NCBI RefSeq assembly: GCF_000217995.1 | Contig: NC_015676.1 | Location: 908,103-972,102 of the forward strand | Length of the DNA: 64,000 nucleotides | Reading direction: 5' to 3' | From: Methanosalsum zhilinae DSM 4017 | GTDB lineage: Archaea; Halobacteriota; Methanosarcinia; Methanosarcinales; Methanosarcinaceae | Part shown: positions 1 to 64,000 of the stretch, one piece after another | Numbering within the stretch: the stretch's first letter is position 1 | Layout: every line of letters starts with the position of its first letter | Notes under the pieces: generated by a model | Told to the model about the DNA's origin: nothing | The model's database searches: none | What the model saw: the letters and a program-made list of their open reading frames with translations, nothing else | Translations under genes and position numbers: made by a program

Positions 1-126
1 CAGATTTCCGATAGGTTTCATATATCCAACTGAATATCCCATTTTTTTAAATATGATCCCAAGTCCTGCACAAAATGAACTTTTCCCTGAATATTCCTCT
101 GAAGAGCTTATCAATAATGATACCAC
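1..126 (-). CDS. N-terminus of BioD-like/DRTGG-domain P-loop protein (partial)
   Basis: The minus strand reads from a GTG at 126 to the window edge: 42 residues starting MVSLLISSSEEYSGKSS. An AGGATGG ribosome-binding site lies just upstream. The N-terminus has the phosphate-binding loop of the dethiobiotin-synthetase-like fold (GKSS at residues 14-17), followed by a G-Y-S-V-G-Y-M-K-P stretch. In methanogens this start is typical of the phosphotransacetylase-like protein with a BioD-like domain and a DRTGG domain, often encoded beside the ADP-forming acetyl-CoA synthetase. That gene is indeed the upstream neighbour on the same strand. The catalytic role is unknown and the rest lies outside the window. 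Confidence 0.7.
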   Translation of the reverse strand, partial: MVSLLISSSEEYSGKSSFCAGLGIIFKKMGYSVGYMKPIGNL

Positions 127-182
127 ATCAACCCATCCTGTAATTATAATTATCAATGATTGTTTATATCTCTGCCTATAAT

Positions 183-2279
183 TTAACTTTCCCTTAATGT
201 AAGCCTCATGTCAATAGCAGTACATCCTTTTCCCTCATCCATAACTACCAGAGGATTTACTTCGAATTCAAGTATTTGGGGAAAATCAAGTGATAGCTGG
301 GATATTCGTAAAAGCGTATCAATTATGCAGCCAATATCATGAGGTTTTTCTCCTCTGACACCTGCAAGCAATGGATATGTTCTTATCGATGAGACAATAT
401 GATTTGCTTCATTTTCTGTAAGTGGTGCAAGACCAAAAGTCACATCTTTCAGGAACTCCACATATGTTCCTCCAAGCCCGAACATGATAAGGGGACCAAA
501 CTGGACGTCTCTGTTCATACCAATTATTACTTCTCTTCCACCTTCTATCATCCTCTGTATCTGTACTCCATTGATAGTAGCATGGGGCATATATCGCCGG
601 ACAGAAGAAATCATTGTATCATATGCCTTTTCTACATCTGCTCTACTGGTCAGGTTGAGTCGAATCCCACCAACATCTGACTTATGTGTTATTTCGGGAG
701 ATAATATCTTCATTGCTACCGGATAACCGATTGATTCACAGGCCTCTATAGTTTCAGGAAGCGTTTTTGCAATTTCCTTTTCAACTACCGGAATATTATA
801 TGCTTTTAGAATATCAAATGCTTCAAGTCCCAGAGTTCGTTGCTTTTTTTCCTGTGCTTTTTCTATGATTCGGGCTACAGTATCTCTATCAGCCTCTATT
901 ACAGGTGGGGAATGATATTCTTTTTTTCTTATTTTTCTGTATGATGAAAGTGCGCGCATACTTGCAACTGCTCTTTCAGGAAATGTATAGTTTGGTATTC
1001 CTGAACCAGTCAAAATCTTCTCCCCAGCAGATATTTTGGTTCCTCCAACAAAACTGCATAGAACTGGCTTGGTAGCCGATTGTATTATTTTAGCCACTCT
1101 TGATGAGATATTCTCAATGTCTGTCATGGCCTGTGGAGATATTAGAAGTATTATGCCATCTACATTTTCATCTTCTAATACCGTGTTGAGTGCATATTCA
1201 TATGTGTCCGGATCCGCATCTCCCAGAACATCCACCGGATTATATATATTTGCAGCAGGTGGTAATTTTTCCTTTAGTTCATCAATCGTTTTTTCTTCAA
1301 AACCAGCCAGTGACAGATCCTGACGCTGACATTCATCAGCAGTTAAGATTCCAAGTCCTCCAGCATTGGTAATTATGGCAATATCATCTCCCTGTGGAAT
1401 ATCATACATCGAAAACGCTCTGGAATATTCCAGCAGATCTTCAAGGCTGTCTGCCCTTATAACTCCCCCCTGTACAAAAGCTGCATCATATGCTTCATCG
1501 GACCCTGCAAGTGTACCGGTATGGGAAGATACTGCCTTTGAACCTGCTGCTGTTCTGCCAGCTTTTACAACAATGAGAGGTTTTGCCTTCGAAACCCGAC
1601 GTGACATTTCAATAAATCCCGGACCGTCCTTAACCCCCTCCAGATATGCAGCAACCACATCTGTACTGCTGTCATCTATAAGGTCTGACAAAAAATCATT
1701 TTCAGCCAGATCGGCTTTGTTTCCAAGACTTATAAATTTTGAAAACCCGACATTCCTGTTATCTGCCCAATCAAGGGCGGATGTACAGATTGCACCGGAT
1801 TGTGATATTAATGCGATATTTCCTTTTTTTGCCATCACTGCAGAGAATGATGCATTCAAATCAGAGGATGTATCAATGATTCCCAGGCAATTTGGACCAA
1901 GGAATCTGATGTCGTATTTTTTTGCGATCCTGACACACTTTCGTTCAAGTCTGGCTCCCTCAATACCAGTTTCCTTGAAACCTGCAGAAATTATTATAAT
2001 ATTTTTTATTCCTGACTTACCGCAATTTTCCATTATACCCGGTACAAGTTTTGCCGGGACAACAATTACAGCAAGGTCTACGTTTTCATCTAATGGTATG
2101 TCTTCAATACTCGAATAAGTCTTTATTCCCAGTATTTCATCTGCTTCTGGATTGATCGGAAATATTTTTCCTTTATAGCTCTCAATAAGGTTGTGCAGTA
2201 CAGCATATCCTACTTTTTCTTTATTTCTTGATGCACCAATAACAGCTACTGAATCCGGATTGAACATTTTCTCTAACAT
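183..2279 (-). CDS. Acetate--CoA ligase (ADP-forming), fused alpha-beta
   Basis: A 698-aa protein that interconverts acetyl-CoA, ADP and phosphate with acetate, CoA and ATP in the cytoplasm. The N-terminal CoA-binding Rossmann domain (about 1-140, with VAVIGAS) is followed by succinyl-CoA-ligase-like domains and a C-terminal ATP-grasp domain (about 475-698, KSDVGGIRL and EVNPLVV). The phospho-accepting histidine is probably H253 in SSHTGTLAG. Alpha and beta parts are fused in one chain, the usual arrangement in Methanosarcinales. A GGGG ribosome site sits 7 nt before the ATG at 2279, so the first Met is preferred over M5. The BioD/DRTGG-type gene follows 56 nt downstream and may be co-transcribed. 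Substrate preference cannot be read from sequence. Confidence 0.93.
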   Translation of the reverse strand: MLEKMFNPDSVAVIGASRNKEKVGYAVLHNLIESYKGKIFPINPEADEILGIKTYSSIEDIPLDENVDLAVIVVPAKLVPGIMENCGKSGIKNIIIISAGFKETGIEGARLERKCVRIAKKYDIRFLGPNCLGIIDTSSDLNASFSAVMAKKGNIALISQSGAICTSALDWADNRNVGFSKFISLGNKADLAENDFLSDLIDDSSTDVVAAYLEGVKDGPGFIEMSRRVSKAKPLIVVKAGRTAAGSKAVSSHTGTLAGSDEAYDAAFVQGGVIRADSLEDLLEYSRAFSMYDIPQGDDIAIITNAGGLGILTADECQRQDLSLAGFEEKTIDELKEKLPPAANIYNPVDVLGDADPDTYEYALNTVLEDENVDGIILLISPQAMTDIENISSRVAKIIQSATKPVLCSFVGGTKISAGEKILTGSGIPNYTFPERAVASMRALSSYRKIRKKEYHSPPVIEADRDTVARIIEKAQEKKQRTLGLEAFDILKAYNIPVVEKEIAKTLPETIEACESIGYPVAMKILSPEITHKSDVGGIRLNLTSRADVEKAYDTMISSVRRYMPHATINGVQIQRMIEGGREVIIGMNRDVQFGPLIMFGLGGTYVEFLKDVTFGLAPLTENEANHIVSSIRTYPLLAGVRGEKPHDIGCIIDTLLRISQLSLDFPQILEFEVNPLVVMDEGKGCTAIDMRLTLRES

Positions 2280-2453
2280 TAGTTTCCCCGCATTTAATCC
2301 CTGCTCTACTAAAATTTATAATATAAGTCACAATATTATTTTCACATTAACTGCACTGTTTATTTGTGTTTTAATTATACATAAATATGGGTAAAAATAC
2401 TATTGTCCAAAAATATTATTTGATAGGATGTATCATATATGGCTGGTGAAAAC

Positions 2454-3017
2454 ATGAAAATACTAGGAATTTCCGGAAGTCCAACTGAAAACGGCAATAA
2501 TGAAAAATTAATTGACCATGTTCTTAAAATTGCAGAGTCCAGAGACTTTGAAACTGAAAAAGTACTGTTATCTTCAAATAAGATCGAACCTTGTAATGCA
2601 TGTGATGTGTGCAGAGATCAGGAAAGCTGTCCGATTGATGATGACATGGAAAGTGTTTATGGCAAGCTGAAAGAAGCGGATGCAATAATAGTTTCGTCTC
2701 CTGTATATTTTGGTAGTATGACAGCACAGCTAAAGGCGCTTTTTGATAGAAGTGTACTTCTTAGAAGGAATGGATTCGTGCTTAATAACAGACCCGGCGC
2801 TGCGCTTTCAGTTGGAGGATCTCGAAACGGTGGGCAGGAAAAAGTGATTCAGACAATTCATGACTGGATGCATATCCACGGAATGATTGTTATAGGTGAT
2901 GGGGGACATTTTGGAGGAATTGTACAGAAACCTGTAGAAAATGATGAAGTAGGGATGAAAACCGTTGAAGATACCATTAATAAGATGTGTGACGTTCTTG
3001 AGATGCTTAATCGCTGA
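2454..3017 (+). CDS. Iron-sulfur flavoprotein (Isf-like NADPH-FMN reductase family)
   Basis: A 187-aa flavodoxin-fold protein. It begins MKILGISGSPTENGNNEKL, the FMN phosphate-binding loop, and carries the compact cysteine motif CNACDVCRDQESC (C-x2-C-x2-C-x5-C). That motif binds the [4Fe-4S] cluster in Methanosarcina Isf, an electron carrier between ferredoxin and acceptors such as O2 or H2O2. The start is set at 2454 because GGTGA lies 4-5 nt upstream; an in-frame ATG at 2439 would add five residues. It stands alone, divergent from the acetyl-CoA synthetase gene, with a likely promoter in the AT-rich spacer 2340-2430. The physiological partner is unknown. Confidence 0.88.
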   Translation: MKILGISGSPTENGNNEKLIDHVLKIAESRDFETEKVLLSSNKIEPCNACDVCRDQESCPIDDDMESVYGKLKEADAIIVSSPVYFGSMTAQLKALFDRSVLLRRNGFVLNNRPGAALSVGGSRNGGQEKVIQTIHDWMHIHGMIVIGDGGHFGGIVQKPVENDEVGMKTVEDTINKMCDVLEMLNR

Positions 3018-3043
3018 TTTCATAGATTTATCAGCATTGAAGG

Positions 3044-3103
3044 ACCATTATCTGGTAGATTCAGACTCATCCTAACAGGTGAGAATATTTTATGGATAAT
3101 GGT
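3044..3103 (+). repeat. Inverted repeat, 9-bp arms
   Basis: ACCATTATC at 3044-3052 and GATAATGGT at 3095-3103 are exact reverse complements separated by 42 nt. They lie between the iron-sulfur flavoprotein gene and the terminator-like hairpin at 3108. They could form a large stem in the transcript or be an operator-like element of the next gene. Confidence 0.4.
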
Positions 3104-3107
3104 TTTA

Positions 3108-3137
3108 CTGCAATTTTTGCAGAATATTTTTTTTATT
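3108..3137 (+). terminator. Hairpin plus T-tract downstream of Isf-like gene
   Basis: CTGCAA (3108-3113), a TTT loop and TTGCAG (3117-3122) form a perfect 6-bp stem, followed by a T-rich run with eight consecutive T residues. It sits 90 nt after the flavoprotein stop and 37 nt before the next start, so it probably ends the upstream transcript. Archaeal termination depends mainly on the T-tract, so the hairpin may be incidental. Confidence 0.5.
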
Positions 3138-3173
3138 GAATGAAAACAAAATTATTTTTAAGGGGAGTGTAAT

Positions 3174-4328
3174 GTGAATGGTTTGATCCGAAAAAGGATA
3201 ATTTTCTTGATCCTGGTTATTTCTATTCTCATATTCGGATTCCTTCTGTGGAATGCATTTATTTCAGACCGCCAGACAGATATTCAGAAACTGAATGATT
3301 ATCATGGTGCCGTTATGGACGAGACTGTTGATGTGCCATTGGTAAGTCTGGTTGCAACTGATCTGAAAATCCCCTGGGATCTTGATTTCATGCCTGATGG
3401 GAGCATCATTTTTACCGAAAGGGAAGGTAATTTGAGACTAGTAGATAATAATGGTGGACTTTTAGATGAACCGCTACTGGTTGTTAGTGATGTTGAGCAT
3501 ACAGGCGAGGGAGGTCTCCTTGGGGTGACATTACATCCGGAATTTGATACGAATGGGTATATTTATCTGTATTATACATACAGTGACTCTGGAAGTGGTC
3601 TGACTAATAGGGTGGTGAGGTATCAAATGTTGGATCTCAACATTCACAATATGACTATAATATTGGATGGCATCCCGGGAGCAAATATACATAATGGTGG
3701 AAGAATTAAGTTCGGGCCAGATGGGCATTTGTATATTACTACAGGCGATGCCGGAATCGCAGACTTTGCACAGGATGTGGATTCTCTTGCCGGAAAAATT
3801 TTGCGCATAAAAGAAGATGGCAGTGTTCCAGAAGACAATCCGTTTTCCGGATCCCCTGTATTTTCACTTGGACACCGTAACCCTCAGGGTCTTGTATGGG
3901 ATAGTGACAAAAGATTGTGGTCAACAGAACACGGTGCAACAGGAAATGATGAACTTAATTTAATAGAAGCCGGTAAAAATTATGGATGGCCTCTAATTGA
4001 AGGGTCTGAAACTGCTCCCGGACTTGAATCTCCCGTAATTCATAGTGACAGGAATACATGGGCACCTTCAGGTGCAGACTACTTTGAAGGTTCAGTTTAT
4101 TTTGGAGGTCTCAGAGGTCAGAGCCTTTATGAAGCAAGGATATATCAAACCCCGCCTGACTTGATTATACATTTTGATGGGGAGTTTGGACGGCTAAGAG
4201 GTGTGGTCAGTGGACCTGATGGTTATCTGTATATCTTCACAAGTAATCGTGATGGCCGTGGAGTTCCTCTATCACATGATGATCAGATAATACGTGTGAA
4301 TCCTCAAAAAATACACGACCCATTTTAA
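3174..4328 (+). CDS. PQQ-dependent-type sugar dehydrogenase (sGDH/Asd fold), membrane-anchored
   Basis: A 384-aa protein with an N-terminal transmembrane anchor or uncleaved signal (about residues 8-28) and a six-bladed beta-propeller of the soluble glucose/aldose dehydrogenase family. Recognisable elements are PWDLDFMPDGSIIFTEREG, GEGGLLGVTLHPEF, NGGRIKFGPDGHLYITTGDAG, LGHRNPQGLVWD and EHGATGNDELN, in the family order. Relatives oxidise aldoses with pyrroloquinoline quinone outside the membrane. The start is a GTG at 3174 with GGGGAG upstream. No PQQ biosynthesis gene is in the window and methanogens are not known to make PQQ, so the enzyme may be a binding or lyase-like relative or may scavenge cofactor. 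The family call is firm; the activity is not. Confidence 0.85.
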   Translation: MNGLIRKRIIFLILVISILIFGFLLWNAFISDRQTDIQKLNDYHGAVMDETVDVPLVSLVATDLKIPWDLDFMPDGSIIFTEREGNLRLVDNNGGLLDEPLLVVSDVEHTGEGGLLGVTLHPEFDTNGYIYLYYTYSDSGSGLTNRVVRYQMLDLNIHNMTIILDGIPGANIHNGGRIKFGPDGHLYITTGDAGIADFAQDVDSLAGKILRIKEDGSVPEDNPFSGSPVFSLGHRNPQGLVWDSDKRLWSTEHGATGNDELNLIEAGKNYGWPLIEGSETAPGLESPVIHSDRNTWAPSGADYFEGSVYFGGLRGQSLYEARIYQTPPDLIIHFDGEFGRLRGVVSGPDGYLYIFTSNRDGRGVPLSHDDQIIRVNPQKIHDPF

Positions 4329-4391
4329 ATAACATCACTTATATCAGCATAATATTATTGATATGAGCTACTTGATTTGAAGGTATTAATT

Positions 4392-4670
4392 ATGACATCA
4401 AACCGTTATGTGATCACAGTTATTGGTACAGACAGGGTAGGTATTGTTGCCAGCATTACTAAGGTGATGGCTGACTTTAATGTCAATATTGTGGATATTA
4501 GTCAGACAACAATGTCAGGTTTGTTTACAATGATAATGCTTGCAGAAAATCTGGATGAAGATTTTGATCTTTTATCATTTCAAAAAGCTATGGATGAAGA
4601 AGGGAAGAATCTTGGGGTCGAAGTGAAAGTGCAGAACGAAGATGTTTTTCGATATATGCACAGGATATGA
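4392..4670 (+). CDS. ACT-domain protein (UPF0237 family)
   Basis: A 92-aa single-module ACT protein: RYVITVIGTDRVGIVA is the first beta strand and ligand loop, and NVNIVDISQTTMSGLFTMIM the second half. Stand-alone ACT proteins of this family are thought to bind amino acids as sensors. The start at 4392 is chosen because GAAGGT lies about 7 nt upstream and the family length is about 90 aa; a TTG at 4377 would add five residues. It is 41 nt upstream of the UPF0210 gene, and this gene pair is conserved in many archaea and Firmicutes, implying a shared function that remains unknown. Confidence 0.9.
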   Translation: MTSNRYVITVIGTDRVGIVASITKVMADFNVNIVDISQTTMSGLFTMIMLAENLDEDFDLLSFQKAMDEEGKNLGVEVKVQNEDVFRYMHRI

Positions 4671-4711
4671 TAAGTTAGCACAAATAAAATCTATTAAGAG
4701 GAGAACAATTT

Positions 4712-6073
4712 ATGTTTTTTCATCCCGAGGAAATCCTGGAAACAATCCAGATGATAGGTACTGAAAAATTAGATATCAGAACAGTTACAATGGGAATTAA
4801 TCTTCATGACTGCTGTAATCCTGATATAAACAAATTGAATGAGAATATCTATTCCAAAATAACAAAATTTGCAGAGGAACTTGTAGAAACAACCGACAAA
4901 ATCGAAACAATGTATGGAATTCCAATAATAAATAAAAGAATTTCTGTAACACCGATTTCACTGGTTGCCCAGAGCTGTGATACGGCAGATCTGGTATCTA
5001 CTGCCATTACAATGGATGAGGCTGCAGAGGCAGTAGGTGTGGATTTTATTGGTGGCTTCAGTGCCCTTGTGCATAAAGGGATAACTCCTGGAGATATGGA
5101 TCTTATCAACTCTATCCCGGAAGCACTTTCGTCAACAGATAAGGTGTGTTCATCTGTCAATGTTGCAACTACCAAAGCTGGAATAAATATGGATGCTGTT
5201 TCACTGATGGGAAACATTGTTAAACAAACTGCTGAAAAGACCCGGGATCATAATGGTATTGGCTGTGCAAAGCTGGTTATTTTTGCTAACTCTCCTGAAG
5301 ATAATCCATTTATGGCAGGTTCTTTCCATGGGGTCGGTGAACCCGATTGTGTAATCAATGTAGGCGTTAGTGGACCAGGTGTTGTAAATAATGCAATTCG
5401 GAAACTGAAGGATCCAACTATTGGAGAAATAGCTGAAGAAATTAAAAAGACCTCCTTTAAGATAACAAGGATGGGAGAGATGGTTGGCCGTAAAGTGTCT
5501 ACTGATCTTGGGGTTGATTTTGGAGTGGTGGACCTCTCGCTTGCACCAACTCCTGAAATCGGAGATAGTGTTGCGGCAATTATCGAATCCATGGGAATTG
5601 AGAGGTGTGGTGCCCATGGAACAACTGCAGCTCTTGCACTCTTAAATGATGCTGTTAAGAAGGGAGGAGCAATGGCATCTTCTTCGGTTGGAGGATTGAG
5701 TGGTGCCTTTATACCTGTAAGTGAGGACGCTGGAATGATAGATGCAGTTGAATCTGGATCACTGACCATCGATAAACTGGAAGCAATGACATCCGTGTGT
5801 TCAGTTGGACTTGATATGATTGCTATTCCCGGTGAGACTCCTGCATCTACAATATCTGCGATAATTGCAGATGAAATGGCAATTGGTGTTATCAATCAAA
5901 AGACAACTGCTGTGAGGATTATTCCGGCGCCTGGTAAAGAAATAGGGGATTATCTGGAATTTGGAGGGCTTCTTGGACGTGCTCCTGTAATGAAGGTTAA
6001 TTCATTGAGTTCATCTGATTTCATTAGCAAGGGAGGAAGGATACCGGCACCCTTGCAGGCTCTTCGTAACTGA
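4712..6073 (+). CDS. UPF0210 (DUF711/PFL-like) family protein
   Basis: A 453-aa cytoplasmic protein of the UPF0210 family, structurally related to the pyruvate-formate-lyase superfamily but without a proven reaction. Diagnostic stretches are NLHDCCNPD near residue 32, [12 protein letters not shown] near 111 and the glycine-rich C-terminal segment with [12 protein letters not shown] strong ribosome site (AAGAGGAGAA) precedes the ATG. It is co-directional with the ACT protein upstream, which suggests allosteric control by an amino acid. The length is the usual family length. Confidence 0.92.
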
Positions 6074-6132
6074 ATCAGTCCGATTATAAAGTTGGATTAA
6101 TTTTATGGATACAGTTATTCCTTCTTTTTTTC

Positions 6133-6279
6133 TTACTCTTTTTGTTCATTAATGTTGCATTTGTTTCCATTTTCACTATACCAGATACATTTTGCCTTCA
6201 AGCAAAAATCCCCTTCAGTATCTTTTTCAGTTGGTGATAAAAAAGGACATTTTTTTCTGTTTTCCACAATCTTGTTCAT
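6133..6279 (-). CDS. Small Cys-rich protein (48 aa), unrecognised
   Basis: The minus strand from ATG 6279 to TAA 6133 encodes 48 residues with four cysteines: C11 in KKCPFLS, C26 in DFCLKAK, C31 in AKCIWYSE and C41 in NKCNI. A CPF...C...C-x-W-Y...KC pattern is seen in short metal-binding-type proteins of methanogens and other archaea, so it may bind zinc or an iron-sulfur cluster; that is inference. Codon use is normal for the window and an AGG site sits 6 nt upstream of the ATG. It lies in what otherwise looks like a spacer between the UPF0210 and HIT genes. Confidence 0.62.
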   Translation of the reverse strand: MNKIVENRKKCPFLSPTEKDTEGDFCLKAKCIWYSENGNKCNINEQKE

Positions 6280-6396
6280 AGTCCTGGAACCTTTATATTA
6301 ATTGATATTATATTATTTAGTAAATCTAATTAACTGATATATATCTCTGCTTATAGAATAATGACTTTCAATGCTATACAATATGAATCATCTTTA

Positions 6397-6408
6397 CAGT
6401 TGCAACTG
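6397..6408. repeat. 12-bp perfect palindrome
   Basis: CAGTTGCAACTG is a perfect 12-bp palindrome. It lies in the 187-bp spacer 6280-6466, downstream of the HIT gene and about 120 bp upstream of the small Cys-rich gene, both on the minus strand. It could be a regulator-binding site for the latter. AT-rich TATA-like sequence lies at 6300-6350. Confidence 0.3.
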
Positions 6409-6466
6409 CTCCTGAATACCTGCAATCGAAAGGTCCGTGAATCTAATCTTGCCTGCAGATCACTTA

Positions 6467-6883
6467 TCAGTCAAAGTTATCTCTTATTCTTTTTGCAATT
6501 TCTTCAAGATTATCGGTTGGAGGTTCTGTCCACACTATAGATTTCATCCCTCCTCCTCCATCCCCTTCTCTGCGGGGTATCAGGTGCACATGCACATGCG
6601 CAATCTCCTGACCTGCGGCCTTTCCATTATTTATTCCTATATTCATTCCAGATAATGAAAATGTCTTTTCCAGTGCTTTTGCTACCCTGTTGACTGAAGA
6701 AAACAGTGAGGCAGCGTTATCAGGCGACATTTCCGTAAATTTGGCAAAATGCTTTTTTGGAATAACTATTGTATGTCCTTCACTGGAAGGCCTGACATCG
6801 GCAAATGCGATAGAGAACTCATCTTCATAAATTTTATGTGATTCAACATCTCCGGCAGCTATTTTACAGAATAAACACTCCAA
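6467..6883 (-). CDS. HIT-family nucleotide hydrolase
   Basis: A 138-aa histidine-triad protein that hydrolyses nucleoside 5'-phosphoramidates or related adenylated compounds. The triad is HVHVHLIPR near residue 98, and the N-terminal CLFCKIAAGD with its CxxC pair is the usual zinc-binding start of bacterial/archaeal HIT proteins. I place the start at a TTG (6883) because GGTGA lies 5 nt upstream and the protein then begins MECLFCKI, as in the family; the open frame extends to an ATG at 6928. It is transcribed toward the small Cys-rich gene. Confidence 0.88.
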   Translation of the reverse strand: MECLFCKIAAGDVESHKIYEDEFSIAFADVRPSSEGHTIVIPKKHFAKFTEMSPDNAASLFSSVNRVAKALEKTFSLSGMNIGINNGKAAGQEIAHVHVHLIPRREGDGGGGMKSIVWTEPPTDNLEEIAKRIRDNFD

Positions 6884-7112
6884 TCTGATCACCCCCTGAA
6901 CAATATTGTTTTCAACAATATATAGCATTTATTGACCACATGAAATATTTTTGCATATTGTTTTTATTTTGATTTATTTGGTAAAAGGTTTTTATTAAAC
7001 ATAATTTGTTATTTAATCTATAAAGCAAGCAATTTAATATTGACTCCTGGACATTATAATTTTTGCATAGACAAATTTTCTTGATTTAAGCACAAATTAA
7101 TTTTTTAACAAG

Positions 7113-7122
7113 TTATATATAA
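7113..7122 (+). promoter_or_regulatory. TATA box of the 59-aa gene
   Basis: TTATATATAA-like sequence lies about 55-65 nt upstream of the ATG at 7176, giving a predicted short leader that includes the strong GGAGG ribosome site at 7163-7167. The 292-bp spacer 6884-7175 otherwise shows only AT-rich sequence. Confidence 0.45.
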
Positions 7123-7175
7123 TTCATATCCCATAATAATAGTTTGAGTATAATATCAATTTGGAGGGTTAATAA

Positions 7176-7355
7176 ATGACAGCATGGGAATACGACATAA
7201 GATCGGTTAGAACTGATGAATGGATCAACATGAAAAAAGATCTTGATGAAATTGGAATTGATGGATGGGAACTTATTAAGATGAGTGATGATACAAACGA
7301 GAGTGGAATGAAAACAGCCGTTTTCAAAAGACCCGTTGACTATGTGGATATGTAA
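7176..7355 (+). CDS. Small DUF4177-like protein (59 aa)
   Basis: ATG at 7176 is preceded by TTGGAGGGTT, a strong ribosome site, and reads MTAWEYDIRSVRTDEW to a stop at 7353. The pattern W-E-Y-x-I ... L-D-E-I-G-x-D-G-W-E-L-I ... AVFKR matches the short fold of DUF4177-type proteins, which have a beta strand, a helix and a central G-W-E-L motif. No biochemical function is known for that family. It stands alone between divergent and convergent neighbours and has its own TATA-like box. Confidence 0.75.
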   Translation: MTAWEYDIRSVRTDEWINMKKDLDEIGIDGWELIKMSDDTNESGMKTAVFKRPVDYVDM

Positions 7356-7451
7356 CTTATAATCTCATCTTTAATTTTTCATTAACGATTTTGGTACGTT
7401 GAGATCCAATCATTTTAATTTTTATTTTATGATTGCTAAATCATAATTTTT

Positions 7452-8504
7452 TTATAGTTCCTGAAATCTGATCACATGCATTCCAGGTTCGTTTATTTTT
7501 GTGTTCATTGAGCCATCTATCTGCTTTAATAGCATACTGACAAGCCTTGTTCCAAATGAATCTGTATCTTCCAGGTTGAACATACTCTCAACATCTACAT
7601 TTTTGATAGCTATTTGGAGGATGTAATTCTTTTGTGATTCTTTTTCCAAATTTAAACAAATATTATTGTAGTTGAATAATAAATGGGTATGTTTTAGGTA
7701 GTGAGAAATAAGCTCATTGATGATCAGCCCAACAATAACTGTTGTATCAATATTCAAATAAGCTCTTTTGGATGATATTTCCGATTGAATAACTGATTCG
7801 GCTCTGTAGATGTGTAAGAGATAACTGATGAGATCTTTAAAGTATTCTTCCATATATACACAATCTATATTACAGGACTCACTAACTCTTTCATGTGCAA
7901 TAGCCATAGATCTGATACGTGTCTGACACTCAATGAATGTATTGTGAACATCTTCCGTGTCAATAAAATCTTTTGACTGGAGGCTAAGCAGACTGTTAAC
8001 TACCTGAAGACTGTTCTTGACCCTATGGTGTACCTCTTTTATGAAGTGTTGCCTGTAGCATTTATTTGAATGTATGTTATCCTCAATATCATGCACTATA
8101 ATCATTACAGCTTCACTATCATTCCATTGGATCAACTTTAAAAAAACTTCACAGTCTATCGGGTTTTTGCTGTTTTTTTTCTGACGATTATTTGCAGGGG
8201 ATACTTGGCGGTAAAATTTCATCTCATTAACTTTTTTGATGTTATCCATAAAGATCTCTGATCCCAGAAAATCATCTATTATAAACTCAGAAGACTGTTT
8301 TTTAAGTGAAAAATTGAACTTATTTAGTGCAGAATCATTAATTTCGAGAATATTCCCTGAAAGATCGCAAATGAAAACTGCTTCAGGTATATTATTAAAT
8401 ATACTGGTGAAATTGTTCTTTTCTTTTTTAAGATCGACATATGAACTTTTTCTTTGTTGGGCTAAGTATTGTGACTTATGGTCCAATAGAGATCTGTTTA
8501 CCAT
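7452..8504 (-). CDS. PAS-containing histidine kinase of the HisKA_2 type, ATPase domain degenerate
   Basis: About 350 aa, soluble. A PAS domain (about 40-145: IFNNIPEAVFICDLSGNILEIN) precedes the phospho-acceptor box EVHHRVKNSLQVVNSLLSLQ (about 160-180), typical of HisKA_2 kinases. The C-terminal ATPase-like domain retains NELISHYLKH (N box) and SFGTRLVSMLLKQIDG (G2-like), but the usual DNG/DDGxG G1 motif is replaced by KNVDVES. ATP binding may therefore be weakened. The start at 8504 follows AGGTGG; an upstream ATG at 8528 is less well placed. No response regulator is adjacent, which is common in Methanosarcinales. Confidence 0.8.
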   Translation of the reverse strand: MVNRSLLDHKSQYLAQQRKSSYVDLKKEKNNFTSIFNNIPEAVFICDLSGNILEINDSALNKFNFSLKKQSSEFIIDDFLGSEIFMDNIKKVNEMKFYRQVSPANNRQKKNSKNPIDCEVFLKLIQWNDSEAVMIIVHDIEDNIHSNKCYRQHFIKEVHHRVKNSLQVVNSLLSLQSKDFIDTEDVHNTFIECQTRIRSMAIAHERVSESCNIDCVYMEEYFKDLISYLLHIYRAESVIQSEISSKRAYLNIDTTVIVGLIINELISHYLKHTHLLFNYNNICLNLEKESQKNYILQIAIKNVDVESMFNLEDTDSFGTRLVSMLLKQIDGSMNTKINEPGMHVIRFQEL

Positions 8505-8667
8505 TAACAATCCACCTGTAGTGAACAATCAAAAATATGTTCCTTAAAAACAAATTAACTGCTACAGTACATATAATTCTAAGAAACTTTTCTCTGAAAC
8601 TAAATTAGTAACTACTGGAAAATAGATATATACACAGCCAGAATGGCCAGAATAAGCTTTTTATCTA

Positions 8668-9963
8668 TCAGGAGACTGTTTTTCCTATAAAATATCCTGG
8701 CATAACATCAATGACCTCTATGGTGCATATGTCGCCGGGAGAAATATTATCATCTTTAATCACAACCGGCTTGTATGATTGTGTTCTTGCCATGAACCCT
8801 TCAAATTTTGCTTCCATTGAAATAAAGGCTTCCCCCTTCCAACCTATCATTTTTCTTTTAGATTCGATTTTGACCTCTTCACAAGCTTTGTGGAGAGTTT
8901 TTGATCTTTTTGCAACTATACGAGAATCAATGTTGCGATAGTTAAATGCTGGTGTACCTGGACGGGGTGTATATCTGGAAATATTTATTTTATCCGGACA
9001 ATATTCTTTTATCCATTCAACACTTTTGTTGAAGTCATCATCTGTCTCATAAGGAAATCCTACTATTATATCTGTAAACAGCGTCAGATCACCAAACCGG
9101 TATCTGAACCTGGAAATTATATCCTCAACATCTTTCATGGAGTGGTTTCTGTTCATTGCACTTAATGTATTTTCAGATGCAGACTGTATGGGAAGATGCA
9201 GCAGTTTGTAGATTTTATCATTTTCAAAGGCCTTGATCAGATCATCAAGAATGGGTAATACAGAAAAAGGATTCATCATTCCGACCCTGATCTTAAAATG
9301 TTCAGGAATCTTGCATAGCATATTCAGAAGTTCGGGAAGGGAGGATTGAATGTCAGCTCCATACTGCCCATTATCCTGGGAAGTTATCCAGACTTCTCTG
9401 CATCCTTCTGATATAGCTTTTTTTACATCATCGACTATATCTTTAGGATCAAATGATGTCAGGGGACCTCGCGCATCTCTCACGATACAGTATGAGCAGC
9501 GATGATTACATCCCTGGGATATCTGGCATATATGGATGTTTGGGTTATGTCGTATTCGATCCACGTTTAGAAAACCTTCAGGCACAGATGAAAGCAATTC
9601 TATTCTATCTTTAACGGATCCTTTGTTTGAATTCTGGATTTTGTTCAAAATATTTCCTATTTCTGTTATTGAGTTGACTCCCAGAACATGGGCCTGCGAA
9701 TTTGCTTCAATTATATCTTTCATCTGCACCTGAGGCATGCACCCTGTTACAACCAGTTCTCTTTCAGTCTTTCCAATCTCACTGATTCTGTGAAGGATCT
9801 TTTTTTCGGTTGTTGATTTTACAGTACAGGTATTTATTACAACCGCCTGTGCACTGCTTTCATCATCAACGAGCTCATGCCCGTATTCATTGATCTTTGC
9901 GGCCATTATTTCTGCAGATGCCTGATTTGCAGAACATCCATAATTTAGTATATGAACTTTCAT
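8668..9963 (-). CDS. tRNA (N6-threonylcarbamoyladenosine-37) methylthiotransferase
   Basis: A 431-aa radical-SAM enzyme of the archaeal/eukaryotic MtaB class (CDKAL1 relatives), which converts t6A37 to ms2t6A37 in ANN-decoding tRNAs. It has the UPF0004 domain with three cluster cysteines (NYGCSANQ at 10, INTCTV near 46, TGCMP near 79), the radical-SAM C-x3-C-x2-C motif in GCNHRCSYCIVRDARG near 154, and a C-terminal TRAM domain (about 365-430). It fits with the nearby Cgi121 gene, whose complex makes the t6A substrate. Length is usual for the family. Confidence 0.92.
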   Translation of the reverse strand: MKVHILNYGCSANQASAEIMAAKINEYGHELVDDESSAQAVVINTCTVKSTTEKKILHRISEIGKTERELVVTGCMPQVQMKDIIEANSQAHVLGVNSITEIGNILNKIQNSNKGSVKDRIELLSSVPEGFLNVDRIRHNPNIHICQISQGCNHRCSYCIVRDARGPLTSFDPKDIVDDVKKAISEGCREVWITSQDNGQYGADIQSSLPELLNMLCKIPEHFKIRVGMMNPFSVLPILDDLIKAFENDKIYKLLHLPIQSASENTLSAMNRNHSMKDVEDIISRFRYRFGDLTLFTDIIVGFPYETDDDFNKSVEWIKEYCPDKINISRYTPRPGTPAFNYRNIDSRIVAKRSKTLHKACEEVKIESKRKMIGWKGEAFISMEAKFEGFMARTQSYKPVVIKDDNISPGDICTIEVIDVMPGYFIGKTVS

Positions 9964-10037
9964 TTTAAGAGGTATGGTTTAATGTCACTTATTCTGGTAA
10001 ATTCAATTATGCTTTGTAGATACATATCTTCTGAAAC

Positions 10038-11129
10038 TCACTTCATCCTGAGGGGAGTAGCTTCTTTGTCATGAATATAGATTGCATCTGTAAACTTTAC
10101 GACACCTGAACTTCCCATTGTAATTGTATTGACCCTTGCATCTCCTTCCCCAAACAGGTTCGCTTCTTTAAGCAACTGTCCCGGTGTTACTCCTGTTGCA
10201 GCAAATATCACATCTTTACCTGGGACCAGTCTCTCAGTATCAAGTACGTCATCTAGATTATTTTCCATGATGCCCATTTTTTTCAGTCGGGGTATCTTTT
10301 CCTTTTTCTCTCTTTCAATCTCATCTCTGGATTTTTTATTTGCAACAGCAGGAAGCACAAGCCTTGCAAGTATTTTTCCGCCCAGGATCTTCATTGCAGC
10401 TGCTGTCAGCACAGCTTCACCCGAGCCACCGGATCCCATGACAACATGAACGCCAGAACCCCTGATAGCAGTTGCAACACCAGGCATGAGGTCTCCATCG
10501 GAAACCAAATTAACTCTTGCGCCGGTTCCCCTTATTTCTCTGATCAACTCCTGATGCCGGGGTCTGTCAAGTATGACTACTACAAGTTCCTCGACAGCTC
10601 TGTTAAGTGCCTTTGCAATGATTTGCAGATTTTCTGAAACCGGGGCGTCAAGGTCAATTTTCTGATCTGGATTTTTCTTTTCATATTTAACGACATCTGA
10701 TCCGACTACAATTTTGTCCATATACACATCAGGACCATGAAATAGACCACCGGGCTCTGCCATGGCCATTACGGATATCGATCCCGGGACTCCGTCTGCA
10801 GTTAAATTTGTTCCTTCCAGTGGATCCACTGCAATATCGACTTCCAGATCACCTTTACCTGTACCCACCTCTTCCCCAATATATAGCATGGGTGCTTTAT
10901 CCCTCTCTCCTTCACCAATTTTGATGGTACCTTTCATATCCAGACAGTTTAGCATTCTTCTCATTGATTCTACTGCAACCTGATCTGCGTAGTTTTTGTC
11001 TCCCCTGCCGATCTGATGTGCAGCGGCAATGGCTGCTGCTTCTGTTACATTTACCAGGCGTGGAAGAAGTGCCTGCTCAATTGGCCCAGCGCTTTTCATC
11101 ATTATCTCACATTTTTTTTGAGCATCCAT
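10038..11129 (-). CDS. glpX: Class II fructose-1,6-bisphosphatase (GlpX type)
   Basis: A 363-aa phosphatase that removes the C1 phosphate from fructose 1,6-bisphosphate in gluconeogenesis. Family motifs are KIGEGERDKAPMLYIGE near 62, the metal-binding VDPLEGTNL near 102, VHVVMGSGGSGEAV near 232 and VIFAATGVTPGQLL near 307. All metal-liganding acidic residues visible in these motifs are intact. Most archaea rely on the bifunctional class V aldolase/phosphatase, so GlpX is an addition of bacterial type also seen in some halophilic Methanosarcinales. The start at 11129 has GGATC upstream; a later M10 is possible. Confidence 0.92.
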   Translation of the reverse strand: MDAQKKCEIMMKSAGPIEQALLPRLVNVTEAAAIAAAHQIGRGDKNYADQVAVESMRRMLNCLDMKGTIKIGEGERDKAPMLYIGEEVGTGKGDLEVDIAVDPLEGTNLTADGVPGSISVMAMAEPGGLFHGPDVYMDKIVVGSDVVKYEKKNPDQKIDLDAPVSENLQIIAKALNRAVEELVVVILDRPRHQELIREIRGTGARVNLVSDGDLMPGVATAIRGSGVHVVMGSGGSGEAVLTAAAMKILGGKILARLVLPAVANKKSRDEIEREKKEKIPRLKKMGIMENNLDDVLDTERLVPGKDVIFAATGVTPGQLLKEANLFGEGDARVNTITMGSSGVVKFTDAIYIHDKEATPLRMK

Positions 11130-11276
11130 TATGATCCAACCATAAATTTGACAAATTTATAAAATATGACGTTAGTTAATTTGATGTTTTCCTGAAATGA
11201 ATCTGAAATACTTTTATTATCATGTGCTAAATAGTGGTTCAGTTATATGAGCCATTATATAAATTTATGTCACATG

Positions 11277-11786
11277 TCATTTAAGGTAATCCACAAGTGC
11301 TACTCTTTCAATCACCAGATCCGGAATTTTTTCCTTCCCCACAGCATCAATTTCTTCTTCTGTTATATTAAACTGCGCCATTAATATATTTATCTTTGAA
11401 CTGGAGCACTTTAAAAGTGGCTTTTCAGTAATGATTTCCTTAAGCTCTGTAACTGATTCTCTGACATCGTTTTCATCTCCCATGACTACAAGAGCCAGCA
11501 TGTTTTCTCCTTTCCGGACACCCATGGAAAAAGCCTCATCGATCTGTCTTTTTCCGGAAGCATACCTCATTATCTCTATTCCCGGGTCATTTGCCAGATT
11601 TGAACCTTTTTCAATGGATGAAAGGGCCTTTTCAATCGCAAACATGATATGTTCCTGGCCTGCTATTTTATCAGCGTTCATCGCCTGCACAAGGACATTA
11701 TTGCAGGAAGCGATCTGATTAAGCTGATTCAGGAACTCAGAAACTTTTTTAATGTATGTAATACCAGTTAAAATCATTACATTCAT
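11277..11786 (-). CDS. cgi121: KEOPS complex subunit Cgi121
   Basis: A 169-aa protein matching the Cgi121/TPRKB family, with the segments NADKIAGQEHIMFAIEKALSSI, EIMRYASGKRQIDEAFSMGVRKG and ALVVMGDE. In KEOPS, Cgi121 binds the kinase Bud32 and recruits tRNA for t6A37 synthesis. Start choice between the ATG at 11786 and that at 11777 is open. Other KEOPS genes are not in the window, as is usual in archaea where the subunits are scattered. Confidence 0.85.
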   Translation of the reverse strand: MNVMILTGITYIKKVSEFLNQLNQIASCNNVLVQAMNADKIAGQEHIMFAIEKALSSIEKGSNLANDPGIEIMRYASGKRQIDEAFSMGVRKGENMLALVVMGDENDVRESVTELKEIITEKPLLKCSSSKINILMAQFNITEEEIDAVGKEKIPDLVIERVALVDYLK

Positions 11787-11968
11787 AGGAATTATGAGAT
11801 AATTAATTTTGCATAAGCATATCGGTCACTGTATAAATTCTTAGCACAATGATGCTTTACTGCCCATAGGATTGGAATGACCAATCAATTACTTTATGTA
11901 TAATATTAATTATTGAATTCTCATACTCATACAAATTTCACAAAATTTGGAAAACCAGGAGATAACCA

Positions 11969-13177
11969 ATGTATAATTTAGAATGTATAGACTGTGGAAA
12001 CAAATATTCGAAATCAGATGTCGTTTATACCTGTAAATGCGGTGGTCTTCTTGATATAATTTATGACTATGCTAACATAAATATTGATATGGAGAAATTG
12101 AAATATGAACCTCCTACAGTTTGGAAATACCGTGATCTACTTCCAATAACCGGTAATCCTGTAACTATTTATGAAGGGGGTACACCTCTTTATCGGTGCG
12201 ATCGCCTGGCTGAAAAGATTGGAGTAAAGGAATTATATGTAAAGCATGAGGGATTGAATCCCACAGGTTCTTTTAAGGATAGGGGAATGACTGTTGGTGT
12301 ATCTAAAGCAATTGAACTTGGCATGAAGACTGTTGCATGTGCTTCAACAGGAAACACATCTGCTTCACTTGCGATTTACGGAGCAAAGGCTGGAATTCCT
12401 GCGATTGTTCTATTGCCTGAGGGAAAAGTAGCAATGGGAAAGGTTGCACAGGCATTGATGCATGGTGCAAAGGTCTTGAGCATTAGGGGAAATTTTGATG
12501 AGGCACTTGCTCTTGTGCGAACATTATGTGATCAGGAAAAGTTCTATCTTTTAAATTCCATCAATCCCTATAGGCTGGAGGGGCAGAAAACAATCGGATT
12601 CGAGATCGTAGACCAACTTGGACTCAAGGTTCCAGACAGGGTAGTCCTTCCAGTTGGAAATGCAGGCAACATTACTGCCATCTATAAAGGATTCAAAGAG
12701 TTTAGAGAATTGAAGATAACGGATACTGTACCAAAAATGTGTGGTATTCAGGCAGAGGGTGCATCCCCGATTGTACAGGCTATAAAGAGTGGTGCAGAAT
12801 CTATTATTCCAGAATCAAATCCAGAAACTATAGCAACTGCAATACGTATAGGAGATCCGGTAAACGCAAAGAAAGCCCTCAATGCAATAAGGGAATCAGA
12901 AGGGACTGCTGAAACAGTTACGGATGAAGAACTTGTTCAGGCCCAGCGAGATCTTGCACAGCTGGAAGGTATTGGTGTGGAACCTGCAAGTGCAACATCT
13001 GTTGCAGGACTCCGGAAACTTGTAGAGGCTGGTGTTATAGGTAGTGAAGAAACGGTTGTATGTGTCACAACAGGTCATCTGCTAAAAGATCCTCAGGAAG
13101 TCATTGATGCATGTGACCGGCCTATACTGGTGGATGCAACTATTGAAGCAATAAGGGATGTCGTGTTTCCCAAATAA
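11969..13177 (+). CDS. thrC: Threonine synthase
   Basis: A 402-aa PLP enzyme that converts O-phosphohomoserine to threonine. It starts with an archaeal-type zinc-ribbon (ECIDCGNKYSKSDVVYTCKCGG) and has the PLP lysine K103 in NPTGSFKDRGM. The phosphate loop is PVGNAGN, and CASTGNTSASLA is also characteristic. GGAGATAACCA precedes the ATG. The gene is followed 59 nt later by leuS, which may be co-transcribed. It completes the pathway whose homoserine dehydrogenase is at 37948. Confidence 0.95.
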   Translation: MYNLECIDCGNKYSKSDVVYTCKCGGLLDIIYDYANINIDMEKLKYEPPTVWKYRDLLPITGNPVTIYEGGTPLYRCDRLAEKIGVKELYVKHEGLNPTGSFKDRGMTVGVSKAIELGMKTVACASTGNTSASLAIYGAKAGIPAIVLLPEGKVAMGKVAQALMHGAKVLSIRGNFDEALALVRTLCDQEKFYLLNSINPYRLEGQKTIGFEIVDQLGLKVPDRVVLPVGNAGNITAIYKGFKEFRELKITDTVPKMCGIQAEGASPIVQAIKSGAESIIPESNPETIATAIRIGDPVNAKKALNAIRESEGTAETVTDEELVQAQRDLAQLEGIGVEPASATSVAGLRKLVEAGVIGSEETVVCVTTGHLLKDPQEVIDACDRPILVDATIEAIRDVVFPK

Positions 13178-13236
13178 CAGATAGAGTATTAGAGTATTGA
13201 GCAGAATTTGCCAGATATTAAAGGATGTTGTGGATT

Positions 13237-16140
13237 ATGCAAAAACATTATCGACCAGATGTTATCGAAAAAAAATGGATTTCCAGATGGACCAGCAGCA
13301 AGATATTTGAGGCTGAACCTGATAAAGGCAGCAAGTATTTCATTACTGTTCCCTATCCGTATTTAAATGGAATTCTGCATGCTGGTCATACACGTACCTT
13401 CACAATAGGAGATGTTATTGCAAGGTACAGGCGCATGCAAGGTTATAATGTATTGTTCCCGATGGGATTTCATGTTACAGGAACTCCCATTGTTGGTCTT
13501 GCTGAACTAATCCGAAATCGAGATCCTCAGACAATTGAGGTTTATTCCAAACACCATGGAATATCGGATGATAGATTGCAGACACTTAACACTCCTGAAA
13601 AAATTGTGGATTATTTCAGTGTAGAAGCTGAAAAATCCATGCGTTCTATAGGATACTCGATTGACTGGAGAAGAAAATTCACAACTACCGATGATACATA
13701 TAAAAAGTTTATAGAATGGCAATTCAACCATCTTCATGAAAAAGGATATATTGTAAAGGGATCACATCCTGTGAAATGGTGTCCAGGTGATGATAATCCT
13801 GTAGAGGATCACGATATACTCCATGGTGAAGGAGCAACTATTGTAGATTATACTCTTATTAAGTTCAGATATGAGGATATGATCATTCCCTGTGCAACAC
13901 TGCGCCCTGAGACTACATTTGGCGTAACTAATCTGTGGGTAAACCCTGAGGCAGAGTATGTCAAGGTCAAAGTTAAAAAAGAGGGATCCCATGAACTTTG
14001 GATCGTTAGCAGGGAAGCATATGAAAAACTCACCTTCACTGACAGAAATGTTGAACTGGTCGAAAAAGTGCCTGCCATGTCTCTGATAGGGATCAAGGTT
14101 GAAAATCCACTTACAGGGGATGAAGTTATTACTTTACCAGCTTCCTTTGTCAAGGCCGGTAATGGAAGCGGAATAGTTATGAGTGTTCCGGCGCATGCTC
14201 CTTTTGATTATCTGGCACTGCGGGACCTGTATGATGCGGATCTGAGTGAATATGAGATTACTGAAAATCCAGGGGATATAAAACTCATCTCACTTATTGA
14301 TGTTCCTGATTTTGGAGAATATCCTGCAGTAGATGCAGTTGAAAAATTCAATATCCGGGATCAGAAAGACCCTCGTGCCGAGGATGCCACTAAACTGGTA
14401 TATAGGCGTGAATTCCATTCAGGGGTTCTGAAAGAAAACACCGGTAAATATGCAAATATAAAAGTTTCTAAAATAAAAAATATTCTTACTCAGGACCTGA
14501 TTGAACAGAATATTGGGGAAATATTCTATGAGTTCAGTGAGCCTGTAGTTTGTCGTTGTGGCACTCCGTGTGTTGTGAAGATGGTTCGTGGGCAGTGGTT
14601 CTTAAATTATTCTGATCCCCAATGGAAAGAGATGGTGTATAAATGTATAGAACAGATGGATATAATTCCTGAAGAGCTTCGTGTTGAATTCAACAATAAG
14701 GTTGACTGGCTGAAAGATAAAGCATGTGCCCGGAAAAAAGGTCTTGGAACAAGATTACCTTTTGATAAGGACTGGCTAATTGAATCACTTGCAGATTCGA
14801 CGATCTATATGTCCTATTATATTATTTCAAAATTTTTAACAGAAAATATCAAACCAGAGAATCTAACTAAAAAGCTCTTTGATTATGTTTTACTTGATGT
14901 GGGCACATTGGAGGAAGTTTTGGAGGACTGTGGTCTGGATAAAAATACTATCGAAGGTATGAAGAACGATTTTGAGTACTGGTATCCTGTTGATATGCGT
15001 ACTTCAGGTAAGGATCTGGTCCCAAACCATCTTTTGTTCTTCCTGTTCCATCATGTTGCCATATTTGATGAAGATAAATGGCCAAAGACGATTGCAGTTA
15101 ATGGTTTTGTTTCACTTGAAGGAGAGAAAATGAGCAAATCCAAAGGTCCTCTTCTAACTATGAACGAAGCTGTACGAACATATGGTGCAGATGTCACCCG
15201 TATGTATATTCTCTCATCTGCTGAACAGACACAGGATGCTGACTGGAAGAATAGCGGTGTGGAAGCTGCAAAAAAGCAGATAGAAAGGTTCTATACATTT
15301 TCCCAGGAAATAATTGATTCTTATAGTGAAGAGGCGTTTCTTTCAGGATACGAAATCTCTGAGATTGAACATATTGATAAATGGCTTCTTAGTAAAGTTC
15401 AAAGGCGTATCAACCAGACCAACGTCTCACTTGATCAAATAAAGACCAGAAATGCTCTTCAAAATTCATTTTTCCTTATGTTCAATGACATAAGATGGTA
15501 TCAGCGAAGGGGAGGAGTGAAGCTTCTTCCATATATTCTTGATGTGTGGGTTCGTTTAATGGCACCATTTACTCCACATCTATCTGAAGAGGTGTGGTCA
15601 TATATGGGCCATGATGAATCTGATTTCATTTCACTTGCACAGTATCCTCAATATAATTCGGCCCTTGTCGACATTAATGCAGAACTGGCAGAGGAGATGA
15701 TAAGCAATACTCTGGAAGATATTGAAGAAATAATTAAGGTAATCAAACTATCTCCCAGTAAAATTTATCTCTATACATCCCAGAACTGGAAGATCTCGAT
15801 ATTCAAAAAAGCGATCTTCATGAGCAGTGAAGGAAAACTGGAAGTAGGTACTCTCATCAAAGAAGCCATGTCAGATCCTGAGATGAAAAAATACGGGAAA
15901 AAGATTCCAAAGTTTGTACAAAAGCTGGTACCTGAAATCAAGAGTATGAAACCCGAAAGGATTGAAACATTGCTGCAGGCCGATTTTAACGAAGAAGAGA
16001 TTCTAAAAGGTTCTGTTCTATTTTTCGAAAAAGAGACCGGTTGCAGTGTTAAAGTTTATTCCGGAGACGATCCTGAATATGACCCCGAGGGTAAATCAGC
16101 ACATGCATCAATACTGAGGCCTGCCATATATATAGAATAA
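13237..16140 (+). CDS. leuS: Leucyl-tRNA synthetase
   Basis: A class I aminoacyl-tRNA synthetase of about 967 aa, archaeal/eukaryotic type. It shows the HIGH equivalent (HAGH in YLNGILHAGHTRTF), a large CP1 editing domain (about 210-420) and KMSKS in GEKMSKSKGP near residue 632. The C-terminal anticodon-binding domain extends to the end, as in archaeal enzymes. I prefer the ATG at 13237 (protein MQKHYRPDVIEKKW) over that at 13225, which has its purines too close to the start. No defects seen. Confidence 0.95.
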   Translation: MQKHYRPDVIEKKWISRWTSSKIFEAEPDKGSKYFITVPYPYLNGILHAGHTRTFTIGDVIARYRRMQGYNVLFPMGFHVTGTPIVGLAELIRNRDPQTIEVYSKHHGISDDRLQTLNTPEKIVDYFSVEAEKSMRSIGYSIDWRRKFTTTDDTYKKFIEWQFNHLHEKGYIVKGSHPVKWCPGDDNPVEDHDILHGEGATIVDYTLIKFRYEDMIIPCATLRPETTFGVTNLWVNPEAEYVKVKVKKEGSHELWIVSREAYEKLTFTDRNVELVEKVPAMSLIGIKVENPLTGDEVITLPASFVKAGNGSGIVMSVPAHAPFDYLALRDLYDADLSEYEITENPGDIKLISLIDVPDFGEYPAVDAVEKFNIRDQKDPRAEDATKLVYRREFHSGVLKENTGKYANIKVSKIKNILTQDLIEQNIGEIFYEFSEPVVCRCGTPCVVKMVRGQWFLNYSDPQWKEMVYKCIEQMDIIPEELRVEFNNKVDWLKDKACARKKGLGTRLPFDKDWLIESLADSTIYMSYYIISKFLTENIKPENLTKKLFDYVLLDVGTLEEVLEDCGLDKNTIEGMKNDFEYWYPVDMRTSGKDLVPNHLLFFLFHHVAIFDEDKWPKTIAVNGFVSLEGEKMSKSKGPLLTMNEAVRTYGADVTRMYILSSAEQTQDADWKNSGVEAAKKQIERFYTFSQEIIDSYSEEAFLSGYEISEIEHIDKWLLSKVQRRINQTNVSLDQIKTRNALQNSFFLMFNDIRWYQRRGGVKLLPYILDVWVRLMAPFTPHLSEEVWSYMGHDESDFISLAQYPQYNSALVDINAELAEEMISNTLEDIEEIIKVIKLSPSKIYLYTSQNWKISIFKKAIFMSSEGKLEVGTLIKEAMSDPEMKKYGKKIPKFVQKLVPEIKSMKPERIETLLQADFNEEEILKGSVLFFEKETGCSVKVYSGDDPEYDPEGKSAHASILRPAIYIE

Positions 16141-16180
16141 TCTTTTGACAGATAACTTTTATAAACGGAGAGTAAAAACT

Positions 16181-16424
16181 CCTATGTCTTTAGCATAGGG
16201 GATGTAATCGTCAACTATATTATAAATAATTCTCAATGTGTATGTAATTAACCGATGTCGAGAACCAAGCCAAAAGGAATTTAAACTGGACACCAATGGG
16301 ATAGGGGTCTTCTTAAAGGGTTCCATAGTTCGTTGCCTTTCCAGTTGGGTATGAACTGTGATATCAGATTCCTTAAGGAATCGGTCCAAGGAAGCACCTG
16401 AGTCTTTAGCTCAGGAGTAGTTCA
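16181..16424 (+). mobile_element. Decayed IS200/IS605-like end or palindrome-associated element
   Basis: The 320-bp gap after leuS contains two hairpins of identical design. CCTATG-TCTTTAG-CATAGG is at 16181-16199 and CCTGAG-TCTTTAG-CTCAGG at 16397-16415, and the second is followed by AGTAGTTCA. Stem length (6 bp) and the 7-nt loop are the same in both. Subterminal hairpins and a GTAGTTCA-type right end are typical of archaeal IS200/IS605 and stand-alone tnpB elements, where the right-end hairpin belongs to the guide RNA. No transposase or TnpB domain is readable between them, so this is at most a remnant or a small non-autonomous copy. Confidence 0.45.
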
Positions 16425-16460
16425 TCTGTGTATCCTGCAGTTGGAAGATCTGCAGATGTT

Positions 16461-17252
16461 TTAATACAGTTCGGGTCTTCTATCCGCAAACACTGGTATG
16501 GAACTACGTATTTTGTTTTTCTGTTCAGTATCGATGTCAGCAATTAATATGGTTTCGTTATCAGAGGCTTCTGCCAAAATATCGCCTTCTGCATTTATGA
16601 TCAAGGACCCCCCAAAATAATCTTTTCTGGGGTCAGATCCTGTTCGATTGCAGGCCACATGCGGAATCTGGTTTTCAATGGCACGTGCTTTTGCAAGGGC
16701 TGACCATATATCACTGCGTGGCTTTGGAAATTCAGCTATTGTGATCAGGATATCTGCTCCTTCAAGTGCCATTTTGCGGGCAATTTCCGGAAATCTTATT
16801 TCATAGCAAATCTCAAGCCCGATATTTAGATTACATCCCCTAAGCGGTATGGTATGGACTTTAGAGCCTGGACTGAAATATTTTTTTTCCTCTGTAAATG
16901 GATGGATTTTACGATAAAATCCTGCGATTTGACCATATTCAATGCAATATCCAAGATTATAATATTCAATATTATTTTCAAATGTATTTTTTTCTATTAT
17001 TGATCCTATCATTATACAATTATTTTTTTTTGAGAAATCAGCTATTTTTTGAATAGTATCATATGGATGCTCCTCAGCTACCTCTTCGATCCTTTCATAA
17101 CAAAAACCGGTTGAGAACACTTCAGGAAGTACAATAATGTCGGCTCCTTTAGAAACCGCACTATCTGCCATCAAAAATGCTTTCTGTAAATTTTCTTTTT
17201 TGTTACAGTATGAAATGTCCATCTGGATGCATGAAACTCTAATATTTTTCAT
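16461..17252 (-). CDS. Carbon-nitrogen hydrolase (nitrilase superfamily)
   Basis: A 263-aa amidase-like enzyme with the Glu-Lys-Cys triad visible as E in VLPEVFSTGF (about 44), K in YRKIHPF (about 115) and C in GLEICYEIRFPE (about 150). The superfamily hydrolyses amide or nitrile bonds of small metabolites; close relatives act on omega-amides or carbamoyl compounds, but the substrate cannot be inferred. It lies beside the IS-like remnant and has no obvious operon partner. Length is normal. Confidence 0.88.
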   Translation of the reverse strand: MKNIRVSCIQMDISYCNKKENLQKAFLMADSAVSKGADIIVLPEVFSTGFCYERIEEVAEEHPYDTIQKIADFSKKNNCIMIGSIIEKNTFENNIEYYNLGYCIEYGQIAGFYRKIHPFTEEKKYFSPGSKVHTIPLRGCNLNIGLEICYEIRFPEIARKMALEGADILITIAEFPKPRSDIWSALAKARAIENQIPHVACNRTGSDPRKDYFGGSLIINAEGDILAEASDNETILIADIDTEQKNKIRSSIPVFADRRPELY

Positions 17253-17543
17253 TGAAACCCTCTTGATTTAAATTGTAGATGTTCTTAAGTGCCATAATGT
17301 TTTTGAGTGTTTAATTTGTTACATTTTCGGTTGATACAGAAAGTATAGCCTTTCAGGGTTCAGGTACCTTTCATTATTTCTTCCTTAAAATAGGCTCATT
17401 ATATGGATAAAGTGGAGAATAAACAATCACTCCTTCAAATATTAAATAAATCTATGGAATTTCGGATGTGGTCGAAATATTCAATAGACAATATTTTGTA
17501 ATCCCAGTAGATCGTGCTTTTGAGTGCAATTTCAGATTATGAT

Positions 17544-17759
17544 CTACTTTTTCAAATAACTATATTTCAAAGAACCATTTTTCCTGGAACTATTGTCCTT
17601 TGGATCTTTTTGCCCTGCAGTTTTTTGCTTCTGGCGTCCACTCTCCAGTGCTCTTCGGGCAAGTAATATCCAGTATACAAAAACAGCAGATATGGCCAAA
17701 AGAAAAATAATCATTACACCAAAAAAGATAATGATCTCAAGTGATATTTGGTCTGACAA
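17544..17759 (-). CDS. Small single-pass membrane protein (71 aa)
   Basis: Begins with TTG at 17759, preceded by GGAGTGGGAG. One hydrophobic segment (about residues 8-33, EIIIFFGVMIIFLLAISAV) is followed by a basic, lysine-rich cytoplasmic tail. No family is recognised. The ribosome site, the hydrophobic segment and the positive-inside tail support a real gene, but it is short and could be a chance frame. The 291-bp spacer to its left (17253-17543) shows nothing else convincing. Confidence 0.5.
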   Translation of the reverse strand: MSDQISLEIIIFFGVMIIFLLAISAVFVYWILLARRALESGRQKQKTAGQKDPKDNSSRKNGSLKYSYLKK

Positions 17760-17996
17760 TTGGCTCCCACTCCGGATTAATGAATTTTTTATGAATATGG
17801 TTTATTCCTTAATATCTGCTAACTATAAATATTAAAATATCTGCTTTGATTTCTAGTTACGTTAGATGAGAATATTGGATTGCAGGATATTTATTCTTTT
17901 AGATAGCTTCGAGCAGTTTCGAAGTTAAATCATTTCTGTAAGTAAATTTTGTGCAAAAAAAAACAAACGTGTTTTAAGGATAACTTATCATCAGGA

Positions 17997-18605
17997 TCAC
18001 ATAGTTAATTTTGTTTGTTGTGTTTTTGGGATGAGCCCGTTCATATCGACAACATCTTTGAGGATTTCAGCCATAACGCTACCTGATATCTGTACTAGTC
18101 TTTTAGATATAGTGACTACCTCGTATGCAGGATCATTGACTGGAATATCGATTTTTGTAATTTCTGTACGATATTTTCTAATATTACTGTCCTCTGATTC
18201 CCTGATCAAAAATTCATCGTCTTCGAGATAGTTCTTTAGATTACTGATATTTATACCTGCCAGCTTTAGTTCCTGTCTGAAAACTGATCGTTTGCATAGT
18301 GTTGATATTAAATATACTGCAACTGGAAGCCTGATTTCATAATCTATGCTTTTTAAGTGCATTGCTATGAGATGATATATGTCATCATTTGGATTATCCA
18401 GATCTTCTTTTATTGTGTATACCTTAGAAGGTGGGATATCGGTTTCGCTGATTTTTTTCAGATCCCTTAACGCTCTCAAGTAGCCCGTGAGCATTAGCCT
18501 ATGTTCTGAAATTCCTGCTGTTTTCAATTCCCGGGTTATACCGCTGATTGAAAGGGGCCTATTTTTGAGTATTTCATTGATATGATCATAAAGTTTTTCA
18601 GGCAT
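17997..18605 (-). CDS. Conserved methanogen protein with winged-helix-like N-terminus
   Basis: A 202-aa protein, no cysteine cluster or membrane segment. Residues 1-70 (LYDHINEILKNRPLSISGITRELKTAG) resemble a winged-helix DNA-binding domain, and a second helical module follows at about 75-130. I do not recognise a named family. It is divergent from the DJ-1 gene with a short spacer, and could regulate itself or that neighbour. Function unknown. Confidence 0.65.
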   Translation of the reverse strand: MPEKLYDHINEILKNRPLSISGITRELKTAGISEHRLMLTGYLRALRDLKKISETDIPPSKVYTIKEDLDNPNDDIYHLIAMHLKSIDYEIRLPVAVYLISTLCKRSVFRQELKLAGINISNLKNYLEDDEFLIRESEDSNIRKYRTEITKIDIPVNDPAYEVVTISKRLVQISGSVMAEILKDVVDMNGLIPKTQQTKLTM

Positions 18606-18721
18606 TTTATCTTAGCCAGAATTGGTAACAAACCTGAATAAACCTTTCGACATGGATGTAATATTTTAACTTCCGCGAAGTTTAAAAGTAAAAAGAACAA
18701 TTCATGCATTGGTGAATGATT

Positions 18722-19252
18722 ATGGCAAAAAATGATAGTTCCAGCAGAATACTTATGGTTGTGGCCCAGAATGATTTCAGGGATGAGGAATTTTTTGAAC
18801 CCAAAAAAATATTTGAATCCAAAGATGCAAAAATCAGTGTCGCAAGCCTCACTACTGATACAGCTAAAGGCATGCTTGGAGGCACTGTAAAGCCTGATGT
18901 AAGAATAGCAGATGCAAAGGCTGATGATTATGATGCGATTGTTATAGCTGGTGGAATGGGCTCAAAGAAATATCTATGGGAGAATAAGAAACTCCATAAT
19001 TTGATAGATGATGGCAAGAAAAAGGAAAAGGTAATTGCAGCTATCTGCATATCTCCTGTTGTTCTGGCAAAGACTGGAATACTAAAAGATAAAAAGTGTA
19101 CTGTTTTCAATGATCCTCAGAGTATAAATGAAATTAAAAAGTATGGCGGGATCTATGAAAATAAAGATGTTGTAGTTGATGGTGATATTATTACTGCAAG
19201 AGATCCAAAAAGTGCCAAAAAAATTTGGAAAAGAAGTGGTAAAAGCTCTTAA
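18722..19252 (+). CDS. DJ-1/PfpI-family protein
   Basis: A 176-aa protein of the DJ-1/PfpI superfamily. The conserved glutamate lies in NDFRDEEFFEP and the nucleophile elbow is AAICISP (cysteine near residue 104), where protease-like PfpI members have AICHG. The histidine after the cysteine is replaced by isoleucine, so peptidase or deglycase activity is uncertain. GGTGA precedes the ATG at 18722; the ATG at 18716 is too close to it. It is followed 26 nt later by the DUF2117 gene, likely one transcript. Confidence 0.85.
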   Translation: MAKNDSSSRILMVVAQNDFRDEEFFEPKKIFESKDAKISVASLTTDTAKGMLGGTVKPDVRIADAKADDYDAIVIAGGMGSKKYLWENKKLHNLIDDGKKKEKVIAAICISPVVLAKTGILKDKKCTVFNDPQSINEIKKYGGIYENKDVVVDGDIITARDPKSAKKIWKRSGKSS

Positions 19253-19278
19253 GTAATAACTTCTGTTATTTCAATTCT

Positions 19279-20418
19279 ATGAAAATAGGTATTGTTTTTC
19301 ACGGTCCAGAGGTAATTGATTCTGGATATGCACAGACAATACTTGAAAAGCTGGCAATTTATGGGAATATCACAGCCATGCTTGGCGGCACTATGGGAAA
19401 AACAGCTGTAATGGATGCCGGTCTGAATGGTGTGATTGATATCCAGTGCAATTTGAAACCCAGTAAACTGGTAGAACAACTGATGCATAAATGTGATATT
19501 GTGTTCTTAATAAATCATGGTAAAAATCTTTTAAATGGCCGAAGATTTGCATCTATTGTAGCTGGTAATATTCTAACTCTGGATATGAAACCGTTTATAC
19601 ATGTTGAACGTCCAGGCTGCTCTGATGAGGAAATGTTTCCATGCAATCAGAAAGCTGTTCCCCATGTAAGATATTTTTCAAAAATACTTGGAATAAAACC
19701 TTCTGGAAACGAATTTTATGCTTCTTCGATAGAGGTAGAAACCAACGGAAGTTATTGTGTCAGGTATCTCTCAGGAGTTAAAGCAGGAGAAAACATATTC
19801 ATTAATGGGATAATCGTAGGAAAAGCACTTACAGATAATGTAAGTGTTGTTTTTAAGAACGGGATGCTGTTCTCCATAGATGGAGGGAGACTAAAAGATC
19901 ATGGTGCTGAAAAGCTTCATGGATATGAACAGAAAATACCTTTAGATTTAAAAAAAGCATGGATTAAAAGCGGGAAATTAAGAGATCGCAAACCATATGC
20001 AGTAAATTGGGATAATAATTTCAGAAGAAATAATATCTCAGGTACAAGGACTGCGCTTATTGATCATGATGCAGAAAATACCTTTGAATATATCTTTGGA
20101 TCCGAGCCGATATCAGATTCTGCGATAACGATAGGTGATGATACTACTGCCATTGCTGGAAATATTCTGCATAGATTTTCCATTCCTTTAATAGGAATTG
20201 TGGATGGGGATCAGGACTGTGAGGGATTCATGAATGATCTATATCCTTCATCCACTGTTATTATCGTAAAGCAGGGTAATGATGACATAATTGGAAGACA
20301 AATTAAAAAGAGCCTGTTTAAGCACACGAATTATTCACGCTTTCAGGACTTTGAATCCTTAAAACATAAAGTGATTTGTATGGCTCATGATTCCATTGAG
20401 CGGGTAATTAACTACTGA
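19279..20418 (+). CDS. DUF2117 protein (methanogen-specific)
   Basis: A 379-aa soluble protein matching the DUF2117 family found in methanogens: GIVFHGPEVIDSGYA at the N-terminus, MLGGTMGKTAVMDAGL near 34, GDDTTAIAGNIL near 287 and GIVDGDQDCEG near 310. The C-terminal part suggests a nucleotide- or substrate-binding fold, but no activity has been shown. Its position directly behind a DJ-1 protein in the same direction suggests a shared process. Length is normal for the family. Confidence 0.8.
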   Translation: MKIGIVFHGPEVIDSGYAQTILEKLAIYGNITAMLGGTMGKTAVMDAGLNGVIDIQCNLKPSKLVEQLMHKCDIVFLINHGKNLLNGRRFASIVAGNILTLDMKPFIHVERPGCSDEEMFPCNQKAVPHVRYFSKILGIKPSGNEFYASSIEVETNGSYCVRYLSGVKAGENIFINGIIVGKALTDNVSVVFKNGMLFSIDGGRLKDHGAEKLHGYEQKIPLDLKKAWIKSGKLRDRKPYAVNWDNNFRRNNISGTRTALIDHDAENTFEYIFGSEPISDSAITIGDDTTAIAGNILHRFSIPLIGIVDGDQDCEGFMNDLYPSSTVIIVKQGNDDIIGRQIKKSLFKHTNYSRFQDFESLKHKVICMAHDSIERVINY

Positions 20419-20479
20419 TTTATTGTATGTTGAATTGTCTGCAATTATTCAATTATCTTAAACATAATTTGTGAATTCT

Positions 20480-22432
20480 TCAACTTGCAGTTTTGGGTAA
20501 TATTACTGTAACGGTTGTACCTTTATTTTCTTCACTGTCGATTATTATTTTCCCATTGTGAGAATCTGCTATGGTTTTACATATATACATTCCAAGGCCG
20601 GTTCCAGAATATCTGCGATTACTCGAAGCATCTATTTGGTAAAATAATCTGAATATATCAGGTATCATCTTTTTTGGTATTCCGATTCCGGTATCCTTTA
20701 TGTTTATATGTATCTCATTTATGTTATCCTGCAATTTCACATTGATCGAACCACCAGAAGGTGTAAATTTAATCGCGTTATCCAGCAGATTGAAAATCAT
20801 AAGAGACAATTGTTCTTTGTTTCCCCTAATAGCTGGTAATGATGGTGGAATCTCAGTTTGGACTGAAATATTTTTTTCTTCAATATACCTGGACATATCT
20901 GAGATTATTTCACAGACCATATCTTCGAGTTGAACATTATTTATTTCGTAAGTGAAATTGTTAATATCCATTATGTTCAGGTAAAGTAGTGAATCTATTA
21001 GTTTTTTTAGCCGTCTGGCGTTTTCCAGAGCAGTTGATACTGCTTTTTTCTGCTGGGCGTTCAGTGACCCCAGTTCCTCTTCACATATAAGTTCATTATA
21101 ACCTATGATCGACACAAGCGGTGTTCTAAGCTCATGGCTGATATTTGAAATCAACTGATTTTTCATCCTATCAAGTGATTTGAGGTCTTCATAAGCTTTT
21201 GAAAGTTCATTTTTAGATTTTTTTAATTCTTCTTCAGCTAGTTTCCTCTGGGTTATATCTCCGATTGTTCCTACCATTCTTACTGGATACCCCTTTCTGC
21301 TCCATTCAACTACTTTTCCCTGAACAAGTATCCATTTCCATTCTCTGGTTTGTGTTAATATTCGACACTCTTTGACAAAATATGGATCAAGCTTTTTAAA
21401 ATGATTATCAAGAGTAGATCTAATTTCTGGTATGTCATCAGGATGCAGGATTTGTTTGCAGGTCTCTATTCCAGTCTCAAGGCCTATGAGATTGTGATTG
21501 ATTATATCTGCAAGTTTTTGATCAAACATTATTTTTCCATCATTTATGCTCCAATCCCATATTCCAAGATTGCTGCTTTCCAGTACGAGACTTAAACGTT
21601 CCTCACTCAGTTTTAAGGCCTCTTGAGTTGATTTTTGAAGTGTGATATCTGTTAAGGTCATCACAACAGCAGGTTTATTTTCATACTGTATGGTAGAAAA
21701 AATAATTTCAAGAGGAATTCTTTGGCTTTTACTTGAAAGTATTTCTATCTCATATGATTTTGGTCTTTTTGTTAAAAAATGTCCATATCGCATTTTTCTA
21801 TGGTCATTAAGTGCTTTATGGTATCTTTTCATCACCATCCGTCTATATTCCGGGGCAATATAATTTATAGCCACAGAACCTACTATATTTTTTATCGGAT
21901 AACCTGTAATGTCTTCAAATCTTTTATTTGCGTATTTGATCTGATTATTCTGAATTATAATGATCCCTTCATTTGCGTTTTCTAAAATGTTGAAATATTT
22001 TTCATTGGAATACCTATAAAAAGGATCATCGTTTTCTCTATTGGTAGCAACAATTGTTCCTACTATCCGCCGTGAATGACTTTCTGCTCCATCGATCAGC
22101 TTTCCGTTCAGGAGGAACCAGCTATATTTACCACACTTTTCCTGCATCCTGTGCTCAATTGAAATTTCTGGAATTATTCCATTAAAATGCTTCTGAATCT
22201 GGTCTTTTATCCTGTCCCTGTCCAGTGGATGAATATATTTCATCCAATCATCTGTGCTAGTAATAATACGGATGCTTTCGTATCCCAATAACTTGCTTAA
22301 GATAGGATCCATGTATAATTCATGAGTATGGACATTCAGGTCCCAAACTGCGATTTTACCTGCCCTGATTGCCAGAATGCAACGATTTTCATCATTTTGC
22401 GTGGCTTGATTTTCAATCTCTTTTTTATTCAT
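20480..22432 (-). CDS. Cytoplasmic sensor histidine kinase with three PAS domains
   Basis: A 650-aa kinase without transmembrane segments. Three PAS domains occupy about 20-135, 145-270 and 275-395; the first and third are PAS_3-like with a conserved trailing arginine-rich strand. HisKA follows with the phospho-acceptor in ISHELRTPLVSIIGYNEL near 432. The ATPase domain has NLLDNAIKFTPSGG (N), DTGIGIP (G1) and GTGLGMYI (G2), all intact. No cognate response regulator is nearby. The signal is probably a small intracellular ligand or redox cue. Confidence 0.92.
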   Translation of the reverse strand: MNKKEIENQATQNDENRCILAIRAGKIAVWDLNVHTHELYMDPILSKLLGYESIRIITSTDDWMKYIHPLDRDRIKDQIQKHFNGIIPEISIEHRMQEKCGKYSWFLLNGKLIDGAESHSRRIVGTIVATNRENDDPFYRYSNEKYFNILENANEGIIIIQNNQIKYANKRFEDITGYPIKNIVGSVAINYIAPEYRRMVMKRYHKALNDHRKMRYGHFLTKRPKSYEIEILSSKSQRIPLEIIFSTIQYENKPAVVMTLTDITLQKSTQEALKLSEERLSLVLESSNLGIWDWSINDGKIMFDQKLADIINHNLIGLETGIETCKQILHPDDIPEIRSTLDNHFKKLDPYFVKECRILTQTREWKWILVQGKVVEWSRKGYPVRMVGTIGDITQRKLAEEELKKSKNELSKAYEDLKSLDRMKNQLISNISHELRTPLVSIIGYNELICEEELGSLNAQQKKAVSTALENARRLKKLIDSLLYLNIMDINNFTYEINNVQLEDMVCEIISDMSRYIEEKNISVQTEIPPSLPAIRGNKEQLSLMIFNLLDNAIKFTPSGGSINVKLQDNINEIHINIKDTGIGIPKKMIPDIFRLFYQIDASSNRRYSGTGLGMYICKTIADSHNGKIIIDSEENKGTTVTVILPKTAS

Positions 22433-22807
22433 GTTAATAATGTTATATTTAAATAAAATCCCACAGTTTCCTGATCTTTTTATATTGTGTGGTAACTGGG
22501 AAAAGATATAAAAATAATCTGATAGAGTCCGTACTTTCCTAATCCGTTTTTGCTATTGCCTGGGTAGATTATTTGATGTATGCAGATATTTTTTATATGA
22601 CTTATTCATATCATTCTGAAAATACTTTATATACTTATGCCTTTATTTTTGCATATTGATTTAATGGAATTGCAAATGTAGTAATGATTATGAGTAATTA
22701 TTTGTTTTTCTATTTCTACTTTTTTGGTATATAGCAAAAGGTATAAATGCATTCAGATAGTTGATAAATGCTACAGAGGTATTAATCTGGCAAACTATAG
22801 AAGTAAT
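22433..22807. promoter_or_regulatory. Divergent intergenic region, kinase / aIF-1A
   Basis: This 375-bp spacer holds no gene that I can support. A TATA-like GTATAAATGC lies at 22741-22750, about 60 nt before the aIF-1A start, giving a predicted leader of about 40 nt. AT-rich sequence next to 22440 probably contains the kinase promoter. The open frame running from 22724 into aIF-1A is only an upstream extension. Confidence 0.4.
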
Positions 22808-23131
22808 ATGAGAAAAAGTAAAGGAAGTAGTGCTAAATCTTCAGACAAACCAGCTGTAACAAGAGTACGTGTTCCAAGAAGGGACAAAAATGAGATATTG
22901 GCAACAGTATCTAATCTGATGGGTGCAGGGCGTGTGAGACTTCATTGTATGGATGGAACTTCCAGAATGGGAAGAATACCTGGCTCAAAGAAGAAAAGAA
23001 TGTGGGTACGCGAAGGCGATATAGTGATCGCAGCTCCCTGGGAAGTACAGGATTCAAAGGCAGATGTAGTGTGGAAATATACAAGACCACAGGTTGATTG
23101 GCTTGAGCGCAAAGGCTATCTTACTTCCTGA
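22808..23131 (+). CDS. eif1A: Translation initiation factor aIF-1A
   Basis: A 107-aa OB-fold protein that helps assemble the initiation complex on the 30S subunit. It reads [12 protein letters not shown] followed by [40 protein letters not shown] and [16 protein letters not shown], the full aIF-1A pattern. The open frame extends 28 codons upstream, but that part is not family-like, so the start is placed at 22808. The ribosome site is weak. Confidence 0.92.
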
Positions 23132-23370
23132 TTGTGAAAAATTTTGACTGAAAATCTATAACCTATAATTAGCAGGTAATGCAATATTAGATGAGGAATA
23201 TCTAATATTTATTTCTGATATTATTTGGTCATTGTAGCAATTTTATTTTTTTGACGTTTCAATAAATATGACAGGCCTTCATGATGTCTGCCTGAATATT
23301 ACCTATTATTTATTGCATATTATTGAATTTAATGACGAACTATTAATATATTGACAATTTTAGCGGAATA

Positions 23371-24657
23371 TTAATAATTTATTATTATATCCTGACCAAA
23401 AACAGTTCTCATGTTTGAATTAAGTTCAGATTTTTCATCCTCAAGTTTTACTTCCAGATTGTCAAGATGTTTCTTTTCAGTATCCAGTTCTTTCTGTATT
23501 GATTCAAGCATGCTCTTTTTTCGGAATATCTCTTTTTCAAGTGATTCTTTTTTGTTATATACACTTATCTGATCAAGCTTTTCCATTAATTGATTCAGAT
23601 GAATATTATGCTGATTTTTTATCTCATATAATCTCTGAGGTTCGGACGAATTTTTAAGCTTTTGAACCTGTTCGAGTGTCTTTTCTTTCTTTTTATCTTT
23701 TAAGCCAAGAGAATCGTTTTCAATTCTTAGCAACACTTCATCATAAACAGGACTTAAATCATAATCAATTGCACTGGAGGGATTATCCATTATCATATCA
23801 AGCATTTTGCGCAACTGGGGAGATAACTTATACATTTTGTTTTCGTCCTGTTTTTTCATCCTGGATAATGCTTTGGATAATGGTGTAAACATTCTTTTTA
23901 TTTCGGATTCCATATCATTGATCTGAATTCTGGTATTCTGAATTTCATTTTCAATTTCTTTTGCTTTCGCATATTCCTGACTGCTTTTCAACCTATCCAA
24001 TTGTGACTCTGTTTCTTCCATACCTTTGTTCAATGAAGAATATTTATCTTTTAATTTTTGTATGTTATTTCTGGATGTATCTATTTCGTTCCATAAATTG
24101 TGAATATTTTCTATGTTTGCAATTATGTCCTCTGAGGAATCCAGTTTATTTTTTGGTTCTTTTATTGTTTTAAAAAGGTCACTTAAAAGTTCATTTAACC
24201 TTTCAAGATCAGTGTCTATTTTTCGATATTCTTCAGGGTAAAGAGCTTTTGCATAGATCATGCTTTTTCGGGCATTATCCAGAAATGTGTTCATATCAGA
24301 TCTGGAATCTACATAAAATTTGTATGATCCCTGAAGAGAAAAATCATCCGGGATCGAGATCTTTTCCATAAGCATATCCAGATTGTCTATGATGTTGTCC
24401 CTGTTTGAATCCCCCACCTTTTCCATTCTTTTATCTGCAGTTTCAACGGGCTCTGCTTCCATCAGGTATTCTTTATCATGCTTGAGCTCTTCAAGCACAT
24501 CATTTATTTCCTTATATATATCCTGTATCGAAGGCCTGAGCTCATCAATTTCCTTCTCAGATTCATTTTTGATCCATTCTGGAAGCTTTTCGAGTTCCAG
24601 ATATAGTGTTTCAGGCTCTTCTTTTTTTCTGCCAAAGATTTTTTCAAGAAACTTCAT
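23371..24657 (-). CDS. Conserved coiled-coil protein
   Basis: A 428-aa, highly charged helical protein with long heptad stretches (about 150-280 and 330-420) and an N-terminal motif MKFLEKIFGRKKEEP. No P-loop or membrane segment is present, so it is not an SMC ATPase. Similar proteins beginning with K-I-F-G-x-K-K-E-E-P occur in other Methanosarcinales; their role is unknown, and a cytoskeletal or division-related scaffold is a guess. The start at 24657 gives the family-like N-terminus. Confidence 0.72.
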   Translation of the reverse strand: MKFLEKIFGRKKEEPETLYLELEKLPEWIKNESEKEIDELRPSIQDIYKEINDVLEELKHDKEYLMEAEPVETADKRMEKVGDSNRDNIIDNLDMLMEKISIPDDFSLQGSYKFYVDSRSDMNTFLDNARKSMIYAKALYPEEYRKIDTDLERLNELLSDLFKTIKEPKNKLDSSEDIIANIENIHNLWNEIDTSRNNIQKLKDKYSSLNKGMEETESQLDRLKSSQEYAKAKEIENEIQNTRIQINDMESEIKRMFTPLSKALSRMKKQDENKMYKLSPQLRKMLDMIMDNPSSAIDYDLSPVYDEVLLRIENDSLGLKDKKKEKTLEQVQKLKNSSEPQRLYEIKNQHNIHLNQLMEKLDQISVYNKKESLEKEIFRKKSMLESIQKELDTEKKHLDNLEVKLEDEKSELNSNMRTVFGQDIIINY

Positions 24658-24739
24658 TATATTCAACAGAAAAAAGGCGGTGCATTTTTAAAAAGGTTTT
24701 GGGTACTATTCAAAATTATGATTATTAATAAAAAAATCT

Positions 24740-24757
24740 TACCAGACAAATCTGGTA
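24740..24757. repeat. Perfect 7-bp inverted repeat upstream of mcr
   Basis: TACCAGA-CAAA-TCTGGTA is a perfect hairpin. Read on the minus strand it is followed by GATTTTTTTATT, which has the form of an intrinsic terminator. It would stop transcription arriving from the mcr upstream region on that strand, or it may be a protein-binding palindrome. Confidence 0.45.
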
Positions 24758-24777
24758 TCAGACTCATTTATCTAAAG

Positions 24778-24803
24778 CAATGTATTCATTCAATGTATTC
24801 ATT
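24778..24803. repeat. Tandem 13-bp direct repeat upstream of mcr
   Basis: CAATGTATTCATT occurs twice head to tail without a spacer. It is about 130-155 bp upstream of the probable mcr TATA box. Direct repeats at this distance are compatible with an activator or repressor site. Confidence 0.6.
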
Positions 24804-24804
24804 T

Positions 24805-24858
24805 ATACAAATCATCAAGGATACGGTGATGAAAACGATAATGCAATGATTTGTATCC
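24805..24858. promoter_or_regulatory. Inverted repeats with alternative pairing, mcr upstream
   Basis: ATACAAATCAT (24805-24815) and ATGATTTGTAT (24846-24856) are perfect 11-bp reverse complements. GGATAC (24819-24824) is also complementary to GTATCC (24853-24858), which overlaps the second arm, so two stems exclude each other. It lies upstream of the presumed TATA box, so a DNA-binding role is more likely than an RNA switch, unless transcription starts earlier. Confidence 0.45.
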
Positions 24859-24933
24859 AAAAAAAAGTCAAAGTTCAGATTGATGTTTATTGCTTAAGTT
24901 CAATAAAAACAGACAGGATAGTTAGGATTTTAT

Positions 24934-24945
24934 GATATATATAAT
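24934..24945 (+). promoter_or_regulatory. Probable TATA box of the mcr operon
   Basis: GATATATATAAT is the best TATA-box match in the 570-bp gap before mcrB. Transcription would start near 24965, leaving a leader of about 260 nt. The actual start site is not known from sequence. Confidence 0.45.
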
Positions 24946-25068
24946 TACTTACCACATATTAATTTTATTCCCAAAGTATGACATTATCATTTTTAAGTCA
25001 TAATAATTTATCATTAAAAAATTAAATGCAGGCGGATAGAATGAAAACCTTTAAAAGTTAATACACCA

Positions 25069-25197
25069 ATGTTCATCATAAGCTTATCAGGAGGAACTTC
25101 AGAGGGAAATACAAATGCGCAGTTGGGTACTGTAGCACATGTCCCACACACTGAACAAATTCTTGACTCTGAAAATGAAACAACCTCTGATGAGTGA
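25069..25197 (+). CDS. Possible 42-aa leader peptide upstream of mcrB
   Basis: ATG 25069 to TGA 25195-25197 encodes 42 residues (MFIISLSGGTSEG...). It ends 31 nt before the mcrB start and lies inside the presumed leader. No ribosome site precedes it, and I know no family. It may be a decayed gene end or a chance frame; it is reported because it fills an unusually long leader. Confidence 0.2.
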   Translation: MFIISLSGGTSEGNTNAQLGTVAHVPHTEQILDSENETTSDE

Positions 25198-25228
25198 TTT
25201 AACAGATAAATATAGGAGGAAAGTAAAC

Positions 25229-26533
25229 TTGTCTGAAAAAATAGACATTTATGACGACAGAGGTAAGCTGTTAGAAAGCGGCGTTGACCTTGTAGAAATT
25301 GCTCCAACAAGAAACAAAGCAATTCAGAAGATCGTTACCGAAACAAAAAGATCTGTTGCAATCAATCTTGCTGGTATAGAAAAAGCACTCTCAACTGGTA
25401 AAATGGGTGGAAAAGGCCGCCAGATACTTGGAAACGAGCTTGACTACGATATTGTAGGAAATGCAGGCGCCATTCAGGACGAGGTACAGAAGCTTGTTCA
25501 GGTCAGCGAAGGCGATGATACAAACATAGCAACCCTTGGTGGTGGAAAACAGCTGCTCGTTCAGGTTCCAACAGTCAGGACCACAGCCGGTGCAGATTAT
25601 GTTTCAGCTGTTACTGTTGGTGCAGCTGCAGTTGTCCAGTCAATCATGAACCAGTTCAACACAGATATTTTTGACGCACCATATGTCAAAGCAGCTGTAT
25701 GGGGAAGTTATCCTCAGACCATGGATCTTGCAGGCGGAAACGTTGCTTCAATTCTGAGTATTCCACAGAAAAATGAGGGTCTTGGATTCTCTCTAAGAAA
25801 CATTATGACAAATCACATCGCAGCAATCACACAAAGAAAAGCTATGAATGCTGCTGCTCTATCATCTGTTTATGAACAGGCAGGTATCTATGAGATGGGT
25901 AATGCTGTTGGAATGTTTGAAAGGTTCCAGCTGCTTGGATTTGCCTATCAGGGACTTAATGCTAATAACATTGTTCATGAAATTGTAAAGGAGAACGCAA
26001 AAGATGGTACCGTTGGTACTGTAGTTCAATCAACTGTAGAAAAAGCGCTTGAAGCAGGTATTATATCTGTTGATAAGACTGCACCATCTGGATATAATTT
26101 CTACAAAGCAGAAGATGTTGCAATGTGGAATGCATGTGCTTCAGCCGGTAGTCTTGCAGCAACAATGGTTAACGTAGGTGCAGGACGAGCAGCACAGAAC
26201 GTTTCATCCACTCTGCTGTACTTCAATGACATACTTGAGAAAGAGACAGGACTTCCTGGCTGTGACTTTGGTAAAGTTCAGGGTACTGCTGTTGGTTTCT
26301 CATTCTTCAGTCACTCAATCTATGGAGGAGGAGGACCTGGTATCTTTAATGGTAACCACATAGTTACAAGACACTCCAGAGGATTTGCGATCCCATGTGT
26401 ATCTGCAGCAGTATCACTTGATGCAGGAACACAGATGTTCACAATTGAAAAGACATCAGGTCTTATCGGTGATGTGTTCGGATCAATCAAAGAGTTCAGA
26501 GAACCAATCAATGCAATCTCAGAGGCTCTTTAA
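25229..26533 (+). CDS. mcrB: Methyl-coenzyme M reductase subunit beta
   Basis: A 434-aa subunit of the enzyme that reduces methyl-CoM with CoB to methane and the heterodisulfide. Family stretches are [52 protein letters not shown] and [15 protein letters not shown]. The start is a TTG at 25229, 9 nt after GGAGG, which gives the N-terminus [11 protein letters not shown] that matches Methanosarcina McrB. The frame runs upstream to 25139, but those residues are not family-like. First gene of mcrBDCGA; 22 nt separate it from mcrD. Confidence 0.97.
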
Positions 26534-26555
26534 TTAACATCAAGGGTTTTACACA

Positions 26556-27059
26556 ATGGTTTCTGCTTCAGATAAAGAAGAACCTGTTCAGGTTGAGATA
26601 TTTCCAAAACGACTACTTGGCCCGGAAAAAGCTCAAAAACTGCTCAATGAGCTCAGCAATATTGATGGGATACTAAGGGCAGTGATACAGGGTCCAAGAT
26701 TGCCTCTCAAAGTGCCTTATGGACCGGCTACCGGAGAAGATGTACATCATCCGGACAGAAAGGTAGTACAGATAGCAAATACTACATTTGAACTTTCTAT
26801 TATGGTCGGAAGAATAAGGCTGGAACTTGCAAATACGGATGTAAAGGAGAAGGTCAGGCAAGTCTGTGAAAAAATGATACCTTTCGGTTTTGAATTTAGA
26901 GAGGGAACATTTATCGCAAAAAGATCGACAGTAACAGACTATGCAAAAAGAGGTCCTGATGCGGATCCGACCTTACGGGGATTATTCGATCCAAAGGCTA
27001 AGATTGATGAGCAGGTCTGCATCCTTAAGAGGGATGAAGACGATGAGAACAATGAGTGA
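26556..27059 (+). CDS. mcrD: Methyl-coenzyme M reductase operon protein D
   Basis: A 167-aa cytoplasmic protein that is encoded in mcr operons but is not part of the mature enzyme; McrD associates with apo-MCR and is linked to its assembly or activation. Typical stretches are EIFPKRLLGPEKAQKLLNEL, GPRLPLKVPYGPATGEDVHHP and CEKMIPFGFEFREGTF. The C-terminus is acidic (DEDDENNE). The gene ends 6 nt before mcrC, so translation is probably coupled. Confidence 0.95.
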   Translation: MVSASDKEEPVQVEIFPKRLLGPEKAQKLLNELSNIDGILRAVIQGPRLPLKVPYGPATGEDVHHPDRKVVQIANTTFELSIMVGRIRLELANTDVKEKVRQVCEKMIPFGFEFREGTFIAKRSTVTDYAKRGPDADPTLRGLFDPKAKIDEQVCILKRDEDDENNE

Positions 27060-27065
27060 TCTGAT

Positions 27066-27662
27066 ATGATCGACCGGGAAACTCAGGTAGTGGACTGCAG
27101 GCATGGAATGGGTCTTGGCAGGGGAGGAGGACTCGCACAAAGAGGCACCATCTCCGAAGCTGGGAGCTCCGATGTCATTGCTGTTGCAATGAGTCCAGGT
27201 CGAAGACATATTACAAAACCTGTATGTGAGCTAACATATGGGATGCGTAAAGAAAATATTCAGGTCAGCGTGCTCGTACTGCAAGCAGGATCGGGTGTTC
27301 CGGATGTGGAAATGACATCAGGATCATTTGGAATCTCCCCGGAGGAGATAGAGCAGATTGCAAGGCACAAGCTGGCTGTGATACACGTAGGAAACATTCC
27401 GGATCACATTATGAAAAAGGTCAGGGAAATATTGTCTTATGTAGACATTCCTGCAATAGTTGTATGCCAGCCGCCAGTTGACTTTGAGGACTTTGCAAAA
27501 GCAGGGATTATAACAAAAGCTGTAAAACCTAAAGAAAAAGATATCCGAACCAAGGGAAGAGTAATGGAAATCGTGACGGGAGTCGTTAGAGGTGAATCCT
27601 CAACAAGGGATAAACTAAATGAGCTCGTCAAAGATGTTAAAATAACAATGAAAACAATTTAA
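27066..27662 (+). CDS. mcrC: Methyl-coenzyme M reductase operon protein C
   Basis: A 198-aa protein of the McrC family, a component reported in the ATP-dependent activation complex that reduces nickel in F430. The motifs VVDCRHGMGLGRGGGLAQRG and DVIAVAMSPGRRHITKPVCELTYG identify it; two conserved cysteines occur in these stretches (C11 and near C60). It lies between mcrD and mcrG with gaps of 6 and 18 nt. Confidence 0.95.
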   Translation: MIDRETQVVDCRHGMGLGRGGGLAQRGTISEAGSSDVIAVAMSPGRRHITKPVCELTYGMRKENIQVSVLVLQAGSGVPDVEMTSGSFGISPEEIEQIARHKLAVIHVGNIPDHIMKKVREILSYVDIPAIVVCQPPVDFEDFAKAGIITKAVKPKEKDIRTKGRVMEIVTGVVRGESSTRDKLNELVKDVKITMKTI

Positions 27663-27680
27663 AATTAAGGAGTGCTAATT

Positions 27681-28433
27681 ATGGCATATGAACCACAATT
27701 TTATCCAGGAAATACAATAGTTGCTGAAAATAGAAGAAAGCATATGTCAGGAAAACTGGAAAAGCTCAGAGAAATTTCAGATGAAGACCTGACTTTGATT
27801 TTAGGACATCGTGCACCAGGTAGTGATTACCCAAGCACACACCCACCACTTGCTGAAATGGGTGAACCGGAGTGTTCAATAAGAGAACTGGTTGAACCAA
27901 CTGAAGGAGCAAAAGCTGGTGACCGTGTAAGATATGTTCAGTTTGTAGATTCTATGTACAATGCCCCAGCTACACCATACTTCAGGTCATATTTTGCTGC
28001 TATCAACTTTAGAGGTGTTGACCCAGGTACACTATCCGGAAGACAGGTAGTAGAGGCACGTGAAAGGGATATGGAAAATGTAGCAAAAGTTTCTCTTGAA
28101 ACAGAAATCAGCTGTCCTGCACTTTCTGGTCTAAGAGGTGCCACTGTCCATGGCCACTCACTGCGTCTTCAGGAAGACGGTGTGATGTTCGACATGCTTG
28201 ACAGAAGGAGACTTGAAAACGGCACAATCATCATGGACAAGGACCAGGTCGGAAGACCATTGGATAAAAAGGTCGATCTTGGAAAACCAATGTCTGAAGA
28301 TGAAGCCGCTAAAAGGACTACCATATTCCGTGCCGACAATGTTGCATTCAGAGATGACGAAGAAGTTGTTGAATGGGTACACAGAGTCTGGTCACAGAGA
28401 ACTAAGTATGGATTCCAGCCAAGATTACAATAA
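27681..28433 (+). CDS. mcrG: Methyl-coenzyme M reductase subunit gamma
   Basis: A 250-aa subunit reading [21 protein letters not shown], with [36 protein letters not shown] and [19 protein letters not shown]. The start at 27681 has AAGGAG 6-7 nt upstream; a GTG three codons earlier is only part of that ribosome site. No changes in conserved active-site regions are visible. Gap to mcrA is 14 nt. Confidence 0.97.
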
Positions 28434-28447
28434 TTGAGGTGATAAAA

Positions 28448-30166
28448 ATGACAACTGATAGAGAAAGAAGATTCAAGAAACAACTTGAAATCAAATTTAC
28501 CAAGGAATTCGGGGACAATAAACAGAGTGGCGGATCAATTACCGACACAAGAAACAAGTATCACAGACTTGGTGTTGACCAGGATCCAAGAAAACGTGAA
28601 ATGAGGGAAGCTGGTCAGAAGGTCGCCAAAGAGAGAGGGCTTGTAGGATATAATCCGATGATGCACTGTGGTGGAATTCCTCTCGGTCAGAGAGCAATTA
28701 CGCCATCTTTTGTATCAGGAACCGACATAATGGTTGAACCTGATGATCTTCACTACGTCAACAATGCTGCAATGCAGCAGATGTGGGATGACATCAGAAG
28801 AACCTGTATTGTCGGGCTGGACATGGCTCACGAGACACTCGAGAAAAGACTTGGAATGGAGGTTACTCCAGAAACCATCAACCACTACCTTGAGGTGCTA
28901 AACCATGCACTGCCTGGTGGGGCTGTTGTTCAGGAATATATGGTGGAAACCCATCCAGCTCTTGTAGATGACTGTTATGTTAAAATCTTCACTGGTGATG
29001 ATGACCTTGCTGATGAGATTGACAAACAGTTCCTGATCGATATCAACAAAGAATTCCCTGAGGAACAGGCAGAGCAGCTCAAAAAATCAATCGGAAAAAC
29101 AACATGGCAGGCTGCACACATTCCAACCATTGTTAGCAGAACAACTGATGGTGGACAGACCAGCAGGTGGATTGCTATGCAGGTAGGTATGTCATTTATC
29201 TCAGCATACAACATGTGTGCCGGTGAAGCAGCAGTAGCTGATCTTTCATATTCTGCAAAACATGCGGCTGTTGTCTCCATGGGAGATATGCTTCCAGCAA
29301 GACGTGCACGTGCACCAAACGAACCTGGAGGACTTACTTTCGGACACATGGCAGATATTGTCCAGACCAGTCGAAAGACCCCAGAAGACCCTGCAAACAT
29401 TGCTCTTGAAGTAGTAGGTGCAGGATGTATGCTTTACGACCAGATCTGGCTTGGATCATACATGTCTGGTGGTGTTGGTTTCACACAGTATGCAACTGCA
29501 GCATATACCAACAACATACTTGATGACAACCTGTACTATGATGTTGATTATATCAATGACAAGTATGATGGTGCTGCAAATACCGGTACTGACAATAAGG
29601 TCAAACCAACCCTTGATGTAGTAAAGGATATTGCAACTGAGTCCACAATATACGGACTGGAGAACTATGAGAAATATCCAACTGCACTTGAAGACCACTT
29701 TGGTGGATCTCAGAGGGCAACTGTTCTCTCCGCTGCAGCTGGTTCCGCAACTGCAATTGCAACAGGACACGGAAATGCTGGTCTTTCTGCATGGTATCTG
29801 AGCATGTACCTGCACAAGGAAGCACACGGACGTCTTGGCTTCTTTGGATACGATCTGCAGGATCAGTGTGGTGCAACCAACGTATTCTCATACCAGTCTG
29901 ACGAAGGATCCCCAATTGAGCTACGTGGTCCAAACTATCCAAACTACGCAATGAATGTGGGTCACCAGGGTGGATATGCTGCAATCACATCAGCAGCTCA
30001 TGCAGGACGTGGAGATGCATTTGCATTGAACCCACTCCTGAAGATCTGCTTTGCAGACGATCTGTTGCCATTTGACTTCACACAGCCAAGGAAAGAATTT
30101 GGCAGAGGCGCTCTTAGAGAGTTCTCTCCAGCTGGTGAAAGATCACTTATCATTCCGGCAAAATAA
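28448..30166 (+). CDS. mcrA: Methyl-coenzyme M reductase subunit alpha
   Basis: A 572-aa catalytic subunit binding F430, with GAGGTGATAAAA before the ATG. Residues known to be modified in other MCRs are all present by alignment of motifs: H272 (AKHAAV, methyl-His), R286 (PARRAR, methyl-Arg), Q422 (GGSQRA, methyl-Gln), G467 (thioglycine in GYDLQDQC), D472 (didehydro-Asp site) and C474 (S-methyl-Cys site). Which are actually modified cannot be read. The phylogenetic marker segments ([24 protein letters not shown]) are intact, so this is a methanogenic-type McrA. A hairpin terminator follows. Confidence 0.98.
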
Positions 30167-30182
30167 ATCTAAAAAAGAGATG

Positions 30183-30220
30183 GGTAACTATCATGTTACC
30201 TATTCAATTTCTATTTTTTA
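30183..30220 (+). terminator. Terminator of the mcr operon
   Basis: GGTAAC (30183-30188), loop TATCAT, and GTTACC (30195-30200) form a perfect 6-bp stem, followed by a T-rich stretch ending in six T residues. It lies 17 nt after the mcrA stop and also between convergent mcrA and aroA. Confidence 0.7.
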
Positions 30221-30247
30221 ATTATCTGAAAACATTTTAAGATAGTA

Positions 30248-31531
30248 TTATTCTTCATCAATCTGAATTTTTGCTCCAAGCGAGCGTATATCCTCAAAAA
30301 AGTCAGGATATGATATAGCTACTGATTCTGCAGTATCCACTGTTGTATCACCTGCCACCATTCCAGCAACGGTGAGGGCCATTACAATTCGGTGATCATG
30401 CCATCCATGCACATCTGCACCCTCCAGATGGCCACCATTTATGATCAGACGGTCCTGTTCTTCGTGTATATCTATACCCATTTTGCGCAGTTCAACAGTT
30501 ATGGCATGTAAACGGTCAGTCTCTTTATATCTTACATGTTCTGCATTCTCAATTATGGTTGTTCCCTGTGCAACTGCTCCCAGAACTGCAATTGTAGGGA
30601 CAAGATCGGGAGTGTTTCCTACATCTACTGTAACTCCTTTAAGTTTTCCCGGCTTTACAATGGCATCGCCTGTTTCTCTGTTCCATTTAATGTTTGCTTC
30701 CATTTGCTCCAGGATATTGATAATTTTTCTGTCTCCCTGTCTGGATGGATAAATATTCTTAACGGTAATTCCAGTCCTTTTTCCTGCAAGTACAGCTGCA
30801 GCGAGTAGATATGAAGCAGATGAAAAATCTCCGGGCACTGTATAATCCTTAAGGTTATATTTCTGACCAGGAATAATTTTGAACATTTTATATTCTTTAT
30901 TTTCTATACATCCACCGGCATTTTCGATTAATTCCAGTGTTATGTCTACATAAGGCTTTGATTTGAGGTCACCACGGATAATTATTGTTGACTCTTCCAT
31001 TAGAACAGGACATGTGATTAAAAGGGCTGATATGAACTGTGAGCTTACAGATCCTCCTATCTGTATATCCGATCCCTTCACTCCTCCATGTATCACAAGT
31101 GGAGCACATCCGTTATTGCGGGTGGAATAAACTCTGCTTCCCATGCTATTTAACACATCAATTAAAGGTCCGTTTGGTCGAGACCTTATAGATTCGTCTC
31201 CAGTAAGAACAGTAATTCCATCTGTAAGAGCAGCTATTGCTGTCATGAACCGAAGGGTAGTACCTGAGTTGGCAATATCGATAACATTATCCGGTATCTG
31301 TGGATGTCCATTGACTCCTTTGATGATGAGATCAGAATTGTGCTGTTCTATCTTTGCACCAAACATTTCACATGCACGAATAGTTGATTTTGTATCTTCA
31401 GATATAAGTGGCCTGTGAATAACTGAATTATTGGATAGTGCAGCGATTGTAATTGCCCGATGAGTATAGCTCTTTGAAGATGGTGCATATATTTCTCCTT
31501 CCAAATAGGAGGACTTGATAGATACTTTCAT
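30248..31531 (-). CDS. aroA: 3-phosphoshikimate 1-carboxyvinyltransferase (EPSP synthase)
   Basis: A 427-aa enzyme of the shikimate pathway joining shikimate 3-phosphate and PEP. Motifs: APSSKSYTHRAITIAAL (S3P-binding Lys/Ser), NSGTTLRFMTAIAAL near 88, VSSQFISALLI near 160 and DHRIVMALTVAGM near 385, all intact. It starts 3 nt after the thyA-type stop (TGA-TCG-ATG), so the two are translationally coupled. Confidence 0.95.
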   Translation of the reverse strand: MKVSIKSSYLEGEIYAPSSKSYTHRAITIAALSNNSVIHRPLISEDTKSTIRACEMFGAKIEQHNSDLIIKGVNGHPQIPDNVIDIANSGTTLRFMTAIAALTDGITVLTGDESIRSRPNGPLIDVLNSMGSRVYSTRNNGCAPLVIHGGVKGSDIQIGGSVSSQFISALLITCPVLMEESTIIIRGDLKSKPYVDITLELIENAGGCIENKEYKMFKIIPGQKYNLKDYTVPGDFSSASYLLAAAVLAGKRTGITVKNIYPSRQGDRKIINILEQMEANIKWNRETGDAIVKPGKLKGVTVDVGNTPDLVPTIAVLGAVAQGTTIIENAEHVRYKETDRLHAITVELRKMGIDIHEEQDRLIINGGHLEGADVHGWHDHRIVMALTVAGMVAGDTTVDTAESVAISYPDFFEDIRSLGAKIQIDEE

Positions 31532-31534
31532 CGA

Positions 31535-32236
31535 TCAGACACCCTTTAGAATTTCTTCAATTTTTTCCCAGTCATGGTCATATATGTGGGCTGAAACGCT
31601 TATGGTAGTGATTTTACCGGGTTTAACTCCTGTATTTTCAGCTACATATTCGAGTAGTTTTGATAAGCCGTAAAGGTTTGCAGGGTAGGCCCCTCCAAAA
31701 TCATGGCTTCTAAAAAGAGTTGTTAGATTTAGCCGGTTGTTTCTAACCTTAAAGTCATCCACTATCATACATGGAACTTCATCAACTTTTGTATCTATTG
31801 AAGGGATCCAGGTAACTGCTGTTGCCCTTCGGGTATTCTGATTATCATTAATCTTTTCTATAACATATGCTATCTGATCGATCTCCGAGTTCCAGTTCCT
31901 GAGACGTTGTCCATATGTATATTCAAAATCCTGAACATTTTCACCGGATATAAGTTGTTTAGCATATTCTTCAAGTCTTTCTGTGTTCCATGAAATGTCC
32001 TCAGGAATCTGGTTTGTATAAGGGTCATCTATCACGATCATCAGGTTGATAAACTCTTTAATCTGGGTGCCCCGTTCATCAGTTATTGTTTCCCCGTGGT
32101 TCCATATAACGTTCAATCCCCGATACCATGCATCACTTATGCTACTGGCTTTTATTATTCTTCCGATCGATTTTTTTTCATAAAAATTCTCCTGAATGTA
32201 AGACAAATTTTTATTGTGTAAAATGTATATTGACAA
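31535..32236 (-). CDS. thyA: Archaeal-type thymidylate synthase family protein
   Basis: A 233-aa protein of the ThyA/dUMP-dCMP-modifying family. The catalytic cysteine lies in VDEVPCMIVDDFKVRN, the phosphate-binding arginine in TLFRSHDFGGAYPANLYGL and the nucleotide-binding motif in VSAHIYDHDWE. N-terminal LNVIWNHGETITDERG is typical of methanogen members. Activity as thymidylate synthase or as a hydroxymethylase is uncertain from sequence. The start is TTG 32236 with AGGT 4 nt upstream; another TTG lies at 32206. Confidence 0.85.
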   Translation of the reverse strand: MSIYILHNKNLSYIQENFYEKKSIGRIIKASSISDAWYRGLNVIWNHGETITDERGTQIKEFINLMIVIDDPYTNQIPEDISWNTERLEEYAKQLISGENVQDFEYTYGQRLRNWNSEIDQIAYVIEKINDNQNTRRATAVTWIPSIDTKVDEVPCMIVDDFKVRNNRLNLTTLFRSHDFGGAYPANLYGLSKLLEYVAENTGVKPGKITTISVSAHIYDHDWEKIEEILKGV

Positions 32237-32404
32237 TATAACCTAATTTATAGACCAAATTCTTATTTAATATATGTGATAATAATTCGTCTTTAGAGAA
32301 ATAGAAAGGATTTTAGAATGGTGCTTTAAAATATTTGATCATGATATTTGATCAGGAGAATATTCAGAGAACATCAGAATCTGAAAAAAAAGAATTAAGG
32401 AAAA

Positions 32405-33256
32405 TTATTTCATTTCCTTAAGCCTGCGAATTCTTTCTTCTGTATGAGGATGTGTTCTAAATAGTGATGTGAGTCCTTTTCCCTTGAGTGGATTTACTAT
32501 CAGCATATGCGCTGTACCCTGATTGATAGTTTCTCCTTTAGGCTGGTATGCAACTCCGCGTTCAAGTTTTTGAAGCGCGTTTGCAAGGGCCCATGGTTTC
32601 TGTGATATACGTGCACCTTCTGCATCAGCCGCAAATTCTCTGGATCTTGAAATTGCGAGCTGTATTATTGTTGCTGCAAGTGGTGCAATTACAGCCAGTG
32701 CAATAAAGCCGACAATACTGCCAGCACCCTGACTATCTCTGCCACCGAGACCTCCAAATATTGCAGTCCATCTCAGCCAGGTTGCAACCATGGTGATCAC
32801 ACCTGCAATTGTTGCTGCAACTGCACTTATCAGAGTATCTCGGTTTTTGATATGAGCCAGTTCATGTGCAATCACTCCTTCAAGTTCTTCTGTTGTCAGG
32901 AGGTTCATTATTGCTGTGGTAGCAGCTACTGCTGCATGTTCAGGATTTCTTCCTGTAGCAAAGGCATTTGGCATCGAGGTTTCAACAATATATACCTTTG
33001 GCATTGGAAGTTTTGCTCTCATCGCAAGCCTGCGGACAATATTGTAAAGCTCAGGCTGTTCAGATTCTGTAACTTCCTTTGCACGATACATCTTCAGTAC
33101 AATCTTGTCACTGTACCAGTATGTACCGAAATTCATGACAATAGCAAATATGAATGCTATTATCATCCCGCTTGTTCCACCAACCAGCATACCTACAATA
33201 ACCAGTAAACCTGTTAGTGTGGCCAGCAATAATGTTGTTTTAATAGTGTTACTCAT
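32405..33256 (-). CDS. htpX: HtpX-like membrane zinc metalloprotease
   Basis: A 283-aa membrane protease that degrades misfolded membrane proteins. Two N-terminal transmembrane helices (about 5-25 and 28-46) and two more near 155-215 flank the catalytic site [15 protein letters not shown] (HExxH near 140), with the third ligand likely the Glu in [10 protein letters not shown]. The [19 protein letters not shown] loop is typical. GAGGTAGATT precedes the ATG. The gene is not in an operon here and could be stress-induced. Confidence 0.93.
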
Positions 33257-33393
33257 AATCTACCTCATTGGATGGTATTTCCAATAAATTTTCAAATAAT
33301 TTCTTGCTCATATATTGTATTCTTCTATATAATTATTATCTAGTAGCCAAAATATTATTTCCATCATATTATAGTTTATTATATATAAATTTA

Positions 33394-33684
33394 TCAGTTA
33401 CCAGCTGAGTATATCTCAATTATATCATAGAACATCAATTCTTCTTCTGGAACAAGTTCTTCCTGAAACAGAGTATCAAAATAATTTATCTCCTCGTCAA
33501 TAACTTCCATTTCAATGTCTGTTAGGATTATTGATTCTTCATTAAGAACTTCATCTGCACTAAAGTTTGACCCTATATCCTCTGACAGTATATCATTTTG
33601 ATGGAGTTCAATGCATCCGGTAAACACAATGGCTGAAAAAATTAGAATAATCATCACAGAATATTCTGCAATTCTTTTGTTCAT
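33394..33684 (-). CDS. Small lipoprotein (96 aa)
   Basis: From ATG 33684: MNKRIAEYSVMIILIFSAIVFTGC is a signal peptide with a lipobox-like FTGC. The rest (about 70 aa) is strongly acidic (SEDIGSNFSADEVLNEES, EMEVIDEEI, EELVPEEELMFYD). No family is recognised. The open frame continues upstream to 33744, but AGGAG lies just before 33684 and only that start makes a signal peptide. It follows the secreted coiled-coil gene by 25 nt, so it is the last gene of that operon. Confidence 0.65.
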   Translation of the reverse strand: MNKRIAEYSVMIILIFSAIVFTGCIELHQNDILSEDIGSNFSADEVLNEESIILTDIEMEVIDEEINYFDTLFQEELVPEEELMFYDIIEIYSAGN

Positions 33685-33709
33685 ATGCTCACAACTCCTG
33701 AATCTGATT

Positions 33710-35248
33710 TTATAATTCAGCATCTTTGATAGCAGCAATTCCATCTATCACTTCATATTCCTGATCCCCAAAGCCTGTTATCCACTGATACCTTTGAGAT
33801 GATCCTGTATCTGATTCAATCGTGTATGTGCCTGTACCTGAAAATACTATTTTTCCATCTCCGGCAACATCTAAGGAAATGTCATTACCAACAATAACTA
33901 CAGTCAGCCGGGATCCTTCAATGAATGCAGATCCATTCAGGTTCTGATATACAAGAGCACGTTGATCATCTGACCTTTCAATATTGCCGTTAACCAGCCA
34001 GTAGTCTCCATCGACTCTTATATGGGAATCCTGTGCCAGATCTTTTATTATCAACTTACTGTCAGATGCTGAAGCATCGATGCTCAGGTTTCCTGAAAGA
34101 ACAACAGTGCCATTACCATTTGATGATAGTTTCTCAGAACTGTTTAGTTTTACCTGCCCGTTTCTTTCATTTTCGATTACTGTAAATAGATCTCTGAGAA
34201 CAGTATTTGCTTCATCTATATATGTCCTGGATCTTTGGAGATAATCCATGGACTCTTTTAGAGATTGCTCATCAGACCTGTCTTCAGCTTTACTAAGAGC
34301 AGATTCATAGCTATTCTTGGCTTCCTCAATAAGCTGTTTATACTTCATATATAATTCTTCTATCTGTGCTGTATCCCTGCCGGCATCTGAAAGGCTTGTG
34401 ATCTCACTTTCAATACGTATGGAGTATGATTCTGTCTGAGTAAGATAGTCCTCAATTCTTTTCGTCATTGTGTCAAACGATATACTTTCTGATTGGGAAT
34501 ATGCTTCTCTCCAGATAGTAAGTATATTCTGGGCAGTCTCTGCAAGATCTTTACTTTCATCAATGTTTTCTATATTTGCTCTCTCAGCCTCCAGTTGCTC
34601 GATGTAATATTCCATTTGTTCAACTTTATCGTCTTGATCACCTAAATTCTGAGCATTCTGCTTTATATTGTCAAGCTGAACAATCATGTAATCAACCGTA
34701 CTCAGCATGTAGTTTTTGGTCGCAGCTATTGCAACATCAGAATTTGGAGGTATGTTGTTATTTCTTATCTGCTCGTTTATGTTTCTGAAATTATCTCTTG
34801 ATTGTGCATATTCAGACTTGAACTGAAGTACAATTTCTCTTCTTTCAGGCCCCGGAGGAGTCTGTCTAAGAATTTGTATTTTTTCCTGGACTTCTGCTCT
34901 TTTTTTCACTGCATTATCTGTAATGTTATCCCGCTTAGTTTCTCCTCTATCCTTCATTCTAGCTGGCATATCATTGACATTATCTTCTCTTTCGGATGGT
35001 ATCTTTGGGTTTCTATTTGGTGCAACATCACGTGCTGGAAAGCTATCCCTTCTCTGGTTTATTGGATCAAAGTTCTCATTCTGATCTTCCTTTTGTGAAG
35101 TATTATTCAGGGCATCTTCATAAAAATCGCTCGAAGAGCGATTCTCATCTGCTCTATTGTCCATTGACGATACTACAGGTGAAAGTATGACCACTAGCAT
35201 GGATAGTATAATAAAGGTTATTACTATTCGTTTAATATTTGGCTTCAT
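33710..35248 (-). CDS. Secreted coiled-coil protein
   Basis: A 512-aa exported protein: signal peptide (about 1-30, IVITFIILSMLVVILSPVVSS), a low-complexity polar segment (about 32-110), a long helical/coiled-coil region (about 110-365), and a beta-rich C-terminal part (about 370-512) with NGTVVLSGNLSIDASASD and VEVAGD-like repeats. GGAGGTTAACTT before the ATG is a strong ribosome site. No named family except that helix-rich exported proteins like this accompany DUF5667 proteins in Methanosarcinales. Possible envelope scaffold; function unknown. Confidence 0.72.
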   Translation of the reverse strand: MKPNIKRIVITFIILSMLVVILSPVVSSMDNRADENRSSSDFYEDALNNTSQKEDQNENFDPINQRRDSFPARDVAPNRNPKIPSEREDNVNDMPARMKDRGETKRDNITDNAVKKRAEVQEKIQILRQTPPGPERREIVLQFKSEYAQSRDNFRNINEQIRNNNIPPNSDVAIAATKNYMLSTVDYMIVQLDNIKQNAQNLGDQDDKVEQMEYYIEQLEAERANIENIDESKDLAETAQNILTIWREAYSQSESISFDTMTKRIEDYLTQTESYSIRIESEITSLSDAGRDTAQIEELYMKYKQLIEEAKNSYESALSKAEDRSDEQSLKESMDYLQRSRTYIDEANTVLRDLFTVIENERNGQVKLNSSEKLSSNGNGTVVLSGNLSIDASASDSKLIIKDLAQDSHIRVDGDYWLVNGNIERSDDQRALVYQNLNGSAFIEGSRLTVVIVGNDISLDVAGDGKIVFSGTGTYTIESDTGSSQRYQWITGFGDQEYEVIDGIAAIKDAEL

Positions 35249-35280
35249 AAGTTAACCTCCAATAGATAGGAGCAATGAGA

Positions 35281-36249
35281 TTAGATATGCTCTGTTCCCA
35301 TCTCTTTTTGTCCTTGGAAATGTTCCACATTATTTGTATTCTGATTTCGGATTGATTCGTTAACTACAGGTGCTCTGTCAATATCTTTTCGTAGGTCCTC
35401 TGGTATACTATCTCTTTTTTCGAGTGCCTCAAGAGCTCGTTCATGACCTGCAAGAGATCTGTTCATTGCTTTTTCAATTGACTCTTTTGCATTATCTGGT
35501 ACTTTTTGGTGCACCATTTCAAGTCTTTCCTGATGTTTTAAAGTGGATTCTGCTACAATAATTTCGACTTCTGTCCTATTTGCCTCATCAAGACCTTCTG
35601 CCATCATGCTCATATCATTTATTATTGTTTCATAGTCTTCAAGTACCGGTTCTATAGAATCTGTTCTGTTACTTTCAACCAGCCTGTCTACCTCGTTTAA
35701 ACGATGTTCTGCAATCCTTGAATATTTGTGAGCCTTATCAACAGGATTTACTTCAGTTTGAATGCTAATTTCTTCAGCAGTCTTTTTTGCAGTATATCCC
35801 CTGTCATTGGGTGAAATACTCTTCTTTTCAAGAACAATCATATGAATTCCTGTTGCCTGACTAATAGCCGACTCTATTTCCTGTCTTACTGCGTCATCAG
35901 CCACATTATGTCCCAGTTCTCTGGCCATCATCAGATGTTCAGTATATCTCTGTTCAGCCTGTTCTGCAAGATCAGATTGATTTCTTTCCTGCATTATCCA
36001 TGCTTCACTTAGTCTCCTTTCACTGTATGAAAGTATTTTTTCAACTTTTTTCTGGTCATCAAACGTCAAATGGATGTCAATGGATTCGATGGCTCTTTCG
36101 AATCCGTAAAACAGAGAATCCGGAGTTGTCCCTGCATCTCTGAACTCATAGTTTTCAGCTGTATTTTCAAGTTCAACTAGATCAGCTGATGCTACCGGGA
36201 GCATACATAGAGCGATAATTAAGATTGAAATTATAATTATATTTCTCAT
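35281..36249 (-). CDS. Secreted DUF5667-domain protein
   Basis: A 322-aa exported helical protein: signal peptide (1-22), then the DUF5667 pattern PDSLFYGFERAIESIDIHLTFDDQKKVEKILSYSERRL starting near residue 43, which occurs in archaeal and actinobacterial extracytoplasmic proteins. The later region is rich in charged helices. GGAGG precedes the ATG. It is the first gene of the minus-strand set with the coiled-coil protein and the lipoprotein, and it faces the winged-helix regulator divergently across 230 bp. Confidence 0.8.
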   Translation of the reverse strand: MRNIIIISILIIALCMLPVASADLVELENTAENYEFRDAGTTPDSLFYGFERAIESIDIHLTFDDQKKVEKILSYSERRLSEAWIMQERNQSDLAEQAEQRYTEHLMMARELGHNVADDAVRQEIESAISQATGIHMIVLEKKSISPNDRGYTAKKTAEEISIQTEVNPVDKAHKYSRIAEHRLNEVDRLVESNRTDSIEPVLEDYETIINDMSMMAEGLDEANRTEVEIIVAESTLKHQERLEMVHQKVPDNAKESIEKAMNRSLAGHERALEALEKRDSIPEDLRKDIDRAPVVNESIRNQNTNNVEHFQGQKEMGTEHI

Positions 36250-36479
36250 ACTATTCCTCCATTAATTTAGTTTTCATTTTCCTAAAAACAATTGATAATA
36301 AAGATGGCTGAAATATAAGTATACTTTTTTATAAAGATATATTTCAAGAATAAATTTATAATTTAAAGCTTTAATATGCTTTTTTTTGGCAACTGAAACT
36401 TTATATTACTTTAGATTATTATATATCCCGATACAAAAATCTTCAGAAAAGCAATAGAAATATATTTTATACTGATATA
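36250..36479. promoter_or_regulatory. Divergent promoter region of the envelope cluster
   Basis: AT-rich sequence between the DUF5667 gene and the membrane regulator. It contains TATA-like stretches at 36320-36345 and 36410-36425 and the 16-nt sequence TTTTTTGGCAACTGAA at 36382-36397, which recurs at 41213-41228. It probably carries both promoters and any operator. Confidence 0.45.
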
Positions 36480-37304
36480 ATGAATTTTGTGAAATCAAAA
36501 AACGTATTTCATTTTCTGATAGCCTTCTTAATATTGATTGCTATTGCAACACCTGTGCAGGCAGGTACAGCCACAGTACATGGTGCAGTATATGACTGGT
36601 ATACATTTGATTTACTGGAAAATACAGTTGTTGAAGTCAATTCTACACCGCCGCAGTCATTGGTTGCAAAGCATGGGATATATTCCTTTGACCTTTCACC
36701 GGGAGAATATAAAATATCTGCAAGATATTACGAGAACGGAACGCTCAGGGCTTATGCTGAAGAAAGGATAACTATAGAAGGTCAGGGAAATTATGTACTT
36801 GATCTTCTTCTTTTACCTGCTTTTGATGATGAAGATCTCATTGATAGTGAATTTAATGAAGATATGACCAGTATAGCTGAGGAAAGGTCCAGGCCTGCGG
36901 ATGATGACTCTGGTATCTCTCTGGACATGTTCACTTTAATATTAGTGTTTACTGCATTTCTTATTCTGGTAATGGCAGGATATTTCCTATGGAAAAATGG
37001 TTCTGCTGTATCTATGGCAGAAAAAGAGGAAAAAGAGGAAAAAAAGAAGGACTTAGATAATAACTATCCAGGATCATCTGACACATTATTACTGTCTTCT
37101 GACCTGCAGGAAGTACTGGATATTATTTCATCACATGAAGGACGTATTACCCAGAAAGAACTTAGAAAAAGAATGAACTATTCAGAGGCAAAAGTAAGCC
37201 TCATGTTATCTGAACTAGAACATAATGGCCTGATTGAAAAGTTCAAACATGGAAGAGGAAATGTGATAATACTGGTTCATAAGCCTGAAAAAGGAAATAA
37301 ATGA
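36480..37304 (+). CDS. Membrane-tethered winged-helix regulator with extracytoplasmic domain
   Basis: A 274-aa protein. Signal peptide (about 1-28), an extracytoplasmic beta-sandwich of the carboxypeptidase-regulatory/PEGA type (about 32-115: TVHGAVYDWYTFDLLENTVV, GEYKISARYY), an acidic linker, a transmembrane helix (about 153-171, MFTLILVFTAFLILVMAGYF), a lysine/glutamate-rich stop-transfer, and a MarR-like winged helix (about 205-270: ITQKELRKRMNYSEAKVSLML). This COG2512-type architecture suggests one-component signalling across the membrane. The ligand and targets are unknown; the divergent exported-protein genes are the obvious candidates. Confidence 0.8.
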   Translation: MNFVKSKNVFHFLIAFLILIAIATPVQAGTATVHGAVYDWYTFDLLENTVVEVNSTPPQSLVAKHGIYSFDLSPGEYKISARYYENGTLRAYAEERITIEGQGNYVLDLLLLPAFDDEDLIDSEFNEDMTSIAEERSRPADDDSGISLDMFTLILVFTAFLILVMAGYFLWKNGSAVSMAEKEEKEEKKKDLDNNYPGSSDTLLLSSDLQEVLDIISSHEGRITQKELRKRMNYSEAKVSLMLSELEHNGLIEKFKHGRGNVIILVHKPEKGNK

Positions 37305-37427
37305 TATGTTATAAGTATAACAATGTTCAATCAAAATGTAGGTGAACAGATAATATCGATAAAGGTATTAGTGATGAACCAATCTTATACTCAAATTCAT
37401 AAACATAAAGATACAGCGAGGGCTTAT

Positions 37428-37934
37428 ATGCGAGTTTCAATGGACATTGAACTAAAAGATATTCCAGGACAATTGCTTTTAGCGTTACAACCCATATCAG
37501 ATCTTAAAGGAAACCTGATTTCGATTGTACATCATCATGAGAAGCATACTCCCCGTGGTACTATTCCGGTACAGCTGGTATTTGAGATTGGATCCAGTAA
37601 TCTTGACACATTAATTTCCCGGCTGGAAAATAGTGGTGTTGATGTGGTAAGAGTAGGAGAAGAGAGATTCATTGAACACGGGGCGGTGATCCTTATTGGC
37701 CACATTGTCCATACAAATATACAGGATACCATTGATACCATTGACAACACTGGTTTTGCAGAAGTTGTAGGCCTTACTCTTTCAATGCCACGTGTAAGCA
37801 AGCCGTCATCTGCATTTTTAAAGATAGATGCTGTTGGGAAAAAGGAATTGTATGAAGCTATATCTATTCTGAAAAATGTAGCTTCTAAAAAGAATCTTCT
37901 GGTTATTGAGCCGATTGAAACTCAGATGAAGTAA
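37428..37934 (+). CDS. ACT-domain regulator associated with homoserine dehydrogenase
   Basis: A 168-aa protein reading [24 protein letters not shown], an ACT-like ligand-binding module, with [21 protein letters not shown] and a second module around [20 protein letters not shown]. The start at 37428 has GAGGG upstream; the open frame from 37323 is too long for the family. It is 13 nt upstream of homoserine dehydrogenase, an arrangement common in methanogens that replaces the C-terminal ACT domain of bacterial Hom, so threonine feedback is probable but unproven. Confidence 0.85.
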
Positions 37935-37947
37935 GGTAGGGGATGCA

Positions 37948-38952
37948 ATGAATATTATACGTGTTTCTATTATAGGTTTTGGTGCTGTTGGACAGGGCGT
38001 AGCAGAAGTTATTTTGAAGAAGATGGATTATCTGCGAGATCTAAATCTCGAAATAAAAGTTGTAGCAGTTGTTGATTCCAGAGGAGCTGAAATAGATACT
38101 GAAGGTATCGATCTTGCTAAAGCCCTTGAAAGGAAACGTTCAAAAGGAACAGTGGCTCTTGTTGACAAAACAGGACTTGATGTAATTAAGAATATTGAAC
38201 ATGATGTTGTTATTGAAACAACCCCTACGAATATTGATGATGGTGGCGCCGGTCTCAGGAATATGCTTGAGGCTTTCAGGCAGGGCCGTGATGTGGTTAC
38301 TTCAAATAAGGGCCCCCTTGCTCTTAAGTATACGGAACTTGTAGAAGCTGCTAACAGTTCTGGATCAAAGTTCAGATTCGAGGCAACGGTTGGCGGTGCA
38401 ATGCCAATAATAAATTTGATCAAGGGGGTGCTTGCAGGCAATGAAATTCTAAGTATACAGGGAATTCTGAACGGAACCTGCAACTATATCCTCACACGGA
38501 TGCTGGAAGAAGAAGCATCCTATGAACAGATGCTTGCAGAGGCTCAGGAACGTGGAATTGCAGAGACTGACCCCACATACGATGTTGAAGGAATTGATGC
38601 CGCCTGCAAGTTAGTTATTCTTGCAAATAGTGTTTTTGGAATGAATGCCACCTATAAGGATGTAGATGTGACCGGAATTTCAAAAATTACCCCAGAATCA
38701 ATGATACTTGCATACAATGATGGATATGTAACAAAACTGATAGGAGAAGTTCGAAAGGATCTCCTGTGCGTAGCTCCTCGTCTGGTACCCATAGGGCATC
38801 CGCTTTCAGTCGGAGACACCCTTAATGTTGCATCAGTACAGACTGACCTTGCAGGACCGGTCACAATAACAGGCAGAGGTGCAGGTTCTATTGAAACGGC
38901 AAGCGCCATATTGAGCGACCTGATATCCATATCCAGAAATATGAATGAATAA
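37948..38952 (+). CDS. hom: Homoserine dehydrogenase
   Basis: A 334-aa NAD(P)-dependent enzyme reducing aspartate semialdehyde to homoserine. It has the Rossmann motif [26 protein letters not shown] near 116, [14 protein letters not shown] near 142 and the catalytic lysine region [20 protein letters not shown] near 205. No C-terminal ACT domain, consistent with the separate ACT gene just upstream. GGGGATGCA precedes the ATG. Feeds threonine (thrC at 11969) and methionine synthesis. Confidence 0.95.
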
Positions 38953-38994
38953 GACCGAGATTTTATTGTATTTCATTTTTAATTATTCAGTAAT

Positions 38995-40680
38995 ATGACA
39001 GCTTTCAAAGAATTTGCGCATGTATGCAGTCAGATAGAGAATACAAGCAGTTCACTTGAAATTACAGATATGGTAGCTGAGTTTTTCAGGATAGTTGATA
39101 CTGAAGAACTTCCAGTTGTCATACATTTTATTATGGGGGAAGTATTTCCTGCCTGGAGTGAAGAAGAACTTGGTATAGGTAAAGGGCTTTACTATACCTC
39201 TTTATCTAAAGTATCGGGACTTTCAGTAGACGAAATTAAAGAGATTGTTCGAAAGACGGGTGATATTGGTAAAACAACCATTGAAGTCATGAAAAATAAA
39301 TCCGGGGATCAGGTAACCTTCAGTGTCTTTTTTGATGATAATACACAATTATCCATAATAGATGTATATGAAGCACTAAAAAAAATTGCTGCAATTAATG
39401 GTAAAGGTTCTCAGAACATAAAGATGAAAAATCTGCAGTATATTTTCAGTAAAGCATCGCCACAGGAATCTCAGTACATGGCGCGTCTTGTCCTTGAAGA
39501 GTTGAGAATTGGTGTCGGGGAAGGAATTGTAAGAGATGCTATTGCTCTGGCTTTTGATGTTCCGGCAGAGTCTATTGAAAGGGGATTTATGCTGACCAAT
39601 GATATGGGAGCAGTTGGATTGGCTGCAAAAAAAGGTGGTATTGAAGAAGTTGAAAAGTTAAATATGGAATTGAATCGGCCCATTAAACTAATGCTTGCTC
39701 AGGTAACTCCCAGTATTAAAACCGCTATTGAGGAAATGGAAGAAGCTGCTATTGAATGGAAATTTGATGGTGCAAGACTCCAGGTGCATAAGGATAAGGA
39801 TAAAGTTTCGATATATTCAAGGAAGCTGGAGAATATCACTAATTCGCTACCCGATGTAGTATCTGCTGTAAAGGAGTATGTTAATGCAGATACTGCAATA
39901 TTGGATGGGGAAGCCTTTGCTGTGGACGAAAATGGAAAACCGAAACCATTTCAGGAAATACTCAAAAGGCTTCGTAGAAAGTACGATATAGAGATCACTA
40001 CAAGAGATATACCCCTGACTGTAAAATTCTTTGATATAATGTATCTGAATGGTGATTATCTTATTGATCTTTCACTCATTGAACGTAGAAGACTGCTTGG
40101 CGAATGTGTCAGGAACAGTAACTCCATCACAGTTGATCAGCAGGTTGTAACAGATGATCCTGAAATTGGAGAAAAGATATATAGTGAAGCAATAAGAGCG
40201 GGTCATGAAGGGATAATGATCAAAAATCCACAGTCACCATATACACCCGGTAAAAGAGGCAAAAACTGGCTCAAGAAAAAGCCAGTAATGGAAACGCTGG
40301 ATCTTGTGGTAATTGGAGGAGAATGGGGATACGGAAGACGTACTAATTTTATAGGATCTTATACACTTTCATGTTATGACCCAGATAGTGGAAACTTTTT
40401 ACCCATTGGAAAGGTTGGAACTGGTATAACCGATGAAAACCTTGTTGAACTAACAGGATTGTTTTCTGACCTTATAGTTGTTGAATCCGGAAGAGATCTT
40501 GAATTTAAACCGGAAATTGTTTTTGAGGTTGCTTTTGAAGAGATACAGAAAAGCACAAATTATGAGTCCGGTTATGCACTTCGTTTTCCACGACTTGTCA
40601 GTATAAGGGATGATAAATCTCCACATGAAGCCGATACTATCAGTCGTGTAGATGAAATATACAGATCACAGAGAAAATGA
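38995..40680 (+). CDS. lig: ATP-dependent DNA ligase
   Basis: A 561-aa archaeal replicative ligase. The nucleotidyl-accepting lysine is K256 in EWKFDGARLQVHK (motif I). Other motifs: ILDGEAFAVD (III), VKFFDIMYLNG (IIIa), GHEGIMIKNP (IV) and NWLKKKP (V), followed by an OB domain ending at about 555. N-terminal DNA-binding domain (1-200) is present, so the enzyme is full length. No ribosome site is evident before the ATG. Confidence 0.95.
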   Translation: MTAFKEFAHVCSQIENTSSSLEITDMVAEFFRIVDTEELPVVIHFIMGEVFPAWSEEELGIGKGLYYTSLSKVSGLSVDEIKEIVRKTGDIGKTTIEVMKNKSGDQVTFSVFFDDNTQLSIIDVYEALKKIAAINGKGSQNIKMKNLQYIFSKASPQESQYMARLVLEELRIGVGEGIVRDAIALAFDVPAESIERGFMLTNDMGAVGLAAKKGGIEEVEKLNMELNRPIKLMLAQVTPSIKTAIEEMEEAAIEWKFDGARLQVHKDKDKVSIYSRKLENITNSLPDVVSAVKEYVNADTAILDGEAFAVDENGKPKPFQEILKRLRRKYDIEITTRDIPLTVKFFDIMYLNGDYLIDLSLIERRRLLGECVRNSNSITVDQQVVTDDPEIGEKIYSEAIRAGHEGIMIKNPQSPYTPGKRGKNWLKKKPVMETLDLVVIGGEWGYGRRTNFIGSYTLSCYDPDSGNFLPIGKVGTGITDENLVELTGLFSDLIVVESGRDLEFKPEIVFEVAFEEIQKSTNYESGYALRFPRLVSIRDDKSPHEADTISRVDEIYRSQRK

Positions 40681-40747
40681 ATTCAGTATTTTCTTCATCA
40701 TCCATTGCACCTGTATTTGTTAAATCAAACTTAGATTAAAAATGCCA

Positions 40748-41173
40748 TTATTTTTCCCGGTATATTTCTTTTTTTGCTTTTTCTACTTCTTCAACAATTC
40801 CTGGATACTCATCAAAAAGTGACATTATATCAAGCGCTGCAAGTAGATCCACCACTCCAATAGCTGCGATCACATCTCCTTCTTTAGATCTTAAGGGGGC
40901 TACTATTACTGCTTTTCCTTTATATTGACCTTCGTCAGGGATCTTACGTACCAGCTTGTTTGTTTTCAGGGCTTCTTCAAGGACCGGACCTGTATAATTT
41001 GTATCAAGAACTTTATTTTTTTCCAGCCGGATCCCTTTTTTGTTAAGGCTTCTCATTGTTGTGGGCAGACCCAAAAGTGAATGTATTGCAAAGGCCATTG
41101 GTTCAAGATCTTCTGCACCTGAATCTTCAGATATTTTAAGATAATTAATATTACCCTCTCCGCTTATTTTCAT
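40748..41173 (-). CDS. DUF2111 protein (methanogen)
   Basis: A 141-aa soluble protein of the DUF2111 family, known only from methanogens. The family core is LEPMAFAIHSLLGLPTTMRS followed by GIRLEKNKVLDTNYTGPVLEE, KAVIVAPLRSKEGDVIAAIGVVDL. The last part resembles a small ligand-binding (GAF/PAS-like) strand-helix unit. Function unknown. It is the first of three consecutive minus-strand genes of unknown function (DUF2111, DUF2124, DUF1059). Confidence 0.85.
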   Translation of the reverse strand: MKISGEGNINYLKISEDSGAEDLEPMAFAIHSLLGLPTTMRSLNKKGIRLEKNKVLDTNYTGPVLEEALKTNKLVRKIPDEGQYKGKAVIVAPLRSKEGDVIAAIGVVDLLAALDIMSLFDEYPGIVEEVEKAKKEIYREK

Positions 41174-41347
41174 GGATATTTTTTATGAAATTATAATACT
41201 CAATATGATATATTTTTTGGCAACTGAACAGTTAGTTAATTTTTTGATTTTTTTATTATATGTCAAAATAAGTATTAAGCGAAAACAATTACTGTTACAA
41301 ATACTATTGTTTAACATTTCATTTATTTAATTACGCAGGAAGATTTA

Positions 41348-41818
41348 TCACATTTTGATCACTTCAACAGAGAGATCAGCGTCAATTATATAATCAAATT
41401 TGATATGATCTGTCCACTTCTGTTCCTGGAAAATTGATTGAAAACAGACACCTATAATTTTACTATTTCTACCTTTACTGATCATCTGGACAAACCGATT
41501 CATATTCTGCGGATCAATCTGGTTTTTAGGGATTGCCAGTCCTCCCAATAACACAACGGTGTCTGCCAGCGGATCTGCTGTATCTCTAAGCTGCATTCCA
41601 TCATCAGTGAAAGCTAAAATCTTTGCAGAATCTTTATCCATATTTGGAACAAAAACCAGCCTTTTTTCGCTATCCCTAAGTGTAAATGATAGAAGTTCTG
41701 CAAAAGGTGTACAAAAACCCGGTGTTCCTACGAAAGTGATCTCTTCAGAATCTTTGACAAGATCCTTGAAAGATTTCAGCTGTCCTCCAATTCCTTTTGA
41801 TGTAAGCAATAATTCCAT
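41348..41818 (-). CDS. DUF2124 protein (methanogen)
   Basis: A 156-aa protein with the DUF2124 pattern: EITFVGTPGFCTPFAELLSFTLRD, ADTVVLLGGLAIPKNQID and KIIGVCFQSIFQEQ. It has an alpha/beta look with two conserved cysteines (near 36 and 125). The family is found mainly in methanogenic archaea and has no known function. It lies between the DUF1059 and DUF2111 genes in one direction. Confidence 0.85.
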   Translation of the reverse strand: MELLLTSKGIGGQLKSFKDLVKDSEEITFVGTPGFCTPFAELLSFTLRDSEKRLVFVPNMDKDSAKILAFTDDGMQLRDTADPLADTVVLLGGLAIPKNQIDPQNMNRFVQMISKGRNSKIIGVCFQSIFQEQKWTDHIKFDYIIDADLSVEVIKM

Positions 41819-41871
41819 ATTATTTCTCCTGGAATAAGGTACTTATGAATTCAGTAACCGAAGATAAATAT

Positions 41872-42081
41872 TTATAATGCACCACAGCCGCAACCTCTGG
41901 ATAGAAGAAAGTCCATTCGGTACTTTATATCTTCTTTATCGTCTTCATCCATTTTTTCAAATGATTCTCTGTGTATTGTTTCAATGTGTTCCTGCATATT
42001 TTTTTTAAGCTCATCTGCATCATAACCAGTGGTTATGAAACCACAATTGAATCCCAGATCCCTGCATCTTAATATCTTCAT
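41872..42081 (-). CDS. DUF1059 small metal-binding-type protein
   Basis: A 69-aa protein: CRDLGFNCGFITTGYDADELKKNMQEHIETIH matches DUF1059 (YbaA-like) small proteins, with two cysteines and a histidine in the N-terminal half suited to metal binding. The C-terminus is RGCGCGAL. It heads the minus-strand series and is 53 nt from the next gene. Function unknown. Confidence 0.85.
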   Translation of the reverse strand: MKILRCRDLGFNCGFITTGYDADELKKNMQEHIETIHRESFEKMDEDDKEDIKYRMDFLLSRGCGCGAL

Positions 42082-42577
42082 AATCTCCCAATTAATAATC
42101 TCAATTTACAGCAATAAATTTATCTGTATAACCTGATGGAGCATATCTGGATCAAATATATTCGTAGTATTGATGAACATGCTGCAAATTTATTTTATTT
42201 ATCAAAACGTTTAAATCATAGTAACTCTATGTACACCACAATCATTTTTGAAAGCGGCAACAGATGTTCATTAACAAAATATCTGTTTCAACAAAATCTA
42301 ATAAATTTTGTTTTTCAAAATTATGTTTAAACCATATATTGATAGTGATTCTTGATATCGATTTATCAACAATGTATAAAAAGTATATTAGAAACATTAA
42401 ATGCTGCGATCAGATTATAAAAATCAAATTGCAGGATCAAAGTATGGTTATAATTGAGCACCCTCGGGACGAGGGGAAGAGTCTGCAGACCTGAGATCCA
42501 AGGGTTTAAGGTATGAAGCAGAAAGCTCCATAAGCCATGCTTTGGGGTAGTTCACTTTAAATATAAGTAGGTAAATC
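42082..42577 (+). mobile_element. Probable tnpB-element 3' end with right-end hairpin (remnant)
   Basis: In this 496-bp gap a short frame ends ...IIEHPRDEGKSLQT at 42494. It is followed by a tail with TCCAAGG, GAAGCA, a hairpin (CCAtAAG-CCATG-CTTTGG at 42528-42546) and GTAGTTCAC at 42547-42555. The tail resembles the remnant at 16385-16424 (TCCAAGG-GAAGCA-hairpin-GTAGTTCA) and the right ends of IS605/tnpB elements, where this hairpin is the guide-RNA part. Upstream sequence (42120-42450) shows no recognisable TnpB domain, so only the 3' end remains. It also sits directly upstream of the DEAD helicase start. Confidence 0.45.
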
Positions 42578-43933
42578 ATGTCATTCGAATCATTTAATAT
42601 AAAATCACAGATAGTCAGAGCGCTTAATAATGAAGGTATAACGGCTCCAACAGATATTCAGGAGCAGACAATTCCTTTGATCGCTTCAGGAAAAGATGTT
42701 ATAGGAATTTCACATACCGGATCCGGAAAAACTGCTGCTTTTGCGATACCCTTACTCGATAAAATAGTACGTGGGCAAGGTATTCAATCGTTAATTGTAG
42801 TTCCTACCCGTGAACTTGCTTCTCAGATATCCAATGAATTTAACAAGTTTGGAAAATATATTGATTTTTCAATAGCAACCATTTATGGTGGAGTTGCCAT
42901 TGGTCCCCAGATCAGACAACTATCCAGGGCAGATATTGTGGTAGCTACACCAGGCAGATTACTTGATCATGTTCAGAGAAAGACCATAGATTTATCCAAT
43001 GTTGAAACTCTGGTCCTTGATGAAGCTGATATTATGGTTGATATGGGGTTTTTTGAGGATATTAAAAAGATATTGAAGGCTGTACCCCATAAAAGACAGA
43101 TTGCTCTATTTGGGGCAACAATATCAGACGAAATAAATCAGCTCAAAACAAAATATATGAATAATCCTGCATTTGAAAAATCGGAAGCGCATGTAGACGA
43201 TACACTATTAAAGCAATATTACTACAGGGTTGACCAGAAAGAAAAATTCTCTTTACTTGTACATCTTCTCAGGGAAGAAACTTCAGATAGAGTTATTGTA
43301 TTCTGTCCAACACGCGCAAATGTGGAAACAGTTTCAAAGAACCTGCGATCAAATGGAATAAAAGCCAACATGATCCATGGTAAAATAAAGCAGAGCAACC
43401 GGCTTAAGGTAATAGATAATTTCAATAAAGGAAGACCCAAGATTCTTATTGCTTCAGGTGTTGCTTCCAGAGGTTTGGATATAAAAGGTGTAAGCCACGT
43501 TTATAATTATGGTCTCTCCCACAATCCGGAAGAGTATATTCACAGGATCGGACGTACTGCAAGAGCCGGTGAATCTGGTAAAGCAATTACCCTATTAAGT
43601 CCCGGTGACAATAAAGTATTCAAAACAATTGTTAAAAAATATAATGTAAACATTGAAAATCTTGAATGCGATGATTTTTCCAGGGTTCAGTTCGATTCCA
43701 GAAGCAGTGGGTCAAGCAACAATAAATTTAGGGATAACAAATCCAGAAATAAGAACAAAGAATCTGGTCCCAGATCCTCATGGAAGAAAGTTCAGAAACC
43801 ACCTGGCTCAAGTAAAGATCAAAAAATGAATGGAAACAGAAAAAGGCGAGTAAAGTATAGGAATATATCTGACGACAAAGTAGCTTCAAAAATAAAAGCT
43901 GCAAAACCAAAAAGACCGGTCAGAAACCAATAA
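42578..43933 (+). CDS. DEAD-box RNA helicase
   Basis: A 451-aa ATP-dependent RNA helicase for RNA remodelling, often cold-induced. Motifs: Q (PTDIQEQT), I (SHTGSGKT), Ia (PTRELA), Ib (TPGRLLDH), II (LDEADIMVD), VI (HRIGRTARAG). Motif III reads GATIS instead of SAT, which may affect coupling. The C-terminal tail (about 365-451) is rich in Ser, Asn, Lys and Arg and is likely RNA-binding. AGGT lies before the ATG. Confidence 0.93.
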   Translation: MSFESFNIKSQIVRALNNEGITAPTDIQEQTIPLIASGKDVIGISHTGSGKTAAFAIPLLDKIVRGQGIQSLIVVPTRELASQISNEFNKFGKYIDFSIATIYGGVAIGPQIRQLSRADIVVATPGRLLDHVQRKTIDLSNVETLVLDEADIMVDMGFFEDIKKILKAVPHKRQIALFGATISDEINQLKTKYMNNPAFEKSEAHVDDTLLKQYYYRVDQKEKFSLLVHLLREETSDRVIVFCPTRANVETVSKNLRSNGIKANMIHGKIKQSNRLKVIDNFNKGRPKILIASGVASRGLDIKGVSHVYNYGLSHNPEEYIHRIGRTARAGESGKAITLLSPGDNKVFKTIVKKYNVNIENLECDDFSRVQFDSRSSGSSNNKFRDNKSRNKNKESGPRSSWKKVQKPPGSSKDQKMNGNRKRRVKYRNISDDKVASKIKAAKPKRPVRNQ

Positions 43934-43944
43934 TCCGATATCAG

Positions 43945-43998
43945 GATGAATACAGTTTCATTCTGTACTCATCATTTTCCTTATTTATTTTTCTGCAA
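43945..43998 (+). terminator. Terminator of the DEAD-box helicase
   Basis: GATGAATACAG (43945-43955), a 7-nt loop and CTGTACTCATC (43963-43973) form an 11-bp stem with one mismatch, followed by a T-rich tract. The stem starts 11 nt after the helicase stop. Confidence 0.6.
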
Positions 43999-44330
43999 TA
44001 ATTTTTACTATTGGGCACAGTTTTTGCTATCCAAATTTATACTTATTTCTTTGCGACCATTTGTTTATCTATAGATCCTTTTTCGGCATCGTAGTGTGGT
44101 AGAATATCCATTTTTTCCTTAATTCCAATATTATGCGATTTTAGGCAAATGTTTTTGTGCAAAACAATTATTTGTACAAATTTTCTATATGTAATAGATC
44201 TTATCATATTTTTATTGCACTGATTACTATTTATGGTCACTTGCAACAAAATGGTGACAGAAACATTCCTAAACGAATCTGTGAACTTGCATATCAATTA
44301 AAAATATGAAATGCAAATAATACAAATGAA
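43999..44330. other. Gene-free region, 332 bp
   Basis: No gene is supported. A minus-strand frame at 44043-44297 ends DILPHYDAEKGSIDKQMVAKK but its beginning is not protein-like, and I recognise no family. It may be a decayed gene fragment. The rest is AT-rich. Confidence 0.35.
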
Positions 44331-44340
44331 CTATATATTA
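44331..44340 (+). promoter_or_regulatory. TATA box of the methyltransferase gene
   Basis: CTATATATTA centred 27 nt upstream of the ATG at 44363. That spacing would put the transcription start at or next to the start codon, so the mRNA is probably leaderless; no ribosome site is visible. Confidence 0.5.
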
Positions 44341-44362
44341 TAGAACTCAAAAAAAGCTATTT

Positions 44363-45028
44363 ATGGTAAATGAAACGGATATTAGCCGGGTAACACGCAC
44401 AAAAAAAGAAGCTCAAATAAATTATGACCGCCTGAGCAGAATCTACTGGATAATCGATGTGTTTGAGAGAAGATCCAAAAAGAAAGGACTTCAGATGCTT
44501 AAAATGAAAAAGGGTGAATCGGTTCTTGATGTTGGCTGTGGTCCTGGCAAATGCACGGCTTCTCTGGCCCTATCAGCTGGAAAAAATGCAAAAGTATGCG
44601 GAATAGATATTTCTGGACAGATGTTAAAAAGGGCCAGAAATGAAATTCAGGACAGGGAAGTATCTGACAGGACTGATTTGATAAGAGGTGATGCTGTGTA
44701 TCTTCCTTTCAGGAATAACTCATTTGATGTGCTCTTCATGAGTTTTGTTCTTGAACTGTTTGATACTGCCCAGATTCCGGAAGTTCTTGGTGAATGTCGA
44801 AGGGTTCTAAAGAGTAGTGGTCGTATCTGTGTTATAGCATTATCCAGGCAGGAACAGGAAAATATTTTCATGAAATTGTATGAATGGCTGCATGAAAAAT
44901 TACCTTCTGTATTTGACTGCAGACCAATATATACCAGGCAGTCCATGGAAGAAGCCGGATTTGAGGTGATTGAGGTGGCCCGTATGTCGATGTGGAGAAT
45001 ACCGGTTGATGTTATAGTAGCAAAGTAA
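44363..45028 (+). CDS. SAM-dependent methyltransferase (UbiE-like)
   Basis: A 221-aa class I methyltransferase. The SAM-binding motif I is VLDVGCGPGKCTASL near 56, acidic residue in GIDISGQML near 82, DLIRGDAVYLPFRNNSFDV near 105 and a downstream LGECRRVLKSSGRICVIAL. The fold is clear but the acceptor is not; relatives in methanogens methylate quinones, lipids or proteins. Likely leaderless transcription. It stands alone. Confidence 0.85.
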   Translation: MVNETDISRVTRTKKEAQINYDRLSRIYWIIDVFERRSKKKGLQMLKMKKGESVLDVGCGPGKCTASLALSAGKNAKVCGIDISGQMLKRARNEIQDREVSDRTDLIRGDAVYLPFRNNSFDVLFMSFVLELFDTAQIPEVLGECRRVLKSSGRICVIALSRQEQENIFMKLYEWLHEKLPSVFDCRPIYTRQSMEEAGFEVIEVARMSMWRIPVDVIVAK

Positions 45029-45065
45029 TCGATTTTTGCACAATGAACCGGATTATGAAATTCCC

Positions 45066-45103
45066 ATTAAATCTTTGATTTAATCCGGTGCTAAAGACAT
45101 CGG
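45066..45103 (+). terminator. Two adjacent hairpins after the methyltransferase gene
   Basis: ATTAAATC-TTT-GATTTAAT (45066-45084) is a perfect 8-bp stem and is immediately followed by CCGGTG-CTAAAGA-CATCGG (45085-45103), which pairs with one G-U in RNA. A T-containing stretch follows. They could end the methyltransferase transcript. On the minus strand the second hairpin has the same TCTTTAG loop as the two at 16181 and 16397, so it may instead be an IS-type remnant. Confidence 0.4.
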
Positions 45104-45233
45104 GATTTTGACTCTTTACCTATAAAATTGAATTGGTTAGTTTACTTTCACACTGCAAGGATTCTGTTTATATATTACAATTGAACTAATAATGTAAAAA
45201 TACTTATCATCACTTTATTATCGGGTAATTTTT

Positions 45234-47069
45234 ATGCAACATATTCTGCAGAAATATTTTGGCTATAATGATTTTCGTCCTCTTCAGAAAGAGATAATAA
45301 GCGATATTCTAGAGGGAAAGGATACGTTTGCATTAATGCCTACAGGTGGCGGAAAATCTCTATGCTATCAATTGCCTGCACTTATGATGGATGGTGTCAC
45401 TGTTGTTATATCCCCTCTGATCTCCCTTATGAAGGACCAGGTTGATAATCTTAAATCTAATGGAATCGCAGCAGAATATCTTAATAGCACCCTTGGTTAT
45501 TCTCAGATAAAACAGGTTCATGAGAAGTTGATTGATAATCGGATCAAAATTCTATATGTAGCACCTGAAAGACTGATCATGAGTGATACCTTTTCTTATC
45601 TCAAAAAGGGGAAGGTGAGTATGTTTGCAGTGGATGAAGCACATTGCATTTCAGAGTGGGGTCATGATTTCAGGCCTGAATATCGCAGACTAAATATTCT
45701 AAAAAAAAGGTTCAGGAATGTACCGATCGTTGCTCTTACTGCTACTGCCAGTCCCAAGGTAGAAAAGGATATAGTAAAACAACTAAGCCTTGAGGATTGC
45801 AGAACTTATAGGGCCAGTTTTAATCGAAAAAACCTTTTTTATCATGTAAAAACAAAAAAAGATACATACCGTCAATTGAAGGCTTATCTGAAAAAACATC
45901 GTGGAGAATCCGGGATAATCTACTGTCAAAGCCGCAGTATGGTTGAAACCCTTTCAAAAAGACTCAATAAAGATGGCTTCAAAACACTTGCTTATCATGC
46001 AGGACTTTCTGATTTTAAAAGAGAATACAATCAGAATTCTTTTATTCAGGATAATACAGATATAATTGTTGCAACTGTGGCGTTTGGAATGGGTATTGAC
46101 AAACCCGATGTACGGTTTGTTATACATTATGATCTTCCAAAGAACCTGGAAAGCTACTATCAGGAGACTGGAAGAGGTGGTCGTGATGGACTGCCATGTG
46201 AATGTGTTCTTTTTTTCAGTTATGCTGATAAGTATAAAATTGAATACTTTATAGAACAAAAAAAGACTAAAGAAGAAAGAGATGCTGCTTTGATGCAGTT
46301 GAGACAGATGATAAATTACTGTGAGAGCAATCAATGTCGCAGAAAAGTATTGCTTGAATATTTTGGAGAGACCTATCCAGAGTCTAACTGCAAAAAATGT
46401 GATGTTTGCCTTAATCCAAAAGAAAAATTTGAAGGAACAAAATATGCTGAAATGATTCTTAAATGTATAAAGGATCTCGACCAGAGATATGGTGCATGTT
46501 ATACAGTAGATGTTCTTACCGGATCAGGTTCAAAGAAAATCCAGAAGAACAGTCATCATCTTCTTGAAAGTTATGGGAAGGGAGAATTTTTTACTAAAAA
46601 ACAGTGGCTGGACATATTACGTGAGTTGATAAATAAGGGAATATTGGAACAAAAGGGTGGCAGATACCCGATTTTGAATCTGAATGGTAAAAGTGAAGAT
46701 GTGCTAAATGGTAATCTAAGGATTGAACTGACTGTGCCTTCTAAAACTGTTAATGTAAACTCAGAAAAAAACCTAAATGAGGAAGCTATTCCTGGTCTTT
46801 TTAAATCTTTGAGGAAATTGAGAAAACAAATTGCAGATGAACAGAATGTTCCTCCTTATATAATATTTTCAGATAGGAGTCTTATGGAAATGGCTTCCAC
46901 ACTGCCTGAAAACCATGTAGAGTTTCTGAAAATACATGGTGTAGGTGAACACAAATTGAAAAAATATGGTCCTGCTTTCATCAATGAAATTAGATCGTGC
47001 AGACAGAACCATGATTGGGGTTTGACCAGAGGCCGTAATCATGAACAGATAATGGAACGAAGTTCCTGA
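45234..47069 (+). CDS. recQ: ATP-dependent DNA helicase RecQ
   Basis: A 611-aa DNA helicase of bacterial RecQ type. Walker A is PTGGGKSL, DEAH is VDEAHCISEWGHDFRPEY, and motif VI is QETGRGGRDG. The zinc site is CESNQCRRK followed by NCKKCDVC near 363-395. A winged-helix RQC and an HRDC domain (about 525-600, LRKLRKQIADEQNVPPYIIF) are present. Function: recombination repair and unwinding of stalled forks. RecQ is common in Methanosarcinales, probably by ancient transfer from bacteria. Confidence 0.95.
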   Translation: MQHILQKYFGYNDFRPLQKEIISDILEGKDTFALMPTGGGKSLCYQLPALMMDGVTVVISPLISLMKDQVDNLKSNGIAAEYLNSTLGYSQIKQVHEKLIDNRIKILYVAPERLIMSDTFSYLKKGKVSMFAVDEAHCISEWGHDFRPEYRRLNILKKRFRNVPIVALTATASPKVEKDIVKQLSLEDCRTYRASFNRKNLFYHVKTKKDTYRQLKAYLKKHRGESGIIYCQSRSMVETLSKRLNKDGFKTLAYHAGLSDFKREYNQNSFIQDNTDIIVATVAFGMGIDKPDVRFVIHYDLPKNLESYYQETGRGGRDGLPCECVLFFSYADKYKIEYFIEQKKTKEERDAALMQLRQMINYCESNQCRRKVLLEYFGETYPESNCKKCDVCLNPKEKFEGTKYAEMILKCIKDLDQRYGACYTVDVLTGSGSKKIQKNSHHLLESYGKGEFFTKKQWLDILRELINKGILEQKGGRYPILNLNGKSEDVLNGNLRIELTVPSKTVNVNSEKNLNEEAIPGLFKSLRKLRKQIADEQNVPPYIIFSDRSLMEMASTLPENHVEFLKIHGVGEHKLKKYGPAFINEIRSCRQNHDWGLTRGRNHEQIMERSS

Positions 47070-47190
47070 GTGTATTGCGATGTTATGTTCTGATATTGGA
47101 TTTTATTATTTCTGGTATCAGAATCATTTTTATCGGTTAAGTTCCATTCTAAAATGAATTCTCATCAATCATGACCTGGATATTGAAACT

Positions 47191-47679
47191 ATGCTTGATC
47201 TAATGATCTCACAACTGCACAATTCTGAGGGATTGCTGGCTTATCTTCTAGTATTCATACTTGCAGCTATACCACTGATTGAAATATTGATTGTAATCCC
47301 AATAGCTATTGGGATTGGACTGAATCCATTTATAGTGGCTTTATCAGCCTTTATTGGAAACCTTATCCCTGTATATCTAATCATTATTGCATACTCGCAG
47401 ATGAATTCTTTTCGCGAAAGGTTCAATTCAGAAGTTGAGTGTGAGCAGGTGAACACTTCAGGAAGAAAGAAGAAAGCCAGGGAGGTATGGAATAAATATG
47501 GTGTTCCTGGTCTTTCAATAATCTCTCCTGGAATCACCGGTACTCATCTTGCCACAGTAATGGCACTTGGTTTTGGTGCACGTATGACTGTTCTTGGAAT
47601 ATGGATGTTCTTAAGCCTGCTTCTTTGGACGGTTTTAATCACCACTATTTCATTTTATGGATTTGAGATAATAACCTGA
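47191..47679 (+). CDS. Small multidrug-export-family membrane protein, paralog 1
   Basis: A 162-aa integral membrane protein of the COG2426 (Sm_multidrug_ex) family with hydrophobic segments at about 14-42, 46-68, 98-122 and 132-160. Conserved pieces are IEILIVIPIAIGIGLNPF, the soluble loop, NKYGVPGLSIISPGITGTHLAT and WMFLSLLLWT. The family name comes from a weak drug-resistance phenotype; actual substrates are unknown. Two further copies lie at 47794 and 50713. Confidence 0.75.
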   Translation: MLDLMISQLHNSEGLLAYLLVFILAAIPLIEILIVIPIAIGIGLNPFIVALSAFIGNLIPVYLIIIAYSQMNSFRERFNSEVECEQVNTSGRKKKAREVWNKYGVPGLSIISPGITGTHLATVMALGFGARMTVLGIWMFLSLLLWTVLITTISFYGFEIIT

Positions 47680-47793
47680 GATAGCAAAAGTAGAATTTAA
47701 TTAAATGTCAATCGATCATTATTTAGTCAAAAAAGTTCATCTGATTTTAAGTTAAATTAAAATATGTGAAGTTATTTTTATTGAGTGTTTTAA

Positions 47794-48285
47794 ATGGATC
47801 CGGTATCCCAATCATTGGTTTCACAGCTCAATTGTGCTGATGGACTTTGGGCATATTGTCTTGTATTTCTTCTTGCAGCAGCACCTATGATCAAAATATT
47901 CATTGTTATTCCGGTTGCGATTGGGGCCGGACTGGATCCATTTTCAACAGCTATTTCTGCTTTTCTTGGAAATATTGTTCCATTATATCTGGGTTTACTG
48001 GCCTACTCAAAGGTCACCTTTTTCCGGGAAAAGTTTAGCCTTGATCTTGATGGTCCGGATGTGTCCAGTAAACTGAAAAAAACTGTCATTATCTGGGACA
48101 AATATGGAGTCCCTGGTCTCTCGCTCATATCTCCTGGAGTTACAGGCACCCATGTTGCAGCTTTTACAGCTCTTGGATTTGGAGCACAGGCAGTAAGGGT
48201 TGGAATCTGGATGTTCCTGAGCCTGTTGATATGGACTATTATACTGACCATAATTTCATGTTATGGGTGGAAGCTAATTTTATAG
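47794..48285 (+). CDS. Small multidrug-export-family membrane protein, paralog 2
   Basis: A 163-aa protein, clearly homologous to the copy at 47191. Shared features are APMIKIFIVIPVAIGAGLDPF, an IPLYL-type helix with a conserved Tyr, DKYGVPGLSLISPGVTGTHVAA, and a closing WMFLSLLIWTIILT. The soluble loop between helices 2 and 3 differs strongly (SLDLDGPDVSSK versus SEVECEQVNTSG). It follows paralog 1 by 114 nt, so this is a tandem duplication. Confidence 0.75.
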   Translation: MDPVSQSLVSQLNCADGLWAYCLVFLLAAAPMIKIFIVIPVAIGAGLDPFSTAISAFLGNIVPLYLGLLAYSKVTFFREKFSLDLDGPDVSSKLKKTVIIWDKYGVPGLSLISPGVTGTHVAAFTALGFGAQAVRVGIWMFLSLLIWTIILTIISCYGWKLIL

Positions 48286-48368
48286 TATTAAGAGATCAAG
48301 CATGGTCCATTACAAATCAAGGTAATTTTTAAAATTTCATAAATAACCGTATCAATCAATGTTAATTT

Positions 48369-48839
48369 ATGAATAAGGAAAGTTTTATTCCTGCAGTGGT
48401 CAGTCTTATCGTTTTATCTGTGATACTGATTGTATTGGTCGCATATTCAGTCGAACATACCAGAATTCTGGGTCCTTTGATAGCTTTCTTTGGATTATTC
48501 CCACTTACTATCATTAAATTCAGTGGAAGAAGTGTAAGGTCAAACGGTGCTGATGTCATATTTGGAGCAATTGATACAGGAGTGTTAATGATCGCTGCAC
48601 TAATTGGAGCTTCTCTTGCTGGAATTCTTGGGGCGATTATTGGAAGTGCAATCGGTGATTCCATTACAGATGGTCTGGCAGGATTGTTTGAAGGATCAGT
48701 TGCAGAGAGATTGAGAGAATATGGTATTCAGGAAGCAAGAACTTCATTAAGTTCATCTATGGGCAAAATGAGTGGATGTCTTATTGGAGCTGGATCTGTG
48801 CTGACTGTTGCATGGACTTTTCTGGGACTTGCGATTTAA
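48369..48839 (+). CDS. Conserved membrane protein of unknown function
   Basis: A 156-aa protein with hydrophobic segments at about 8-28, 32-50, 68-105 (glycine/alanine-rich, ALIGASLAGILGAIIGSAIGD) and 134-155. The central GxxxG-rich stretch and the soluble EGSVAERLREYGIQEARTSLSSSM segment suggest a packed membrane domain with a cytoplasmic loop. I recognise no named family. It lies 84 nt after the export paralog. Confidence 0.6.
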   Translation: MNKESFIPAVVSLIVLSVILIVLVAYSVEHTRILGPLIAFFGLFPLTIIKFSGRSVRSNGADVIFGAIDTGVLMIAALIGASLAGILGAIIGSAIGDSITDGLAGLFEGSVAERLREYGIQEARTSLSSSMGKMSGCLIGAGSVLTVAWTFLGLAI

Positions 48840-48910
48840 TGGTTTGCGATAAAAATATAACCAGATAAAATAAATGATAGAATTAATCGAGCTGTGGAGT
48901 GAAAAAGTCA

Positions 48911-49219
48911 ATGCCCGAAGACCCATTGAAAATAATAAGAAATAATGATCCGGAATTGTTCGGTCAGATTGAAAATACAGCTAATCTGTCATTTGCGGAT
49001 GGAGATATCCCTCTGAAATACAAGTTACTCATAGCAATGTCCCTTGACGCTTCCAAAGGAGCAGTTGATGGCGTCAAGGCTCTTGCAAGAAGAGCCATGG
49101 ATGAGGGAGCTACAAAAGAGGAAATGTTTGAAGTTTTAAGAATTGCATATTATATTACGGGTGCTGGAAGTATTTATACTGCTGTCAATGGTTTAATTGA
49201 CCTTTTTGATAATGAATAA
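48911..49219 (+). CDS. AhpD/carboxymuconolactone-decarboxylase-like protein lacking CxxC
   Basis: About 102 aa. PLKYKLLIAMSLDASKGAVDGVKALARRAMDEGATKEEMFEVLRIAYYITGA has the helical CMD/AhpD core with the ...R-x-A-...-G-A-T-x-E-E-x-x-E order. The active-site C-x2-C present in peroxidase-linked AhpD is absent: that position reads DASKGAVDG, and no cysteine occurs in the chain. So thiol-disulfide activity is unlikely. The start is set at ATG 48911 with GGAG 11 nt upstream; a GTG at 48899 is also in frame. Confidence 0.75.
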   Translation: MPEDPLKIIRNNDPELFGQIENTANLSFADGDIPLKYKLLIAMSLDASKGAVDGVKALARRAMDEGATKEEMFEVLRIAYYITGAGSIYTAVNGLIDLFDNE

Positions 49220-49241
49220 GGTAAAATAAAGATGTAACACC

Positions 49242-50456
49242 TCAATTTTGCCTTAATGCATCCACAGGATTCATCTTTGCAGCCTTATTTGCAGGATAGA
49301 TACCTGAAATAAGCCCTATAATCACTGATATTAAAAACCCGGTTAAGATAAGATATAATGGGAATACATGCGGAAGATCCAGATAAATTTCGACAGCAAA
49401 AGATCCAACCAATCCTAGCAAAGTTCCCAGTATACCTCCAATCAGGCCAATTATAATCGACTCTATTATAAACAAACCCAAAATGTCTGCATAGGTGAAT
49501 CCCAGAGACTTCATTAGGCCTATTTCTTTTGTTCTTTCAGTTACTGTTACCAGCATTATGTTCATGATTCCGATAGATCCTACAAGAAGTGCTATTAATG
49601 CTACAGATGTAATAAGTACCGTCAGTGCTCCAGAAAGTTCATTTAACTGGTCTATAATGTCTGCCTGATTAAATATTGAATATGGCTTTGCATCATCGTT
49701 GTCTATATCTCTGGTAGATACTCCAAGACTGCGTGCAAGATTTCGATCGATCTGTTCAGAAACTGGTCTAACTTCTTCTGCAGTAGCAGTTCTTGCTGAA
49801 AAACCACCATAATCCGTTTCATCTAACAGTTCGTTCATAACTGAGATGGGTATAAAAATTCTATTATCCGGCTCTGCTCCTGATTGTATAAATTCAGAAT
49901 CGGGGCTTTCAATGACACCAATGACTTTAAACTTTTGAGTTTTAACCGTTCCGTCAGTTCTTCTAAATGAAATTTCTATTGAATTTCTTGTATGTATACT
50001 TCGATCAAATCTTTCGTTAGCAACACTGTCCCCGATTACAGCTACATATTTACTTTTATCAGTAAAAAAATTTCCACTTTCCAGACTAAGACTTGCTACA
50101 TCTGCATAATCCTGTGTGGTGCCCTGAATATTGATCTGTCTTGAAACGGACATAAATGTCACCTCTGCAACTCTTTGCTTAATAGGTGATACTCCATCGA
50201 CACCAGGCGTTCTTCGGATTATTTCAAGCTGGTTATCATCAAAAACATTTATGTCTTCACTGAAAATAACAATAAAATTATCCCCAATTTCTCCAAGTTC
50301 ATCTGTGAAATATTGGTTAAAACTTGCACCCAGAGATACATTGGCCACCACAGCAGCAACACCAATTATTATGCCCAGTGTTGTAAGAGCTGATCTGAGT
50401 TTGGCGCTACTAATACTACCAAAAGAAAGGACAAGTAATTGTTTGAGATCTGTCAT
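49242..50456 (-). CDS. MacB-type ABC transporter permease
   Basis: A 404-aa permease: N-terminal helix (about 18-40, TLGIIIGVAAVVANVSLG), a periplasmic-type MacB_PCD domain (about 45-265) and three C-terminal FtsX helices (about 275-305, 325-355, 365-390) ending with PANKAAKMNPVDALR. Such permeases normally pair with an ATPase to export lipoproteins, peptides or drugs by mechanotransmission. No ATPase gene is adjacent on either side, so the partner must be elsewhere or the gene is orphaned. Full length. Confidence 0.88.
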   Translation of the reverse strand: MTDLKQLLVLSFGSISSAKLRSALTTLGIIIGVAAVVANVSLGASFNQYFTDELGEIGDNFIVIFSEDINVFDDNQLEIIRRTPGVDGVSPIKQRVAEVTFMSVSRQINIQGTTQDYADVASLSLESGNFFTDKSKYVAVIGDSVANERFDRSIHTRNSIEISFRRTDGTVKTQKFKVIGVIESPDSEFIQSGAEPDNRIFIPISVMNELLDETDYGGFSARTATAEEVRPVSEQIDRNLARSLGVSTRDIDNDDAKPYSIFNQADIIDQLNELSGALTVLITSVALIALLVGSIGIMNIMLVTVTERTKEIGLMKSLGFTYADILGLFIIESIIIGLIGGILGTLLGLVGSFAVEIYLDLPHVFPLYLILTGFLISVIIGLISGIYPANKAAKMNPVDALRQN

Positions 50457-50691
50457 TAATTCTCATTCCAGGATTTCTTCAATAAGCCAGTGTTGCATTT
50501 ATGGCAAAATGTTTATCCCACCGATTCCAGGCTCAATTTAATATTTTGATTTTATTTGTATATAAGCAATTTCAGGTATATATGTAATCCCAGAACCATT
50601 TGAATCATGATGCAATTTTTTATTTTCTTGCTCTAAATTTTCATTTTACATTGGTACACTAAGTACAAATAGATAAAAACTTTATGAATAA

Positions 50692-50701
50692 AGTACTTTC
50701 A
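50692..50701. promoter_or_regulatory. 10-bp palindrome upstream of paralog 3
   Basis: AAAGTACTTT is a perfect 10-bp palindrome centred 17 nt before the ATG at 50713, with a partial match (AAGTAC) 30 nt upstream. The spacing suits a repressor operator between promoter and start codon. Confidence 0.35.
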
Positions 50702-50712
50702 TTTGCTGATAT

Positions 50713-51204
50713 ATGGACATGGATTCGATAATTCAATTAATCAGTATAGAAATGTATAATGCTGATGGACTTTGGGCATATATTCTTCTGTTTGTTATCT
50801 CATCTGCCCCTGTAGTAAAGATATTTATGGTGATACCGATAGGCATTTATTTTGAGTTGAACCCAATTGGGGTTGCTCTGGCTGTATTTCTTGCAAAGAT
50901 AATACAGGTCCATTTTATTATAATCGGATACTGCAGGATCAGAAACTTTCACGATAGATTTATCTCAAAGATTAGTTATAATGAATTGCATAAATCTTTG
51001 ATAAAAAGAAAAGCATTGGAAATATGGAATAAATATGGTGTACAGGGCCTGTCTATAATTTCACCATGGATCATAGGGACCAATCTTGGCACAATTATGG
51101 CACTTGGATTCGGAACTCGTGGGTCTGTTATTGGTGCATGGATGTTTCTGAGTCTCTTATTATGGACAATTGTTATAACTTTTATTTCTTACTACATTGT
51201 CTGA
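50713..51204 (+). CDS. Small multidrug-export-family membrane protein, paralog 3
   Basis: A 163-aa protein, third member of the set. APVVKIFMVIPIGIYFELNPI, NKYGVQGLSIISPWIIGTNLGT and AWMFLSLLLWTIVIT align with the copies at 47191 and 47794, while the glycines of SPGxTGTH are partly lost (SPWIIGTN). It is the most diverged copy, which suggests a different or relaxed function. It is separated from the other two by an orphan permease. Confidence 0.7.
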   Translation: MDMDSIIQLISIEMYNADGLWAYILLFVISSAPVVKIFMVIPIGIYFELNPIGVALAVFLAKIIQVHFIIIGYCRIRNFHDRFISKISYNELHKSLIKRKALEIWNKYGVQGLSIISPWIIGTNLGTIMALGFGTRGSVIGAWMFLSLLLWTIVITFISYYIV

Positions 51205-51242
51205 ATAATCCCTGCTAAAAGAGAATAGATAGATTAATAATT

Positions 51243-51488
51243 ATGAAAAAATTGAAAAATGAGATTAAATTGGCCTTATTAACTCTTGGATGTATAGTTA
51301 TAATTGCTATATTTTCAAAATATTACCTGGAAGAAGAGATGAGTTTTATTTCCAGAAATGCACCTTTATGGATGTTTTTATTATATTTATTTGTATCAGA
51401 TAAAATACAAGTATCTGGTATGTTGAGATACTATTCTGCTGCTATAATACTTATTTCTATGATAGTTATTGCAATTCATATGATTTGA
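51243..51488 (+). CDS. Small membrane protein (81 aa), unknown
   Basis: Three hydrophobic segments (about 9-27, 36-52, 60-80) with lysines at the N-terminus. It starts 39 nt after paralog 3 in the same direction. No family is recognised, and no ribosome site is obvious, so it is a moderate-confidence gene. Confidence 0.45.
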   Translation: MKKLKNEIKLALLTLGCIVIIAIFSKYYLEEEMSFISRNAPLWMFLLYLFVSDKIQVSGMLRYYSAAIILISMIVIAIHMI

Positions 51489-51536
51489 TGGAAAGTACAT
51501 AAAAATTTCAAATTTGAGAGATGAGTGAATGTATAA

Positions 51537-52484
51537 TCACTCATCCTTTCTTACCATATAGGTAAGTACAAATAGACATATTATCAGAGTAACAACTCCA
51601 AACCCTGGTATTGGAGAGGGTTCCGGTTCTTCTGCTGTGATAGTCACTTCTGAAACATCCTGTCCAGCTTCGTTGGTCACTGTCAGTGTTACATTGTACA
51701 TACCCGGCTGTGTATAGGTATGTGATGGGTTTGCCTGGGTGGATGTTTCACCATCTCCGAATTCCCAGTGATATTCAACAGCATTTTCTGATTCATCTAT
51801 GAATGTTACTTCAAGGGGTACTTCTCCTGAGGTGGGAGTTGCTGTAAAAGATGCAAATGGCATCTCTGATGGAGTTTCAACCGTTATTGTTTTGGATAAT
51901 GTATCCTGTCCTACCTCATTAGTTACTGTTAGTGTGACAGTATAGGTCCCAACTTCCTCATAGGTATGTGTTGGGCTTGTCTGGGTTGAAGTTGTACCGT
52001 CTCCAAAGTCCCATTGGTATTCAACGGCATATTCTGATTCATCTATGAATGTTACTTCAAGGGGTGCTTCTCCTGAAGCAGGGGTTGCTGTAAAAGATGC
52101 AAGTGGTTTTTGAGCAGGCGGCATTACTGTAACTGTACCACTCATTCTGGCGGGAAATTCCCGGACATAAAAATGATAAGTTCCACTTTCATTGAAGGTG
52201 TAGCTCAATGATCTTCTATAAGTTAGAGTTGTATTTTGCCATAATCTATCTTCACTTACCAGTGTAAATGCTCTGTTTGGCTCAGTTTGTAAATTTTGCC
52301 ACCTTACGGTGTCTCCAGCGTTTATCTCCACGTTTGAAGGAATAAATGCCAGCTGTTGCATCCTGATAAATACCGTTTTTGGCTCAGAAGCACCTTCAAC
52401 AGAAGTATTGTCTGATGCACCATGGGCATATCCAATACCTGAAAGTGTGATCAAAATTATCATAATTATAACTATTTTTTTCAT
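51537..52484 (-). CDS. Cupredoxin-like/PKD surface protein with PGF-CTERM-type anchor
   Basis: A 315-aa exported protein: signal peptide (1-19), a cupredoxin-like domain (about 32-118: FIPSNVEINAGDTVRWQN ... GTYHFYVREF), two PKD repeats (about 126-205 and 208-288; YQWDFGDGTTSTQ and YHWEFGDGETSTQ) and a C-terminal PIPGFGVVTLIICLFVLTYMVRKDE that fits an archaeosortase-processed anchor. The His/Cys/Met copper ligands of true cupredoxins are not all evident, so copper binding is uncertain. PKD repeats usually mediate surface interactions. Confidence 0.78.
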   Translation of the reverse strand: MKKIVIIMIILITLSGIGYAHGASDNTSVEGASEPKTVFIRMQQLAFIPSNVEINAGDTVRWQNLQTEPNRAFTLVSEDRLWQNTTLTYRRSLSYTFNESGTYHFYVREFPARMSGTVTVMPPAQKPLASFTATPASGEAPLEVTFIDESEYAVEYQWDFGDGTTSTQTSPTHTYEEVGTYTVTLTVTNEVGQDTLSKTITVETPSEMPFASFTATPTSGEVPLEVTFIDESENAVEYHWEFGDGETSTQANPSHTYTQPGMYNVTLTVTNEAGQDVSEVTITAEEPEPSPIPGFGVVTLIICLFVLTYMVRKDE

Positions 52485-53162
52485 GTTATCTCCATAACCC
52501 CTATTTATACATTAATTTTTTTAAGTAGCCAGTTAGATTACGTTTTAATAGTATTTAATTTTAAATGCAAAATATCCTTGAAATGAATGGCTGGTTGTGT
52601 CATGATTTTATATTTCTATCATGATTTACTCTTTAATATAGAAATTATTTAAAAAATAGTATCGGGGGAGATTTCCCCCATATATGTATCCATATTGGCA
52701 TGGTGTTGCCATAAGCCATTCAGGTTACAAAATGGAAGTTTTTTCTCCTTATTTATGAGCAAGGATTGTAGGAGATACTAACTGTTCATTCATGGCTTTT
52801 TAGTCAGCAAATACCTTTGATCAGCATTTATTGACTAAACTTACATAGGTATTAGCAGTATATATAATAACTTATGGTAATTAATCAACGAGGTATATAT
52901 TATCAATGCAATATTTGATAATGCTATAGTAGATTTAATGAAATCATTTTATGAAATATATAATATTCATAAAATAATCACTGTGAAGATAATTAATACC
53001 ATTGATAATATCAATGCCAGAATCACAATGAAAAAGTCTAATAAATACTAAAATTACAATAAGTCATAAATTATTACATTTACTATTTATATTTACTACT
53101 TATTTATCATTCGGTTCTGTTTTTCTGTTATCTTTTAGTATTTTTTTAATGTATTTTTAGAT
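52485..53162. other. AT-rich intergenic region
   Basis: This 678-bp stretch holds the PKD-protein promoter (about 52500-52560), the GC-rich hairpin pair at 52664-52711 and otherwise AT-rich sequence of low complexity. One plus-strand frame (about 52880-53050, ending NARITMKKSNKY) has no upstream start codon that I can accept. Nothing else is recognised. Confidence 0.4.
52664..52711 (+). ncRNA. Candidate structured RNA: two consecutive GC-rich hairpins
   Basis: GGGGGA-GATT-TCCCCC (52664-52679) is a perfect 6-bp stem of nearly all G and C. TGGCA-TGGTGT-TGCCA (52696-52711) follows 16 nt later. Both stand in a roughly 25% GC spacer, and a T6 run lies at 52740-52745. A local GC rise with paired hairpins is a hint of a small RNA or strong terminator; the strand is a guess. 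Confidence 0.3.
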
Positions 53163-53333
53163 ATGAGTTTTGCTAGTTCTATTTCTAATCTTCTTGTTCA
53201 TGCTGTAATCTTTGTAATTGGCTGTATTGTTGTGGTTTCAAGCGTGTATTATTTGATTTCTGGATTGATCGTAGGAGCTTTCGGTGCTTTACTGGGGTTA
53301 ATTGTGATCATGTTCTCACTTTATGACAGTTGA
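53163..53333 (+). CDS. Small membrane protein (56 aa), hidden in AT-rich region
   Basis: ATG 53163 to TGA 53331 reads MSFASSISNLLVHAVIFVIG, then a second hydrophobic segment and an AFGALLGLIVIM tail. Two transmembrane helices (about 8-28 and 32-52) are separated by SSVYYLISG. There is no ribosome site; TATA-like sequence lies near 53080. Codon structure is coherent and G/C rises at codon position 1, so it is probably real, although the family is unknown. Confidence 0.5.
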   Translation: MSFASSISNLLVHAVIFVIGCIVVVSSVYYLISGLIVGAFGALLGLIVIMFSLYDS

Positions 53334-53494
53334 CTTTTTAATTATTTTAACACTATTATTTAAGCAAAATTTTTCATTTTATTTTCATAGGTACAAATAA
53401 CTTAAATAAAACAAAGCTGTTCTAATTCTCAACTTTGAAATGGTAAATTTATATAGCACATACCAAACTACAGATTGGACAATGGAGATAATTG

Positions 53495-53980
53495 ATGCTG
53501 GAGAATGAACCTGCTGAACGTATTGATTCAAGGGCTCTTAAGGTGTGGTTTCTAAGTGGTATCCTGGAAGGTCTTATTCTTTTACTGATCCCTCTGTTAT
53601 ATATGGTGTTAGGTGAGTTTCTCTGGGATTGGCCTGCCAGATGGGGCTGGTATGGAGTGGCAGTGGTAGTGATTTATACATTATGGTCCTCAATAGTAGC
53701 ACCCCGGCTTAGAATACGTTTTTGGAGATATGAAATAAGGGAAGATGAAATTGATATTCAGCACGGTATTTTTATTATCCGAAGAACTCTTATACCCATG
53801 ATCAGGGTTCAACACGTAGACACAGAATACGGACCGATCATGAAATATTTTGGGCTGGCAACATTAAGGATATCCACTGCTGCTACTGATCATCGCATTC
53901 CTGCTTTATCAAAAGAAAAAGCTTCAAAACTTTTGGGGGAAATATCAGCTCTTGCAAAAGTGAGTGATGAAGATGTCTGA
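53495..53980 (+). CDS. YdbS-like PH-domain membrane protein
   Basis: A 161-aa protein with two transmembrane helices (about 17-42, 50-70) followed by a bacterial PH-like (bPH2) domain: RFWRYEIREDEIDIQHGIFI ... TLIPMIRVQHVDTEYGPIMKYFGLATLRISTAAT. In Bacillus YdbS/YdbT pairs contribute to resistance to certain toxins; the archaeal role is unknown. The ATG at 53495 has GGAG upstream. The stop overlaps the YdbT-like start by 8 nt. Confidence 0.85.
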   Translation: MLENEPAERIDSRALKVWFLSGILEGLILLLIPLLYMVLGEFLWDWPARWGWYGVAVVVIYTLWSSIVAPRLRIRFWRYEIREDEIDIQHGIFIIRRTLIPMIRVQHVDTEYGPIMKYFGLATLRISTAATDHRIPALSKEKASKLLGEISALAKVSDEDV

Positions 53981-55409
53981 CTATAAACGCCAACATCCGT
54001 CAATGATCATTCTGGAAACATTGAAAAGTTTGATTTATGGCCTCCCGCCAATTTATCTTTTTGCATTAACATTAAATGAAGATATAAGCAGAACCGTTTT
54101 TTCTGATTTTTTCTGGATAGCACTTCTTTTTTTGATCATTCTTTTTCTGAATTCTGTAATAAAGTGGTATTTTTATACATATCAATATCAAGATGGGTAT
54201 CTGTATATAAAAAAAGGATTGCTGTTTAAAAAAGAGCGTTCAATCAAAAGAGAACGTGTACAGACCGTAAACATACGAACCAATTATCTGCAAAGACTTC
54301 TGGGCGTTGCGACAGTTCAGGTTGAAACAGCAGGTGGTAGTAAGGAATCTGAACTGAGTCTTACTGCTGTGAATCTGGAAGAGACCCATAACATAAAAGC
54401 TTATCTGGAAAATTATGGACAAGTGCCTGACTATAAAAGCAGGGGTATGGAGAGAACAGATAAAATAGAGAATGTTCATAAGATTCCTTTATGGGATCTG
54501 TTTCTTGCAGGAGCTACATCCGGCAGGTTCATGCTTCTATTTTCCCTTATAGCTGCTGCTTTTTCCCAGTTTTATCCCTATATTCCTGAGACCTATCTGA
54601 GATTTCTGGTGGAACAGATAATTCCTGAAAATAGTGTAGATTTTATTCTTCTTACCGTCCTGATATTTCTGCTGTTGTTCCTATCCTGGATGATATCAAC
54701 CATAGTTTTTGTTATTCAATATGCTGATTTCACCATAACCCGCCAGGCTGACGATATACGTCTCTCCTGGGGAATTATTGAGCAGAAAGAATTCAATTTG
54801 AATTTGAATCGGCTGCAGGCAGTATCAATAAAGGAAGATCTTCTAAAACAGCCGTTTGGTCTGTGCTCAATTACCGCAGAAGTTGCAGGTGGTGGATCTA
54901 AAGAACATAATTATGTAACTGTACTATATCCATTACTTCGCGTGAGAGAATTAACAAACTTTCTGGATCAAATATTACCTGAGTATAATATACCTGAAAA
55001 TATGCAGTCGCTGCCGACTAGATCCCGAAAGCGCTATGTATTTCGATTGCTGGCACCTGCTATTGTAATTGTTGCTTTATCTGTACAAACATTTGTTTAT
55101 GGATGGATTTTAATTATTATTTTACCTCTGGCGCTTTTGCTGGGTCAGTCCCGCTACAAAACAGGAGGAACTTTCATCAGTGATAAGCAGCTGACATTAC
55201 GTTTTCGCAATATAAACCGATATCATGTGCTTATGATGAAAAATCATATCCAATCACTGGAACTTAGTTCCAACGTTTTTCAGCGTATCAGGAACCTAAA
55301 TACGGTTAAAGCTTCTGTCCTGTCCTCTCCTTCAGGGAAGGATTTCAAAGTAGTTGATATTGATAATGAGGAAAGTAATAAATTATGGGACTGGTTTTCC
55401 AGAGATTAA
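53973..55409 (+). CDS. YdbT-like multi-PH-domain membrane protein
   Basis: A 478-aa protein with several hydrophobic pairs (near 25-65, 180-205, 225-255, 370-395) and three bPH2 modules, each showing the pattern I-K-R-E-R-V-Q-T-V ... Y-L-Q-R-L-L-G-V-A-T-V-x-V-x-T-A. Together with the preceding YdbS-like gene it forms a membrane complex of unknown function. The start at 53973 overlaps the upstream stop (ATGTCTGA); two earlier starts (53964, 53967) are possible. Confidence 0.85.
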   Translation: MSDYKRQHPSMIILETLKSLIYGLPPIYLFALTLNEDISRTVFSDFFWIALLFLIILFLNSVIKWYFYTYQYQDGYLYIKKGLLFKKERSIKRERVQTVNIRTNYLQRLLGVATVQVETAGGSKESELSLTAVNLEETHNIKAYLENYGQVPDYKSRGMERTDKIENVHKIPLWDLFLAGATSGRFMLLFSLIAAAFSQFYPYIPETYLRFLVEQIIPENSVDFILLTVLIFLLLFLSWMISTIVFVIQYADFTITRQADDIRLSWGIIEQKEFNLNLNRLQAVSIKEDLLKQPFGLCSITAEVAGGGSKEHNYVTVLYPLLRVRELTNFLDQILPEYNIPENMQSLPTRSRKRYVFRLLAPAIVIVALSVQTFVYGWILIIILPLALLLGQSRYKTGGTFISDKQLTLRFRNINRYHVLMMKNHIQSLELSSNVFQRIRNLNTVKASVLSSPSGKDFKVVDIDNEESNKLWDWFSRD

Positions 55410-55457
55410 ATCCTCCAGATCAGTCCTTTATATCTCAAAGATAATCTCTAAGATTGA

Positions 55458-55484
55458 TTCTGAAATATGATTGTTTATTCAGAA
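55458..55484. terminator. Possible bidirectional terminator
   Basis: TTCTGAA and TTCAGAA, 7-bp perfect arms, lie between the convergent YdbT-like and BCCT genes, with AT-rich flanks on both sides. The stem is weak (about 30% GC), so the call is tentative. Confidence 0.35.
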
Positions 55485-55489
55485 CATAT

Positions 55490-57100
55490 TCATTGTTCCT
55501 CTGCCTCCTTTTTTTCCGCCTTATCCCGGATCTCTTTTAGAGTTGCTCTCAGTCTGGCTCTTTCCATTGGCAATGATTCTTCATGTAACTCGATATAGAG
55601 AGCCTTCAGCAGACAATAGAGCATCAGGACCATTATGATCATGAATGGAAATCCTCCAATGATCGAAGCGGTTCGCAGCGCTTCCAGTCCACCGGCAAGA
55701 AGTAGAACCGCAGCAAAGGCGCCTTCAAGACTACCCCATATTATCCTGAGTATAAGTGGTGGATTTGGATTTCCTTTGGATGTAAGCATACCGATCACAT
55801 AAGTTCCCGAGTCTGAAGATGTTATGAAGAAGATAGCAACTGAAATCATGGCCACTGCAATGAGTACGCTAGAATATGGAAAATGGCTGAGCGCACTGAA
55901 GAATCCTAATGCAGAATCAATTTCTACCAGTTCAGCAATACCAGCTGCTCCGAAATGCTCAATATAAAGTGCGGAACCTCCAAAGACACTGAACCAGACC
56001 ATACCAACAGCAGTAGGTGCAAGCATCACGCCTACAACAAAACTTCTAATTGTCCGGCCCCGGGAAACACGGGCTATAAATGAACCAACAAAGGGCGCCC
56101 AGGAAATCCACCATGCCCAGTAGAATATTGTCCATGCTGCACTCCATCCATCAGCACCCTCTGCAGCAGGGTCAATCCAGAAAGACATCTGCAAAAGGTT
56201 TTGCAGATAACCCCCTACAGAATGGGTGAATATGTCCAGAATAAACAGTGTAGGACCAACAATGAATATCAGGACTAAAAGAAGAGCAGCAATTGTAAGG
56301 TTGAGCTGACTTAGCCACTTGATACCCCGGTCTATTCCGGTTGAGGTAGATATGACCGCCAGAATAGTAACAACAACTATTATCAAAACCCATAGATCTG
56401 GTGTACTTACAAAACCAAATAATTCTTCAAGTCCAGCTCCTATCTGCATGACTCCCAGACCAAGGGTTGTAGCTATTCCAAAGAGGGTTGCAAGAACACC
56501 AATGGTATTTACAAGTACACCCCAACCACCTTCAATACCTTTCCGTCCAAGGATAGGTTCCAGTGTGGAACTCAGTAGCATTGGTAATCCTTTTCTGTAT
56601 GAAAAATATGCAAGGGAGCCGGCAACCACTGAGTAAATAGCCCATGGATGGAATCCCCAGTGGAAAAATGAATACCTCATAGCTATGTGAACTGATTCTG
56701 CAGTATTTGCCTCCCCGTGGGGTGGCCACATGTAGTGCCAGATTGGTTCAGAGACACCCCAGAATAATAGACCTATACCCATACCGCAGCTGAAAAGCAT
56801 GGCAAACCATGCCATGTTGGAATAAGCCGGTTTTTCATAATCTCCACCAAGCTTGATTTCACCCAGCGGACTTAACATCAGATATACAATCAAAACAAGA
56901 AAAATACTTCCTCCAAGTATGAATGACCAGCCGAGACTGTCTACCATCCATGTAAAAGTTAAATCCATATATTCTCCGAAAGGTTCTGGAAACAGAACAC
57001 CAACTAGAACAAAGCTGCCTGCTAGAAATAAAGAGATCAGGAATGTAGGTGTTTTTGCAGCTTCAGAGAATGAGGTAAGCCCTTTTTGTTCATCTTTCAA
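55490..57100 (-). CDS. BCCT-family compatible-solute transporter
   Basis: A 536-aa transporter with 12 predicted transmembrane helices. The BCCT signature WAWWISWAPFVGSFIARVSRGRTIRSFV is near residue 330, and the substrate-site aromatic cluster IGLLFWGVSEPIWHYMWPP is near 105. Such carriers import glycine betaine, choline or carnitine with Na+ or H+, and betaine uptake is central to salt adaptation in halophilic methanogens. The C-terminal tail is charged (EIRDKAEKKEAEEQ). The substrate is inferred from the family. Confidence 0.93.
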   Translation of the reverse strand: MKDEQKGLTSFSEAAKTPTFLISLFLAGSFVLVGVLFPEPFGEYMDLTFTWMVDSLGWSFILGGSIFLVLIVYLMLSPLGEIKLGGDYEKPAYSNMAWFAMLFSCGMGIGLLFWGVSEPIWHYMWPPHGEANTAESVHIAMRYSFFHWGFHPWAIYSVVAGSLAYFSYRKGLPMLLSSTLEPILGRKGIEGGWGVLVNTIGVLATLFGIATTLGLGVMQIGAGLEELFGFVSTPDLWVLIIVVVTILAVISTSTGIDRGIKWLSQLNLTIAALLLVLIFIVGPTLFILDIFTHSVGGYLQNLLQMSFWIDPAAEGADGWSAAWTIFYWAWWISWAPFVGSFIARVSRGRTIRSFVVGVMLAPTAVGMVWFSVFGGSALYIEHFGAAGIAELVEIDSALGFFSALSHFPYSSVLIAVAMISVAIFFITSSDSGTYVIGMLTSKGNPNPPLILRIIWGSLEGAFAAVLLLAGGLEALRTASIIGGFPFMIIMVLMLYCLLKALYIELHEESLPMERARLRATLKEIRDKAEKKEAEEQ

Positions 57101-57490
57101 AGTTAAAACCTCCTGTAAATAAAATATCCAAATATTTGCTCATAAAAGTACCAGATGCAAAAATTAGAAACAAAATATCCTTTTGTTAAGATCCTTAAAG
57201 GGAATACTACCCACCAGACTAAAGGCAGATGAAAATTTTGTTTCTGTCAACAGTAAAAACCTTTTATACATTGAGACATTCTGGAAGCTGATTATCTGGG
57301 AATTAACTACTTTATGCCTGAATATGGTTTTCTTATCCTTAGAAGATCATTTTTTTAATGCAACTTATAATTTTTCATTATCAATAACAGATTTAATTTT
57401 TTATAATTTACTGACATAATTGACATAACCTATTGTAGAATAAACGCAATGGATATATTCATTGGTATAGTTATAGATTCACCAATTATT
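57101..57490. promoter_or_regulatory. Divergent intergenic region, BCCT / HTH-CBS
   Basis: No gene is supported in this 390-bp stretch. The frame at 57183-57419 starts with TTG and has no ribosome site or family resemblance. The BCCT promoter should lie just to the right of 57100. Confidence 0.35.
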
Positions 57491-57500
57491 TTATATATTT
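57491..57500 (+). promoter_or_regulatory. TATA box of the HTH-CBS gene
   Basis: TTATATATTT is centred 27 nt before the ATG at 57523, the canonical distance for a leaderless archaeal transcript; no ribosome site is present between them. Confidence 0.55.
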
Positions 57501-57522
57501 ATAATTACCATCAGTAATATAC

Positions 57523-58080
57523 ATGCAACTTCCCACACCTGAAACTATCAAGAAAAAAAGAACTGAACTTCTAATGACTCAAAATGAGCTTGCTAAAAGG
57601 GCTGGTGTAAGTCAACCACTGATTGCAAGAATCGAAGCTGGAGACGTTGATCCCAGATTATCAACCCTGAGAAAAATATTTGATGCTCTTGAAGAGGTTG
57701 AAAATGAAAATATACTGGTAAAAGATGTCATGCATTATCCGGTTATTCATATATCTCCGGAGGATACTGTAGATCGGGCTGTTCATTTGATGGAAGAATA
57801 TGGTTTTTCTCAGATTCCTATAATTTCTAACGGGGTTCCCATTGGAAGTATATCTGAAGATATGATCGTAAAATCTATGGCCGATAAGAAAAGTTCGGCA
57901 ATTTCAAAGATGAAATCAATTGACCTTATGGAAGGTTCTTTTCCGACTGTATCTCCGGATAATGACATTTCAATCGTGTCTCCTATACTTGAAAGGAGTC
58001 ATGCAGTACTGGTTATGGAAAAAGGAACTGTTGTGGGCGTTATAACCAAGCACGATGTCATGAAATTATTGCATTCCTGA
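57523..58080 (+). CDS. HTH-XRE plus CBS-pair regulator
   Basis: A 185-aa transcription factor: an XRE-type helix-turn-helix (about 5-58, RTELLMTQNELAKRAGVSQPLIARIE) followed by two CBS domains (about 66-120 and 125-185). CBS pairs bind adenosine nucleotides or SAM, so the protein likely links DNA binding to energy or cofactor state. Similar HTH-CBS proteins occur widely in methanogens. The target is unknown; it is next to the BCCT promoter and the aminotransferase. Confidence 0.9.
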   Translation: MQLPTPETIKKKRTELLMTQNELAKRAGVSQPLIARIEAGDVDPRLSTLRKIFDALEEVENENILVKDVMHYPVIHISPEDTVDRAVHLMEEYGFSQIPIISNGVPIGSISEDMIVKSMADKKSSAISKMKSIDLMEGSFPTVSPDNDISIVSPILERSHAVLVMEKGTVVGVITKHDVMKLLHS

Positions 58081-58214
58081 TCAAGATTGAAATGATTAGC
58101 TAAAATTATATAATAGATCCTCATTAAGAATGAATGCCTAATCATTATTTGAAAAATCTACTATTCAAGCAAATGTCTAATTTAAATTTTTTCTAAACAG
58201 AAGGTGAACCCAAT

Positions 58215-59369
58215 ATGGATCTGGAAGATAAATTGCTTATGATGCCCGGGCCTGTTCCGGTAGCACCACGTATTCTTAGAGCTATGTCAAAGCCAATGAT
58301 AAATCATAGAAGTATGGAATTTTCAAAGATTTATGATGACTGCCGGAAAAGTCTGAAAAAGATATTCAATACCAATAACGACATCTTTGTTATAAGTGGT
58401 TCTGGCACAGCTGCTATGGAAGCTGCAATAGGTTGTACTTTAGGGAAAAACGATTCAATTGTTGCAGTAGAAAATGGTAAATTTGGTGAAAGGTTTAAGA
58501 TCATAGCTTCAAGATATGGAAAGGTCATTCCTGCAGAGTTTGAGTGGGGGGAATCTATAGACCTTGATCTGGTTGAAGATAAGTTATCAGAAGGCGCAAA
58601 AGCAATTGCAATGGTGCACAATGAAACATCCACCGGTATCTTAAATCCTGCAGAGGATATCGGCAAACTTGCAAAAAAATATGATGCTCTGTTTATAATG
58701 GATGGTGTTACATCCATTGGTGGAGATGAGGTTATGGTTGATAAGTGGGGTGTTGATATTGCTGTTGTGGGGTCTCAAAAATGTATTGGTGCTCCACCTG
58801 GTCTTTCGATGATATCTGTAAGCGAAAAAGCATTTGATCTTATGGAAGGTGTAGATTCAGTACCATATTATTCGGACCTTAAAGCCTATAAGAAAAGTGC
58901 AGATAAAGAACTAACTCAGACTCCATATACTCCTGCTATACCGCTGTTTTACGGACTTCAGGAATCCCTTAATATAATAATGGAGGAGGGAATGGATGCA
59001 AGAATCAATAGACACAGGACATTTGCCATGGCTGTTAGGAAGGCAATGGAATCAATGGACATTGAAATGTTTCCGTCATTAAACGAATACAGCGGATATT
59101 CAAATACTGTTTCGGCCATGAAGGCACCTGAATCCATCAATGGGAATGATCTGAAAAGAGAAATGCTTGAGAGAGGTATAATTATAGCTGGTGGACAGGC
59201 ACACCTTAGCGGTAAGATTTTCAGGATAGGAAATATGGGTAATATAAATGCAAACAGCCTGCTAACAACTCTGCAGTCACTTGAAACTGTTCTTCATAAG
59301 CATGGTCATATAACGGATTTTGGTGCAGGAATAGAAGCTGCTTCTGATGTTTTGGATAAAGTTTTATAA
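58215..59369 (+). CDS. Class V aminotransferase (serine/phosphoserine-glyoxylate type)
   Basis: A 384-aa PLP enzyme. N-terminal MMPGPVPVAPRIL, SGSGTAAMEAAIGCTL near 62, IMDGVTSIGGDEV near 156 and the PLP lysine in VVGSQKCIGAPPGLSM near 187. Family annotations include alanine-glyoxylate, serine-glyoxylate and phosphoserine aminotransferases; a Methanocaldococcus homologue has been reported to act on phosphoserine, so serine biosynthesis is a reasonable guess. It is followed 26 nt later by ribC. Confidence 0.85.
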   Translation: MDLEDKLLMMPGPVPVAPRILRAMSKPMINHRSMEFSKIYDDCRKSLKKIFNTNNDIFVISGSGTAAMEAAIGCTLGKNDSIVAVENGKFGERFKIIASRYGKVIPAEFEWGESIDLDLVEDKLSEGAKAIAMVHNETSTGILNPAEDIGKLAKKYDALFIMDGVTSIGGDEVMVDKWGVDIAVVGSQKCIGAPPGLSMISVSEKAFDLMEGVDSVPYYSDLKAYKKSADKELTQTPYTPAIPLFYGLQESLNIIMEEGMDARINRHRTFAMAVRKAMESMDIEMFPSLNEYSGYSNTVSAMKAPESINGNDLKREMLERGIIIAGGQAHLSGKIFRIGNMGNINANSLLTTLQSLETVLHKHGHITDFGAGIEAASDVLDKVL

Positions 59370-59389
59370 CAGAAATTATTCAATTATAG

Positions 59390-59860
<471 letters not shown>

Positions 59861-59906
59861 AAACTTATTTAGTTGACCAATAAATAGCGAAATTTGGAGA
59901 TAGTTT

Positions 59907-60311
59907 ATGTCAATAAAACTGGGATTTGTTGTAGCTGAATTTAATAGAGACCTTACATATCAGATGGAATTACTTGGAAAGGAGCATGCAAAATTTTTGG
60001 GAGCTGAGGTAGTAGATACCATTCTTGTACCAGGAGTATATGACATGCCTCTTGCAATCAAGAATCTATGTAAGAGAAATGATATTGATGCGGTAGTAAC
60101 AATGGGAATGGTTATAGAAGGTGTTACTGAGCATGATGAAATCGTAGTGCAGCACGCTTCCAGAAAAATCATTGACCTGTCATTGGAATTCGATAAACCG
60201 GTTACTCTGGGGATTGCAGGGCCTGGAATGACCCGTATGGAAGCTCATCAGAGAGTGGATTATGCCAAGAGGGCTGTGGAAGCGGCTGTTAAGCTTGTAC
60301 AGAGACTATAA
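59907..60311 (+). CDS. ribH: 6,7-dimethyl-8-ribityllumazine synthase
   Basis: A 134-aa subunit that assembles into a pentamer or capsid. [18 protein letters not shown] carries the catalytic histidine region, [14 protein letters not shown] the ligand site and [15 protein letters not shown] the phosphate-binding site. GGAGATAGTTT precedes the ATG. With ribC and ribL it forms the flavin cluster; the aminotransferase downstream is separated by 32 nt. Confidence 0.95.
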
Positions 60312-60343
60312 TTATATATATTATCACGCATTTTGAGGTTTTG

Positions 60344-61483
60344 ATGGCATCTACAAGGCTTAAGCGAATGGAAGAATCGGCAACAATTCGAATAGCAAAC
60401 ATTGCAAACAGATTAAATAAACAGGGGGCAGATGTAATAAGTTTTAGTCTGGGGGAGCCTGATTTTGATACCCCAAAGCATATTTGTGATGCTGCATCAA
60501 AAGCCATGTTTGATGGAGCAACCCATTATGCACCTTCAATGGGAATTCCGGAACTTAGAAAAACAATTGCAGAAAAGCTTTGTACTGAAAACAGGCTTGA
60601 TGTAACTGAAGACAATATCCTGGTAACACCAGGAGCAAAACAGGCCATTTTTGAGATAATGATGTCGGTTCTTGATGATAATGATGAAGCGATTCTGTTT
60701 GATCCAGCGTGGGTCTCCTATGATCCATGTGTCAAGTTTGCAGGTGCAAACAGCGTATGGGTTCCAACAGATCCCGATAATGGATTTATGCCTGAAGATG
60801 TATCTGAATACATAACACCAAAGACCCGCATCATAGTTGTAAATAGTCCATGTAATCCTACAGGCGGGGTATATGATAGGGATGTGCTTAAGCAGATTGC
60901 AGATGTAGCTATAGACAATGACCTGTTTGTCCTCTCTGATGAGATATATGAAAAGATAATTTATGAAAGAGAACATGTAAGTATCGGATCGATGGATGGC
61001 ATGGAGGAGAGAACCATTACTGTAAATGGCTTTTCAAAAGCTTATGCAATGACTGGTTGGAGGCTTGGGTATGCATGTGCCCCTCCTGAGATCCTTAAAG
61101 GCCTGTTAAAAATTCATTCGCATTCTGTAAGCAGTGCTACAACATTTGCCCAGTATGGTGGAGTAGCAGCACTTACAGGTGATCAGGAACCTGTAAGTGA
61201 AATGGTCCGGGAATTCAGGACAAGACGTGATATTCTGTTAGATGGGTTGAATTCGCTGGGAATCAGATGCAAAAAGCCTGACGGTGCATTTTACGCATTT
61301 GCTGATGTAAGCGATTACGGCACCGGTGATGAGGTTGCAGAAGAGATGTTGTCAAAAGCGCATGTGGCAGTTACGCCAGGATCTGCTTTTGGAGAAAGTG
61401 GAAAAGATTTTATCCGTATATCTTATGCAACATCTCAGTCAAGGATACATGAAGCTCTAGAAAGAATTGAAAGCATTCTTTAA
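60344..61483 (+). CDS. Class I aspartate aminotransferase family enzyme
   Basis: A 379-aa PLP enzyme: LGEPDFDTPKHICDAA near 36, NSPCNPTGGVYDRD near 168, SDEIYEKIIY near 198 and the PLP lysine in VNGFSKAYAMTGWRLGYA near 229. The family includes aspartate, tyrosine and other transaminases, and the donor/acceptor cannot be assigned. GAGGTTTTG lies before ATG 60344. It is the last gene of the plus-strand series. Confidence 0.92.
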   Translation: MASTRLKRMEESATIRIANIANRLNKQGADVISFSLGEPDFDTPKHICDAASKAMFDGATHYAPSMGIPELRKTIAEKLCTENRLDVTEDNILVTPGAKQAIFEIMMSVLDDNDEAILFDPAWVSYDPCVKFAGANSVWVPTDPDNGFMPEDVSEYITPKTRIIVVNSPCNPTGGVYDRDVLKQIADVAIDNDLFVLSDEIYEKIIYEREHVSIGSMDGMEERTITVNGFSKAYAMTGWRLGYACAPPEILKGLLKIHSHSVSSATTFAQYGGVAALTGDQEPVSEMVREFRTRRDILLDGLNSLGIRCKKPDGAFYAFADVSDYGTGDEVAEEMLSKAHVAVTPGSAFGESGKDFIRISYATSQSRIHEALERIESIL

Positions 61484-61532
61484 AGTTCTTGATTTATTTC
61501 TATACTTACAAATCTTTTTTTATTATCCTTCA

Positions 61533-61961
61533 TCATTTGTCAGTTGAATAACGGTCAATGATTTCTTTAATAATCTTACCACTGCTGCAAATATCACATT
61601 CCCGGAATTTAGAAACACGAACAACCTTTATATCAAACCCTTTTTCCTTCAGTGTTTTTTCAAGTTCCTGCTGGTCAAAATGCTGATCATGTCCCAATGC
61701 AATGATGTCTGGATTAATTTTTCTTAGTGGTTCAAATATATCATGCTTACTTCCTGCAATTGCTCTGTCAACAACTTTTAGTTCATTTACCATCATTACG
61801 CGCTGTTTTGTAGGTATTATAGGTCTGGGCTTATGTTTGATCATGGATTCCCATGCAACAATTACGAATAGTTCATCTCCCAGCTTTTTTGCTTCAGTAA
61901 GATAGTGCACATGTCCCGGATGTAAAATATCAAATGTACCTGTTGCAAGCACCCTTGTCAA
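61533..61961 (-). CDS. ribL: FAD synthase (archaeal RibL type)
   Basis: A 142-aa nucleotidyltransferase: ATGTFDILHPGHVHYLTEAKKLGDEL has the HxGH signature, and the C-terminus holds cysteines in RECDICSSGKII. Archaeal RibL adenylates (or cytidylates) FMN to give FAD and works with an air-sensitive cysteine. The start is a TTG at 61961 with GGTGA 5 nt upstream; the frame runs to 61988. It faces the aminotransferase convergently and is near ribC/ribH. Confidence 0.9.
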   Translation of the reverse strand: MTRVLATGTFDILHPGHVHYLTEAKKLGDELFVIVAWESMIKHKPRPIIPTKQRVMMVNELKVVDRAIAGSKHDIFEPLRKINPDIIALGHDQHFDQQELEKTLKEKGFDIKVVRVSKFRECDICSSGKIIKEIIDRYSTDK

Positions 61962-62201
61962 AAAAATCACCGTTTGGAAGATAGTCAATGTATTTGGATT
62001 AATAGATTTTACAGGATTTACTGCTATAGGTTATAAAGATAAATAAATTTATTGACATAACCAAAATTATAGAAACAAGTATTGTAAAAACGGCGTTATC
62101 TTTTTATCAATATCCGGTCTAATTATTAATAAGAAAACATTTTTATTAAGCCATATTTACCGATGCAAGGGTCAGATGTTGAATTTTGGGGATACTGAAC
62201 T

Positions 62202-64000
62202 ATGAATATTAAAATCAGGGATTTTTGTGAATTACTGTTTGGAGACCTGCAGAATGGTATATGGGTGGTTGATAAAAATGGATCTGTTGTTTTTGCTAAT
62301 AGCTCGATGAAAAGATTTCTTGGTATTGAAGATAATAATAGATCTATGGGAATTTTTGATAAATATTTATCTCAACAGTCTTTAAATGGAGTTGTATATT
62401 ATGATAGACTGGCAGTAAAGGTAAAGACACTGCTTCAGGTAATTCCATTTGAAAATATGACAATGGAGACCACCTCTGGAAACCATCTATATGGCAGTGG
62501 TATGTTGATACCCTATCTTGATGAAAATAGCAATTATAGTGGATTTTTTGGCGTTCTTGAAAACATCAAGAGCTGTCAGAATGAAAAGGAATTTTTTGGC
62601 TCAAAAAAAAGTTCGGAGAAAAAACTGCAATCCGTTTATAGGAACAGTCCTGTAGTAGCTTTTCTCTGGAGTGCTGAAAAGGACTGGCCTGTAAAGTATG
62701 TTTCTGAGAACATATCCCAGTTTGGATACATTGCTGAAGAGTTAATGTCTGGAAATCTCAAGTATGGTGATCTAATTCATCCGGAAGATATTGATAAGGT
62801 CAGGAATGAAGTAGCAAGATATGAATCTGAAGGAAAAACGTTCTTTTCTCAGGAATATAGAATATTAACCAAAAAGGGAAAAGTAAGATGGGTTATTGAA
62901 AGATCTCTGATAGAACGTAATGAAGATGGAATACCGATTCATTTTCAGGGTATAATAATTGATATAACTGAACGCAAGAAAGCAGAAAAGGCACTTGAAG
63001 AATCTGAAAAAAAATTCAGGGCTCTTTTTGAAAATGCAAATGATGCTATTCTATTACATGATCTTGATGGCAATTTTCTGGAAGTGAACAAAGTAGCCTG
63101 CAGTAAACTTGGATATGCAAGAGATGAATTATTGAAAATGAATATTAAAGATTTCATTTCTCCAGAATGTACTCTTACTGCTTATGAAATGATTAAAAAA
63201 GCAAAAGATGATAAACATTCGGTATTTGAAGTTGTTCATGTGCGTAAGGATAACTCTACTTTCCCTGCAGAATTGAGTACCAGCCATTTCAGGTATCATG
63301 GAAAATCTGTAATTCTTTCAATATGCAGAGACATCTCAGAAAGAAAGCAGGCAGAGAAGAAACTGAAAAAGTATGCTGATGAGCTTGAGCGCTCAAATGA
63401 GCTAAAAGATCTGTTTACAGATATTCTTCGACATGATCTTCTAAACCCTGCAGGAATAATCGACGGTTTTACAGAAACGGTTCTGGAAATGGAAAATAAT
63501 GAAACAAAGATCGAGATTCTGCAGAAAATAAGGAACAACAATAAAAAAATCATTCATATGATAGAAAGTGCTTCAGAGTTTGCACGTCTGGAAACCATGG
63601 ATGATATTGAATTTAAAAAGATTGATATCTGCAGTTTAATTGACGATGTAATTGAGAATTTTGAGCAAGATATTTCTCAAAAGAATATGGATGTTGAATT
63701 TATTTCCACTCAGAAATGTTATGCTTTGGCTAATGAGGTCATTGAAGATGTATTCTCGAATCTGTTGTCCAACGCCATCAAATATAGCCCTGAAGGTAGT
63801 AAGATATTGATTGAAATAGCTGATAAAGACGATTACTGGAAAGTTCAGGTGATAGATGAAGGAGTGGGTATTCCCGATGAACATAAATTGCATATATTTG
63901 ATCGGTTCAAAAGAGCTGCTAAAGGTGGAGTGAAAGGAACGGGATTGGGGCTTGCTATAGTAAAAAGAATTGTTGAACTTCATAAAGGAGAGTATGGGGT
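62202..64000 (+). CDS. PAS-domain sensor histidine kinase (partial, runs off window)
   Basis: ATG 62202 follows TTTGGGGAT and the frame is open to the window end (about 599 codons, no stop). PAS domains occupy about 5-130, 140-255 and 270-385; the second has the PAS_3 pattern SENISQFGYIAEEL, with a trailing RWVIERSLIERNEDG strand. The phospho-acceptor is ILRHDLLNPAGII near 412, a variant box common in Methanosarcina kinases. The ATPase has NLLSNAIKYSPEG, DEGVGIPDEH and KGTGLGLAIVKRI, all intact. No membrane segment. The C-terminus is missing. Confidence 0.92.
   Translation, partial: MNIKIRDFCELLFGDLQNGIWVVDKNGSVVFANSSMKRFLGIEDNNRSMGIFDKYLSQQSLNGVVYYDRLAVKVKTLLQVIPFENMTMETTSGNHLYGSGMLIPYLDENSNYSGFFGVLENIKSCQNEKEFFGSKKSSEKKLQSVYRNSPVVAFLWSAEKDWPVKYVSENISQFGYIAEELMSGNLKYGDLIHPEDIDKVRNEVARYESEGKTFFSQEYRILTKKGKVRWVIERSLIERNEDGIPIHFQGIIIDITERKKAEKALEESEKKFRALFENANDAILLHDLDGNFLEVNKVACSKLGYARDELLKMNIKDFISPECTLTAYEMIKKAKDDKHSVFEVVHVRKDNSTFPAELSTSHFRYHGKSVILSICRDISERKQAEKKLKKYADELERSNELKDLFTDILRHDLLNPAGIIDGFTETVLEMENNETKIEILQKIRNNNKKIIHMIESASEFARLETMDDIEFKKIDICSLIDDVIENFEQDISQKNMDVEFISTQKCYALANEVIEDVFSNLLSNAIKYSPEGSKILIEIADKDDYWKVQVIDEGVGIPDEHKLHIFDRFKRAAKGGVKGTGLGLAIVKRIVELHKGEYG

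What the first reader, a model, noticed from the sequence alone, without database searches (positions are those of the whole stretch)
33394..37304. Candidate envelope-sensing module: tethered wHTH regulator facing secreted helical proteins
Seen: a signal peptide, an extracytoplasmic beta-sandwich, one transmembrane helix and a cytoplasmic winged helix in one 274-aa protein. It is divergent from a three-gene series of exported proteins (DUF5667, a 512-aa coiled-coil protein, an acidic lipoprotein) that share no known function. Known: COG2512-type membrane wHTH proteins and DUF5667 exist in Methanosarcinales but have no role assigned. Inference: the regulator senses a surface signal and controls the divergent series as a one-component envelope system.
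Basis: partly seen in the sequence, partly recalled or inferred. Interest (0 to 1): 0.72.

Follow-up and report, generated by a model that had tools for sequence, protein, structure and literature searches.

The report
Membrane-tethered regulator with helically phased operator
In a methane-producing archaeon, a DNA-binding protein anchored in the cell membrane sits back to back with genes for secreted surface proteins, and the DNA between them carries a conserved row of short binding-site-like boxes spaced exactly one helix turn apart, so an archaeal envelope-sensing circuit can now be tested at named bases.

Summary
In detail: one 274-aa tethered wHTH protein (W) diverges from three exported genes (DUF5667 protein, helical protein C, acidic lipoprotein D). 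The proposed partner was wrong in one respect: DUF5667 is a lineage-specific insert. The conserved unit is W + C + lipoprotein.

In 150 genomes of the order, W is found in 139 and C in 132. 88 of the 118 C genes listed in the own family lie within 6 kb of W, always divergent or with C upstream. Across the phylum 87 of 246 genomes have both, 9 only one.

New finding: the spacer holds a two-part cis-element. A palindrome, AAGTATACTT (36317-36326), abuts the TATA-like box of the C operon. AAAG boxes lie 45, 55, 75 and 85 bp upstream, phased at 10 bp. A matrix trained without the window has its best hit of all 64 kb here. In the 2.14-Mb genome the composite finds this site plus one coding-region match lacking the palindrome. 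The array stands at C promoters in several families of the phylum, including C genes unlinked to W, and before MacB-type ABC operons.

Shown: gene module and cis-element. Inferred: that W binds it, the signal, and the sign of regulation.

The parts
36480..37304 (+). W: membrane-tethered wHTH regulator, 274 aa (N-out ectodomain, one TM helix, C-terminal cytoplasmic wHTH)
36570..36818 (+). W ectodomain, residues 31-113, transthyretin-like / CarboxypepD_reg fold; most conserved stretch HGxVYEWxTFEPLENxIVEVNSTPxQ
   Evidence: AF2 pLDDT about 95; Foldseek 6hif_Y, CPD/CPN TTR-like domains; alignment
36927..37007 (+). W transmembrane helix, residues 150-176
   Evidence: hydrophobic helix in sequence and AF2
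37098..37274 (+). W winged helix, residues 207-265 (DUF7343)
   Evidence: PF24034 9.2e-19, 32 of 32 homologues
36311..36332 (.). Proximal palindromic operator AAATATAAGTATACTTTTTTAT (core AAGTATACTT 36317-36326), abutting the TATA-like TTATATTT of the minus-strand operon; 73 nt upstream of B
   Evidence: motif found de novo in 46 spacers, ll 240 vs 42-43 in 3 shuffles; best of all 64 kb with matrix trained without the window, 16.7 bits vs next 9.7
36369..36372 (-). AAAG box at -45 from the proximal AAAG (36324-36327)
36379..36382 (-). AAAG box at -55
36399..36402 (-). AAAG box at -75 (TAAAG)
36409..36412 (-). AAAG box at -85 (TAAAG-N5-TAAAG pair with -75)
35281..36249 (-). B: exported DUF5667 helical protein, first gene of the operon here; lineage-specific addition
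33710..35248 (-). C: secreted helical-bundle + beta-domain protein, 512 aa; conserved partner of W
33394..33684 (-). D: acidic lipoprotein, 96 aa from ATG 33684; positional equivalent of the small acidic lipoprotein that follows C phylum-wide
   Evidence: sequence; synteny
32405..33256 (-). HtpX membrane protease; syntenic neighbour in the own family, no operator of its own found; not counted as part of the regulated unit

Best explanation
W is a one-component, membrane-tethered transcription regulator dedicated to the operon of the secreted protein C and its acidic lipoprotein (plus DUF5667 protein B in this lineage). Its cytoplasmic wHTH most likely reads AAAG half-sites: the promoter-proximal palindrome abutting the TATA-like box, and a row of upstream AAAG boxes spaced at 10 bp. 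All copies would then sit on one face of the DNA, and that face could be held against the membrane. The transthyretin-like ectodomain would sense the state of the envelope, possibly C or the lipoprotein itself, giving a feedback loop that sets the amount of this surface protein pair. Shown: gene module, its conservation, and the cis-element. Inferred: W is the binder, the signal, and the sign (slight lean to activation because array and core promoter keep a fixed helical phase).
For: W-C pairing: 54 divergent and 34 C-upstream, 0 convergent, 0 W-upstream among 118 listed own-family C matches. Pairing also outside the order. Co-occurrence in 87 genomes vs 9 with only one, of 246. Motif in W-C spacers far above shuffles. 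Held-out families: 54% of C upstreams >8 bits vs 2% of other genes, p=1e-12. AAAG phasing 54 of 63 in two phases; AAAA not phased. TAAAG pairs at 10 bp: 1.41 per region upstream of C in Archaeoglobus-like families vs 0.00 upstream of other genes on the same strand. Genome-wide, 16 of 22 triple TAAAG arrays in 32 genomes lie just upstream of C genes. Same architecture before C unlinked to W, including a second species of the window's genus, and before the ABC/MacB operons that follow paralogous C-W pairs. W is the only match to itself in its genome at E<=1.
Against: No binding data. The site follows C, not W: unlinked W genes lack it, so an unlinked regulator could be the binder. One genome that has C and (truncated at a contig end) W lacks the motif (G005). 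Several Archaeoglobus-like C genes have only degenerate proximal sites. The proximal element partly overlaps what a BRE/TATA core promoter would look like. Related sequences are not independent samples, so the p-values are inflated.
Confidence: 0.6

Rival explanations
1. The cis-element is real and controls C, but another transcription factor (not W) binds it; W is adjacent for other reasons or responds to C.
For: The element travels with C when C is unlinked from W and is missing upstream of unlinked W.
Against: W is the only regulator systematically next to C, across several families; the same site precedes ABC operons that follow W paralogues; own genome holds a single W.
Confidence: 0.25
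2. The AAAG array is a structural element (intrinsic curvature or nucleoid/histone positioning) of a strong promoter, not an operator.
For: A-rich boxes phased near the helical repeat can bend DNA (general knowledge); the proximal element resembles BRE/TATA.
Against: The G matters: AAAG is phased, AAAA is not. Other genes in the same loci lack it. The signature is almost unique genome-wide.
Confidence: 0.1
3. Conserved chromosomal neighbourhood only: W, C, lipoprotein, HtpX, ACT protein, homoserine dehydrogenase and ligase stay together by shared descent without functional link.
For: The HtpX-to-ligase block is conserved in the own family.
Against: W-C(-lipoprotein) persists in other families with unrelated flanking genes and in paralogous operons; the spacer holds a specific conserved element.
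Confidence: 0.05

Closest known systems
Transmembrane transcription regulators (TTRs; PMC10269533), e.g. ToxR/CadC
   Same: One polypeptide with a DNA-binding domain, a TM helix and an extracytoplasmic domain
   Different: Opposite order: ectodomain first, wHTH at the C terminus; MarR/DUF7343-type wHTH; paired with a secreted helical protein and a phased AAAG array
Cpx envelope-stress system of E. coli (CpxRA, CpxP, HtpX)
   Same: Regulator paired with a secreted helical protein (cpxP/cpxRA divergence recalled from memory); HtpX in the regulon; operator made of direct repeats at 10-bp spacing, GTAAA-N5-GTAAA (PMC9600279, PMC8831704) versus TAAAG-N5-TAAAG here
   Different: No kinase or response regulator; protein families unrelated as far as tested; HtpX is only a neighbour here and carries no site; the likeness is convergent at most
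Archaeal membrane-bound regulators ArnR/ArnR1 (Sulfolobus) and arCOG00381 (haloarchaeal pili)
   Same: Membrane-bound archaeal transcription factors for surface structures (PMC13286277, PMC4858521)
   Different: ArnR has an N-terminal HTH; different families as far as tested; no transthyretin-like ectodomain mentioned in the passages read
DUF5667 (PF18915)
   Same: B is a clear member
   Different: Not part of the conserved module; added in a few genera of the own family

Membership tests
Transmembrane transcription regulators (TTR) | Predicted DNA-binding domain | tested here: met
   DUF7343 67.5 bits (cut-off 27.6), MarR 29 bits (24.6)
Transmembrane transcription regulators (TTR) | Predicted transmembrane region | tested here: met
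   hydrophobic helix 150-176, sequence and AF2 model; no dedicated TM predictor
Transmembrane transcription regulators (TTR) | Regulates genes from the membrane | not testable with these tools
   needs genetics/biochemistry; conserved element in the spacer is indirect support
ToxR/CadC family | N-terminal OmpR-type wHTH, then TM, then C-terminal ectodomain | tested here: not met
   ectodomain N-terminal, wHTH C-terminal
CarboxypepD_reg / transthyretin-like fold (ectodomain) | PF13620 match or fold | tested here: met
   window protein itself below threshold, 16 of 32 homologues match; Foldseek TTR-like domains E 5e-6 to 1e-3
Cpx system | Sensor kinase CpxA plus response regulator CpxR | tested here: not met
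   one polypeptide, no kinase or receiver domain
Cpx system | 10-bp-spaced direct-repeat operator | tested here: met
   TAAAG pairs at offset 10; CpxR motif from PMC9600279; analogy, not homology
Cpx system | C is a CpxP/Spy homologue | tested here: not met
   no Pfam family, no PDB fold match below E 0.08
DUF5667 | PF18915 match | tested here: met
   152 bits vs cut-off 27
arCOG00381 / pfam11748 membrane regulators | pfam11748 match | tested here: not met
   not among the Pfam matches of W at E<=1

The most novel reading that the evidence does not exclude
W multimers, each tethered in the membrane, bind the helically phased AAAG row on one DNA face and so hold the C promoter against the inner membrane face. 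The circuit would be an archaeal envelope-stress response, convergent with Cpx, ancestral to several families of the phylum, with a small regulon of surface proteins and MacB-type exporters.
Probability: 0.3. Interest if true: 0.85.

Novelty: new variant of a known kind. Interest (0 to 1): 0.64.

Why it matters
Archaea have many membrane-bound transcription factors but very few with a known operator, target or signal. Here regulator, targets and binding-site-like array are predicted to the base, and the module recurs in methanogens for which, to my knowledge, genetic tools exist (Methanosarcina), so how archaea sense and repair their envelope becomes directly testable. A binding array phased to one DNA face is also a natural test of how a membrane-tethered protein reaches its promoter.

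Tried and rejected
(1) W-DUF5667 as the conserved pair: rejected. (2) Generic archaeal core promoter as the explanation of the proximal motif: rejected as sole explanation, because only 2-3% of other upstream regions score >8 bits. (3) Simple A-tract curvature: AAAA is not phased. (4) Co-loss of W and operator in G005 as a natural test: withdrawn, because W is present there but cut by a contig end. (5) Second own-genome hits of the patterns (618411, 704178): lie in coding DNA and score low with the matrix (7.5 and 3.5 bits), judged chance. (6) Fold of C: no confident PDB match; the 4HB_MCP hit is weak (5e-4, below the Pfam cut-off, 1 of 30 homologues) and not used. (7) The loose palindrome pattern alone is not enriched genome-wide over its reversed control in 12 genomes, so only the full matrix or the composite is informative. 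(8) Literature: no paper in the held library names DUF7343 or DUF5667; the two COG2512 hits are unrelated; subscription journals are not covered.
Full report
OBSERVATION. The four genes are present at the stated coordinates. W (36480-37304, +) has an N-terminal hydrophobic helix, a beta domain at residues 31-113, one transmembrane helix (150-176) and a winged helix (207-265) in a model of mean pLDDT 80. The winged helix is DUF7343, 9e-19, with MarR-type relatives. The ectodomain has a transthyretin-like fold: 16 of 32 homologues match CarboxypepD_reg and Foldseek finds TTR-like domains. B is DUF5667 (6.5e-45). C has no Pfam family and no confident PDB fold; the model shows a helical bundle 104-361 and a beta domain 365-488. 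D is a small acidic lipoprotein, most likely starting at 33684. The window lies in a 2,138,444-bp single-contig genome.

THE CONSERVED UNIT. In 150 genomes of the order, W has a match at E<=1e-5 in 139, C in 132, the DUF5667 protein in only 26, most of them weak. Of 118 listed C matches in the own family, 88 lie within 6 kb of a listed W match: 54 divergent, 34 co-directional with C upstream, none convergent, none with W upstream. Gene maps show a block HtpX - lipoprotein - C <-> W - ACT protein - homoserine dehydrogenase - DNA ligase in the own family. In other families W <-> C - lipoprotein persists with different flanking genes. A paralogous operon C(short) - W - ABC ATPase - NEW3/CARDB secreted protein - MacB/FtsX permease is common. 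DUF5667 stands between W and C here, but downstream of C or of the lipoprotein in other genomes that have it: an accessory, not the partner.

PHYLUM. In 246 genomes at least 90% complete, the C profile is found in 90 and the W ectodomain in 93; 87 have both (counts made by comparing the two lists). Divergent or C-upstream adjacency recurs outside the order in eight of the genomes examined.

THE CIS-ELEMENT, PART 1. I searched for a palindromic motif in 46 dereplicated W-C spacers. The width-22 solution, naAtaaAAGtATaCTTttaTtn, scored ll 240 against 42-43 for three dinucleotide-shuffled sets. A matrix retrained on 34 spacers of the own family with the window left out has its best hit in all 64 kb at 36311-36332, 16.7 bits, next best 9.7. 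In held-out families 54% of C upstream regions exceed 8 bits against 2% of other genes (Mann-Whitney p=1e-12). Oriented toward C it reads AAAGTATGCTTATATT: the palindrome runs into a TATA-like box. The site is also upstream of C genes that are not next to W (L124, L125, L127, L160, L163), before each of several tandem C copies, and is absent before unlinked W genes (L123, L126, L128, L161, L170).

THE CIS-ELEMENT, PART 2. Upstream of the proximal site lies a row of AAAG boxes (consensus tTTATAAAGcTTtAtAA) at a strict 10-bp period. TAAAG pairs at offset 10 occur 1.41 times per C upstream region in Archaeoglobus-like families, 0.73 in other families and 0.13 in the own family; upstream of other genes, read on the coding strand, the rate is 0.00 in all three groups (the few opposite-strand pairs near other genes are compatible with arrays of neighbouring C genes, not checked one by one). 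Relative to the proximal AAAG, boxes peak at -45, -55, -65, -75 and -85. In 35 regions less than 60% identical to each other, 54 of 63 AAAG between -90 and -40 fall in two adjacent phases (binomial p about 6e-28, inflated by shared descent); AAAA shows no such phasing. In the window the boxes are at -45, -55, -75 and -85 (36369, 36379, 36399, 36409, minus strand). In a second species of the same genus, whose C operon is not next to W, boxes at -45, -75, -85 and a proximal site precede that operon.

SPECIFICITY. Across 32 whole genomes the triple array TAAAG-N5-TAAAG-N5-TAAAG forms 22 distinct arrays by my count, of which 16 lie just upstream of a C gene (one search compared). In the own genome the composite AAAG-N26-AAAG-N41-AAGNATNNTT (gaps allowed one base either way) has two matches, reversed control none. 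One is the spacer; the other scores only 3.5 bits with the matrix. In 84,980 species genomes a stricter composite has 7 matches: 4 in Methanosarcinaceae, of which 3 lie before C operons and one near a contig end, and 3 in bacteria, two Clostridia and a Treponema. The same two-part architecture precedes the ABC/MacB operons of the paralogous loci, the ArsR-type gene that heads the Methanosarcina C-W operon, and a few other genes for exported proteins or lipoproteins. This is a small candidate regulon of the cell surface.

MECHANISM. The best reading is that W controls the C operon by binding these AAAG sites. Steps shown: tethered wHTH protein, conserved partnership, conserved specific cis-element in the spacer, gene order. 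Steps inferred: W is the binder (about 0.6), activation rather than repression (slight lean), ectodomain senses envelope or C/lipoprotein state. A 10-bp period puts all boxes on one face of the helix, which suits a row of membrane-anchored proteins. The element follows C rather than W, so direct autoregulation of W is not implied, and another binder is the main rival.

COMPARISON. W meets the definition of a transmembrane transcription regulator (PMC10269533) but has the reverse domain order of ToxR/CadC. It resembles the Cpx envelope response in logic: helical secreted partner, HtpX neighbour, 10-bp direct-repeat operator GTAAA-N5-GTAAA. It is not a member: no kinase, no response regulator, no homology found. 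I therefore file it as a new variant of a known kind.

LIMITS. Sequences are related, so p-values overstate. The pairing counts use the best 150 matches listed per search. One genome with W and C (G005) lacks the motif. No expression or binding data were available.

Noticed in passing
36480-40680: W is followed on the same strand by an ACT-domain protein, homoserine dehydrogenase and DNA ligase (18-nt gap after W); this order is kept in most fetched own-family divergent loci, so W may be cotranscribed with housekeeping genes.
   Followed up: partly
L113-L120, L130: Paralogous operons C(short)-W-ABC ATPase-NEW3/CARDB protein-MacB/FtsX permease; the ABC part has its own proximal site with AAAG boxes at -45 and often -75.
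   Followed up: partly
L212, L214, L216, L218, L222: Exported proteins or lipoproteins unrelated to C near the proximal motif, several with in-phase or near-phase AAAG boxes: possible further regulon members.
   Followed up: no
L099-L103, L121 (e.g. L101:7686-8006): A small secreted Asp/Cys-rich repeat protein (DRDQDCTGVPD...) lies directly upstream of C in several own-family genomes.
   Followed up: no
L101, L103, L104, L121: Tandem duplicates of C at one locus, most with their own operator copy.
   Followed up: partly
L110, L122: In a second species of the window's genus the W-C link is broken, yet the phased array stays with the C operon; an unrelated 179-aa secreted protein takes the first-gene position that DUF5667 has in the window.
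   Followed up: yes
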